A DNA stretch of 64,000 bases from Litoditis marina (lineage: Eukaryota > Nematoda > Chromadorea > Rhabditida > Rhabditidae), in assembly GCA_964036275.1 (NCBI GenBank), contig OZ038435.1, positions 30,485,521-30,549,520 on the forward strand, written 5' to 3'. How positions within the stretch are numbered: the first letter of the stretch is position 1; each line of letters begins with the position of its first letter. This document shows positions 1 through 64,000 of the stretch, one piece after another. The position numbers were made by a program, and so were the translations under genes. The notes beneath the pieces were generated by a model. The model was not told where the DNA came from. It saw only the letters and a program-made list of their open reading frames with translations, and did not search any database.

Positions 1-249
1 GTACACTTGTGAACTAGTCCATATCGCCATATATTTATCTAAATTCCTCGAAATTCCATTTTAAAACAAAATAAAAAATTTAGACCTATCCTAATCAGAA
101 AAAGTTTTTTTGTGAAGTACTAACGTAGTAACGGAAGTATGTTCTATAAAGTTTACCCGCATGAACTGTAGAATCTCGAAGGGATGCACAAAACCCAAGT
201 ATGTCACGAAACAATATTCCGAACTGAGATTAATGAAAATTGATCGAAC

Positions 250-3200
250 CTTTTTCTTTTCATTATCCAGAAATAAATTCAGCGTCAAATTGGCATCATC
301 CTTTCGATGAATGCTGGCCTCAACATCGGGATCAACAACCTGAAGATAGATTAAAACAGGTAAAACGACTGGTTGGTAGTATATATCTGAAAACAGAAAT
401 CCCGGAACACAAGTGACCCTTAAGAAGAGCCAGTCTAATCAGCAAAGTACAGAAGACTCGTGCAAAGTACAGAAAACATTACCGATGTGACTCGAGGTTT
501 CAGACGATACTTGATATGCATGTGGGTTTCCCAGCTACAACCACATTCCGTACACTTTCCACCATAGAACGCAGCACAACTTGTCAGCTGCCTATTGGGT
601 ACGACTTCAGCCTGAAAATAAGTTACATTAGAACGACGTTCAAGTTGATCATCGAAATATCACAAGAACCGATACTACCTGGGTTGAAAGCAAACGTGTC
701 ATACAAGAAACGTGTGTTCGTGCTCAGTTAATGTTTATCAATCGGTAAAAAGACGTGATCAGACAAAAACTTTATTTTTTCTCTATGAGTTTGAGTTGCC
801 ATAGCTTTGAGAGTAATATATTTTGAACACGTGGAAAACAACAGGAATGAATGTCAAGAATTGACTCATTGGAACATTTGATTCTAAACGATACCTCCAC
901 TCCTGACAAATGACATTTTTGGTGACAGATAGTTTTGTACTTGGTGTAAAGGGCACTCGACTCAGGACTGATCTGCAACTCTTCCACACAAGAACGAGAA
1001 GTACACACTGTCTGTGGTTCATCCAATTGCTCAGCCATGAGAATAGTCTAAAAGGATAAAGTAAATATTCACAGCTAGTTATTTGATTGAATAACCATAT
1101 TTTCGAACCCTGCGAGACGCGTACTTCAGACATACACCAGTAAATTGTGACTATTCTACAAAAAGGTGACCGTTTTCTCAATTCTCATCCAAATACGTAA
1201 AACATCTTAAATCGATTTTTCCAATAATTGCCAAAAGTAGACCGTTTTTCCAACTATTAGGACTATCCGGAAAATTTTACTGGAGTATAACATCATTCAG
1301 ATATCACCATCATTATCGATCAGTAAACAGTTAATTCAAGTACCTGATGAACGTGGAGTTGTCCTCTCAGGCTGAGTCCAGCCTCTGCATTTCGTAAAAT
1401 CTGGAAATAGCAAAAACATAATACGAAAAACATTCGCACGATTTGACAGTGCACCATACATGTACGTAAGTGAAAACGTTTCTATCGCTCGTAGCGTGAA
1501 ATGCCCACAAACACTTGATGATCAACTAAAGCAACGAATGAAATACCGTGTCAGTCTTCTCCTCAATCATCTGCTTGTTGACTAGCTGCGTCTTGACCAT
1601 TTCTCCCAATGGCCTTGCCAGCGCAACGATCAGCTTCCGAGTATTGTTGAGACTGAGAGTATCACGAGTGGAATGAACGGGAAGTTGAACGATGCTAGCC
1701 ATCAGCCTGAGAATAAGACAGAGATAGGACACGTAACAACTAAAACTCTAAGAGAGATAGTTTTCCTCGGTGATAACTATAGACGATGCGCAATGTGATT
1801 GTCTTTTTTCAAACCCGGTAACTTAGTTAAACAATTGGGAAAACGAATTTTCTTGAGAAGGTTTTATATAGCCAATTGATCACGCCTACTATCGGATTCA
1901 CTTTACTTCTACCAATCAAATATCACCGAATGAATGAAATCAAACTCACTTTTCCGTCTCCTGTACAGACTGTTTCCAGCTGGCAGCAAAGTTGTCAATA
2001 TCCGTCTCCGAGAATGGAAACTTTTGCCGCAGAGCACATAGAAAACGGAAACTCTCATTGTCGAAACAGAACACCGTGGACCTGGAGCAATATTCATATA
2101 CGCTTGACAGCTTTGCAGACCTCAACTTCTACAACTCCCTGAATGGGCAGCGATGACGATTTTAGGACCGTCCTACTCTGTGCTTGTGAATTCATTTATA
2201 CCGACCATTTACAAACCCATCTTTGGTCTCTACGTTTCGTACAGCTACAAATTGAACACAATTTCAGCATAACCAGTTCGAACCTTTGTCGCCCAGGAAA
2301 CGACTGCCTTCTACGAGCTGAGCCAGAATTCGGTACTTTCACGAGAAATGATATACACATTGAACTGGGAACCAATAAAATAAACCGTCTTGGATGGAGA
2401 AAAACCTACTTGTTGATGGGAATATCCACGTTCGTCTTGTCCTTTAAGATCTGTAGATGATGTCTGAGAGTTGGCAACGTGTCTCCTGGTTTGTAGAGGG
2501 TTCCACGAGTGTTAGTGAAACAGAATAGGATATTCTTGCTGGCGGACTTGTGAAGATGAACCAACAACTCATCAATACAAAAGCGGAAGGCGACAGTCAA
2601 ACGAGCGGTATTCGGCTTGATAAGAATACATACCGCGTGAAGTTCACTGAAAATTATGGCAAATAGTTCCATGCAATGTCCCACATACAGACAATTGAAG
2701 ACATCGCGAGATGTCGAGATTAACTTTGGTCTTTTAGATGGAAAAGAGATTGGGTGAAGCCTCTTTTCGTGGTGGGATATTTAATTTCGTGTCTGACCCT
2801 TCCCGAAATGTCTGAAACTTTCAAATATTCTTCCCACTATGCACTATTAATGCAATTTAGCGTGCAGCCACACTACAGGAAAGTTGTCATGCCAACCAGA
2901 TAGAAATTGAAGAAAAAACGAACTCTATTGGGACACATCGGGACCTTTTTTATGCAAAATCATGCGTTTCCACTATCGTACAACGAAAACCGGGCTGTTT
3001 TCTGTAGGATAGTCAGTCAACCTTACCATAATGTGTGTAGTAGCTTTGCACAAACTCAGATGTGAGCATTCAAAAACACGCCAAATTCAGATTAAACAAG
3101 GACGATGAATCAATCCTAACGCTTCGGTCCTTTTAATTGCAATACATTTTTCCATTGCAGTTTAAAGGACTGATGCGTCGTGATTGGTCCACATATTCGT

Positions 3201-6200
3201 CCAACTTTAAGTATTCATAGATGAATATTAATCAGAAACCAAAAAGTAATCAAGTAGAAAAAATATCTGACCTATATTTCGAGATGAAGGATAGGATTTT
3301 GTCGAAGTTGATCTTGTCCTGATCTGGTCCTCTCGTATCCCCAATACCGGGGGTGTCAATTAGACGAATCTTCTTCTCTTGACCAGCAGAACCACATGAG
3401 AAAACATAGGCCTTAGCATCCTAAAATCATAGATGCGATACACCGGGTAGCTGGAGAGGATCCTTAACTTTTCCTTAAACTGAGATGGTGGGACCCACAC
3501 CTGCTCCGCGATCTTTGCAGTTATTGCAAAAACACCTAGCGAGGACCTATAACTTTCGTCGGCTTACACATGCAACCGAAAAACAACCCGGTTGTTTTTG
3601 TGAGCAAGTGCTGGTTGCTTCGAAGTGCAACCGGGTTCCTTTTGAAAGGCAACCAAACTTGCCTACAGTAAAAAACTTGTATTGTAGAGAGATTTTGATT
3701 GCATTTGAAAGCAACCGCATGATGTTCTACACCAGCAACCAGGTTCATTTTTGATTGCAAAAGACTTATTTTCTCAAAAGGATTCACTAGCAAAGTAAGT
3801 TACCTGCGTGGCGGACTGCCCAGCAAGAGTGTTTTCATTGGAACCTCCATTCTTCTCAGCCCAAATAGTCGATTCACAAGAGATTCTGTGAGATTTGAAC
3901 TGGAAAGCGAAAACATATTCACTTGATTATCTATGGATGAGAAAATAATGTGGGAGATCAGGTAGAAAGCCCTATCTCACAAGGGATCGGGTATCTCGCT
4001 AAGCCTGTCAGGTGGCCATAAGCCGGATGACCTGTTAAACCATTTTGTATTAACCCCCTATGCAATTGTAACCCTTTCTAACAAATGTATATTTATTTAT
4101 TTATTTTATTTATTCTACACAAAATGTGCAACGGGACAAATTGGAAAAGAGAGATAGATCGATGACTATTGAAAAAGAAGAAATGCTCAAGGCTCCAACG
4201 CATATTGAGAGGACCAAGTGGTTAACGAAAGGGTTAACCAGGCAATCCGGTTAATGGTCACCTGCTAGAGATAACGGAATACCGGATTAAATACCAAATT
4301 CGCCGCTAGGAGAGAATCATTAAATTCAATATAAACCTTGCGTTGCGAACAATTGAGCTGGAATATCGAAAGGAGAAGACCGATAGAAAATCGTGGATAT
4401 CCATGAAGAAAAATGTTCATATGAACTCACCTGATCGTCCGTCAAAGTGAACGCAGAGTCGATGAGTACTTCTACTCCTCCATCCAAAGCCTCTTGCAAC
4501 GAATTGTACTTCAAGTAATTGACGAGACCATTGATGAAGGTAGACTTCCCGACACCCGTCTCTCCCATAACCAGAATGTTCAGATGATCCGACTTCCTGG
4601 AAGTGATAGGATATGTGAAGGCATGGTTTATTGGGAAACATTTTGGTATTAAAAAGTGTGAATTGAGAAATTATGAATACGGGGCCTATCGGCATATAGA
4701 CGTTAAAAGCCCGAAATACCTAGGTAACTTGACTCCACGCAGGTGGTTTCTAAGATTTCTTTTCTTTATATTATTTACTTAAGCAATTGTATTTATTAAT
4801 AACCATTTATTCTATCTCTCTTCCCGATTCTTAGAAATCCCTGAATGCTGAATCTCACTTGTCGATACTTGGACGAGTTCTTGGCAGATCAGTGGGAAGA
4901 TTGGTGTGATTGATGAGAATACTCTTCGGAGGCATACCATAGGTACTAGGCCTGGATAAAAAGGTCGAATTGATGAAGAACACCAAGCTACTTGATGATG
5001 CATAATCGGCAAACATAAAACTGAACAGTTACAGCTGAGTGTATATACACCAGCTTCTTGGACACAAGACGGTTATTTCACAAGGCAAATATGGAAGATA
5101 TGGAGACCACTTCATGCCTATTTTGAAAGAAATAGGCCAAAAAAACATCAGTTTCCAAAATACAACAAACTCACTGCGGCGCCGTGTGGTTAGGCCAGGC
5201 AGAAACATTCTCGATACCGATAGATGGCGAAATTGGTTGTTGTACAATATTATGATCGGAAACCACAGTAGAGCTGGAGCTGAAACAAGAAATACCGAAA
5301 CTAAACATACACCAACTATACACATGACCGAGTGGGCGAGTGGTCAAGTGGTTCGTGTTCGGCTGTCGCTGCACCTACCTGGGTTCAATCCCCGCGGTAT
5401 CTATCTGGCTGACCGCATGAGCTGACAACAGGTTTCACCCATGCACCTCTCTACCCCCTCTACCGACCACCCTTCTACTGATAACGTGATTTTTGTGTAG
5501 TTGTGTAATTCTACGTGAAGTAATACATGAATAAAATAGTTGTCGTGAAAGATTATTATCATTACGACCTGATGAACAGCGAGAGTGTTGAAGTGACGTA
5601 TTGTGTTCACTAAAAGATCTTTAACGAATATTGAAAAGATACCTTCTTGCAAAAGATTCAAACGGATCGTTGCTTTGACCAAATAGAATGGACCTGAAAA
5701 CACCAACACCCTCAAGCATATTTTAACAAACACCCGGTGTTGGTATTGTGGTGACAAATTTGCGTTCACAAATTTCTACAGGTCTGAGGCAGAAAGAAGT
5801 GCCAAACTCGCCAAATTATGCTGACACAATATATTAACGTTTACGAAAACTAAAGGAGAACCAATGCACGAACTAAAAAGACTTGAGTCAAAATATTAAA
5901 AAAAAAACAGTCTACTGTATCGCTGAAAACGAGAAATTTGTTCAATTTTTGATGCAAAATATTTAGTTTTCATGTGTTTAAATATGTGAAACGGACTTCT
6001 TTCTGTAGAATAGTCGAACTCGAACCTTACTGAAGTGTGGTCTCAGCCTTTCAATAATTAGCATAGGATGCCTATGGTCAGTTCCGGCACTAGCTAGCTT
6101 TCAGTATACAAACCGAACTCACTTCGTGGCCGTGTAGCGTGGCTGAGCAAAAACCGTCTCGACACCTACAGATGGTGAGATGGGTTGCTGTGGAATAGTG

Positions 6201-9200
6201 ACATGTTGATCGGAAACTGAGGTATATCTGAAAGCAGAATGCAAGATTAATATAGATTAAATTTCGTTCGCAGTGGCAAATGTCGACGGTGAACTCATCC
6301 ACACAACAGTAATACGTGACGATTGGACGAAAAGGAGTCGGTTTTTAGATTCCAATACGTAAACCTTTATGGATTCGCATCAAAAATAGATGAGTTTCAC
6401 TGATTTTGGCGAAAAAAATCCGTTTTTGCATTTTTTTCCGAATATTAGGACAACTACTGTAGTATGCACTCATCATATCCTCAATAATACTGATTCCGCG
6501 ACAACTCGTCCCCGTGCGTCGCGTGTGCGACAACTCGTCTCTCATGATGCGACAACTCGTCCCCAATGTTTTATACCAAAACTGGCTGAAAACTGGGTTT
6601 CGAAGTGAAATTATTTGTTGTAAAGTTTAATGCTTATTATAGAATACAAATTAACTACAAATATATTCAAAAAATTGGTTTATTCATCATACATTCGAGA
6701 GAAAGCACGACATTAACGAGAATTTTGATTATCATAGCAAAATATGGCCTATCTTTGTGATTTTCAATTTTTTTCCATTTCTGAACTTACAATACAGTCT
6801 CTCCCATAAAATATAACCTAGTCACTACTTTTATTTGTAAGTTTTGAGCTAATTTGAGGATATTTTGGGCTAGGGACGAGTTGTCGCTGCAGCGGGGACG
6901 AGTTGTCGCACGCAACGCGGGGACGAGTTGTCCGTAAACGATAATACTAGCTCCGCACCGTACCATGACTGATCACCAGGACCAGTAACTTGGATACACA
7001 CATCAATGAAAACTAAACCTCTCGTGATAGATAAACTTTAATGTCACCTCAAACGTCAGATTGAAATTGGAATCGTATAAAAAATGTACATTCAGCACCA
7101 AAAAACTGAAATGGGGGAACATTCTTGTTATGTTAAGATACCTTCTAGCGGGGGATTCACTCGCGTCTTTGGATCGACCGAACAGATACGTATTGGGCCT
7201 GAACAGTGAAGAAATTAAAACATAAGAATTTGAAACTGGAGTGAAACCCAAAATTGAAAAACTCTACCGGGCAATTTTGAGCAGCTACATAAAGTTAGTT
7301 AGTGTTAGACGTACAACACAAGCAACTGAAAACTCACCCGAATGAATGTGATCCAGAAATCTGAACATGGCTGTTCAAACTTTTAGGATCATTTTGCTTC
7401 GTCTGCCCATTTTCCACAGATCCATAAACTTTTTCTGGTCTCCTGAATTATACGATGTCATACCGGTTTCAACAATGTTCCAGAACTGTTGTCCAATCGT
7501 GTTACTAGAGCCGTGGTTTTCAGACAGAAATTCTATCTTCAAAAAAATTGATTAAAAATTGTGCATGCACTATGCTTATATAATAACAGACAATCACCAT
7601 CAGAATACATGAGCTTGTACTCACAGAGAAGATGCAGGTTTCTGGTTGCAGTTTGTAGCATTGTTCTTGTACATAGAAGACTTGGTGGCTTCCGCATAAC
7701 TAGGCAGCTTTGGATATTGTACACCAGTCAATATATCATCACTTGCTCTGCAATGTGAATATTGAACATGTTCGTGATAAAAACAACAGCTCAACAGCTG
7801 GAAATTCTGACTCGATCTGTATCACGATACCACTGTCTCCTGAGAAATTGTAATTAAATAAGCAAAACTAGGTTAAAAGAAATCAAGTTAACTAGGATGA
7901 AGTTAATAAATAAATGATTAAATGAATTAAAAGTAATAAATACTATCTATGAAGTTAATATTGACTAAGTTTAAAATAAAATACATCGTTTCGGCCTCAC
8001 CACCTTTACGATGTCTTAGGGTCAGTGGTCGAGGCCTCATCAGAAGATAAGCCACTGACCCAGTACAAAGAAATTCAATTAGTAAAACATTACTTAAATA
8101 CTAGATCAACTAATTTTTTACATGTTACAATAAAACTATTTCTGTTTTAAATAAACTACTTTAACTCTTATTCTTAAATCCTACTTCTAGCCATCCTAAT
8201 GTGCTAATATTATAAAGAAAAAGAGAAGAAGTGTGATTGTGTTCTGTTTCGTCTGCCTTATTAAGTGCCGCTGTCACCTTTTCCCGCGCAAAGTGTATGT
8301 AGTTTGATCTATTAGAAGGATATCGTAGTCACCGATAGTTCCAAAAATTGTCAAAAATGTGCAATAGAATATAGTAGTTCGTAATTATGTCATGAAATAA
8401 TTATTTGTGATTCATAATAATGGACTTTTTATGATTTATAAAAGTATATATTTCTTTTTTAGGGTATTTATTAAGTATGTGGGTGTTACTTTGTAATACT
8501 CTTATACATCTATTATAGATAACTTGTGTAGGAAACTTGTTGAATTCAAAATCTTTAATGATGGCTTCTACTCTTTCGAGAAAATAGTTAACTTCACTGC
8601 AACATCTACTAAATCTAATAATTTCACCTTTAATGGTATTCAACCCGATACTTGTAGGAATGTTAGAGGTGAAGTGAGGATATCTTCTGATTTTGAAGTT
8701 GTAGTCGTCAGTCTTGTTATATAGCTTGCTTACTATACTGTTGCTTTCTCTATTTATCATTAATGTTAGATCTAAGAAATTGGATTCATCATTTGTAATA
8801 TTTGTTTGTTCAATTTTCAGAGCTTTATCATAGATTTTACTAAAAGTCTCTTTCAAGTTATACTGTTCATTTGGTTTATAAATCTGCAGTAAATCATCCA
8901 TATAGCGGTATGTCCTGGTTTTGTGAATATTGAATAGATTTTGATGACTCATCACAAACTTATATTCCATAGAGCACAGTGTCAGATCAGCTATGAGAGG
9001 GGAGGCGTTGTTACCTTGAGGGATTCCAGCTATTTGTTTATATATTTGGTTACCATAATTAGCAAAGCTGTTGTTGAGAATATATTTCAATAAGTTTATT
9101 ACATTATCTCTAGAATAGCTTCTAGCTTGTTTCAAATTGGACATGTCTCTACTATAGTAGGTTTTATTGTTATTTACAATAATGTAAGTGCCAGCTGATC

Positions 9201-12200
9201 CTGCATTCTTATAGCACAAGGAAACTATGTCTGACAACTCTCTTATTACAATATCATGAGGTAGACTAGTGAATAAACTTGTAAAATCAGCTGTGAACAA
9301 GTTATCGTTGTTTACTTTGAGATCTCGTAAATCTTGAATTATTTTTAAACTGCTATCTACAGACCAAAATAGTTTAATGTTATTTCGTGTTTCGATAACG
9401 CTGCAATATCGTTGGAAATGATTTCGAATATGTTTCAAGATTTTTTGTAGTTGAATTGACAAGTCTCTGAGACTGCTTGTCTTGGCTCCAGTTATGAATC
9501 TGCATTTTATGGGATACTTGTGTAATTTCGGAATTCCATATATGTGTGGTATGCTCAAGGTTGTAGTGTAGTTTAATCTCCAGTTAGTGTTGGTAACTAT
9601 GTGTCTATTAATTATGCTGTGTTCGTTTTCATAGGAATATTTGGAAAATGTTTCATTGGTTGATGTATTGTTAAAATATCCCATTTCTTTATTAAGTATT
9701 TGAACGTATAGTTTCTTGCATGTGAATGCATAGTTTGAAGTAGCTTTATCAGTGACTGTAACAATGTAATGTTTATGAATTTCTTTCACTTGATTTTTCC
9801 AGTTCGAGTGAGTACGTTGTTCTAGTGGATATAATCTTAGTTTCTGCTAATGAATACGGAAGATCTTCAGGGAAAATAAACGTGTGAAAATAGGGATAGG
9901 TTTAACATCATATAGTTATGCCTATCATGAATATGACATTCTCCAACCTCTTACTACCGAATATGTTCACGAACGTAAGTAACACCCTGAGAACAATATA
10001 GAGCCGGGTGCCATCAACAACCGCATTCCCGTAAAGAGAAAGAGGGGGTTCTCTAACGAGAATAAATGTAAATTGGGCTGAGAATTTAAATATGCGATGA
10101 TACCGTGTGTGTATGCATCAAATATACACGACAAGCACATGTTTTGTTTTACCCCGAGATTGTAGGATAAGGAATGCTAGAACATAGAATCTACCTGTGC
10201 GCTTCATTTGATAGAGACTTGGTGTCAACTATGCCATTAGACTCGTTCGATGGGTGGTGTTGATTGCCGGTAAACTGATCATCGATAAGACTCTAGAAAT
10301 ATCACTGGATAGAAAACGGTAAAGGGGGACAGCGCATTCATATGATGAAGATAGAAAAGACAATGAAGAAAAGAACCCATTCAGGTATGACTAGAAGTCT
10401 ACCAGTCAACTAAACATATTCTATAAACAAAGTAACAAAGTCAACTTACTGATCTTTTCCATTGCGAAAATCTAAATCACCGAGAAATCATCGTTCATTT
10501 CAAAATTCAATTCGGGTGAGAAAACGTTTACGGACCACTCGTCCCAGCGTTGCGTGCGACAACTCGTCCCCAGCTTAAAATTCGCTCAAATTAGCTTAAA
10601 ACTTACAAATTCAATTAGAGACTAGGTTATATTTTATACTCAAGACTGTGGATAAACTTAAAGATAGAAAACAATTGAATATAACAGAGATACATCATAC
10701 TATTCTATAATTATCACTATTTTCTAAAATGCATCGTTTCTCTCAAAAACGTGATGATTAAATCCATTTTCCGAACGTTTCTACTTACTACAGTTCATTT
10801 GTATTCAATCATAAGCAGAAAGCTTCACAAAATGTATTTTCACTTTGAAACCTAGTTTTTAGCTGGTATTGTGATAAAACATTGGGGACGAGTTGTCGCG
10901 GAATCGAAGAAAATATTCACCTTCTCATCCTTCCATTTCCGATAATATCTGTGAGCCCGAGGATTGCCACGAAATAGCTTCTCCAAACTGCGCATATCGC
11001 CAGCGCTTAGAAAGAGTTCAGCATCTGCTCGCTTTGTATCATTGAGATGAATGAGGAAAACAGCAGGATCCGGAACCACTGACTGCTACAACAACACAAT
11101 TAAACATTTTATACTTAAACAAATAAAAAAATGTGGTTTATTATTTATTAAAGATATGAACATCTTCATCATTAAGATTGAACTGATAATCCATCAACAA
11201 GTATTTATTTATTAAAAATATGAACATCTTCATCATTGGGCTGAATGAAAATCCCTCAACAAATCAATAATAAAAGTTTATATTGGCTTATAATTGAATA
11301 CATTAGATACTTGTACAATTGTATTCAGTCGGATTGCAGTAAGCTGAATATCACCTGATATTGGTTCTTCTAAAGAACTCCTTCACAGCGAAATGGGCAA
11401 ATGACAAATTTCCCCGGGATAAGTGGAAGTGCGCTCGTGTTTCAAATTGTTGTGTTCATTCGGGTTTCCGGACACAACAAAAAATCACTTACTGTGAGTA
11501 CTGGGTTGTTGCCTTTCTGCGAATAACCATTTAGCGTATCGTCCGACTTCGTAGAGCTTTGCTTGCCTCGCTGGTCACTTGTCTTCGTGTCATCACTTAC
11601 TACTTCGGTATTCGTCACAGCCTGAAAACATCTCAACACTTGATCAAGACAAGTGGAAGGCTATAACCTTACACTTGTCTTGGTGGGGGTTGTATAACTC
11701 AGCTAACCCGCGAACCGACACTATCCCAATAGAGAAAAAACGAATTGAAGCGTCGGCTGGATATTTTGTTTCGGAGACAGATCGGTGGCGCGGGGTTATT
11801 CAAAGGAGGCTTCAAGGAAAACAACCATGCAGTTAAGATGAACCCATGAACTACAAATCGCCTAGCTACATTGCTTTCGCTATTAGAACTGATAAAAAAC
11901 TGTGATAATAGCCCGTGTACGAAAAATATTTCATCCATATTACGACGGCGCGTGTAGTTCTCACGTGCTTTTTTGCCAACATGTAAAATCCTTGGAAATG
12001 TTTGTGTTTTCTCTCTGATTGAGTTCTTTTTTCGTCCCAACAATCCTTCATAGTCTAATGAACCTGCAAAGGGAAATGGGTACACTTTAAACTACTTCAC
12101 GACAAGAAGTGAAGTTGTGAAGTAGCTGAATAACCTTGAAATATTCGATATACAATAGGGTTGTTAGAATTGGAATTGGAATTGATAGAATTGAGATAAT

Positions 12201-15174
12201 CATCCAAAAGAATTGCAATTCCAATTCTTTTTGTCTGTCGAAATAAATTGGAATTGCAATTCCAATTTTTTTGTATGTGGAAAATAGTTGGAATTGCAAT
12301 TCCAATTCTTTTGTATGTCAAAAAATTTCTGGAATTGCAATTCCAATTCTTTCGTATATCAGAACAACTGGAATTGGAATTGGAATTGACTTGATTTTCT
12401 CCCAGAATTTATTCAGAATTGATTTGCAATTCCATGCTGATTTTCCTTGTTCATCACTAAATTACCATTGTTCCTTATGTCTCTTGTGCAATGGAACCAA
12501 AGTGAACATTGTTTCTTTTCGTTTTTTGAGAAAAAAAACTGACATTAAGTTGGAAACACAGTCAATTCTAATCAATTCCAATCAATTCCAATAGAATTGG
12601 AATTGAAAATCTGAAATTTCGAGGAATTGATCGGAATTGGAATTGGAATTGAGCAGTTTTTGAAAATTTAAAAGAATTGGAATTGGAATTGAGTGGTTTT
12701 GAGAATTGCCAAAGAATTGAAATTGGAATTGAGTGGTTTTCGAGAATTGAAAAAGAATTGGGATTGGAATTGAGTGGTTTTTGAGAAACGAAAAAGAATT
12801 GGAATTGACTTGATTTTTGGAATTGATTAACAACCCTAATATACAATATAAATCGGGAAAATTGTACAATTGCCCCCCCCCCGTAGTACTATCACCCCCC
12901 TCCCAATACGATTCCCTATAGAGAGGGGGGGGGGGGGTGATTTTATAGGGGGGGGGGGGGGTTATTGTAAATGGGGGGTAATTGTACAATTTCGACGTTT
13001 AACAATCACCCCCCACAATACAAAATGGGAGGGGGGGGGGGGTGATAGTACAACCCCGGATCTGTTTAACAATTCCCCCCCCCCCCCCCCCACTCAATCC
13101 AAACCTGCAGGAAAGAAGGTCGTTGTAGGGGTGGGGGGTGATTGTACTACGGGTCGGATTCCAACCTATTTCGGCTCAAGGGGGGGGGGGGGGGGACAAT
13201 TGTACAATAAACCCTATAAATCTTTACGGAAAACAAAATACCTGCTGCGTTTTCCATTTCCTGTAAGCCCCCAAGGCCGCATCTGTTACAGCTCCTGGTT
13301 TCATCAACCGGTCAAGGCGATCAAGAAGACCTTCCGCGACGTATCTCTTGGCCATTTTGGCCAAAGTAGGACTCAACAGATACATGAAGAGGGATGTATC
13401 AGCAGAGTTACTCTAAACAGTTCAAGTGTAATCAACAAGACTCGCTGTAAGCTGACCGGTAAATTGATTTAATAGCCGACACGATTATGGTGCGGGTAAG
13501 TGATTTGAATGAGTGTTGTGAATAGGTTTCAAATTGGACAACAAACACTGCTTGGAGTTGGAGGAAAACGGGGGGAAACGGACAATGAACAGCGTCACTT
13601 AGGGCGCCAACCACCTAACCAGTTTGGACGCCAAGACGTCGTTCAAGTTTTGAAGGAGGAGTTGAGATTATGTTTGCCTCTTTCGATAGTTTATTCTGTA
13701 GTTTCGCAACATACAAACATGTTCTCTAATGATTTTTTAAAATCTAGAGAGAGGGACCTTCAACCTTCTCAAACGTGTGGTTGGTTATCTACGTGGTCAC
13801 CTCTAGCGTCACCGTCACGTCGAGATGTACTTTTATTTCACCCGGTCAGGGAGACAGTAGGAGTAGAGTAACAACTCGGAACAAAAGATGAAACGAACCT
13901 GGTTTCTGGATTTCCAGGACCGATAATCGGAAAAAGCGTCAGGTCCCATGTAATCCACTAAACATTTCTCTCTTTCCTTATCGGGCATGTCGTCGTTCAG
14001 AATGTCCAATACGATATCTCTTACATTTGGATCCACCTTAGCAAGAAACGGCATATCCTCTTCTTCCTAAACGGAGTCAAAGATGTGTGACAAATAATGC
14101 AATACTGACAACCGTGACTGCAAACAATAATCAATTGTTTCCACAATCCCATCAAAATCCGCCTTTTAATCACGCGTTTGTCAAGAAGAATCACCTCATT
14201 TAAACTTCGTCTTCAAATTGAATGACCATGCAACATTTAAAAAAAGGATAAATCCTAACGCAACATTTTAATTTTATTCACTTTGACAAATATCATATCA
14301 AATTCCTAGAAAAGGGCAGGATTCAATAATCCGTCCACACCAAAGTTATTTTTCACGAACGATCTCGATACCGTATCGGTTACACGATGAAAAACTAGCT
14401 GGGTAACACGGAGCAACGTTGCTTTCTCAACAACAGCTTTAACAAATAAGGAACTCGCGTCCTCGATTTTAGACGCTCCGGAAATGATTCGCGTGACGGA
14501 GCGCAACCCGGTTAAAATTATTAGACCAAAGATTTGGTAAACCTTGGGAAACAACTGGCTATGACACAAGCCTCACTACCCATTGGGGACAACCCAGTCC
14601 ACAACTAGTCATATATTCTTTCGAATCTCAACGAAACAGCTGTCGGTGTGTGAATATGAAAATGAAAGCAGTTAAGTATCATCTCCGAGAACTGAAATAA
14701 ACACGTAAGATGAGAAGATCTAGGCCGCTTTCTCAACAACAGCTTTAACAAATAAGGAACTCGCGTCCTCGATTTTAGACGCTCCGGAAATGATTCGCGT
14801 GACGGAGCGCAACCCGGTTAGATTATTAGACCAAAGATTTGGTAGACCTTGGGAAACAACTGGCTATGACACAAGCCTCACTACCCATTGGGGACAACCC
14901 AGTCCACAACTAGTCATATATTCTTTCGAATCTCAACGAAACAGCTGTCGGTGTGTGAATATGAAAATGAAAGCAGTTAAGTATCATCTCCGAGAACTGA
15001 AATAAACACGTAATTCGGCAAATATAATGAAAAGCCGTTTATGTAGTCTTTACGTTTCACCTTAGTAGAGGTTGTGTCCATGCGATGATCTTCTTCTGGT
15101 GTTGGATACAACTTCTCTCCTTCAGGTAGGAACATATTCGGATCAATATTGAAGTGTCGACGTCTCTCGGACAT
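250..15174 (-). CDS. Gene A: multidomain P-loop GTPase with N-terminal YRxWK helical repeats (3' end off window)
   Basis: Exons, high to low: 15174-15061, 14066-13899, 13412-13242, 11621-11493, 11082-10921, 10292-10195, 7504-7464 (weak), 7198-7142 (weak), 6216-6123, 5279-5175, 4951-4859, 4596-4431, 3899-3804, 3420-3272, 2646-2410, 2081-1950, 1706-1547, 1400-1344, 1047-895, 611-483, 339-250. All phases join. The start ATG follows a TATCCAG acceptor, so it may be trans-spliced. Order: three helical units ending YRSWK, YRKWK and YYRKWK; Ser/Pro-rich linker; GTPase with G1 GETGVGKST and G3 DTPGIGDT; then a Cys/His module with CTECGC and HMHIKY. From 4596 onward it matches gene B exon for exon, with seven exons of identical length. 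No canonical (N/T)KxD is visible; FTNTRG sits near that position. It resembles AIG1/septin-like animal and fungal GTPases; nucleotide binding is inferred and the biological role is unknown. The next exon lies beyond base 1. Confidence 0.8.
3555..3785. repeat. GCAACC palindromic repeat, copy a
   Basis: Alternating GCAACC and GGTTGC words, with TTTACACATGCAACC-like ends. The same family occurs at 51730-51925 and 52147-52447. Confidence 0.55.
5326..5406 (+). repeat. tRNA-like sequence (pseudogene or SINE head)
   Basis: Perfect matches to the Pol III internal promoter boxes: A box TGGTCAAGTGG (5341-5351) and B box GGTTCAATCCC (5382-5392), spaced as in a tRNA. The acceptor arms pair poorly and the anticodon arm is irregular, so it is not a convincing functional tRNA. 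Confidence 0.5.
6492..6940 (+). repeat. GACAACTCGTCC element, copy 1
   Basis: It starts GATTCCGCGACAACTCGTCC and ends GGACGAGTTGTCCGTAAACG, with further copies of the ACAACTCGTCCC word clustered at both ends. The middle has no ORF. It sits in a gene A intron. Confidence 0.6.
7983..8061 (-). ncRNA. Hammerhead-like self-cleaving motif with permuted strand order
   Basis: Read on the minus strand: CTGATGA at 8043-8037 is followed directly by GGCCTC (8036-8031), which pairs with GAGGCC (7998-7993), itself followed directly by GAAA (7992-7989). ACGATGT (7989-7983) pairs with ACATCGT (8014-8008), which is followed by A and then AAGGTGG (8006-8000). The latter can pair with TTATCTT just before CTGATGA, counting G-U pairs. 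All three helices sit flush against the hammerhead core. A 10-bp stem (8061-8052 with 8028-8019) closes the CTGATGA strand into a hairpin. Strand order differs from ordinary type I-III hammerheads. It lies 340 nt past the Penelope-like stop codon; hammerheads are known companions of Penelope-like elements. Confidence 0.5.
8401..9846 (-). mobile_element. Penelope-like retroelement reverse transcriptase ORF
   Basis: A single AT-rich open frame of about 480 codons ends at TAA 8403-8401; a stop bounds its 5' side, so the N-terminus is truncated or spliced. Reverse transcriptase blocks appear in order: VTVTDKATSNYAFTC, GIPKLHKYP, RFITGAKTSSLRDLS, TADFTSLFTSLPHD, the primer/template-grip block GIPQGNNASPLIADL, the catalytic YMDDLL, then FLDLTL and RYPHFTSNIP. 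The catalytic aspartates (ADFTS and YMDD) are intact. The block order and the IPKLHK motif fit Penelope-like elements rather than LINE or LTR classes. No GIY-YIG endonuclease was seen. It lies in a gene A intron on the same strand as the host gene, and its base composition is far more AT-rich than the neighbouring exons. Activity cannot be judged. Confidence 0.8.
10525..10905 (-). repeat. GACAACTCGTCC element, copy 2, inverted
   Basis: The same family as 6492-6940 in the opposite orientation (starts CGTTTACGGACCACTCGTCC, ends GACGAGTTGTCGCGGAATC). Its edge is 15 nt from the donor of gene A exon 11082-10921. Confidence 0.6.
12148..12846. mobile_element. hAT-like element filled with GGAATTG satellite
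   Basis: The element 12156-12838 starts TAGGGTTGTTA and ends TTAACAACCCTA, with the 8-bp target duplication ATATACAA on both sides (12148-12155, 12839-12846). The interior is GGAATTGGAATTG-type satellite with longer-period units. It sits in a gene A intron. Confidence 0.85.
12861..13209. repeat. G/C-tract element
   Basis: Bounded by TTGTACAATTG and its inverse CAATTGTACAA, with at least eight runs of 7-14 consecutive C or G inside. It lies directly next to the hAT-like element at 12156-12838 and just downstream of gene A exon 13412-13242 on the minus strand. Confidence 0.6.
14421..15013. repeat. Tandem duplication of about 288 bp in gene A intron 1
   Basis: Copy 14421-14708 and copy 14727-15013 are nearly identical and separated by 18 bp that includes GAAGATCTAGGCC. 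That word recurs at 16733-16746. The second copy stops 47 bp from the exon 1 donor. An open frame (14569-14306, minus) crosses only the first copy. Confidence 0.8.
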
Positions 15175-15219
15175 CTCGGCTGGATATATTAAACAGTAAA
15201 ACAACATTATTTTGAGAAG

Positions 15220-15272
<53 letters not shown>

Positions 15273-15291
15273 GATGAGAGAGCGAGAAACG

Positions 15292-15355
<64 letters not shown>

Positions 15356-16489
15356 TAGATAGAAAGCGAGAGAGAGAGAGAGACACATCATAATATAACA
15401 ATAGAGTAAACAACTGGTTATCAGGACGTCTCTGAACTTATCTTAGAAGAAGACTTTTAGCCACAACAAATAAGGATGAGTTCTGCTTGCTCTATGTATT
15501 ATTAAAGGGTGGACAAAACGCCAATCAGGTGTTGCCTTCCTTTCGTGTTCCAATGTTGTTATTGCTAAAATTCGTTTGTTTCCAAATATTGATTACGGCA
15601 AAATCCTAAAGTTTGTCAAAAATTCGAAATATAGTCAGCTGTGGTTTTGCGCGGGAACGCAAAATCACTGCGCGGCACCCTCTCATCATTCAAAATGGGC
15701 TGCTTCGCAATCGCGCGCGCGATCACGTGACCTACAACTTTAAAGAGCTTTAATTTCGCAATATATATTTATTGGGGCATTTTGGATATTATCACTCTCT
15801 TCCAACCTAAATTCACATGCGCATGTACATATCAATGATATCATTAGTATATAGTTGTTACCAAAAATTTCACAATGGTTTTGTCGTAACTCAACCGCAG
15901 TCAATGCAATATTTAGAATCAGCGATATCATAAAATAACTTATTTAGACGAATCAGCGATATCATAAAATAACTTATTTAGACTAGGAATCTGCTGATGT
16001 GAAGGGTAAGTGCGATCGCGAAGCCTAATGTCAAAAAAGAGGCGTGCGCCGACCGTTCGTTGTCTAGCTTTTTATGCAAATGAAACACACAACCAACTCG
16101 CTGTAATGAATGAAAAGACTGTGCACCAGAGAACATGTGGTTTTGAAGAAAAGATTGCTCTCCGCTATTTATCATTCATCTATCTCGCGCCTCTGACACT
16201 ACTGCGCAGTTTCATCTAATGTTTCTGGCTTTTAGCATTTCCAGAAGTTCACAATTCCGTTTTTGAAAGTTTTCAAATGGTGCAATAGCATTGTTATTTC
16301 GACTTCAATCTAGCTAGTACATATGACCGAGTTCGTATAACTGAATATGTCGATGCTCAGTGATTTGTATTGTTTGTAGTTACTCCTGGTTCTTCATTCA
16401 CCAATCAATCAATCATACTTTCAGATAACCCAAGCTTTCTTCGATCGAGAAGTCGTGAGATAGCTTTGTTCTACTCAACTTTGCGAGGA
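15175..16489. promoter_or_regulatory. Shared 5' region between divergent genes A and B
   Basis: This 1.3-kb spacer separates the two start codons and presumably holds both promoters. It contains an interrupted GA microsatellite next to gene A, a 36-bp tandem duplication at 15922-15981, a CpG-rich stretch near 15650-15730 and a TTTCAG acceptor at about 16420-16426 upstream of the gene B ATG. No specific promoter element can be called from sequence alone. Confidence 0.5.
15221..15383. repeat. GA/CT microsatellite
   Basis: About 160 bp of interrupted (GA)n immediately upstream of the gene A start. Confidence 0.95.
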
Positions 16490-19400
16490 TGAAGCGTGAG
16501 TTGGAGTAACATTATACATTTGTAGTGAACATACTTTTCCTAGTTTGGTGTCCAATGGCCTTTTATGGGATAGAGGGCCGCGAACTAATTTAGTTAGGCG
16601 AATAACACGGGTGGCTAGCTAAATACTGACGAATGTCATACAAAATTGTCGGTGAATGAGCGAAAATCGCTATTTTCGAGAGGTCGCGGCTCGAAAAAGG
16701 AGGAAGGGCCGCTAGATTCCAAGATCTAGATGAGAAGATCTAGGCCCTTGGTGGTGTATGCTCTTGGACGATCATATAGATCTTCAGAATAAATGGGAAG
16801 TGTATTACAGGATCAAATCTGTGCAGGAGTGTGTTTAGTAGTTCTAACTTGTATCATTTACAGGGAAGGATGTAGCGGCACTCATCGTGCCTACTGCGGA
16901 GCTCCCGCTCATCATTGGTGTCAAGAAAGTGATTGCGAAGAAAACTGAAAAGGAGACGGGGTGCAATATCACAGTGGAGGATAACAAAACCAGCGGTTAG
17001 ACTTGTTTTCGTGTTATTGACGATGATCATATCAAGATAAATGTTCTACTTTGAACTCTTAACTCCCCAAAATTCACAATTTTCCTCCTAAGTAGCTTTG
17101 GATAGAGCGAAGCTGATATTTTGGGCTCTCAAAGTCCCAATCATTGATGAAGATCACGTGGATATGAACATTTTCGCTGTAATGGGACGCAAAGGCAGTC
17201 TGGCGACTGCCCGTGTAGGAACCTCATTCAATTGACACCTCCATATGGGGAATGAACCGAGCTGCCTGTAGTACTAAGTACCACCAACTAGACGTTTTGT
17301 ATATTGTATTTATGATTTGGCAAGTGTTTCATCACTCCATCCACTTTAAGCTCATACAAGATAGTAAAAAAGTGTTTCTAAAAGCCAGATAGAATTCCGA
17401 AACCAAGGCTAAGCTGAACAGAGTAAAACGTTAAATGATGAAGAAATTTTCATATTTCTGAGGTAGTAATTCCGTTTCCATCACTCTCTGCTTTTAGATG
17501 GCAGTGCACAGACATCAATCGTTCGTGTAGTTGGAAAGCCGAAGTCCATCATCAATGCGCAGGTCAAATTGTTCAAGCTGCTGTCCAAATCGGAAAACCT
17601 TAATGAGTGAGTCTGAGTACTGAACCTATGTTCAAATTTTTGATACGAGACTGTTCAAAGACAATCGTACAATATGGGAGATCGCCTGTATGGACGAATT
17701 TTGGGATGGTCGTCTCAAGGGGTCGTGGGAAAGTGAAAAGGTCATGAAAATGGTTGTGTCTCATGAGTCGTCCATACCACCTCACTTGGAAAAACGAAAT
17801 GAGGTCACCAAAATGGAGTCAATATTGAGCGTCCATACCGCCCCAATTTGCAAAAATTATAAACTACCAGCAGTTACATTCCTTTCCACAACAACGGTTA
17901 ATATTTTTATAAGTCTTGTTTTATTCATTTATCTCATTCTTCTGTGTTTTGTTCATGTTATCCCACGGCCATCCAACCACTGCATAGTTGCATAGTTTTG
18001 GAGTAGTGAGAGGTGGGTGACAAAGCGGAAAAGTTGATTAAACTAGTTAGAAACAGTGTCTCAGACTGTCCCAAGCAACTTCGATGTGGTACTTCGAAAA
18101 ACGGGCGTAACTTAAATTAAAATTTTACTGAAAGCTGAGGTACCTGCAAGTGTATTCCTCCCCGCCCTCTTTAAGGTTTGCATTTATTACTTATAGATAT
18201 TGCGGGTGCAGTGTGTTCTGAAATTCTCTGAATCTCAATATCCCACAATTCCCAACTGACTTTGTTGGGTCTTACGTCGATTCCCCCCCTTCCTTCACCC
18301 CCTGATGGTCGTCTCTCTTAATTGATACCAGGGGTGACAGTCATGGTAATGGAAAGCTAGCTAGCGTACATTTATTAAGTCACAGAGCGTAAAAGATTAC
18401 TTAGAAATCTTATAGGGTGAGCGATACATTTTTGAACTACTCTATAGTTATTAGTTACCTATGACAATCACACAGTTGAAAAGCTGCAAAAATATAGTAC
18501 TAACATTATGAAATGATTCTTGAATCATTTCAGTAAATATATAACATTCAGCACTTTATCATCGTGCGTGTACAAAATACGGAATACCGAACTTTAGCTT
18601 TCCATCAAGATAAGAATATTTGGGCGCGAGACTGTCATTATTAATACTTTAACTACGGTAGTTCGGTAAATGAGAACTCTTCATTTTTTGAGAATTATTT
18701 TCTGGTTTCATAACATTTCAAATGGAGTTCATAGGAAGGCCAATTCCATCAGGAACCCGGTATTTCGTTAACCCTATCAGTAAACCTTACCCGGGTTAAC
18801 TGGTTAACCCTTTTGTTTACCTTTTTTTTTACAATGTCTTTTGGGGGAAATTAGGGGTTAACCATTAACAAGTGGTTTACAAGAGAGTTAACCAAGTAAC
18901 CTGGTTAATGTTTAACTGATAGCGTCAATAAAATACCGGGTTGAATAAAGAAATCGCCTCATCGTAATGATTGAATAACAAATGTTTATTTCTATTTTTG
19001 TGGTAAGTCTTCTGGATTATCGCACACTTTCCTTCACGAATAAACAAAACCAAGCCGCTTATGTTTATCATCACTGAAAATTAGTTGCTGATCATCATGA
19101 AAGAGCAACGCATACAAACATTATAGGAGATTTTTGTGCTAGTCCTACATCAACCGACCTATATCAAATTAAAGTCAATGAGACGAGACTAAGTGTGCTT
19201 AAGTTCAATCTAAGAACCGTACAAGCCGATCGCGGTTACTGACCCACCAATTGAGACTATTACGACGGTTGAACCTTCAAAAAACTTTGATGAGACCACT
19301 ACTGACTAAGCGTTGTTGGTGTTCGTTGTAGTTGATTTAGATATGAGTGACCCACTAAAAAATCTACGCTGCTAACAATGTAATACCTAGAACAGAAAGC

Positions 19401-22400
19401 TATGTTGTCCGAACAAGTATACTGGTTGGGGTTGCAACTGTAGTTTATCTTGAACTACACTTGCTTACTCGCTTCAACAATCGACGAGCTTTATGTGAAA
19501 TCAACATTCCAGGTTGGAACCCCTCTGAAAATTAGGGAAACCAACGAAATATGCACAATCTTGGAATGTTATTGACTACGTGCTATCATAGTAAAAATTT
19601 TGATTTACGATAGTTTGGCGCCTGTTAGGCCTGCTGAAGTGGGGTGTCGTACGAAGTTGGCTCCGAATTCGCACCTCATGTTAAACAAAATAAAATCACC
19701 TAGTGGCGTTGATACAGACTCTACATAACACTTTCTCACAACCTTATCGCTCTGTCTTTTTTCAATTTTTTTCAAACGGAAACTCTGAGCACGAGTTAGT
19801 TATGTAAGTCACGTAGAATAGAAACGGATTATATGAAAGCTTCCCTAGCATTTTTGACTAGCGTCACTTCACATGAGCTTACCCTTATTTACACACCACA
19901 AGGAAAAACTACAGCATCTACAAAACATGTGATCGTTTTCATGAGTCCCCATGCTTTGAAATGATGTATTCACTACAAGTTTTCGTTTACTTTGAGAATT
20001 ACAGTGTAACTAGTAAGCTAACTTTTATTTTCAAATTCCGCTCCCTGTTAGATAGTATGCCAATTAGGGATGTGCAGAACATAATCAAACGCTTGCCGCC
20101 ATTCAAAGACATACCGCTTACCTACCCCGGGTGCCATTCTACTGGTTGTCTCGCTAATTGAATTGACCTCTTTTAGTCGAGGGGGGTAATCGACATGAAA
20201 CCACTTTGTTGGTAGAGTGCCAAAAAACTATTATTTCGAAAACTATTTTGTTATGTTGACTGCTTGATAATGATTCATGCTCTAAAATACACTAACACTG
20301 CCACACAGTATAAGTTAACGTCTTTTGCACATATATGTGCGCACTTACAGTATGAAATTGAATTTTGGACCCCCCTTCAAAAGTGATGCCCAAAATCATA
20401 AGTTAGCGAATTATTGCAGTATAGATGAAAGAAATATTCAGCGTGAGTTGAAGCATATGTAACGCGTAACCCAGTTGGTTTAAACAAAGTAAGGTGGTAT
20501 GGACGGGTGACCCAGTTAGCTAAATTATAGTAGGCCTGTATGGACGGAGGTTACAGCTGTATGGACGGGTGACCTAGAAGAGACAACCAAGGGGTTATCA
20601 ATCATACAAGATACAACGGTACACCCGTACAATATACCCGTTGGCTGCTCGTATAGATAGGATTAGTGAATGTCATTAGAAATTAAATTGAAACTGAAAA
20701 TGAGCAAGGAAAATATCTGTCTTATATGTTGTTTCACACTGTTTTTTTATTTCAGAAAACGAACATAAATTGCATGTACCATTCATCTATGGCTGCATGA
20801 GTGCATGCACATTTTTTTTCATGCTTCTGGTTCCTGTCCAGATATTTATAATGGCTGCGTTTCACTGTACGTCATATAAATGAAGGATGACTCTTAAATC
20901 CGGTTCGTAGATATCTCCGTGGTAAATGCGACTTTTCATCAAACCACAATCAAAACAATAAAGCTATCCAATTCATCTGTCTGTCAGGCTGTTTTGTTCG
21001 GATCAATCAACCGATGTTCTCTTGCGTTGGAGTGACGATCGACTGGTCGAGTTTCAGAGCGAGCACAAAGTTCTTCTAGGTAGATTTCTATATTTTTCGG
21101 CTTTACTCACTCATATGTGGAAGTTTACGTAAGTCGTAAGTCAATGATATATTATCACGCAAAAAAGGGTGTGGGACATAGGTGAGATAGTGTCGGGTTG
21201 AGAGTTTGAATATTAAACATCAGCTCCAAAGAATAATGGAAGAATTGTAGGGTCGCTCAGAAAACTTTGCAGTTATTCAGACTATTTGGAAAAGTTGGCT
21301 ACCCCAATTAAAGAAAATTTAATTAATCCTCGGTAAGAATCGCGGTATTTCACGTGGGACAGGGCTCTTTCCCACGTACAATACCGCGATTCTTCACGAG
21401 GTGCAATACCGCGGAACTGCATTTTCATTTTCTTCCAGACTTCAATGATAGTGGAAAGGTAACTATGAAGGCGTGGGATGAAGAATGTCTGAAATTTGCT
21501 GAGAAGGAGCTCGAGAATTGGAAGAGTGAATCGGAATCGGGAAGTGATTCAGATGAAAGCTTGTCCGAGTAAGTTTCACAGCTTGAATCCTCTATCTGTT
21601 CTCGTGTGTTCAAACAGTTTCCGGACCTTTCACACTCTGACAAACTTGTTCAAATAGGCGGAAAAGTGAAATGAAAATAAGTTTATTATCAGCGAAAACT
21701 TCAAAAGTTCGGATCTTCAATCGAGAATTAGAGGTAAGAGATTGTAAGAACGGCTTTTTCTCGAAAGAGTGGGCTCCTCGGCTTTTCACTCAACAGAGTC
21801 TGGCATTTTAGGTTCCTAGTTTTGCATCCTTTTTAGAGTAACTGTGTCCTTTTCAGGGAATTCAGCTACATTGCTACTGTGAAAGTGTCTGGCTGTCCCA
21901 AGTTCGACGCTGGCAAACTGAAGACTATCCAGAACAAGACTGAGTCCAAGATATCTCCCTGTAAGTGTAATGTGTTAGTTTAGTAGTTTGCTTCTCAAAT
22001 ATTCGAAAAGAATTATTGTTTTCCTTTCTCGGATGAACTCATAGAATTTGGCCTGCTGTTTGCGTAGCCAGTCTAAATACACTACTACGGCTAAGTTCAG
22101 TTGTTCAGTACATAACGAGATGAATTGTCGATTCCGGAATGTGGGAACATTGTGATAATCATCTATTATTTGGACTTTAAGCACGAAATGACAGAGGAGT
22201 CTGGATATCACATTGTAAGAGTTTCTCCGTATCATACTTGTTGCGCTGTGTTCTTCTTACTGTATCGTGAGAATTTGTTGACAGGTGTCGTTCATGGGAA
22301 GAAAAAGAGAGATAGTCATACTTCCTTTACCGTACTCTCAAAGAATAAGGATGACCGCCAGAATGCTGTCAATCGTGTCACCAAGATGCTCAAGGGAGTC

Positions 22401-25400
22401 ACGTTGGAGTCTGTAGATTTTTCGAGGTTGGCATGCAGTTTTATGCTGGCACCCTCTATCTTTGCAGAAGTTAAATATCAAGCGGGCTCACATGTTAAAG
22501 GTGTTTTCTACGACAAGTTGTTCTATTTCGATAATTTGGCAATTCGTACGTGTATCTATTGGCATTTGGTAGTTTTACTGATGTGGGCATTTCTCAAATA
22601 CAAGATAATTTCTGCCAAATTTTTGATTGTCCTCTCACTTTTAGAGCGAAACCTTCGAAGCGCATTGGTAACGGAACCTCGAGCAAGAGAGACAAAGATG
22701 AAGAATCTTTGAGCGACAGTGATGCGACAACAGTACCTCTACAGTAATATTTCATTTCGTTTTATCATGTGTTTTTCATTCTTAGGCAGGGTTCATACTT
22801 TTTGCTGCCAACTCTGGCAGCAGCAGCAGCCGCTGCCAAGCATTTGGGCAGCGCTGCCGAAATGTTGTTGCTGCCGGAGTTGGCAGCATGAAATGGCGAC
22901 AAGAAAGTATGAACGCATTTTGCTGCCCAGATTTTCTGTTCTCAAAAATTTCATATTTAGATACTTAGTTTTTTTTATAATATTTTATAACCGTTTTCAT
23001 TATAATATTTTTTGAAAACTCCAGATGGATATAATTTTTAAAAACAATGAAAACAAAATATAATTTTTTAAAACACGATGGGACTAAATTTTATGACATT
23101 CGGCAGTAGTCTGTAGATATATTGAATTCTAGATTACAACGTTCATCTTTACTTTATGTCCCCACTCGATATGAAGTGGAACAAGTAATTTCTAGGTACT
23201 CACGCACGCGACGCGACAAAAGTTAGAAAAATCGAAATTATTATCGTAGCAGGCGGAGAAATGCTCATTTCACAACCGCAAGAGTGATTTGGGATAAATG
23301 TCCAATGTCCACTCGAAAAAGATCGATAAATTTGGGGCAAAGTGTAGGGCACAGCGGATTCTGGGCTTATGACTTATGAGAAAAATGTTTTGGTGGGACC
23401 TTTTCTATTCATCGAATGACCTAACCGGTAGGTAACCTAAAACTTAAATCCGGCTACCAAATAAACTAACGATAAAAACACATTTTACGTTAGAAAAACA
23501 GGTAACCGGTTTTTCATTTTCGGTTACCGACCGGTTACCCACTGAGGTAACCCAAAAAATAGGTTACCAAAAACCGGTTAGGTTACCAAAAAAACCGGTT
23601 ACATATAGAATTCACCATGACCTCCCCCTCCAAACGAATCGAGTGGACGACGACGACGATTCAGCTAAAACCGATTCAGCGTGCAAGGTAAATAGGAGAC
23701 TTTTCAGCTAACACGTTTAGAGTTACCGTTTTAAGCTCTGACTTTTCACGGTAGGAAAGTTTAGTTAATATTTTTAGCATTTTACACATGAACATTGCTT
23801 TTATTCAAACAGTTTCATACTTTACGTGAAAATGTTGGCAGTTTCAACCTGGACATGAGTTAATGAATCATATATGTGGTAATAGACCACGGGAATCGAA
23901 TATGGACATAATGTTAAAGGTGGTGGGGGGCTAAAGTATCATGGTGGCCAAAACGAGTACTTTCGAACCAAAATTTCGCGGATGGGGTAATCGATCATGA
24001 GAATTACAAATATCGATACGGGGTTAAAGGTGGTGGGGGGCTAAAGTATAAATCTTTCAAATTCATTCGTATTTTTTTTCTTCCATTAAAAAGTGCGCAG
24101 CGTAGTACCATTATCGCCCGGTGCTCGACGACCACCAACGCGAGGCCCCAGCGTACCAGACGATTTACAAGTGGACATAGTTGCGGACTTAAAAGCAGTA
24201 AAAGTTTGAATTTGAAAAAAATTATTTTTCGGAGCGGGTCACCTTTAACGTCAAGTCGATATTCGATTTCCCTACCGTTAACATCCTCTTCTCTGGAAGT
24301 TGGACCCCATACGAAGGAATTTGAATAATTTATACTTTAGCCCCCCATCACTTTTAACCCCGTATCGATATTCGTAATTCTCATGATCCCAATCCGCAAA
24401 ATTTTGGTTCGAAAATACTCGTTTTGGCCACCATGATACTATAGCCCCCCACCACCTTTAACCCCGTATCGATATTCGTAATTCTCCTGATCGATTACCC
24501 CATATCTGATTCATTAACCCATGTCCAGGTTCAAACTGCCAACATTTCCACGTAGAGGATGAAATTGTTAAAATAAAAACAATGTTCAGGTGTAAACTGC
24601 TAAAAATATCAACTAAACTTTCCTACCGTGCAAAAAAAACTTAAAAAAATGTTCGAAAATGAGTAAAAACAATGTTTCATGGATCAAAAGGAGTTGGCTA
24701 CATGTCATGCAGTTTGCTAGCGACCAAACTGCATTTGCTGCTCGAGTCGGCAGCAAATTGCTGCCGACTGCAACAAATGTCGCGTGAGTTGGCAGCAAAA
24801 AGTATGAACGCAGAGTTGGCAGCAGATTGTTGCTGCTTGCTACCGGCAGCAAGTTTTGCAGTCGGCAGCACGATCGATAATCACACTTTGCATGTTGCTG
24901 CTGCTGCTGCCAGAGTTGGCAGCAAAAAGTATGAACCCTGCCTCTTGTTTTCTTCACGTTGTATGTTTATAGCTCGAACTATACCGTTAGCGGCTTATAC
25001 GTGGTTCGGTTTGGTGACTATAATCTACATATATTTCAGGAGTACTTCTTCTAAGCGTTCTTGTGGCGGAAAGAAAAAGAAGCGGACTGTGAGAGAATCG
25101 TCTATCGAGGAGGAGAGCGGAGATTCTAGTGATGACAGTGCAGCTGAAAGGAACCGTAAAGAGAAGGCGCGCCCAAAGTGAGTAGTTCTATGTAATGAAA
25201 ATTAGCATCTTTAGAGACGTGGTCTAGAAGTTATTCACCTGATCTGTGTTTCATCGTGATTTTTTTAGTATTGAGTTTAAGGCAGAATGGCTCTTATTTC
25301 GTTTCGCTGTGTTTGTGCGTGGAATATCGCGCGGAGCGCGAAGCGCTCTGCGTGAGTTGTCTTTGGTTTGGCCATTGCGGACTCGTTTTTTTTCCTTTAA

Positions 25401-28400
25401 TCAACAAAAAGCTTCAAATATAATCTTTTTTTGAAAACTAAATGGAGAGAACGTTAGAGAATCAAGAATTGAACATTGTGTGAAAATTTCAGCCAAATCG
25501 GATTATTTTCGTCTGAGTTATGGTTTCGTGTCGTTGTTATGCTACAGGATCTGGCCCCTATTGGGTCAGAGCCTGAACACACCTAGGGTCCACGCGGTGT
25601 AGCGGTTTTATATTAGTTTAGTTTGTAAGGCACCTTGGACCCAACCTCAATTTATATAGGACAAAAGGCAGGGGCTTAACCCTGGACTGCCCTTCCCTGA
25701 GCGATAACAGAAGTCTTAGTTATATACTAATTCATATCAGACATGTTAATAACATCACTACAATAAAAGAGTAATACATAAACTACGGTTATTATTAGGA
25801 TCCAGACCAAGATAGATCCCAAAGAGACGAACCTATCTTGGCTGGTACAGGGAAGGGGAACTGGCGGGTTGACCCCGCCTCTCGCACTGATAGGACGTAT
25901 GGTCCCAAGCATTGCGAGAGGACAGACTCATGACACGCCACCCCTTTAAGTAGCAGACTCCCGACTGCATAAAGATAGAGAGAAAATAATAATTACGAAT
26001 GAAACTACTTGAAACTTGAGATAGAAAAGAGAGAGAGGGGAGTAAAACATGATCACAATATAGTGTATCGCAAATATATACAAATCCTCGACATAGCTGC
26101 AAGCCTGGCACTCCAACGCAGCACGGCATGACCTGGCGACCCGACTTTGTTCAATTTGACCTCAACCGCGGTACCTGCGGTGATGCATTGAATGGTTTGA
26201 GATCTGAAATTGGAACTAAAGTGATCAACCGAGAGCTGGAAAACTCGACATCTCGGGTTCCTGCACTGAGGAAACGTGATTTCTGCACATCTCGTCCTGA
26301 TTGGCACGGAGTAGGCGATGTCGGCTTTGTGACGTTTAGTGCAGGTTCCTGACATTTTCTCAATCGCCTTCAAAGTGGCTCGACGTGGTGGATTTCGGAA
26401 GAAAAAGTTCTGCATTTCGTGGCTTTCGGTCAGTGCGACGATTCGAGTAGATTCAAGGTAGTCCTACAATCCTCGAAGGCCTTCTCAATTTTCGATGTGG
26501 CTACGAGCTTGGCGTAGTCATTGCTGGTAGTGAACGGCAGGACACTCAAAGCGGACCTTCTTGTTCTCGGACCAAGTGAGTAGGCCTCTGGAGAAGCTGC
26601 ATGCGTTGATGAACATCCGGGGTTGTAGACAATGGAACTCCGAAGGATGGCGTAGCAATTCAACATCTGAAGATTCGACAGAATGCAGGATATGAAGTTC
26701 TCAGAAGATTCGTGGACGCGTACTGTTCTGGTGGAAATGCGACATGTTGCCGTCCACTCATGAGGCAAGGAAGAGTATCCGCGTGATGTTGGACTTTGGA
26801 ATCCGAGTTCATCTCATTTCATGCTCAAACAGCGAGGTGTTAGACGATGAGACCGCCGAATCTTGTAGATCTTGATGATTGTCACACTCGAAACTGTATC
26901 GACGATGATCGAGTAGCTCACGATTCCATCGAAAGACAGTTAACTTCCGATTGGTTGAACACGAGACAAATAAATATACATGACGAAAGAAACATTGCAA
27001 GTGCCGAACATGCACCGACTTCAAACATGAAACTGGAACCTAAGAGTATTGAAATCAATATCAGCAAATGTACCAGGCAAAACGAACTAGAAATCGCGCC
27101 TCCCGTTTGGAGTTATGTGAATCTAACGCGTATAAACTCAATAACGGATGGAATAAACTGAGAATAGCGAACAATTTCTTACCAATAATGTATGTATTGG
27201 GAATGGTCCCGTTTTGGTGGTAATAAACTGTTTGCTCTAGGGTCTAGATAGATGGAAGATTAGACGGCGGTGGGTTACAATGTATCACATGATGATTTAT
27301 GAGAGGTCAATGGGTCAGGATAAGGCAGCAGCATATGAATGGGAAATGTATACGGTATCCAAGAATTCAATATTTGCACTATGATTTTGATGGAAAATTG
27401 AATTATATATTAAATAAGTATTGGATTTTGGTATAATTTAGGCACATATTTGATATCTTGGATACGTAAAAAGTTAAATAGGAAAGGGACGACCGGTCTC
27501 TGAACCCTAACATCCCAAGTTCCTAGTATGTACAAAATATACACCGCCTCGTAACGAAGCGACGTGAAAGAATAAATATGAAATATACACTCTTTGAGCG
27601 AGTCTTCTGTTCAATGTTTCCAGAAAATTTCATTAACTGTGCAAAGTTGTTTAGGTGGAAATATAAATGTGCACAAGTTATAGAAACAGTCTGGAACAAA
27701 ACAACAGGCAGTCAACATTACATTAAAGATAAAAAGAAATGACTGGGGCGTATTAGACCACGTAGCTATTTTCCTACACATTCCTAGACTAGCGCAGCAG
27801 AGAGGAATTGGGTGGGTGGCAAACCGGACAGTCGTGCACGACGTCAACAAAATACTCACTGTGAAACACAAAGCTGCGAAAAAAATGTCACTTTTGCCAT
27901 ACAAAATCGAGGAATGGTGATTGGAACCCTCACTTGGTGAGTTATCCGGGACCTCCACTGTTATGCTACAGGATCTGGCCCCTATTGGGTCAGAGCCTGA
28001 ACACACCTAGGGTCCACGCGGTGTAGCGGTTTTATATTAGTTTAGTTTGTAAGGCACCTTGGACCCAACCTCAATTTATATAGGACAAAAGGCAGGGGCT
28101 TAACCCTGGACTGCCCTTCCCTGAGCGATAACAGAAGTCTTAGTTATATACTAATTCATATCAGACATGTTAATAACATCACTACAATAAAAGAGTAATA
28201 CATAAACTACGGTTATTATTAGGATCCAGACCAAGATAGATCCCAAAGAGACGAACCTATCTTGGCTGGTACAGGGAAGGGGAACTGGCGGGTTGACCCC
28301 GCCTCTCGCACTGATAGGACGTATGGTCCCAAGCATTGCGAGAGGACAGACTCATGACATCGTTGTTGAAAAGTTCCGCCGTAATTCGTCCCTCCTCCCT

Positions 28401-31400
28401 CGTCTCTCGTCCCTCACGGAATTCTGTCCGCATCGTAGTGCATGTGTGCTAGGGCAAAAGTTAGCTCGGGGCGCAAAACTTGGTTATCATTTAAATTCAT
28501 TGGCGCCAGGCGCGGGCGCCAATAGGCGCCAAAAAACGACAAAACACTAGTTGTCGTTAATTTAATTGTTTCAAATTAATAGAAGTTGAATATTATAGTG
28601 TTAATTGTGGATTTCAATTTGCTAAACTTGAATTTTTGTTCTGGCGCTCAAAACAGGCGGCAAATGGCGCCAAAACCGGAACACACGAAATCGTCAATAC
28701 AATCGTTTGAAATTTGCTTCATTCAATGATTAACATATGTAGTGTGAGCTGGTGGATCAAAAACTGAGAGATTTTGTTCTGTTTTGGCGCCAGACCCGTG
28801 CGCCAATTGGCGCTGAAACAAAAAACAAGTGAGTTTTAACATGAAGGCTTGTATATTGGTAATGATAATTATCACTACATTGCAAGTGAGTTGGCGTCTC
28901 AAACATTGTAAATTTGTCAATGGCGAGTCCCATTCCACTATCGGCGCCAGAAGTGGTGTACATGTTATATTCAATCAAAAGGTTTTCTTGGTTCAGTTGT
29001 CGATAGTCACAGAAACAATAATTTGTGTGATAATACAATACCAGCAAGTTCATGGTCTAAATTCGGCTTTTTGCACACAAAAACTGCCAAATAATATAGT
29101 AACAAGATCCGATTTACAAATTATATAAATTTACAAGAGATTTGATGTAGTGAGATCACAAGATCCACTCTGTGAATAGGCGAAGTTGGAAGACTACAGA
29201 TTGTACAAGTTGGAAGAGTACAACAAGCAAAAAGAGAACAATTAGTAAAAAGTGGGGGAACCAACAAATGTGTGAGTTGTGTTTGGTTTGACCTCTATAT
29301 CAGCAAAAAGTGAACGATACGAATTGATGTAATACTGTAGTAGAAGTATACTGCAAAAATAGAACAATACCAATGTTGCACAATGGTTCACAACGCACGC
29401 ATGACATGGTACACATGAAACACAAGCTTCGGCATTTTCTGAAATGTTATGCGGGCTTCGTGGACCGTTGTGCAACATTGGTATTGTTCTATTTTTGCAG
29501 TGTACTTCTACTACAGTATTACATCAACTCGTATCGTTCACTTTTTGCTGATATAGAGGTCGAACCAAACATAACTCACACATTTGTTGGTTCCCCCACT
29601 TTTTACTAATTCATGCTGTCTTTTCAGATATCCGAAGCATATGAATATTCTCATGCTTGGTGAGACGGGTGTCGGGAAGTCCACCTTCATCAATGGCCTC
29701 GTCAATTACTTGAAGTATGACTCTATGGATGAAGCTCTCGATGAAGGAGTTCAAGTTCTCATCAAGTCTTCGTTTACTCTGACGGACGATGATGTAAGTT
29801 CAATACTAAACGATACCGATAGGATGTTAGATGAATGTACACTTCAGGTCGGGCTCATACTTACGTCGCCTTATTACGCCCGCGTTGTTAGTGCAGAAAA
29901 TTATGATTTGCGATTGACGCCGGCGTAATGAGCCAACTAAATCGATACGCATGCTATTCATTGTTCCACGTCGACTTGAAACGCTCGATTCAAAAGCCCA
30001 TAATTTGAGAACCAAGCTGGCTGTAACTTCCTTTTGTTCATCTGCTCTTCCTGAATACCGTATTTGACCGTATACCGTATATTTAACTGGCAGAGCGTGT
30101 CTACCAATAATACGTGAAGCAGAGGATTACTCACGGGCATAGGTCTTACTCATTTTTGTCAGAACTGAGAATGGGTTTGGGTGCTTTAGAGAAGTTATTC
30201 AGAAGTTGCGGGGGGAGCGGAGATAGCAGTTTCCGTTCGCTGCGTTAGAAGTAGACATATACATAGCAGGAGGCGTGGATACTCAAATAGTTTATTGTTT
30301 CAGTTCATTACCAAGGAAATTGTTAGTGAGCCCACCGTTGAGGATGAACAGGGATTTGCGTCGAATGAAAGCATGAAGAAGGGTCAATCCGCAACACAGG
30401 TATCTTCTTTCCCACTCTGAACAGAAAACGAATAGGGTGTCTCCCAGTCCCAGTACGTTGATTCCACTGAAACATGAGCACTGGAGGGAGATAAGTACAA
30501 CTCCGTGTTTGGTTCATCGAATGATCGAATAGATCAAACGAAAATGAGAAGAATTGTGTAATATGTGAACTTAGTATGAACTGCAATGTTTATTCTACGC
30601 GTGTGTTGTCGAAGGAAGTATGAGGACGATTTTGTAATGTTTCATTCTTTCTGTGTTCATTTCTCTGTTTTAGGATCCCAAGTCATATGTTTTCCGCTGG
30701 ATGGACGAGGGAGAAGAGAAGTCAATTCGAATTATTGACACTCCCGGTATTGGTGACACCCGTGGATTGGACCAGGATAAGAAGAACTTTGAGAAGATTC
30801 TTTCCTTCATTGCGGACTTCAGGTACGTCGTGTATTTTTGCGCATGTGCTTCTAGTATATACTTGTGCATTTAGTGGGCGGTGCATTTGTTCGTAAATCA
30901 GGGAAGGGGTGTATTACTTATTCTCCCATAAAGTCTGAGAAAATGTTTTTAAATGCATTTTCCCATTTCTTCAATAGTTTTCAAAATATGATCTCTTCGT
31001 GCTTTTATCGGCATTATTCCAGTGAGCTGCATGCTGTGTGCATTCTGGTGAAGCCGAACGCCTCTCGTCTCACCCTCGCGTTTCGTTTCTGCATTGATGA
31101 ACTGTTGGTCCATCTTCACAAGTCGGCCAGCAAGAATATTCTATTCTGTTTCACCAATACCAGGGGAACCCTCTACAAACCGGGAGACACTTTGCCCACG
31201 TTGAAGGAGCATTTGGACAAGCTGAGAGACACAAGAGGAATCGAGATCCCGCTCAACATGTAAGTCTTCCTGTCACCGAGTTATCGTATTCACCAATCTT
31301 TCAAAAGAAAAAAATCACGGTGGGCGGTGTGTTTCTGAAGTCCAAAGATGAGCCTTAGCAAGTTTGGGATTTTTGTGATCAGGCACTTTTGTTAGAAAAA

Positions 31401-34400
31401 AAAATAACAAAAAAAACTTCGAACTCGATTGCTGTTTCTAATAATTCAAGCCGGGGCAGGTCAACTCCAACAGCATTCTGTCGTTCATTTCTGCTATATT
31501 TCAAGGTCAACTCTGTTCTCGTTTGACAATGAGAGTTTCCGTTTTCTGTGTGCGTGTGAGAAAGGTTTCCCCTTCTCTGATGTGGATAAGGACAATTTCA
31601 ATGGAAGCTGGACCAAGTCGGTGCAGGAATCACTCAGGTGAGCTGGACTCGTTTTGATTGAAGATGAAGTATTGATGTTCATGCTTTAATGATTGTTATG
31701 CTGTAATGTTCGATGGCACATGTCATATTTAATCGACACGAAATGTGGCCTTGTAAAATGGAATCATGGGTTGCACATTCAGGTGAAATTTCGAGAAACC
31801 CACACGAGTGAGCTTCTACAACAGTTTTTCAAAGGGTACACAACGTCACATGCACCTTGGGTTGACTTGACTTTTGGTGGTTACAAATTGTATTGGTCAT
31901 GTTCCCTCAGTTGCACCATCGGTTACAGATTGTTCGCGCGCATCACCGAGCTCCCTGTTCATTCTGTGGAGGACACGTTGTGTCTCAACAACACTCGAGC
32001 CGTTATTCTCACATTGGCCAGACCGTTGGCAGAAATCGCTAGAAATCAAATGATCAACAAACAACTGATTGAGGACAAGTTGGTAGAGGTAAGCAAGATA
32101 GCTTTTGGTATCCGATGGAATCCTCAGACGAATGAGATTCATTCATGTGAAAGTTAAATTCGAGAAAATAGTGTTCATTTTGGTGCTCTATGCTCTTGCG
32201 TTATATTTTTCTGCCAATGATATCGGCTACACTCGCTACATGTTTTCATGATTTATCCAGTGTTTGATTTCAGATCGAGAACCACATGAAGGAAGGGAAT
32301 GATCTCCGTGGAAAACTGAGCGTTGATCAGGTATATTCGTTACTTTCAATGGGTTCTTTTACAGAAAGTGTGTTTGCGCGTCGTAATAAGCATATACGAA
32401 GACTTCAACTTCGAGAGCTCGAATTTCAAATTTCACACAAAACGCATCCTCGATGTCGTACTTTTTTTTAGTGTAAAATGATGTTGGAACCATACTGGCT
32501 AGTCGTTTTGGTATAATTTCACGTGTATAAGCGGCATTTTTCGGATGACTCGTTCAAATATCGTGTATGGAAGCGGTTTTCAGAATTTTATCGTTTTGAA
32601 AGAAATTCGCGCCTCATCATTTTTCTCCCAGATTGTGATTCGTGCTGAGGAAATCGATTACCCACAAACGGTATGTACCGCAGCTGGTTGTGTGGAACAT
32701 CGTCGATTCAATGCTGACCCGAATGCCCCTATGCAGACTGTCTACAAGACAATCTGTCACGATCATTGTCATCTGGATGGAGTACAGGTACTGTTGTCAG
32801 CATTCGTAGTCCAGTCATACAGTAGCTGACTTTTGTGAACGGCCTTGTCTACTTTGGCGAGAGAAAAACGGTGTCGTAGTGCATGTGTGCTAGGGCAAAA
32901 GTTAGCTCGGGGCGCAAAATTTTTAAATTTGCGAAAGGAGTCGGCTGGTGTATTAGTTCAGTTCACAAACAGGACCTGGGACCTTGATTTGTTTCTACCA
33001 AGTTTTTTTTTTCAGTAAATGAGAAAATAATGTGTTAACATTTGAATATCAGGTTGAAAACTGTCCCAATCAAGAACTTCAAAAGTGCTGGGCCATGACT
33101 TCGAGTGGAGGCGCCACGTGCCGTATGTGTAGTTGTCAGTGGTCCACTCATATGCATCTCCGATACAAGTTGACTCAAACCATGGAAAAGGTTAGCTTTC
33201 ATTTTTGTGCAGGTCTGAATTAATTACAGTCAACATATTTCAATAATCGTCCAAAGAAACACTATTAGACACTGGATGTAGCTTAATTCTCTTATTATTG
33301 CATATTCTTGAACCTCCAATCCAAGACGTGTAACATTCAATGATAACCGCTTTTTCATAACCTTAGCTGCCTTAGTTCCATAACCTTAGCTGCCTCAATA
33401 TGAGGAATTTAGCCATATATAATATATTATCATGTATTTTCAAATGGTTCTTTTTGTTTCACGAGCACAATATCATCTCAAGTATGTAGTCATCATTCGT
33501 GATTTGTTTTGCGGCTATCTCATTCATTCGCATCTCAGGTAACTGATCCTACTGTTGCGGCAAGTATTGCAAACAAGGACGATCAGGTGAAAACGGCTAA
33601 GCTGTTTCTGAAAGCTGCACGAGAGAAGGTAATGTACAATATAATTGTGCTTAAATTAGTCGAATTGTATTTTAGTGAAGGTCGCACCTGATTAGAAAGG
33701 ATTCACGATTGGTAAGTTTTGAGTATTATTCCCTGCTTTGCGTATGGTAACGTCGAATAGAGTACATTTCTTAATACTAATTTATTTTAGAAGTTATTCG
33801 TATTCTTCTTATTTTTTCTTTATACCCAGCTTTTAGGTGGAGGAATTGAAGAAGGAGTCCGAGAGGATCACCAAGATTTGTGCCGAGTTCGCTGCTTTTC
33901 TGGCCAAGCACTCTATCCTGCCCTACAACGATTCCTATCGCCAGTATATCGATCATCTCATCAAGGAGGAGGTCAGTATTATCAAGAGGTCTGAACATGC
34001 AAATTGGCACGGATACACAAATTCGAAGTATCCTCCTCCAGAGATGAACGCTTGTCTTTCTGTGTGAATGAAGTCTGAAAATTTGAGCCGGTTCCTTCCC
34101 AAAAACAGTAGTAACTGGGACGTATTTCAGCGCGAAAAGGTTGCAGCTGGTGGCCCGGATGCTGTTCTCCGCGAAATGGAACGGTATAAGGACGAGTATG
34201 AGCAACAGGTATGATTTTGCAGCAATTTAATAGTTTTCCTAGGTGACCGTGTTAACGAAGCTCTGAAAGATTTATATTGGATTAGATTAGAATTTTCTGT
34301 CAAATATCCGGTTGATAAGTTATTATTACGATTACCAGATTGCAGAAATAGGGTGTCAGCGTGTCAGAGAGTAGGTCGCAGATAAGTGGGATCATTTCGA

Positions 34401-34978
34401 AAATAGGTCACCATTGTGGTAAGTCATCAGTGCATAAGTTTAATAAAAAGAGAGCAAATACGAGCTTTATAGGTGAAACTATTGAATGACTGTATGGATA
34501 TGAACTCGCCGTCTGCCAGAGTTCGCGGTGTCAAGGACATGAATGACATGGTTGAGGAGCTGAAAAATCTGAAACACTGCGGATCGGTACTCGCGGAAGT
34601 TCAGGTAACGATTATTCATGTTTCTGTATTGTATTAATAGTTTATTTTTCAAAGGCGTTGGGTTCTGGATGAAGAACAGCATTGCTGCTTTTCAGACACC
34701 TCTCGAATGCTTCGTTATGCGCGAATTTGTAACCGAACTAAGAATTTTCTCATCTTTCCATTCATGATACGTGCGTACCAGCTACACAACTAAAATCCGG
34801 ATTGATATGCTCTGTGTCATATGGTGATTTTCAGAAGCTCGAACTTCTCAAAGTGCGTCATCGCCAGAAACATGCAGGGAAAGTTGTTCCAGTGAATGGT
34901 TCGAGCGGATTCTTCACTGCTCCTATCAGAATGTTCGAAAGGTTCCGCAATTCATTCTCATTCTTCGGGAAGAAGTAG
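16490..34978 (+). CDS. Gene B: KH-like domains fused to P-loop GTPase, paralogue of gene A
   Basis: Exons: 16490-16496 (start MK), 16864-16995, 17093-17212 (possibly a cassette), 17498-17606, 21452 or 21439-21568, 21857-21960, 22285-22426, 22645-22743, 25040-25177, 29628-29793, 30304-30399, 30674-30822, 31023-31259, 31506-31637, 31929-32088, 32274-32330, 32632-32787, 33053-33190, 33539-33628, 33837-33971, 34131-34208, 34473-34604, 34835-34978 (TAG). About 945 codons. N-terminal part: KH-like segments (IVPTAELPLIIG; MGRKGS; IVRVVGKPKSIINAQVKL; GKLKTIQNKTESKIS), an acidic stretch and a Lys/Ser-rich linker. Then G1 GETGVGKST, G3 DTPGIGDTRG, FTNTRG near the G4 position, a Cys/His module (CRMCSCQW, HMHLRY) and a helical charged tail. 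KH folds usually bind single-stranded nucleic acid, so a role as an RNA-linked GTPase is inference. All junctions are phase-consistent except 17606 to 21439, where a weak internal acceptor or a missed exon is needed. AATAAA lies at 35301. Confidence 0.8.
17607..21438. other. Large gene B intron region without recognised exon
   Basis: This 3.8-kb stretch separates phase-incompatible exons (phase 2 out, phase 1 or 2 in), so a small missed exon may lie here. It holds the GTTAACC repeat at 18750 and GTATGGACGGGTGACC-like repeats at 20480-20580. A palindrome at 21335-21395 has arms AATCGCGGTATT and inverse. Otherwise nothing was recognised. Confidence 0.5.
18750..18960. repeat. GGTTAACC-rich inverted repeat
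   Basis: AACCCGGTATTTCGTTAACC at the left and AATACCGGGTTG at the right enclose GTTAACC palindromes. Shorter relatives occur at about 4210-4310 and 60930-60990. Confidence 0.5.
22787..24940. mobile_element. 2.15-kb inverted-repeat DNA element in gene B intron
   Basis: The ends are inverted copies of CAGGGTTCATACTTTTTGCT extending over about 45 bp of TGC/GCAGC-rich sequence. The CAGGG start is hAT-like, but I find no matching 8-bp target duplication. Inside lie an inverted pair of G-rich blocks (about 23910-24060 and 24330-24500) and an array of AACCGGTTACC-like palindromes (23420-23605). No transposase ORF was found. Confidence 0.6.
25250..25534 (-). repeat. Diverged end of the foldback/satellite repeat family
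   Basis: The segment GGAATATCGCGCGGAGCGCGAAGCGC and what follows is a diverged reverse-strand relative of the terminal part of the elements ending near 42791 and 50751. The LTR element at 25535 inserted next to or into it. Confidence 0.5.
25535..25935 (-). repeat. LTR, 3' copy in element orientation
   Basis: A 401-bp terminal repeat, apparently identical to the one at 27959-28359. Confidence 0.85.
27959..28359 (-). repeat. LTR, 5' copy in element orientation
   Basis: A 401-bp terminal repeat. The adjacent interior side reads as a tRNA-complementary stretch on the minus strand. Confidence 0.85.
28430..28960. repeat. GGCGCC-rich dispersed repeat
   Basis: It opens with a block, TCGTAGTGCATGTGTGCTAG through GGGGCGCAAAA, that recurs at 32872-32921. 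Spaced GGCGCC-containing palindromes follow at about 28501, 28525, 28625, 28785 and 28943. No coding capacity seen. Confidence 0.5.
29241..29610. mobile_element. 370-bp MITE-like palindrome beside the GTPase exon
   Basis: Two arms of about 145 bp are inverted copies (29241-29385 and 29466-29610), starting ATTAGTAAAAAGTGGGGGAA. The end sequence is related to the larger foldback elements at 40887 and 48841 (AAAAAGTGGGGGCCCAAC). It ends 17 nt before the gene B exon at 29628. Confidence 0.75.
29846..29937. repeat. Short imperfect palindrome, MITE-like
   Basis: The left part GGGCTCATACTTACGTCG and the right part GGCGTAATGAGCC are imperfect inverted copies. The start resembles CAGGGTCCATACTTTTTACG at 52642. 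Confidence 0.4.
32872..32921 (+). repeat. Short copy of the TCGTAGTGCATG repeat
   Basis: About 50 bp shared almost exactly with 28432-28480, in a gene B intron. Confidence 0.6.
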
Positions 34979-35300
34979 CATTAATGCATAATCAGCTTCA
35001 GACAGATCGGGTGTATTTAGTTTTTTTTTGTTTTAGGTAAGAGTTTGGAACTTTGTACATATTTGTTATGTTGTTCATCGTTTTGTTCATTTTCTCACTT
35101 ATTTGTCAACATATTCACCCCATTGATCAATGAAATTAGTACACATATCTTTTCGGCTCGAAAGACAAGATTTATTCATTTTTTTCCCGAACGGTACGTG
35201 AAATCTAAAAAGCTTTCACTTGATGATTGCACGGTAGTAAGATTCCCTAGGTTCCATAGATGGTATAATCAGTTTACCCGGGGAAATGATTCTCACTATA

Positions 35301-35306
35301 AATAAA
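35301..35306 (+). terminator. Polyadenylation signal of gene B
   Basis: AATAAA 323 bp after the gene B stop. It is the first canonical signal I noticed on this strand; the distance is longish for a nematode 3' UTR. Confidence 0.45.
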
Positions 35307-35471
35307 TTTCATTGGTAAATAGACACTGAAGAGATTGCTATTGTAATATTTTATACAAACAGAGAATGTGACGCAACTGTTGAGGGTAGTCAATCAATAT
35401 CTTCGGTATCTGCTACGCACTGAAACAAATTCGATGAAAAGGAAAACTTATAAACTTGTAGCTCATACTGC

Positions 35472-35527
35472 ATGAATGAAAACCGATCAAACCCTCAATG
35501 AAAGAGGGTTTGATCGGTTTTTATTCA
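35472..35527. repeat. Perfect hairpin after gene B
   Basis: ACCGATCAAACCCTC and its inverse GAGGGTTTGATCGGT, with flanking A/T pairs, enclose a 7-nt loop. It lies between the gene B AATAAA (35301) and the RAD1 3' end. It could be a small foldback repeat or a stem-loop in either transcript. Confidence 0.6.
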
Positions 35528-35807
35528 CCATTTAGTAGTGATTAGATAGCAGTTTAGCAAATGGCTACCAACTATCAAACATCTACCCCAAGTTTCAGAA
35601 AAACTATCACTATTGCTACTAACTTGCTAGCGAGTTTTGACTGAATCGCTACCACTCCGCTAGTAGCGGTTCGATCAAACTCGAACGGCTAATAACCGTT
35701 CAGAAGCGGTTCAGTAGATGATTATCTGTGTTCATGTATATGATATGTTGGGCATTCCCATGGGTAAAATCACCATTATACCCATAAAAACCAATGGAGA
35801 AACTCAC

Positions 35808-38800
35808 AAAAAATTCTATGAACATTTGTTGTTGCTCCAATCGTTCGATAAGGAACTGCACGCACAGAACTCCTCGTGAATCAATCCGAAATGACACCTC
35901 AACATATATTTTGTCAATATGTTGATAATTATGGCATACATCATACATTCGAAAATTTCAGGCGGATTTGGGCAGGTGTAAAGATTTGTTCAATATCACA
36001 ACTAGTATGACAGGGATAAATACGTTTGCTCAGACAATATAAAAATCCCGCACTAGTTTCCACTGCATCACGCTGGTTGGTGCCACCCTATTGGTCGGAG
36101 CCCGAGAAGCCTACAGTATACCTGACCTTGGTGGCCAATTGCAGGGCGGCGCTCATTCTTTTGATCAGAAGTAATCGATAACGGTGACTGACTGGCGAAT
36201 GACAATCTAATCGCTCCACCAACTCGGAGTGGGACGGGAACTTCGACTGAAGCATTTATCAAATTATCATCGGACACACTTTTCATAAGACAACGATTGT
36301 GCCTACGGAGCTAAACGTACACATAAAAATACTGAAATTAGAAGTTACCCGAGACTTTCAAAATGACAAGTTATACGAACAAAAGCAAGTTATATAGGAA
36401 CACAATGACAACTATATTTGTCGGACTTACCGTAATTTTGCCCAAATCTCCTTGGGAGATGAAGGAAACTGTAGTTGGAGACACCTCTATCGTTACGGTC
36501 GTACTACTATCATCCAACTGCTGGAACGACAGAACCATAGAATATGGCGGTGTTACAGAGAAAAACAACGAAAAACGGTAAATAATCCTTTGACTCTTTT
36601 TTTCCAGGTATAACTTCGTTGTGTTTCCTGAGGCCAACTGGAGAAATATATAAACATCGTGAGCATATTTCTATGTACTTGGTGCTCAATTGATAATATC
36701 GTCCCCCGATTTGAAGAAATTGATGTATACAGTGCCTTCGCACCAGGTTCACTAGATCAAAATGTTCTATATCAACTAAGCTCAATCGAACCTTTATAGT
36801 GTCACGCAACATCTCCGGCTTCATGATCAGTTTCACTGTAATTTCATTGGGATCGAAGTCAAACTCGAGAACCTGAAACAATCCACTGCAGGAATACTTA
36901 CGCCAATTATAGGGAAACTAAGTGTATTCAGTTTTCGGTCGGCATGGTTGTTTTCGGGTCCCATTTTAGCTTGAAAAACATCAATTCTCAATTTCACTTT
37001 CTTTCAATTTCGGGACCTACTAATTACCGCACCTACCGCACCGGGTGAAATACCGCACCGCGATTTGAAAATACCGCACCGTACCGCACCAGCGCAAATT
37101 TGCGTATTTTTTCCAAAAAATACAAAATCTTTAATTTTGCCATTAAAATAGTTTCTAAAGCAGAAATCCTATCCTTTTCATCACTTTAGATACAGCAAGT
37201 ATGAACATGATGTTTAATGACCGAACACAATTATTTATTTTTCTGCAGGAATAGTGGAAATATTCTGAATTGTGTTTCGAAAAATAGTTTTCATTCAGTT
37301 CATTTGTCTAGAGATCCTTTCAGCTCTTCTAAAAGTATGAGCTATTCAAACCTGAAATATTTAGAGGATTTCGTTTTCTGCCTAAAATTGACAACCATTG
37401 CCAATGAACAAACGAGAACCGTATTATGGTACTCCTGCAAGGGATCAAAATATCAAACCCTGGTAAGAGTTAAGTTAAGCGTAATGTTTTCTATACTCAA
37501 CTGCAAATTGGTCACTATATTCGTCGAAGCCTGCATCTAAGATATTTTCCGGCTGTTTCCAAAAAGGTTCATCGATAATAACGATAATTTGGGTATTCTT
37601 GAAACAACAAAAAGCAAGCCCGGTATTTACTATGTCGGACCAACAGCAAAGTAGTTGATCATTACAGAGTTAGCCAGTTCGGATCTCTCAAAACTGTTGT
37701 CGTAGCAGCTAGGACTTCGTTAGGAGCAAACTGTCTGTCGATGCAGTGATCCAGCTCTCATGAACACAGATAGAAGAAAACATATTTTCACGTTTAGAAT
37801 CAATCACCGTTAAGTTACTAAATGCGAGGTCACGTATACGTTCCATCCTGTCTCGTATTATTCACATATAAAATATATTTGTATTTGTACTGATGGAAGC
37901 GTTACAAAAACGGTTGTGAAAAACGGGACTATAGAAACTAAAAATAAAAAGCACACTTGAGTCAGGTGAGGCCGGCGTTCATTAGTTTTACGGTATATCT
38001 GAGGTTCATGACATAGTTTTAAGTAGTGGAGAAAAAGCCATCATCATGGGTACTCCTCAATACTTTTCTTTTGAAATGATGAGCAGCTTCTTCTATACAT
38101 TCGATAACTCATGAAAGTGACATGAGGGTTACCCAACAGAAAAGGAAAATGCAATACGGAAAGCGTATAAGCGTATGGTCTTCTAGTAAGAAAGTTTGAA
38201 AGAACGTTTTCTCGAGATCACTATGTTTGTTTTCAAGTGATGAAAGGATAGGATTTCTGCTTTAGAAACTATTTTAATGGCAAAATTAAAGATTTTGTAT
38301 TTTTTGGAAAAAATACGCAAATTTGCGCTGGTGCGGTACGGTGCGGTATTTTCGAATCGCGGTGCGGTATTTCAGCGGTGCGGTAGGTGCGGTAATTAGT
38401 AGGTCCCTCAATTTCTATATATTTCTTCAAGTTTCTTCGAAGTATTTCTGAACCACTCAAGTACAATGGTGCTTCAGATTACTGTCGAACTACCATATTA
38501 TTACGACAACAATAAGACGTTAAGAGGGAACTACCACATTTCCGTTTCTGACTCAACATAGTTTCATGGCAGTAATTAGGTAACTATGAACGAAAGGTTC
38601 TCACCACGGTTCGCAACCTGGTGTATCGGCCGGAAATGTTGCGAACGATGGTGAGAGCCTCTCGTTCTTAGTAACTATTCGCAACAACAGAGCCGCCTAC
38701 CGGTTCGGGGGTGATGGTGTGTATGTTGGCCTTCACCACATAGTCGTCCTCGTCCGAGACAAGGGTCACTCGGAGTGGTTCCCCGAAGCCGTCATACGTC

Positions 38801-39845
38801 ATCTGCACGGCTATCCCGTTGCCTTCCAGCATACACAGTACCTCCTGCAATACATTCAAAACATATAGAGCGCTGGAATATTCGAATGAACGTTGTAAAA
38901 GATGAGCTGAAACTCGAATAATATCCGATCCGATACACAGGAAAAACTCCAAATCGACTGCTCGAATTGATGAACACGACCAAGAAACCTTCTGTTTTCA
39001 GACTAGTTATCTTGCCCCGAAAAACTACTAACTACCAGACATGAAACAGGTTCAGGTGCAGCGTAGGTTTGGTATTATTCTTGGAAAATCGCCCAATTTG
39101 GACGTGGCAGCCTTCACCTTTGCGACAAAATGCTCTCAATCGCTGTTAGCAACAGAGCAACACGTGTCTTGTGCAGCATTTAGGTTATTCTACGTTTCTG
39201 AGCATCTCATTTCACACATTGAGCAATATATAGCTCTGTGTTCCTCTGGAAGTACAAAGATAAAAAACACTTCAAGCAAAATGAATATCAGACCTACCGT
39301 AAGATCATTCAACGGAACTCGAAAGTTCACCTCTTCGCGCAGTGTGAACGATGAAAACAACGGATATTCCAAGTACACGATCGCCTGCAGAAAAATCTAT
39401 CAGCAGATTGTATTGAAGCAGCGAATATCGTATTATTACTATAATAGATTAACTACTGCATGACGACCAGAAAAATAAATTAGGTTCATAGAGGTCGTCG
39501 TTCAGGGCAGTGAAAAAGAAAGGGTGCACCGATCAGCTGTGTTTGTAGTTTGATGCCTCTGTTTTGCAGTGATTTGCTTCTTCTATTGTATGGCCAGATC
39601 AAACTACAACCCAGGTTGGTGACATCATATACCCTAAACGTGAACTAAGGTGAAAAACAGTGCAAACGACTTCATTATCTATGCAATCGGTTGAGATTTG
39701 TTAATTAGTCTCGATTATCTAAAATATTATACGAAATAAGGAAATAATAATCACTGAACCATGTGATTGAAGCACGTACCTGTTCACAATGTTGGTCGTC
39801 CACAATGATGCGCATTCCGGTCTTGGTAACATGGAAAGTTCCATT
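35808..39845 (-). CDS. mrt-2: RAD1/MRT-2, subunit of the 9-1-1 DNA damage checkpoint clamp
   Basis: Exons, high to low: 39845-39780, 39384-39298, 38844-38701, 36872-36792, 36520-36431, 36246-36127, 35897-35808. All are phase 0 with good splice sites, giving 226 codons so far. The reading follows RAD1 in order: FHVTKTGMRIIVDDQHC, LREEVNFRVPLNDL, MTYDGFGEPLRVTLVSDEDD, LEFDFDPNEITVKLIM, TVTIEVSPTTVSFISQGDLG, DCHSPVSHRYRLLLIKRM, VSFRIDSRGVLCVQFLIE. RAD1 forms a PCNA-like ring with RAD9 and HUS1 that is loaded at damaged DNA and activates ATR; nematode MRT-2 is also needed for telomere maintenance. The N-terminal exon is not settled: RIQDILSIPAFNFN near 39930-39880 fits RAD1, but its splice phase does not join. 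The last few residues after 35808 are also unassigned. A 1.4-kb hAT-like insertion sits in the third intron. Confidence 0.85.
37004..38415. mobile_element. hAT-like non-autonomous DNA transposon inside a RAD1 intron
   Basis: The element spans 37012-38407 with near-perfect terminal inverted repeats of about 190 bp that begin GGGACCTACTAATTACCGCA. It is flanked on both sides by the 8-bp direct repeat TCAATTTC (37004-37011 and 38408-38415), the duplication size left by hAT transposases. The interior has no transposase-like ORF, so it must have been mobilised in trans. Confidence 0.85.
38590..38671. repeat. Imperfect palindrome beside RAD1 exon
   Basis: GGTTCTCACCACGGTTCGCAAC and an inverse copy GTTGCGAACGATGGTGAGAG flank about 20 bp. 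It lies 30 bp downstream of the donor of exon 38844-38701. Confidence 0.55.
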
Positions 39846-40208
39846 CTGTAACAAAAATATGTAGTATGAACACTTTTTGCGGTTAAAGTTGAAAGCGGGA
39901 ATCGACAGTATGTCCTGAATCCTCGATAATGCCTCAACTAGAAAAGGTAATCCAACAAATTTTTGTAACATGTGTGGCAACCAGAATAAGTCATTAAAAA
40001 TAAAAAGTCATTAGAGTAAAAGTCATTTGAAAGTAAAAGTCATTAAGAACAGAAATAGTTGAGAATCAGAAATAAAGTTTTCGGAAAATTTGGTATTTTC
40101 AAATCCTGACTAAAAGTGAATCAATGACTTTTACTTTCAAATGACTTACTTTAATGACTTCATTTTGAATGACTTATTCCTGGTACCACATGTGTACATT
40201 TTTGTAGC

Positions 40209-40702
40209 GTTGCAACTAGGGTTGTTAATCGAGTTCAAAATTTCGAGTTTTCGAGTTTTCGAGTTTTGGGAAATTTCGAGTTTTCGAGTTTTCGAGTTTT
40301 GGGAAATTTCGAGTTTTCGAGTTTCGAGTTCGACTCAACTCGAAAATTTTCGAGTTTTTTCGAGTCGAGTCGAGTTTTGAGTGTTTTTGGACCCAAACAG
40401 AGACATTTTTCGAGTCCAAAATTTTGATTTTCGAGTTTTCGCGTTCAAAATTTCGAGTTTTCGAGTTTTGGGAATTTTCGAGTTTTCGAGTTTTCGAGTT
40501 TTGGGAATTTTCGAGTTTTCGAGTTTCGGAAAATTTCGAGTTTTCGAGTTGTCGCGTTTTTGGAAAATTTCGAGTTTTAGAGTTTTCGAGTTTTGAGTAA
40601 TTTCGAGTTTTCGAGTTTCGCGTTCGGCTCAACTCGAAAATTTTCGAGTTTTTTCGAGTCGAGTCGAGTTTCGAGTTCGACTTTAACAACCCTAGTTGCA
40701 AC
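40209..40702. mobile_element. hAT-like element filled with CGAGTTTT satellite
   Basis: The element 40217-40694 has the same ends (TAGGGTTGTTAA and TTAACAACCCTA) and an 8-bp target duplication GTTGCAAC (40209-40216, 40695-40702). The interior is a TTTCGAGTTTTCGAGTTTTG-type satellite, unrelated to the satellite in the 12.2-kb element. Confidence 0.85.
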
Positions 40703-40886
40703 CCAGTAAGTTAGTGTCAACCTGTTACACCTAGTAATGACAGCCGGCTGCTAATTGACTATTCAAGAACTATTTTGATCAGGTCAAAAGATTCAGTAAG
40801 CATGTCATCTACCATCCCACTCAGTTGCAATACTGTGCTCCAATTCTATATCGACTGATGCGAATCCTAGACTGATAAATTATGAT

Positions 40887-42791
40887 CAATTCATGAAAAA
40901 GTGGGGGCCCAACGAATGTAAGATTTGTCTTCTGCTGTGCGCCCCTTAGACAACTACTCTCAAATGGAACAGCTACTGCTACAAAAACCGAAAAATACTA
41001 ATATACTCAAGTATAACTGTTCATTACAAACATACAGAAGTCGTAAAATATTTTCTCAAACCTGTAAACTAGAATCTACAAGTCACAGCTGCGAAAGAGA
41101 GAACAACTGTTGAATAATATGACAAACGTTATAGCACCTAGAATTGAAGTAATGACAAAAAATGCCAACCATTGTGCACAAAACCAGGAACTCTATAATT
41201 GAGTACGTTGAGTTAACATCTGTGATTTGTAGATTCTAGTTTACAGGTTTGAGAAAATATTTTACGACTTTTGTATGTTTGTAATGAACAGTTATACTTG
41301 AGTATATTAGTATTTTTCGGTTTTTGTAGCAGTAGCTGTTCCATTTGAGAGTAGTTGTCTAAGGGGCGCACAGCAGAAGACAAATCTTACATTCGTTGGG
41401 CCCCCACTTTTTCATGAATTTTTCTATTTTTGTATACATGCCGTAGGTATGTGGTTTGATCTGTACGGTGCAGATAAAATTGTTTCCTTAATCAACCACT
41501 TGTCAAGTACTACCATCATTCGGAAAAAATATGACGTCAACATTGCAGTTCTAGAAACTTAGTTCATCTGCCCTTCAGAATCCCAGAATACGTCATGTTT
41601 GAATGAACTTTCATCGTGAATTGACCATTTTTAAGAAACTTCCAGCATTCGAAAACATATTTCACGTCAATTTTTTCAAAAGTTGACGTCATCTGGCCTT
41701 CTGAATTCCAGAATAAGTCATATTTAGATAAAGTTTTATCGTTAATATACCATTTTTAAGATATTTTCAGCAGTTGAAAATATATGTGACGTCAACTTTG
41801 CACTTTTCAAAAATGACGTCATCTGGTCTCCAGAATCCCAGAATACGTCACTCTTAGATTGAGTTTCACCGTTAATTGACCCTTTCTAAGACATTTTCAG
41901 CATTTGAAAATATATGTGACGTCAACTTTGCACTTTTCAATAATGACGTCATCTGGTCTCCAGAATCCCAGAATACGTCACTCTTAGATTGAGTTTCACC
42001 GTTAATTGACCCTTTCTAAGATATTACCATCATTTGAAAATAAATGTGACGTCAACTTTGCACTTTTCAAAAATGACGTCATCTGGTCTCCAGAATACGT
42101 CACTCTTAGATTGAGTTTAACCGTTAATTGACCCTTTCTAAGATATTACCATCATTTGAAAATAAATGTGACGTCAACTTTGCACTTTTCAAAAATGACG
42201 TCATCCGAGCTCCAGAATCCTCGATGACGTCATCAGTAGAAGACTTACATCTAAATCGATGTCAGTTCATGTGGTGGTATCATACTTCAAATTTTACTTG
42301 AATTGGTTAGGACTGAGCTGAGTTATAACGCAATTTGATTTACCCCGACAGAGAGGGCGAGAGAGTGCACGAAATGAAGAGACGCAGAGACATTTTCAAA
42401 GACCTATAACTTGATGAAAAAAAAAATTTCGAAAAAAAGTTTGCGCCCCCAAGGTTTGAGTGGGATATCTATCGTGTCCCAAATTTTCAGTCAAATCGGT
42501 TCACACATAAAAATTTCCCAGGAGTGCGCACCAACACAGACGGAAGGACGGAAGGAAACACGGCGGAAGTTGGCGGTCTGCATGAAGCGCATAACGTCAT
42601 AACTCGGCTCAAACTCAATCAATTTTGTTCAAATTTCGAACATAACTCGTAAATGTGCCATAGAAAATCAGCAAATCATAAAAAGTTCTGATTTGCACAA
42701 TTGGACCTTTTTGAGAGTGAACTAAAAAAATGAAAGCGCGCATTAGCCGGACCAAAGACAAATCTCGCACAGCGCTTCGCGCTGCGCGCGA
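40887..42791. mobile_element. Foldback-plus-satellite element, copy 1
   Basis: It begins with a 530-bp foldback (40889-41420; arms AATTCATGAAAAAGTGGGGG and inverse). Next come about six satellite units (41470-42230) of roughly 110-130 bp, each with ATGACGTCAT-type palindromes. A 550-bp unique part then ends in a GC-rich hairpin (CGCAGCGCTTCGCGCTGCGCG-like). It is nearly identical to 48841-50751. No ORF-based transposase was seen; the unique right-end hairpin recalls Helitron ends, but no CTRR terminus is present. Confidence 0.75.
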
Positions 42792-42825
42792 TTCCTTGAA
42801 AAAGTTCAAGACAGCTATATTCTGG

Positions 42826-43068
42826 CTACCCCTGGCAAATCGCAGTTGCTGTCGACCTCAATCTTTTATCAACTTGTAGAAACCCATTTATAATCAACGA
42901 TTCGCCCACCTCGCGGAACATCACCGACTTAATAACCTGTTGCAGCTCTTTTGCATTCTCTTTTTTCAACTCTATGGCATGAATCTGTCCTTCACGTATG
43001 TTGTCAGCCACCATTTGCATCCTGTTCAAACACCGGTCGAGAATCGAATATCTTCGCAAGATAAACAC
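42826..43068 (-). CDS. Candidate 3'-terminal exon of an unplaced gene, coiled-coil-like
   Basis: A CTCTAG acceptor is followed by 80 open codons in phase 0 and a TAG. The product is helical and charged (MQMVADNIREGQIHAIELKK and ELQQVIKSVMFREVGESL). It lies 0.6 kb downstream of the gene C stop on the same strand and ends about 35 bp from a satellite-bearing repeat element. It could be an alternative last exon of gene C (phase 0 would allow joining after 46313 or 45628) or the last exon of another gene whose 5' part I cannot find. Function unknown. Confidence 0.35.
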   Translation of the reverse strand: MFILRRYSILDRCLNRMQMVADNIREGQIHAIELKKENAKELQQVIKSVMFREVGESLIINGFLQVDKRLRSTATAICQG

Positions 43069-43639
43069 CTAGAGAACGTCAGATCATCTGTTTAGACTCT
43101 CTAAACTTCAATAGAACATATTGCGGAGGATCCGTGAGCTGTACAGAAAGAAAAATAAGCCATGGTTTACTTTCGAAAAATACACGTTGGATACTCGCAG
43201 AAATGGATGGGTCACCGAAAAATATACAGAAAACAATGAGGCAACAAGTGCATGGATTAAACTAGGAATAACCCTTATTAAACAAGTTTCCCCTTTGGGA
43301 TGATTAGTTGAAACAAAAATACTACAATACATAATGCAGAAACTGATTTGAATGAGCATAATGGTACGAGGTGACAGAAGTCCTGAATTATTATACAAAA
43401 AACTGAAACTCGATGAAGCTAGTGGGGAACGGAAATCCAGAAAATGCACTTTCTTTATGATAATCTTCCCTTGGCGTACCAAGTTGACCCTCAATGGTGA
43501 ATAGGCTTAACTGGTGCAGGGAGAAACAATACATAACAATGAAAGTCGTTTGCAGAAGTGGAAAGATAGTGAGAAACCTGTGCGCAGAAATAAAATCTGA
43601 TATGGAATCTATTGGATCTAAACTGTTGAAAATAAAAAT

Positions 43640-43926
43640 CTAAGCGTTTACAACATAGGGGTCATAGGTTGTACTGAAAACCGGAGAAGATGAGACCGAG
43701 GGATTAGGAGATCCATCAAGAGAGCCGCTTTTTCGACTACGAATGACGACATATCGTTTTTTGCCATCAACAATCCTGGTTTGGTAGCGCACAGTCTCTG
43801 AAGAAGCCCAAATATACTTCGAAAACACACTATTCACAATCTCGGCACTTGAAATTTTGTTTTACTCAGAGAATCGGGCAGCTACTTTGCCTGCAAAGCG
43901 GTCGGTAATTAAAAAAGGTGCGTACA

Positions 43927-43988
<62 letters not shown>

Positions 43989-46900
43989 AGGGAGAGAGAA
44001 TAAAAGAGAGTGGGAGAGAAATAGCTCGCGTTTCACGCCCCATCGATCTTCTACTCTCTCGTCATTGACGCTGGCGATTTGCAGAGGATCATGTTTCTAA
44101 GCTCAAAAAAAGGGCATTAGAATACATTACAGGACCCCACCAAAAATAATATAGTCATTCAACAAAATTATATCTAAATGACAATGTAGTTTAAACTTTG
44201 AACCACTATCACTTTAAGAAACTCTTCTTTTGTGCCTGAGTTTCATGTTGAACGGAGATCCCAGTTAATAAACGATGACTGTATCAATACTTATATTCTG
44301 GTGAAAGAAACTTCTTACCAGATGGTTTCACCAAGAGTGGTTGCTGAGGTTGTTGCGGGAGCACAGCCGGACTGAAACTATTGAGGTAACTCACATTCGT
44401 CAAATTTGATAAACGTTGACAGATAACACCTCTTTGAACCCCATACGGTTAATTCATCTACATGTTTATCAATTCATTCGAAGTATACAAGTCAATTCTA
44501 GTCACCAATTGTTAATTTTACCATTACGCTTTTGCAAGTGACATACTTTCAATAATATGAGGTGTCTTTAGCTGGGTATTTATTCCTGAAAAACAAGAAA
44601 TTTTGAACAATTCAGTAGGACAATGTACGTTGTGCCACGCAACCAAACAAAACATGGCAATTTACTGGCTACCACAGCTGTCAATTTCAACCTTTTAAAT
44701 TCTCACCTCTCAGAACGTGCGCTGCTCGAAGGTGTGGACATTTCATCATCGTCGTCGTCAATTTGTATAACCTCCGGCGGCTCAACAGCTTGACTTGGTT
44801 CGGGTCGCTTTATTGCATAGGGTTTCCTGAAAAAAAAACCTTATTATGCAAGAATCAATATACAGAGAAATGAAATCAGCAGAAAGGCAGCTGGTGAATG
44901 CAACAAGACGTAATAAAGTTCTTAAGCGAATCACGCTTATAATAAAACTAATGTATGTAATGATCACTCACTCAACGATGTATAATATCGGACTAGTAAA
45001 CAATACAAATAAAAAAAACTAACCGTGGCAATACAGAAGAGGGTGCGGGCCGTACGGAAGATATCCCAACTCCAGATCGAGGAGGGGCAGGGGCAAGAAG
45101 AGGCGCTTGCCCGGGAGTCCAATATCGTGAACGCATGGAACGAAGTACATCCTTCGGAGATGGAGGAGCACTTACGAGGCGATACGTCTGAAAAGATAAA
45201 TGAGTCAAAATATAATACTGCCGAGAAAATTATGGAATTGCAAGATTAGCTGACAGCTGCCAAACATGAGTTTCCGATAAGCATCCTTATTAAGCGCCGA
45301 AAAAACGAATTCGCTTGTCGAGGCAAAAATTCAAAGAAACACCTCAACTATCTACATAATATTATTGCTGTTGACAGACTAAATACTTTTATAAATCATT
45401 GAGCGATACTCTTATCTTAGCGAGTTGTTTGCATAGGTGGGATAGTGCCAGCCAGATAGTTCCTTAAACAATAATTAAACAGGCAGTTATAGGAAAAGTT
45501 GGAGATCCCCAGATAGCCGACAGCAGAGGTATTGCAATTATGGTTGTTTGTCAAACGATGACAAAGAAGTTTATAGGAGATAGGACTACACTGCGTTCTA
45601 ATTTGCAAAACAAAGCGTACTGCTCACAGGTTTGGCCATTGGTAGAGTACGGTAGACTCCCATACGCTTGAGTCGTCCAATTCGCTCTTCTTCCAAGAGA
45701 ATCTTCTGTTTCTTCCACACAATGCGCAATCTGCACAAGTGTGCCCGTTCGTCTTTAACTTTCCGTTTCAGAAACTCATTCCTGCCCCTGGCAGCAGCTC
45801 GCCTGATTCGCTGTTGGTGAATCAAAGCCTGAAGTCCCGTGGTTGTTTGCTGCGCCTGGAAACGTTGTGTGACTTTCTCTATGTTTGAGCTTTCACTTTA
45901 ATTGAGAGGTACATCGAACAGTGTACACCCAGCTGAGAACCAGTTACAAACATACTTCAAATCTTTGCAAAGCGGAGCGGGACGTCGCTGTTATAGAAAT
46001 ATCACATCGCCACTTTCTGCGACAGTTTGCCAGCGACGCCTCGCACAGATCCCAAGTATACTTGCACAATGCACGCTGTACTTAGTAATATATCAAGTCA
46101 CAAAAAATATATTAATCCATTACTTGAAGATGTACTCAGTGAATGGATAACAATCATAACAGAGAAGAAGAGTAAGAGAAAGGGACAGAGAGAGAGAGAG
46201 AAAACGAGGTAGAGAAGAGAGTACGATTATCTCTAGCCTAGATTAAACGACAGATGCGCTAAAGCGCAACAAAAAGTAAAAGTAATAGGAAAAAAACAAT
46301 GTGTAAACTCACAACATCCATGAGTTTCTCAAACCAGTTAGTCTCGGAAAGATTGACACTTTCACAACCACAGTAGGCTGTCAACAAAGCTATCGACTGG
46401 CGCTCCTCCGCGGTCACACTGACGTTGTTGAACGACGTGTTTCCTTTTCTAAAACAACAGAAAATTGTGAGCTCGAAACTCTAATATATCGCATAAATGA
46501 AAATTCGAATTATTTTTAGTTCAACTGCAAAAAAATAATAATTAAAAAAATTTCGTAACGTACTTTTCAGCTCCAAAAAGTCCAGAGGTACCATTGTCTA
46601 TCACTGAATTTAGGATAAAGTCAGAAGTTTCACTGTTATGAGTCATTTATTATTTGTTATGTGAAAAAGGAGTCGAAAACCAACTGTGAAATTGAATCTT
46701 CGATTATAACGACATCATTTTCCGAGTCACTCGACTCTTCCTTTGAAATAGAGAACTGGTCCATACTGAAAAAATACCATTATTAATAGTATGTATTCAC
46801 ATAAATAAGTATTTTATGTAGAAAAGCAGGATAAGTACAATATACAATCTTGGGTATTTTGAATATCGATCAAAATAAATAGAATCCAGAGACATGCGTG

Positions 46901-49900
46901 GCTTCAATTTGTCATTGTTTCTTTTCAATGCTATATTTCTTTCATTGTTGTCTAAAATTTATATTAAAGATTTGACGAACCTTAAAGGCGATATTCGATC
47001 AACCTCTACAGTTGCTCCCATATGATTCGAACTGTGGACACCTGATGTTGTCGCTGAAAATATTTAAGAGGTTTTGTGGGGAACCGGAAGAGTGATCTGC
47101 CAAAATTGAGAAAAACGAAAAGAAAGCAAAGCATTGAGAAAACTCCTTGAACATGGAAAAATTACCGAATACTGAATACATCAGTGTCAGTAAAGCGGCG
47201 ACCAGTATGTGCCTTTCAAGCAAACGTGATCGTGAACGAAAGATTGTAAAGACTAGAACCGTATCTGGTTGGAAGGAGTTTTCTGAAGTGATAACTTCCC
47301 CTCCTTGATATTTTTGTCAAACCCTATGGGCTCAAGCTACACGGAGCACGGTGCTTTCCAAAAAGATTCAAAGTCCTCACCTTTGTCGTCACAACTTCTC
47401 TTTACATATGTTGTGGACACATCAAACTTTTGATGATCATCGGCGAATTCAAATTCAGTTGGTATGGAGGAGGAACTTGCTGATTTAGAACTATCGATAT
47501 CAACAGATTTCACAAAGGTAGTTGGGTCCCTGTAACAAATAACAACTCAAAATATAAAAAAAATTCAATTGGGACTCGAAGTAAACCTTGGCTGCTAGCA
47601 AGAAGTTCCAAAATCGGATTCGGAAAATGCGTATTAATAATAGTAGCTTTATCTACTGAAAGGAATGACACCTTACGCGTATTAAGACAGACGTGCACAT
47701 AAGATATCAGTTCCGACATATTCACGGACAGTGCACAAACGATAAGTAAAGACCACATAAATGTAAATTTCGTCTTGTAACTTTTTCGCGAACAAAAATT
47801 TTTAATTTGGGAATTTTAGAAATTTATGCAGTTTGCAGTCTATCTCTTTTTTTTTTCAAAAAAAAAAACGGTGTAGTGAAATTTTTCAATGTTGCAAATC
47901 TTAAATTTAAACTATATTTCAAAATCAACTACCATATTTCGGCCGGAGTTCCATCCATTATGGCTGAAGGAATGTGGCCAGTAACATGGGCAGTGAGATC
48001 TTTCGCAGAGAAAAAATTGAATTGAGTTCCGATCGACCTAAAACGAAATATTCAGTGTTTATCAAAGATCCACATGGTAATTTAGTTAAGAAAATTGACT
48101 TCTTCCTTGCTGGGTTTCAGTACGAGCTGTGGGAACTCTCTGGTTACGTTCGAAAATTGAACCATATTTCCGTTTGTAATGATGTAGAGCGTTATCAAGG
48201 TTCTGTCGGTAATGTAACCTATTAATCTGTTGTTAACCTTTCCGCAAAATTGTCCACAAGTCTTCCATTAGTTGACCCGTGTATCAACATTACAAGTGAC
48301 AATTGAGAAAACATGAGACAAACGTACTTTTGCCTGTCAGAACGACCCAGTCTAACGTCGGAGGGCTTTTTCAACTCCAGTACTCTATCCGAATTCCATC
48401 CAGACAGTAGATGTTCGATGTAGGCACTTCGAATCACACTCTCCTCGATTTGTTCATCCGTATCAGTTTTTACTTTGGAACTATCGAGTTGAACATCTTT
48501 CGTATCATACCGATCCACTTCATCTACATGCATATATTCATCAGAAATCTCCGACTCCAGCTTAATATCTCCAGTTGAATAAGATAAAATGCTCATTGGG
48601 TTCGGTGCATGAGATGGCGATGAGTTCACCTCCTGCAATAATTCAACTGTTTTATTTTCTGTCCATTTGGGTACGGAACCACGAGAAAATATGTTAGTTA
48701 AAAGATAGAACAAGAAGAAGTGGTACCATGAAAGACGAGTACTCGTCACGGACATGGTAACTATTAGACATAACAGTTCCAATCAGCTAAGTGATGGACA
48801 ATATTTGCACCGTTTCGTTTCACTTTCAAATACAATAATAAATTCATGAAAAAGTGGGGGCCCAACGAATGTAAGATTTGTCTTCTGCTGTGCGCCCCTT
48901 AGACAACTACTCTCAAATGGAACAGCTACTGCTACAAAAACCGAAAAATACTAATATACTCAAGTATAACTGTTCTATACAAACATACAAAAGTCGTAAA
49001 ATATTTTCTCAAACCTGTAAACTAGAATCTACAAGTCACAGCTGCGAAAGAGAGAACAACTGTTGAATAATATGACAAACGTTATAGCACCTAGAATTGA
49101 AGTAATGACAAAAAATGCCAACCATTGTGCACAAAACCAGGAACTCTATAATTGAGTACGTTGAGTTAACATCTGTGATTTGTAGATTCTAGTTTACAGG
49201 TTTGAGAAAATATTTTACGACTTTTGTATGTTTGTATAGAACAGTTATACTTGAGTATATTAGTATTTTTCGGTTTTTGTAGCAGTAGCTGTTCCATTTG
49301 AGAGTAGTTGTCTAAGGGGCGCACAGCAGAAGACAAATCTTACATTCGTTGGGCCCCCACTTTTTCATGAATTTTTCTCTTTTTGTATACATGCCGTAGG
49401 TATGTGGTTTGATCTGTACGGTGCAGATAAAATTGTTTCCTTAATCAACCACTTGTCAAGTATTACCATCATTCGGAAAAAAATATGACGTCAACATTGC
49501 AGTTCTAGAAACTTAGTTCATCTGCCCTTCAGAATCCCAGAATACGTCATGTTTGAATGAACTTTCATCGTGAATTGACCATTTTTAAGAAACTTCCAGC
49601 ATTCGAAAACATATTTCACGTCAGTTTTTTCAAAAGTTGACGTCATCTGGCCTTCTGAATTCCAGAATAAGTCATATTTAGATAAAGTTTTATCGTTAAT
49701 ATACCATTTTTAAGATATTTTCAGCAGTTGAAAATATATGTGACGTCAACTTTGCACTTTTCAAAAATGACGTCATCTGGTCTCCAGAATCCCAGAATAC
49801 GTCACTCTTAGATTGATTTTCACCGTTAATTGACCCTTTCTAAGATATTTTCAGCATTTGAAAATATATGTGACGTCAACTTTGCACTTTTCCAAAATGA

Positions 49901-51532
49901 CGTCATCTGGTCTCCAGAATCCCAGAATACGTCACTCTTAGATTGAGTTTCACCGTTAATTGACCCTTTCTGAGACATTTTCAGAATTTGAAAATATATG
50001 TGACGTCAACTTTGCACTTTTAAATAATGACGTCATCTGGTCTCCAGAATCCCAGAATACGTCACTCTTAGATTGAGTTTCACCGTTAATTGACCCTTTC
50101 TAAGATATTACCATCATTTGAAAATAAATGTGACGTCAACTTTGCACTTTTCAAAAATGACGTCGTCCGAGCTCCAGAATCCTCGATGACGTCATCAGTA
50201 GAAGACTTACATCTAAATCGATGTCAGTTCATGTGGTGGTATCATACTTCAAATTTTACTTGAATTGGTTAGGACTGAGCTGAGTTATAACGCAATTTGA
50301 TTTACCCCGACAGAGAGGGCGAGAGAGTGCACGAAATGAAGAGACGCAGAGACATTTTCAAAGACCTATAACTTGATGAAAAAAAAATTTTTTCGAAAAA
50401 AAGTTTGCGCCCCCAAGGTTTGAGTGGGATATCTATCGTGTCCCAAATTTTCAGTCAAATCGGTTCACACATACAAATTTCCCAGGAGTGCGCACCTACA
50501 CAGACACACACACACACACACGACGGAAGTTGGCGCTCTTGATGAAGCGAAAACGTCATAACTTTGCTCAAACTTGACCGATTTCGTTCAAATTTCGAAC
50601 ATAGCCTGTAAATGTGCCATAGAAAATCAGCAAATCATAAAAAGTTCTGATTTGCACAATTGGACCTTTTTGAGAGTGAACTAAAAAAATGAAAGCGCGC
50701 ATTAGCCGGACCAAAGACAAATCTCGCACAGCGCTTCGCGCTGCGCGCGATATTCAGTGTAAAGCACTCCAATTGAAAAGTTATGTATACTTGTCTATTG
50801 TCACAAGCAAACTCACTCCGTCACTGATCATGCCGCTATCAACATCAGTATCGTTGTTGGAACAGCCAGGCAAAGAGGGCGACGGAACCGGTGAAAAAGA
50901 CATTGGATGTTCAAAGAATTCTGAAAGGAATGACACACTTGAAAGTCGAAGGTCAGATCTCAGATAGTCCAATTCTCTCCTATGTTCAGTCACACGGTAT
51001 GAATTCAAACTTCCTCTCCGTGTTTTTAACACGTGCATATTTTTCAAAAACGCGAAGCGTTCGAAGAGTTGCTAAAAGTCATTTTGGTTTTTGATTAGAA
51101 AAGTGTAATGAGACAGTTTGGTTGCATACCGTGGGAGTCCATGTACGACTGATAAGAACTATGATTTCTCCACTCGTTCTTAATATATTATGCGTGGTGT
51201 ATGCGACGTTTTATGTACTTTATATTGTCAATTAAGCTCATTAAACTGATGTGAACACCATACAATCAACTTTGCAGATGCGTATCTTTGATCTACATAC
51301 TCTGCTGGAAACAATCATGGACCGCTCGCCTCGCATCGCGTAAACGACTCGATCGTTGTAATTTTTGCTGAGAAAAACTATAGATGTTCTACAGAATCAG
51401 ATGTGTGTATATTTGTAACTAACCAGTGGAATCTTCTACAATTATGGCGTCCTGTTGTTCGCGTTCAGGCGGCACGGGTAAAGCCTCGCGCCGGACGAAC
51501 GGAAGTTTTGGAGGAGGTCGACTAAACATCAT
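43640..51532 (-). CDS. Gene C: probable nuclear protein with SUMO-interaction-like motifs, family not recognised
   Basis: Exons, high to low: 51532-51424, 50920-50817, 48632-48328, 47529-47381, 47096-47004, 46951-46846, 46765-46685, 46632-46564, 46448-46313, 45855-45628, 45187-45024, 44826-44707, 44371-44319, 43890-43866 (25-nt microexon), 43847-43640 (TAG). They sum to 1950 nt, exactly 650 codons including stop, and every phase joins. The start MMFSRPPPKL lies just after a TTTCAG acceptor. Three hydrophobic-acidic patches look like SUMO-interaction motifs: AIIVEDS (residue about 28), VVIIEDS in exon 7 and VIQIDDDDDE in exon 12. A strongly basic helical segment (exon 10, QQRIRRAAARGR to LLEEERIGRLKRMG) could bind nucleic acid or form a coiled coil. 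Pro/Ser-rich ends look disordered. I do not recognise the family; the nuclear role is inference. Confidence 0.7.
43926..44000. repeat. GA microsatellite in gene C intron
   Basis: (GA)n with GGGA variants. Confidence 0.95.
48841..50751. mobile_element. Foldback-plus-satellite element, copy 2
   Basis: Same architecture and nearly the same sequence as 40887-42791: foldback 48843-49375, about six satellite units (49425-50180), then the unique part with a CA microsatellite at about 50500-50520 where copy 1 has GGAAGGACGG repeats. It lies in the second intron of gene C. Confidence 0.75.
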
Positions 51533-51729
51533 TCTGGGAATCTGAAATGATATTGAGAAACACACTATAATAGAACTGTGCATTATAATGACCGCGAGTG
51601 ATGGGAAGATGGGATATGCCTGTAAGGTTGGGGCTCCACGTATACAGTCGGAGGCATACAAAATCAACGAATGATTATGGCTTGTGTGAAGGGATCGGGT
51701 GCGAGAACGTGACGCGGTGTGAAAAAAGG

Positions 51730-51925
51730 CGGTTTACAAATGAAACCTAGTTGCATGTGCTCAAAACTATTGTTCAAATACAACCGGATTGCATCTCAAA
51801 TGCAACCATATTTGTCTACAGTGAGACTTTTTGGTTATATAATGCGATTTTGGTTGCAATTGAGATTCAACTAGATTGCTTCTGAGATGCAACACATTTC
51901 ATTTGAAAGCAACCACTTCCCACAG
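51730..51925. repeat. GCAACC palindromic repeat, copy b
   Basis: Starts GCGGTTTACAAATGAAACC and carries diverged GCAACC/GGTTGC words. Confidence 0.5.
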
Positions 51926-52146
51926 TTGTACTCTGCACTCTGTATATAGATTCGGACCTTAGCTGCCTGAGGGTGCATTTAATCCAGAACTATCCGCGGT
52001 CCTCACAATCACACAGAGTCCATGGTTCGCTTTCTCTCGGTTGATTGACTGAAATGATTTATGCATTATACTCTCCAAAATCTTAACCAGAAATTGTAGC
52101 TCACGCAATATATTGCTTTTGATTTACTTGGGGGGGGGGGGTTATC

Positions 52147-52447
52147 CGGCGGTTTACACATGCAACCAGGTTGCATGCAACCAAAATGCAACCGGGTTGC
52201 ATGTGTTAAGAAAATTTGGTTGCTTTCCAAATGCAACCGGGTTGCTTTTGGTTGCTTTTCGAATGCAGCCAAACACTCAATTTTTGGACATTTTCCTGTT
52301 TTTACTACAATTTGGTTGCTTTTGATTGCATTTGGAAAGCAACCAAAAGCAACCCGGTTGCATTTGGAAAGCAACCAAACTTTCTTAACACATGCAACCC
52401 GGTTGCATTTTGGTTGCATGCAACCCGGTTGCTTGTGTAATTGGCCG
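52147..52447. repeat. GCAACC palindromic repeat, copy c
   Basis: A near-perfect 300-bp inverted repeat: CGGTTTACACATGCAACC at the left, GGTTGCTTGTGTAATTGGCCG at the right. The arms mirror each other through TTGGTTGCTTTCCAAATGC. Confidence 0.65.
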
Positions 52448-52881
52448 GGTTATCCTACCACTTCTACGGCGGGACTGGATCGGGTCTCATATTGACGGTT
52501 AATCTCTAATCTGTTTAGGTAAGCTAACCGGTTTTTGGTTACCCTGTTTTACCGGACAACCGTTGGAAATCTGCAATGAGAAAAGACAATCCTCAGAACT
52601 AGCGCAGAATTTGGTTCTTACTGTTAGTGTTACTATTAGGCAGGGTCCATACTTTTTACGTCGGCGTATTACGCCCTCGTACTTCGTGTACAAATCATGA
52701 TTATCGGTTACTTCCAGCTCGTATAAACTGTGTTTGGTGTCGCGTATTCATATTATTGGACTCTTCAATGTAACGAAATGTGCAAAAAAGATGTAATAGA
52801 ATTTTGAAAATGGAAACACAGTAGAACGACAAACCAATATAAATATATGAATTTTCTCAGTTTCAGTGGAAAACTCAGCAA
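52448..52881. other. Repeat-edge sequence without gene
   Basis: Contains a single element-like end, CAGGGTCCATACTTTTTACG (52642), related to the ends of the 22.8-kb element and the short palindrome at 29846. No partner end or exon was seen. Confidence 0.4.
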
Positions 52882-54496
52882 TTAGTGTTCATAGAAAACG
52901 GGACTTAGCAGGGTATTTGACTGAGGCTTAGATTGCACAACATTTGTCGTAGATTTTCCATAGCTAATTACCAACCCAATGTTTCTGTAAGAGAGAATTT
53001 GGGAACTGTAGAAATCCCCTGCACCCTTCCTTACAACTTTTTGGGATTTCAGACGTATTCGCTGCAGGGTGAAAACCATTTGCGCCATAATGATTAAAAC
53101 AACATCAATATGGCGCAAGTATATAAACGTTAAATAATACACTTTGAGGTACAAAATTTTTACAATACACTGCTGTGAGTTAATTTTGTAGTTGAAAAAA
53201 TATGTAAATTCCATTTGTGGCCTAAAATATTCAAAAACTAATCGATAACCCTGATTTATTCGCGCTATAACAGGTCCTGTCACGAAAATATTTTCGCGCG
53301 GTTTTAGACCTTTAAAGATTCTATCCGCTGAAGTCGAATATTTTGAGCTTTTTCAACTTTGTATAATTCATTTTTATGTATTTAAAACAGAGTTGAGCCC
53401 GCTTACAACATTTTGTATAAACTGGTTTTGTACCGGCCACAGTATAGTGTTCGAGTCACAATATAATAACGAATCAAGGCGATATTCGTCCTGTTCAAAT
53501 ATGGCGACACCCGACTTTATCAGTTTATCATGAGTTTTCCGTCTTGAAAAAGGAATGATATATGGTGGTCTGTTGGCTATATCATACTTCCGTAATCTGT
53601 GATTTTTTTTACACGTGTTTTGAATTAAATAAGTCTGTTTCACCAATGTGCTAAATTATGGTATGGTGCTATCGATTCCAGCAGAGTAGATGTCAATATT
53701 TATATATTCTGCATAATTCCTTACAAAAACATAACATAAAATTCAACACAATACGATCAGATATTCTCGAATCTCGATTTGCTGAAAGGGTGTGAATAAT
53801 GGTTCAGTCTTTTCAATGGAAAAGCTTGTGGTAGTCAGTTCAATTAAAATAAACCTCTTCATGTGGCCCAGAACGGGAATGGTGTACATAATAATTTACT
53901 TCTTCAGGAGCAGAATATTCTATACCCCAGCTTACCGAAACCGTTAGATAATATGTTTTAGAAGCAATAAATTGTTGTTTTCGATTGGATCGTTCGCTAG
54001 GCCGCCTCATCTTTATCATAGTCGTGATTGCTATGCGACCTTTAATAAATTGAAACTCCCATTTTTCTTCCAGTTTCACTTCAAGAGAATTCATTAACAG
54101 AACACCATATATATATCTCTAGTGTCCTCATACACCGCCAAGGGTCTCTCATTTTTCCTGAAACCTCGCGATACATTTTCTTTTTTCAGTCGCAAACCCT
54201 CCAAAATATTTTTGGTTATTGGTTTAGTTTTCACTTGTTTTGTATGAACTTCGCTGTTTTCCAACTCGCGACCTCCACTTTTCATAAAAATTAGTTCACA
54301 ACCCTTCTTATAAGAGACCTTGGCGGTGTATGAGTGTCCTCTTCTTTCTGTCTTTTTTATAGGCAACGGTCCTGTAGCCCTCCTCAACTATAATAATAAT
54401 CAAAACTGGCTCCAAACACTCATTCTGATAGGTGCTGGCAAATACCACCATACATCTCTCAAAAAGTTGCACTCGTTGAAGTTCAGTCATCCTCAT
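52882..54496 (-). CDS. Unresolved cluster of adjacent ORFs, possible intron-poor gene or pseudogene
   Basis: Minus-strand open frames follow each other: 54496-54308 (starts MRMTELQRVQLFERCMV), 54387-54094, 54094-53840, 53646-53374 and 53283-52882. The second and third overlap as TAATG. Three of the frames share a register. The middle parts look protein-like (KTYYLTVSVSWGIEYSAPEE; CDSNTILWPVQNQF). No domain is recognised. It could be one gene with unrecognised introns, a frame-shifted pseudogene, or chance. If real, its start faces the COX8-like gene head to head about 50 bp away. Confidence 0.25.
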
Positions 54497-54544
54497 AACG
54501 TCTATTTCTCTTGTGAATTTAAATTCATTTCATTGAATTTCAGA

Positions 54545-55316
54545 ATGCTGAACCGTGCCCTTCTCTCTGTTGCCCGCAGCCCAGTTGCTCGTCGTGCTCT
54601 CCACAAGGGAATCGACTCTACTCCCCCTTTGAGATTTACCTCAATCTCGGAGAAGGTGATTCATATTATTTCAATATACTCAGCTTGAAAATAACTGACG
54701 CTTCTGACGATTAAAGCATAGGTACTAGCTACGTGCCAGTAAGTGAAAATAATATATGCGTGGAACCTAACTACTACGGTATGACCACTTGCCAAAGTGA
54801 TGAATCCTTCCGGATATTTTACATGTGAAATATTCTTATTTTGATTTTTTTTTTATATATCATGATGGCAAATGAAATTTACAATATCTAGAAATGAGAT
54901 ACAAATGCGTGAAGTTACAATATTTTTGAATAGCAGCTGTTCAGGTTGCACTCTACGGCATCATCGCGGTATCCTTCCTGTCGTATCCTACTTACGTTCT
55001 GTTGAACCTCAACAACCTCCGCCCCATGGTGATTACCTTTTTTCTTCTTCTTCAAGTTTTTGCAATGTTCTTGTGTAACATCATGTCGTGTAGTTCACGC
55101 TCACCACAATCTTTCATTTCATACGTTTCAGCAGATTGCAGGTTCTTCGATACGTTTTTTGGGATTGAATCATCGTAGTTTCCACTTTCATCGGCTTCTT
55201 CCTGCAATTGGGCTAATTCATTTCAAAATCAATCAAGTTTTGACTTTCAGCAAGATAACGTGTTGAGCGAGGAAGTTCAAGCTAAGATCGATGCCATCCG
55301 CGCTTCCCGTCAGTAG
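54545..55316 (+). CDS. Small mitochondrial inner-membrane protein, COX8-like cytochrome oxidase subunit
   Basis: Three exons, 54545-54655, 54945-55028 and 55251-55316 (TAG), give 86 residues, all phase 0. The ATG comes 1 nt after a TTTCAG acceptor, suggesting trans-splicing. The N-terminus is a basic amphipathic presequence (MLNRALLSVARSPVARRALH), followed by HKGIDSTPPLRF, one membrane segment (LYGIIAVSFLSYPTYVLL), NNLRP and a charged tail. The PP motif before a single membrane helix and RP after it resemble COX8; COX7-type subunits are an alternative. Such subunits sit at the edge of complex IV. AATAAA is at 55340-55345. It converges with the EF-Tu gene, 3' ends about 560 bp apart. Confidence 0.72.
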
Positions 55317-55878
55317 ATAGACATTTGAGTCGAACGTCGAATAAATGTATTTGTAGTATTTTCTTCTCGATTGTTATTAGTTAGGTGAATGAAATGACTG
55401 TGGGTCCATACAAAAAGGAACAGAGTTCAGACCGGCGTTATAATGGCAATTTTTAGCCACATCACACCGGCCACAAGTTATCGTGACAGTGTTTTAGCAA
55501 CCGCTAAATTTTCTTGAAAAAAAAACTTGGTTTCGTTATTTGTTAAAAGCTGAAATTGAGTGAGTGGCAGAAGCGTGGCATTGGCGACTACTGCTGTATC
55601 AGATTACTGCTCTGATTTCAGATACAAGATTTCAGAATCAGACTACTGCTGTATCAGATCAGCGTGGCGACTACTGCTGTATCAGATTCCTTACAAAACT
55701 CAACCCGTCCCGCTAAATTCCCACAACCGCCTCGCTGTCGACGGGACGAATGCTCATTTCAAAAACAAATTTATTATATAACAACTTCCACGAAATATTA
55801 TAAGTAACGATGAAATAACGAGCCTAAACTATAAACAGACAACATAAACACTACATTTCACAACTATGATGATCGAAA
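55317..55878. other. Spacer between convergent COX8-like and EF-Tu genes
   Basis: This holds the COX8-like 3' UTR with AATAAA at 55340 and, on the other strand, the EF-Tu 3' UTR. A short tandem repeat of a CTGCTGTATCAGAT-type unit occurs at about 55590-55690. No coding sequence or RNA gene was seen. Confidence 0.6.
55340..55345 (+). terminator. Polyadenylation signal of the COX8-like gene
   Basis: AATAAA 24 bp after the stop codon, typical spacing for nematodes. Confidence 0.8.
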
Positions 55879-59954
<4,076 letters not shown>

Positions 59955-60738
59955 CTGTTGTTCACATCTTGATAGACCTCCGAGAACTTCTAAAAACGAT
60001 ATGTTCAATTCCATCAATTTACCCCCACCAAGAACTTCCGAACTTCCTAGTATCATAATTTTTATTCCATATTTTTTGGGAATACTATAGACCAAACTTC
60101 TGAGTAAGCATGAAACTTCAGCTAGAATGCATCATGATATGCATTCCCGAAATATCCAACGTCAGTTTCAAACAAACTCACTACTTGTCGAAGGCAAGGA
60201 CCGATTTAGAAAAGATAATATTTGCATCCTGATCGGTCGCGCGGGTACACGCTGTAATGGAGAAACTTTAAAGTTGAAGCTTGGAGAAGATTAAGAGAAA
60301 TAACTTGAAAAAAATACAAAATTTGTTAGAGAAGAGAAAATTATTTCCCTAGTACGCATTGACCACATGACAATATGATTCTGTAAAACACAAGCAGGGC
60401 GATCGTAAATTGATAGCAGCGGAGGAAAAAATTCACCAACAGTATTGACACACGACGTGGCTAAATTATAGTGAAAACATGAGGCACTTGAAACCATCTC
60501 AGCAAACACTTTCAACATAACGCACCAAATAAATATTTATTATTATACCTCCCTATATTTATTCATATCAGAAAAAAACGTTATCACAATCGTTGGAACT
60601 AGATGAAACAATGATTATCATACAAACACAATTATATTTCTTAACAGTATTAGCGCGACTAACAACCCAGTAATTACGAATAGAACGATCGATTCAAGAA
60701 AAAATGTTACAGAAAATACAGAATAATGTTAGCAATAA
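59955..60738. other. Spacer between gene F and EF-Tu
   Basis: Upstream of the EF-Tu start and downstream of the gene F stop, both on the minus strand. No exon-like frame or repeat was recognised here. Same-strand tandem genes could be an operon, but a gap of nearly 0.8 kb is long for one. Confidence 0.5.
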
Positions 60739-62106
60739 TCAAGGTCTTTCAGCCTGGTGTGGGTGAATGGGGGTAAAGTGGTGTGGAGATTGATGAGTAG
60801 CTGTTGCACCCTGAAATGGCCGAGAAGAATTAGAATTATCAAGTTGTTGCTGATTATATTTGAAGGTTTTATTTTATTGATTCATACAGACGAGAAAAGA
60901 ACTCAAAGGACCACTAATAGTGGGCTAATTCTTTATTTAACCGCGTTTTTTGTTAACCGCGTCAGTTAACCGTTAACCCAAAATAATTGATTTTTTGGCT
61001 TATGGTGGCATAATTTTAGGTAATAAAACCCTGCAGAGAATACTTAACCATATTGCCTGTTCCTGGGTTAAAGTTCAGCCAATTGTTATAACAAACCTGG
61101 TCTGAAACTTGTGTGAATGCACTATTGGGTGAAGGTTCAAGAGGGGCGGCTGCCAAGGAAACGGCCGTATGTGGAAGAGGAAGCGGGCTGGCGGCAGAAT
61201 ACTGAAAACATGAGAATTTGAACAGTCGCTAAGGATCAACTCAACATAATGATGACCAATCAACGTTGTGCCCAAAACCCGAACAGTTCGATTTGAATCA
61301 AAAACGGCCTTCTCACAAAACATTTCTCACTAGTCATCGAAAATCAAAATAAAATCCATACGTTATCACTAGTTCTTTTCAGCAAGGAGAATTCAATATT
61401 GATGAATGACTGAACGTAAGCATATTTCATAATACGATGAGGTGAACCCAATTGCAATTTTTCATTCTTTTGCACCGCCCAACATTTTGAAAAACTAAAT
61501 CCAATTTCGATGCAGTGGGATCATTCCACAGCCATCTTCAAATATCACGGAATGAGACGTACCTGAGGATGGGAATAGGTTGACTGCAACAACTCTGCCG
61601 GAGGCACAAAAGCTGGTACTAAAATGAAGGCAAATTAGATCAAAGTAAGTCACTTCGCTCTATAACCGCACTGAATAGCATTATATAAAACTTTCTTATG
61701 AAGACGTACAGCCATTTATTACGTGAAGATTTATACCTGCTTGTCTACTAGGTACTGCATGCTCATATCATAGTTTTCGAACAATAAATATATCCACTAA
61801 CAAAGAGTCTAGGATAACCTGGCTCGTGGACAGAAAAAAAGAAATTTACCCACCTTGGGTAGACGCGAATACTTTGGCCAAATCCGCCTGAGGCATATAC
61901 TGTGTTCCATACTGATGATGTTGCTGTTGCAGATTATTTGTAGCGTGAATGGGCATTGGGTACTGTATCGGTGCCTGTTGATGTGATGTCGATACGACTG
62001 GACTCGAATACAAATGTTGCTGCTGTGCATACATCTGGTGCTGCTGTTGCTGCTGATAGTACTGTTGATATTGTTGATGTTGCTGTTGTTGAAGATGTTG
62101 TTGTAA

Positions 62107-62139
<33 letters not shown>

Positions 62140-63782
62140 ATGATGATGATACTCTACTTGTGATGGTACACGATCAGCCTCAGCTGGGTGCGAGGTTTCC
62201 TGAAATAATGATGAATAACAAAATTATATTAATTCTACAACCCCTTAGATGAGAGCTTCAACTAGTTGGCAACATACATTATTGACAGTCAGTGATCGGT
62301 TACTAGCGAAGTCAATATCATAATTTTCCTAAACGACGCAAATAGTACTCAACACCTGCAATTTTGTTCAGAATCACTCAATAGGAAGTAACTGGCTAAG
62401 TTCTCAACTAAAGTTCTCTAGTTAGCATCATTCGTACGTCGAATCCCACAGTACAAACTTGAATGTTGTATTCAATTTTTCAACGTGTTAAAGAAACTTT
62501 CAGTGTTTATGCCAATTTCTATATGCTTACATCAACTTTATCAAGACTTATATGGGACGATTATGTTTTATTTGGACAACTCTCCTTCAAAAGTTGAGAA
62601 TGTATACTGTAGTGGTTCACGTATAGATGAAATGTCCTATAGAGTGTCTATGAATATTACCTCGACGCTGCCCGAGGGCAGGGGGACATGTTCATTGGGA
62701 GTGGCCGTTTCGGGGACATATTGAGAGGGCGGAGACATGGCTACAGGCGACTGGGCTACCACGGGCGACGTCGCTCCCGAGTGCACTATCACCTCCATCT
62801 GAAAGGTAATTGCACGTGTAACAATCATACACCAGTAAGGTTCAACTATTTGACAGAAAGTAACCGTTGATAAAAGTCAACACTTGAAAATTAACGATTC
62901 TTCATCAGAAATTAACAGATTTTACTGTTTTTGGCGAACAAAGTAATCCGTTTTTCAAATTTGTCTAGCTATTCAGACAATTTTAGTGAGGTGTGGTGAC
63001 GGTGATGTTTTCTTCTGACAGTCAAATTTCTGCCGACGCAGAGGTCGGCCATGGACCCCACCATGCAACATTCTGACGTCATGAATAATACAACTCCACG
63101 ATTGAACATGAAAGATCGCATTTTTCTAAATCGATGTTTGTGCCTCCAGTATACAAAGTCAATGTTCCCGAGAACGGGTTCCTTTCTGTGGAATAATCAC
63201 AGTCAGAACACGGAACTTCACCAACCAGTTCGGGTATTTCGACTGGAGCAGTTGGGGCGACAATTGACTGACTAGATGACGATGGCGCCGACGTCGCGAC
63301 GCTGGACGAACTTGGTTGACCGGACGTCTGCAATCACGGTTGCGGTTTGAAATAGATTTTCACTATCGAAATTAATTCAACCAAAAAGAGCCCAAGTACA
63401 AACTCATTGGCAAGACGAATACTATGTACGATAGAGCGTCAGAGCGACAGTCCACAAAGTACCTTGGGACACCCTAAACTCGTTTTGGTTTCTAAAAAAA
63501 GCTATCTGAAAATAATTTCCCAAAAATATAGTAATAACCGTTATAAATAGTTAACTAGTAACTCTGCTCAGAAAACCGGCGGCGCGCGTGTCATGCAGTT
63601 CACATCGCTCAGAAACAAACGTTTGTGAAGGGGTCCGCCCACAAAATTCCCTCGTAACTGTTGACTAGCTCACCTCAGTCTCCACACTCGACTCAGTTGG
63701 TATGGCTGGCGCAATGTGAACCTTTCCCACCCGCGAACTGGATGCCACCGCAATAAGAGACGTTGCCTCGGTCGCCGATTGA
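60739..63782 (-). CDS. Gene F: Gln/His-rich low-complexity protein (5' end off window)
   Basis: Exons, high to low: 63782-63674, 63327-63226, 62798-62661, 62199-61854, 61618-61563, 61201-61097, 60810-60739 (TGA). All phases join, about 308 codons; the first exon begins in phase 2, so more lies beyond 64000. The product is Ser/Thr/Pro/Ala-rich. The largest exon encodes a prion-like tract of His, Gln and Tyr (EYHHHHQQQQQHQQQQ, then repeated QQY/QQH). The end is Pro/His-rich (SPHHFTPIHPHQAERP). No folded domain is visible, only disordered C-terminal sequence as found in RNA-binding or transcription proteins. The family is not recognised. The donor at 63226 (GTTGGT) is weak. Confidence 0.72.
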
Positions 63783-64000
63783 CTGTAAACAAAGTCACAT
63801 TGAACTACTTTCACTATGAAATTGTGAAATCGTGATATTGCCCGCATCTGAATGAAAAACGGGTTCTATTATGTAGAATAATCAAAATACTAGTTATGAA
63901 TCCATATTCATAACGTCAACAACGTACAACAAACGAACCGGTAACTACAACACTCTCCTAATAACCACTACGATCATATTTTTTCTCCACCTTGTATCCT

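Follow-up and report, generated by a model that had tools for sequence, protein, structure and literature searches.

Canonical hammerhead ribozymes of Penelope-like elements (PLEs) were reportedly described by Cervera and De la Pena in 2014, and the small hammerheads of these elements are said, in the title of a 2017 paper by Lunse et al., to cleave as dimers. Within this group, Naiad elements are defined by an N-terminal GIY-YIG and a CxC linker motif ahead of the reverse transcriptase (RT), a definition that also covers their place in the RT tree and an insertion-in-fingers domain. Craig et al. (2021) are said to have described Naiad PLEs with an N-terminal GIY-YIG, a CxC motif, an RT and tandem copies, and their abstract reportedly states that these elements lack canonical hammerhead motifs. 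For PAc, a canonical PLE hammerhead, the portions of PMC11167929 drawn on here report that mutants left insertion in vitro unchanged, that cleavage needed the protein, that the cut coincided with neither the start nor the end of any RNA-seq read, and that the PLE RT initiates within structured element RNA.

Eckert et al. 2023 (PMC10085705) treated the hammerhead as three blocks, C, S and G, and described non-circular orders of these. According to the sections of that article used here, type CSG consists of two similar sequences (CSG-1 and CSG-2) from metagenomic DNA only, for which these sections name no host or element. In vitro cleavage rates of the type-CSG RNAs are 0.004 and ~0.03 per min; as 77–78 nt RNAs they cleave during transcription, with cis and dimer cleavage not separated there. 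The authors rated the evidence for the biological relevance of the type as weaker, few covariation events being known. A literature search outside subscription journals and preprints found no subsequent work on type CSG or on Naiad hammerheads.

We analysed a stretch of 64,000 nucleotides from Litoditis marina (hereafter the window). On its minus strand, a Naiad-type Penelope-like retrotransposon carries what is very probably a hammerhead ribozyme of type CSG, i.e. one with non-circularly permuted blocks. Three things carry most of the case: the window motif, 13 flanks of related RTs, and covariation. The topology is not new; new are its home in an element and its breadth over families. A preliminary description of the locus had considered a new hammerhead topology, a reading we rejected since type CSG has been in print since 2023 (PMC10085705, in the part of the article consulted). 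Along 8061–7983 (minus strand) the blocks run in the order C-S-G, with CUGAUGA, GAAA, a GUA/A site, three flush helices and a 10-bp bridging helix. With a slash at the predicted cut, the minus-strand reading is GGGTCAGTGG-C-TTATCTT-CTGATGA-GGCCTC-GA-CCACTGACCC-TAAG-ACATCG-T-A/AAGGTGG-T-GAGGCC-GAA-A-CGATGT, and its parts are as follows.

7983–8061, minus strand: whole probable type-CSG hammerhead, from sequence; sole match of the six-order parser in the window
8052–8061, minus strand: bridging helix P1, 5' arm GGGTCAGTGG; pairs with 8019–8028 through 10 Watson-Crick pairs
8044–8050, minus strand: stem I, 2.x strand TTATCTT; pairs with 8000–8006; covaries
8037–8043, minus strand: block C core CTGATGA, from sequence
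8031–8036, minus strand: stem II, 5' strand GGCCTC; pairs with 7993–7998; covaries between families and is nearly constant within subfamilies A–C
8019–8028, minus strand: bridging helix P1, 3' arm CCACTGACCC, from sequence and a helix search at the expected place
8009–8014, minus strand: stem III, 16.x strand ACATCG; pairs with 7983–7988; covaries
8006–8008, minus strand: U16.1 (8008), A17 (8007) and predicted cleavage between 8007 and 8006, from position relative to the core
8000–8006, minus strand: stem I, 1.x strand AAGGTGG, from sequence and covariation
7993–7998, minus strand: stem II, 3' strand GAGGCC, from sequence and covariation
7989–7992, minus strand: block G core GAAA, with A15.1 at 7989, from sequence
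7983–7988, minus strand: stem III, 15.x strand CGATGT, from sequence and covariation

The core letters, the three flush helices and the 10-bp closing stem given in the preliminary description proved correct base for base on this strand, and its predicted cut agrees in position with our reading. It had also proposed exchanged connections of stems I and II that leave two hairpins able to kiss, an arrangement borne out by the sequence as order C-S-G. Stem I comprises 7 bp (4 Watson-Crick and 3 G-U pairs), stem II 6 bp, extendable by 1 G-U pair, and stem III 6 bp plus U16.1-A15.1. Each core segment is set flush between two stems: I and II for CUGAUGA, II and III for GAAA, and III and I for the cleavage triplet GUA (NUH). 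The minimum free energy fold of the single 79-nt RNA strand predicts P1 and stem III, i.e. both hairpins, together with a local 6-bp helix that covers some of the core in loop 1; as pseudoknots, stems I and II are beyond the reach of the folding program used. The RNA folds better than its own shuffles (z −4.69). In the proposed mechanism, loop 1 (I2-CUGAUGA-II5', closed by P1) would kiss loop 2 (I1-II3'-GAAA inside the stem III hairpin), and the kissing loops would rebuild the usual hammerhead core and cut after GUA, between 8007 and 8006.

Compared by description with CSG-1 and CSG-2, as set out in the sections of PMC10085705 used here, the window motif has the same C-S-G order, core and bridging helix between stems I and II, and a similar size. 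It differs from them in its identified retrotransposon, in the ~200 genomic core matches above control, in its divergent families and in its strong covariation (PMC10085705, same sections). It also resembles type SGC as described there (PMC10085705), in which a short linker joins I1 to II3' and a helix bridges stems I and II on their remaining sides. Shifting SGC circularly gives CSG; the ends lie elsewhere, and the first SGC motif came from metatranscriptomes, near hairpin ribozymes, rather than from retrotransposons.

We searched for the motif with a parser that covers all six block orders and demands CUGANGA, GAAA, UH, stems of at least 4 bp flush to the core and at most 1 nt before stem II; a looser setting lowers the stem III floor to 3 bp. 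On both strands of the 64-kb window, the strict parser returned a single match, 7983–8061 in order CSG, and none of the circular block orders of canonical hammerhead types I–III (CGS, GSC, SCG). At gathering thresholds, Rfam 15 gave no match of any kind in the window, and the Rfam hammerhead models gave none in the window or at 7 further loci.

A search of the same genome with the RT yielded 90 matches that are 38–100% identical (89 of 403 candidates scored). We selected 13 RT copies of 38–65% identity and took ~340–350 nt of 3' flank from each, chosen solely by its place after the RT match. The strict parser matched 9 of these 13 flanks, all in order CSG, with no match on their antisense strand, and hand reading of L129 and L136 raised the number of flanks with the motif to 11. 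These two fail the parser as the stem II 5' strand is displaced 37–39 nt onward, while stems I and III and P1 are present. The intervening insert of 37–39 nt, which includes a small hairpin, lies between CUGANGA (A9) and stem II, and the stems of the two copies pair with different letters; such an insert distinguishes these two families from CSG-1 and CSG-2 as described in the part of PMC10085705 consulted. In L134 the motif is recognisable but damaged and fails the parser, and no motif was seen in the stretch of 3' flank read for L139. The cleavage triplets among the relatives are GUA, GUC or AUA, UH being a search condition. Three relatives (L128, L135 and L141) have 1 extra nucleotide between CUGAAGA and stem II, each together with a GUC site.

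At the 4-bp floor, CSG is the sole order found in the window, the 13 flanks and four contigs of prokaryote genomes (both strands; see below); with the 3-bp stem III floor, L135 also permits an SCG reading. The single motifs of a hammerhead are short, and long shuffled contigs do produce occasional matches: in 1,200 shuffles of the four contigs (300 per contig, both strands), chance matches in any order came to 11 (2 CSG) with the strict parser and to 28 (8 CSG) with the loose one; shuffles of the L140 contig alone gave 2 matches, 0 of them CSG. Against chance stand the strict parser's 0 matches in 6,500 shuffled flanks (500 shuffles of each of 13 flanks) and 0 in 20 dinucleotide-shuffled windows (one strand each), as well as the recurrence of the motif after divergent RTs. 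The shuffles and the recurrence led us to reject a chance arrangement of short motifs, whose probability we put as vanishingly small; the preliminary description had likewise held chance to be unlikely.

For covariation we assembled 15 family representatives, 13 from the parser and 2 by hand, some of which share subfamily ancestry. Left out were L133 (with the same ribozyme as L128), L134 (damaged), and L139 and L143, with no motif found. The search itself imposed CUGANGA, GAAA, UH and stems of 4 bp or more (for stem III, 3 bp at the loose setting) on the 13 parsed representatives, so the motif letters and minimum pairing there are not independent evidence. The parser's pairing floor likewise favours paired cases in the covariation set, a bias from which the flank counts against shuffles are free. 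Measured as the mean paired run from the core over the 15 representatives, stem I reaches 5.67 vs 1.51 with partner strands permuted among families, stem II 5.20 vs 2.27 and stem III 6.13 vs 2.19, and the observed pairing was reached by 0 of 10,000 permutations for each stem. Among 10 more distinct representatives, the stem II value was reached by 1 of 10,000 permutations and those of stems I and III by 0. When the first five pairs were compared with the window (70 cells per stem), double changes numbered 28 in stem I, 22 in stem II and 31 in stem III, and broken cells 3, 2 and 4, respectively. P1, as the best helix sought at the expected place, measures 6–14 bp in all 15 representatives, and pair 10.1-11.1 is G-C in all 15, where the search demanded pairing alone. 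The predicted stems I–III and P1 thus keep pairing while their letters change across families. The preliminary description had asked whether other copies break the pairs without compensation; between the 15 family representatives, pairing is kept through two-sided changes, an outcome that favours its reading of a hammerhead. Its suggestion of a rearranged relic is at odds with this covariation across divergent families and was set aside.

These data also bear on two further readings. The hammerhead-like fold could be conserved without cleaving, e.g. as a landing site for the element's RT. Such a reading would suit the fact that hammerhead activity is here predicted from sequence, the better folding of the 79-nt RNA than of its shuffles, and the start of the PLE RT within structured element RNA described in the part of PMC11167929 drawn on here. 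It fits poorly with catalytic motifs that are all in register in 9 of the 13 flanks chosen by RT position and with helix letters that change on both sides, and we consider it improbable. Equally small is the probability we give to a ribozyme that acts mainly in trans or as a dimer, with loop 1 of one transcript kissing loop 2 of another. Both halves are predicted hairpins, tandem units supply neighbouring copies, and dimer cleavage is reportedly known for small PLE hammerheads (the title of Lunse et al. 2017). The two hairpins are nevertheless adjacent in all 15 representatives, P1 and U16.1 being 4–23 nt apart, a distance that includes the stem III strand, and published type-CSG RNAs cleave during transcription as 77–78 nt RNAs, although cis and dimer cleavage are unseparated in the sections of PMC10085705 consulted. 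A dimer mode, which the preliminary description had raised, is not needed to explain the window motif, and a cleaving type-CSG hammerhead remains our preferred reading.

The genome searched for further copies comprises 262 Mb in 522 contigs. Its COX1 sits on a 14.5-kb contig and has TGA within the frame; translated with the invertebrate mitochondrial code, it has relatives of up to 92–94% identity (up to 92% over the complete piece) among the 120 matches listed of 262, those with species names reaching 70% at most, in keeping with an invertebrate host. In a DNA search, 27 of 40 scored matches (178 candidates) were identical over 79 nt, the window copy among them. A 19-nt core pattern with up to 3 mismatches gave 247 matches vs 20 for the reversed control, an excess of some 200 within one genome; for a 31-nt 3' pattern the figures are 122 and 0. 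Copies sampled from the matches listed fall into three subfamilies (A–C), among which P1, stem III and stem I differ by compensatory changes and stem II hardly varies; some single copies are damaged, as expected for old insertions. To sample 5' ends, we fetched 54 of the 100 listed 3'-pattern matches (122 in total), those outside the core matches listed; removal of 3 duplicates of one insertion left 51 distinct truncated or rearranged copies, including the rearranged L085, L109, L111, L113 and L121 and a pair with near-identical flanks (L083 and L084). Three of the 51 begin exactly at the predicted cut and 2 more are compatible within 1–2 nt. The other 5' ends are spread over positions 24–69 at ~1.1 per position. 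As these truncated-copy ends form no clear peak at the cut, we dropped genomic 5' ends as in vivo proof of cutting. Separately, L085, L111 and L121 have truncation junctions inside the ribozyme with short repeated ribozyme pieces, as if the RT had slipped or restarted.

The motif resides within the following element copy.

7854–9848, minus strand: 5'-truncated Naiad-type Penelope-like element copy with 3' end ...CTTATTTAA, from comparison with other copies
8401–9846, minus strand: RT part of the element ORF, 481 aa (RVT_1, E=4.9e-07); in three other copies a 957-codon open frame spans the match

The link to a Penelope-like element made in the preliminary description holds as an association; the placement "beside" the element does not, as the motif lies inside it, between the RT stop codon and the 3' end (7853/7854), ~130 nt before that end. 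The window copy is truncated at 9848, and other copies reach ~4.1–4.2 kb upstream of the ribozyme. Tandem copies giving pseudo-LTRs occur at L012, L020, L064 and L142, alongside 5'-truncated copies: L012 is arranged head to tail with two ribozymes ~4.25 kb apart, its upstream unit being a piece of ~330 nt, and L020 begins within the 3' half of a ribozyme. The 957-codon frame of L020 contains a GIY-YIG (PF01541) at residues 91–171. The L010 frame has no Pfam match at E 0.01; it aligns over the GIY-YIG region with P0025, whose GIY-YIG is recognised. A CxC motif precedes the RT (CIC in L010; CKC and CDC in L141 and L142) and is present in the majority line of a 20-sequence alignment. With its N-terminal GIY-YIG, CxC motif, RT and tandem copies, the element carrying the motif is, as judged by these sequence features, of Naiad type under the definition given above, and it matches what is reported of Naiad PLEs in these same features. 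Naiad PLEs are reportedly without canonical hammerheads, and the present elements carry a non-canonical one.

Three observations concern the surroundings of element copies. Inverted arms of 47–108 nt that are 82–96% complementary flank the window copy at 6549–6940 and 10525–10899. The window also holds two arrays, at 41532–42220 and 49486–50182, of a nearly identical 130-bp satellite unit with TGACGTCA. At L064, a tandem Naiad element of subfamily B occupies a gap in a tRNA gene array with a spacing of ~448 nt (10 Rfam tRNA matches).

Relatives also appear on other contigs. A scan of prokaryote genome contigs found four, from metagenome-assembled genomes (MAGs), that encode a relative; these bacterial-MAG contigs are presumably eukaryotic contamination. 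Two of the four, L141 and L142, match the strict parser, and L140, whose stem III is interrupted by a bulge, matches at the 3-bp stem III floor only, which brings the count to three of four; L143 gave no parser match. Each match is the single one on its contig, in order CSG and on the RT-sense strand. GIY-YIG lies N-terminal to RVT_1 in L141 and L142 (Pfam); the L140 frame has no Pfam match at E 0.01, and a similar N-terminal stretch is visible by eye. L142 has two copies of a short first ORF, spaced 5.27 kb apart, with the ribozyme ahead of the second. Among viral contigs, tblastn found no relative.

Like the canonical PLE hammerhead of PAc, as described in the part of PMC11167929 used here, the present motif lies in a repeated untranslated region of tandem PLEs. 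Those canonical PLEs combine the canonical block order with a C-terminal GIY-YIG, whereas the present elements combine a non-circular order with an N-terminal one (PMC11167929, same part). Less firmly than the structure, we propose that the ribozyme may cut tandem or read-through transcripts down to single units, as has been suggested for canonical PLE hammerheads; by analogy, such trimming of element RNA is the most likely role. It is an uncertain one, because PAc mutants spared insertion in vitro and no RNA-seq ends lay at the cut in the data described there (PMC11167929).

In the text of PMC10085705 used here, CSG-1 and CSG-2 are known solely from metagenomic DNA, which fits DNA elements of the Naiad kind. 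We lean slightly towards a broader proposal, in which the type-CSG hammerhead would be both ancestral to and standard in the entire Naiad clade, a permuted protein (endonuclease at the N-terminus) being paired with a permuted ribozyme. Such elements would be the source of the published orphan CSGs, and in one sub-branch an insert with a hairpin, between A9 and stem II, would have arisen as a further variant of the core. The CSG form now has a host genome, a mobile element and cross-family covariation, which makes its role testable, and it offers structural work natural sequences in which one ribozyme core is built with a different chain topology. The finding may also explain the seeming absence of hammerheads reported for Naiads, the block order being one that the Rfam models did not recognise here. 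A rare ribozyme form thereby gains a probable natural home, and the same permuted layout reappears, spelled in other letters, in elements that are only distant relatives.
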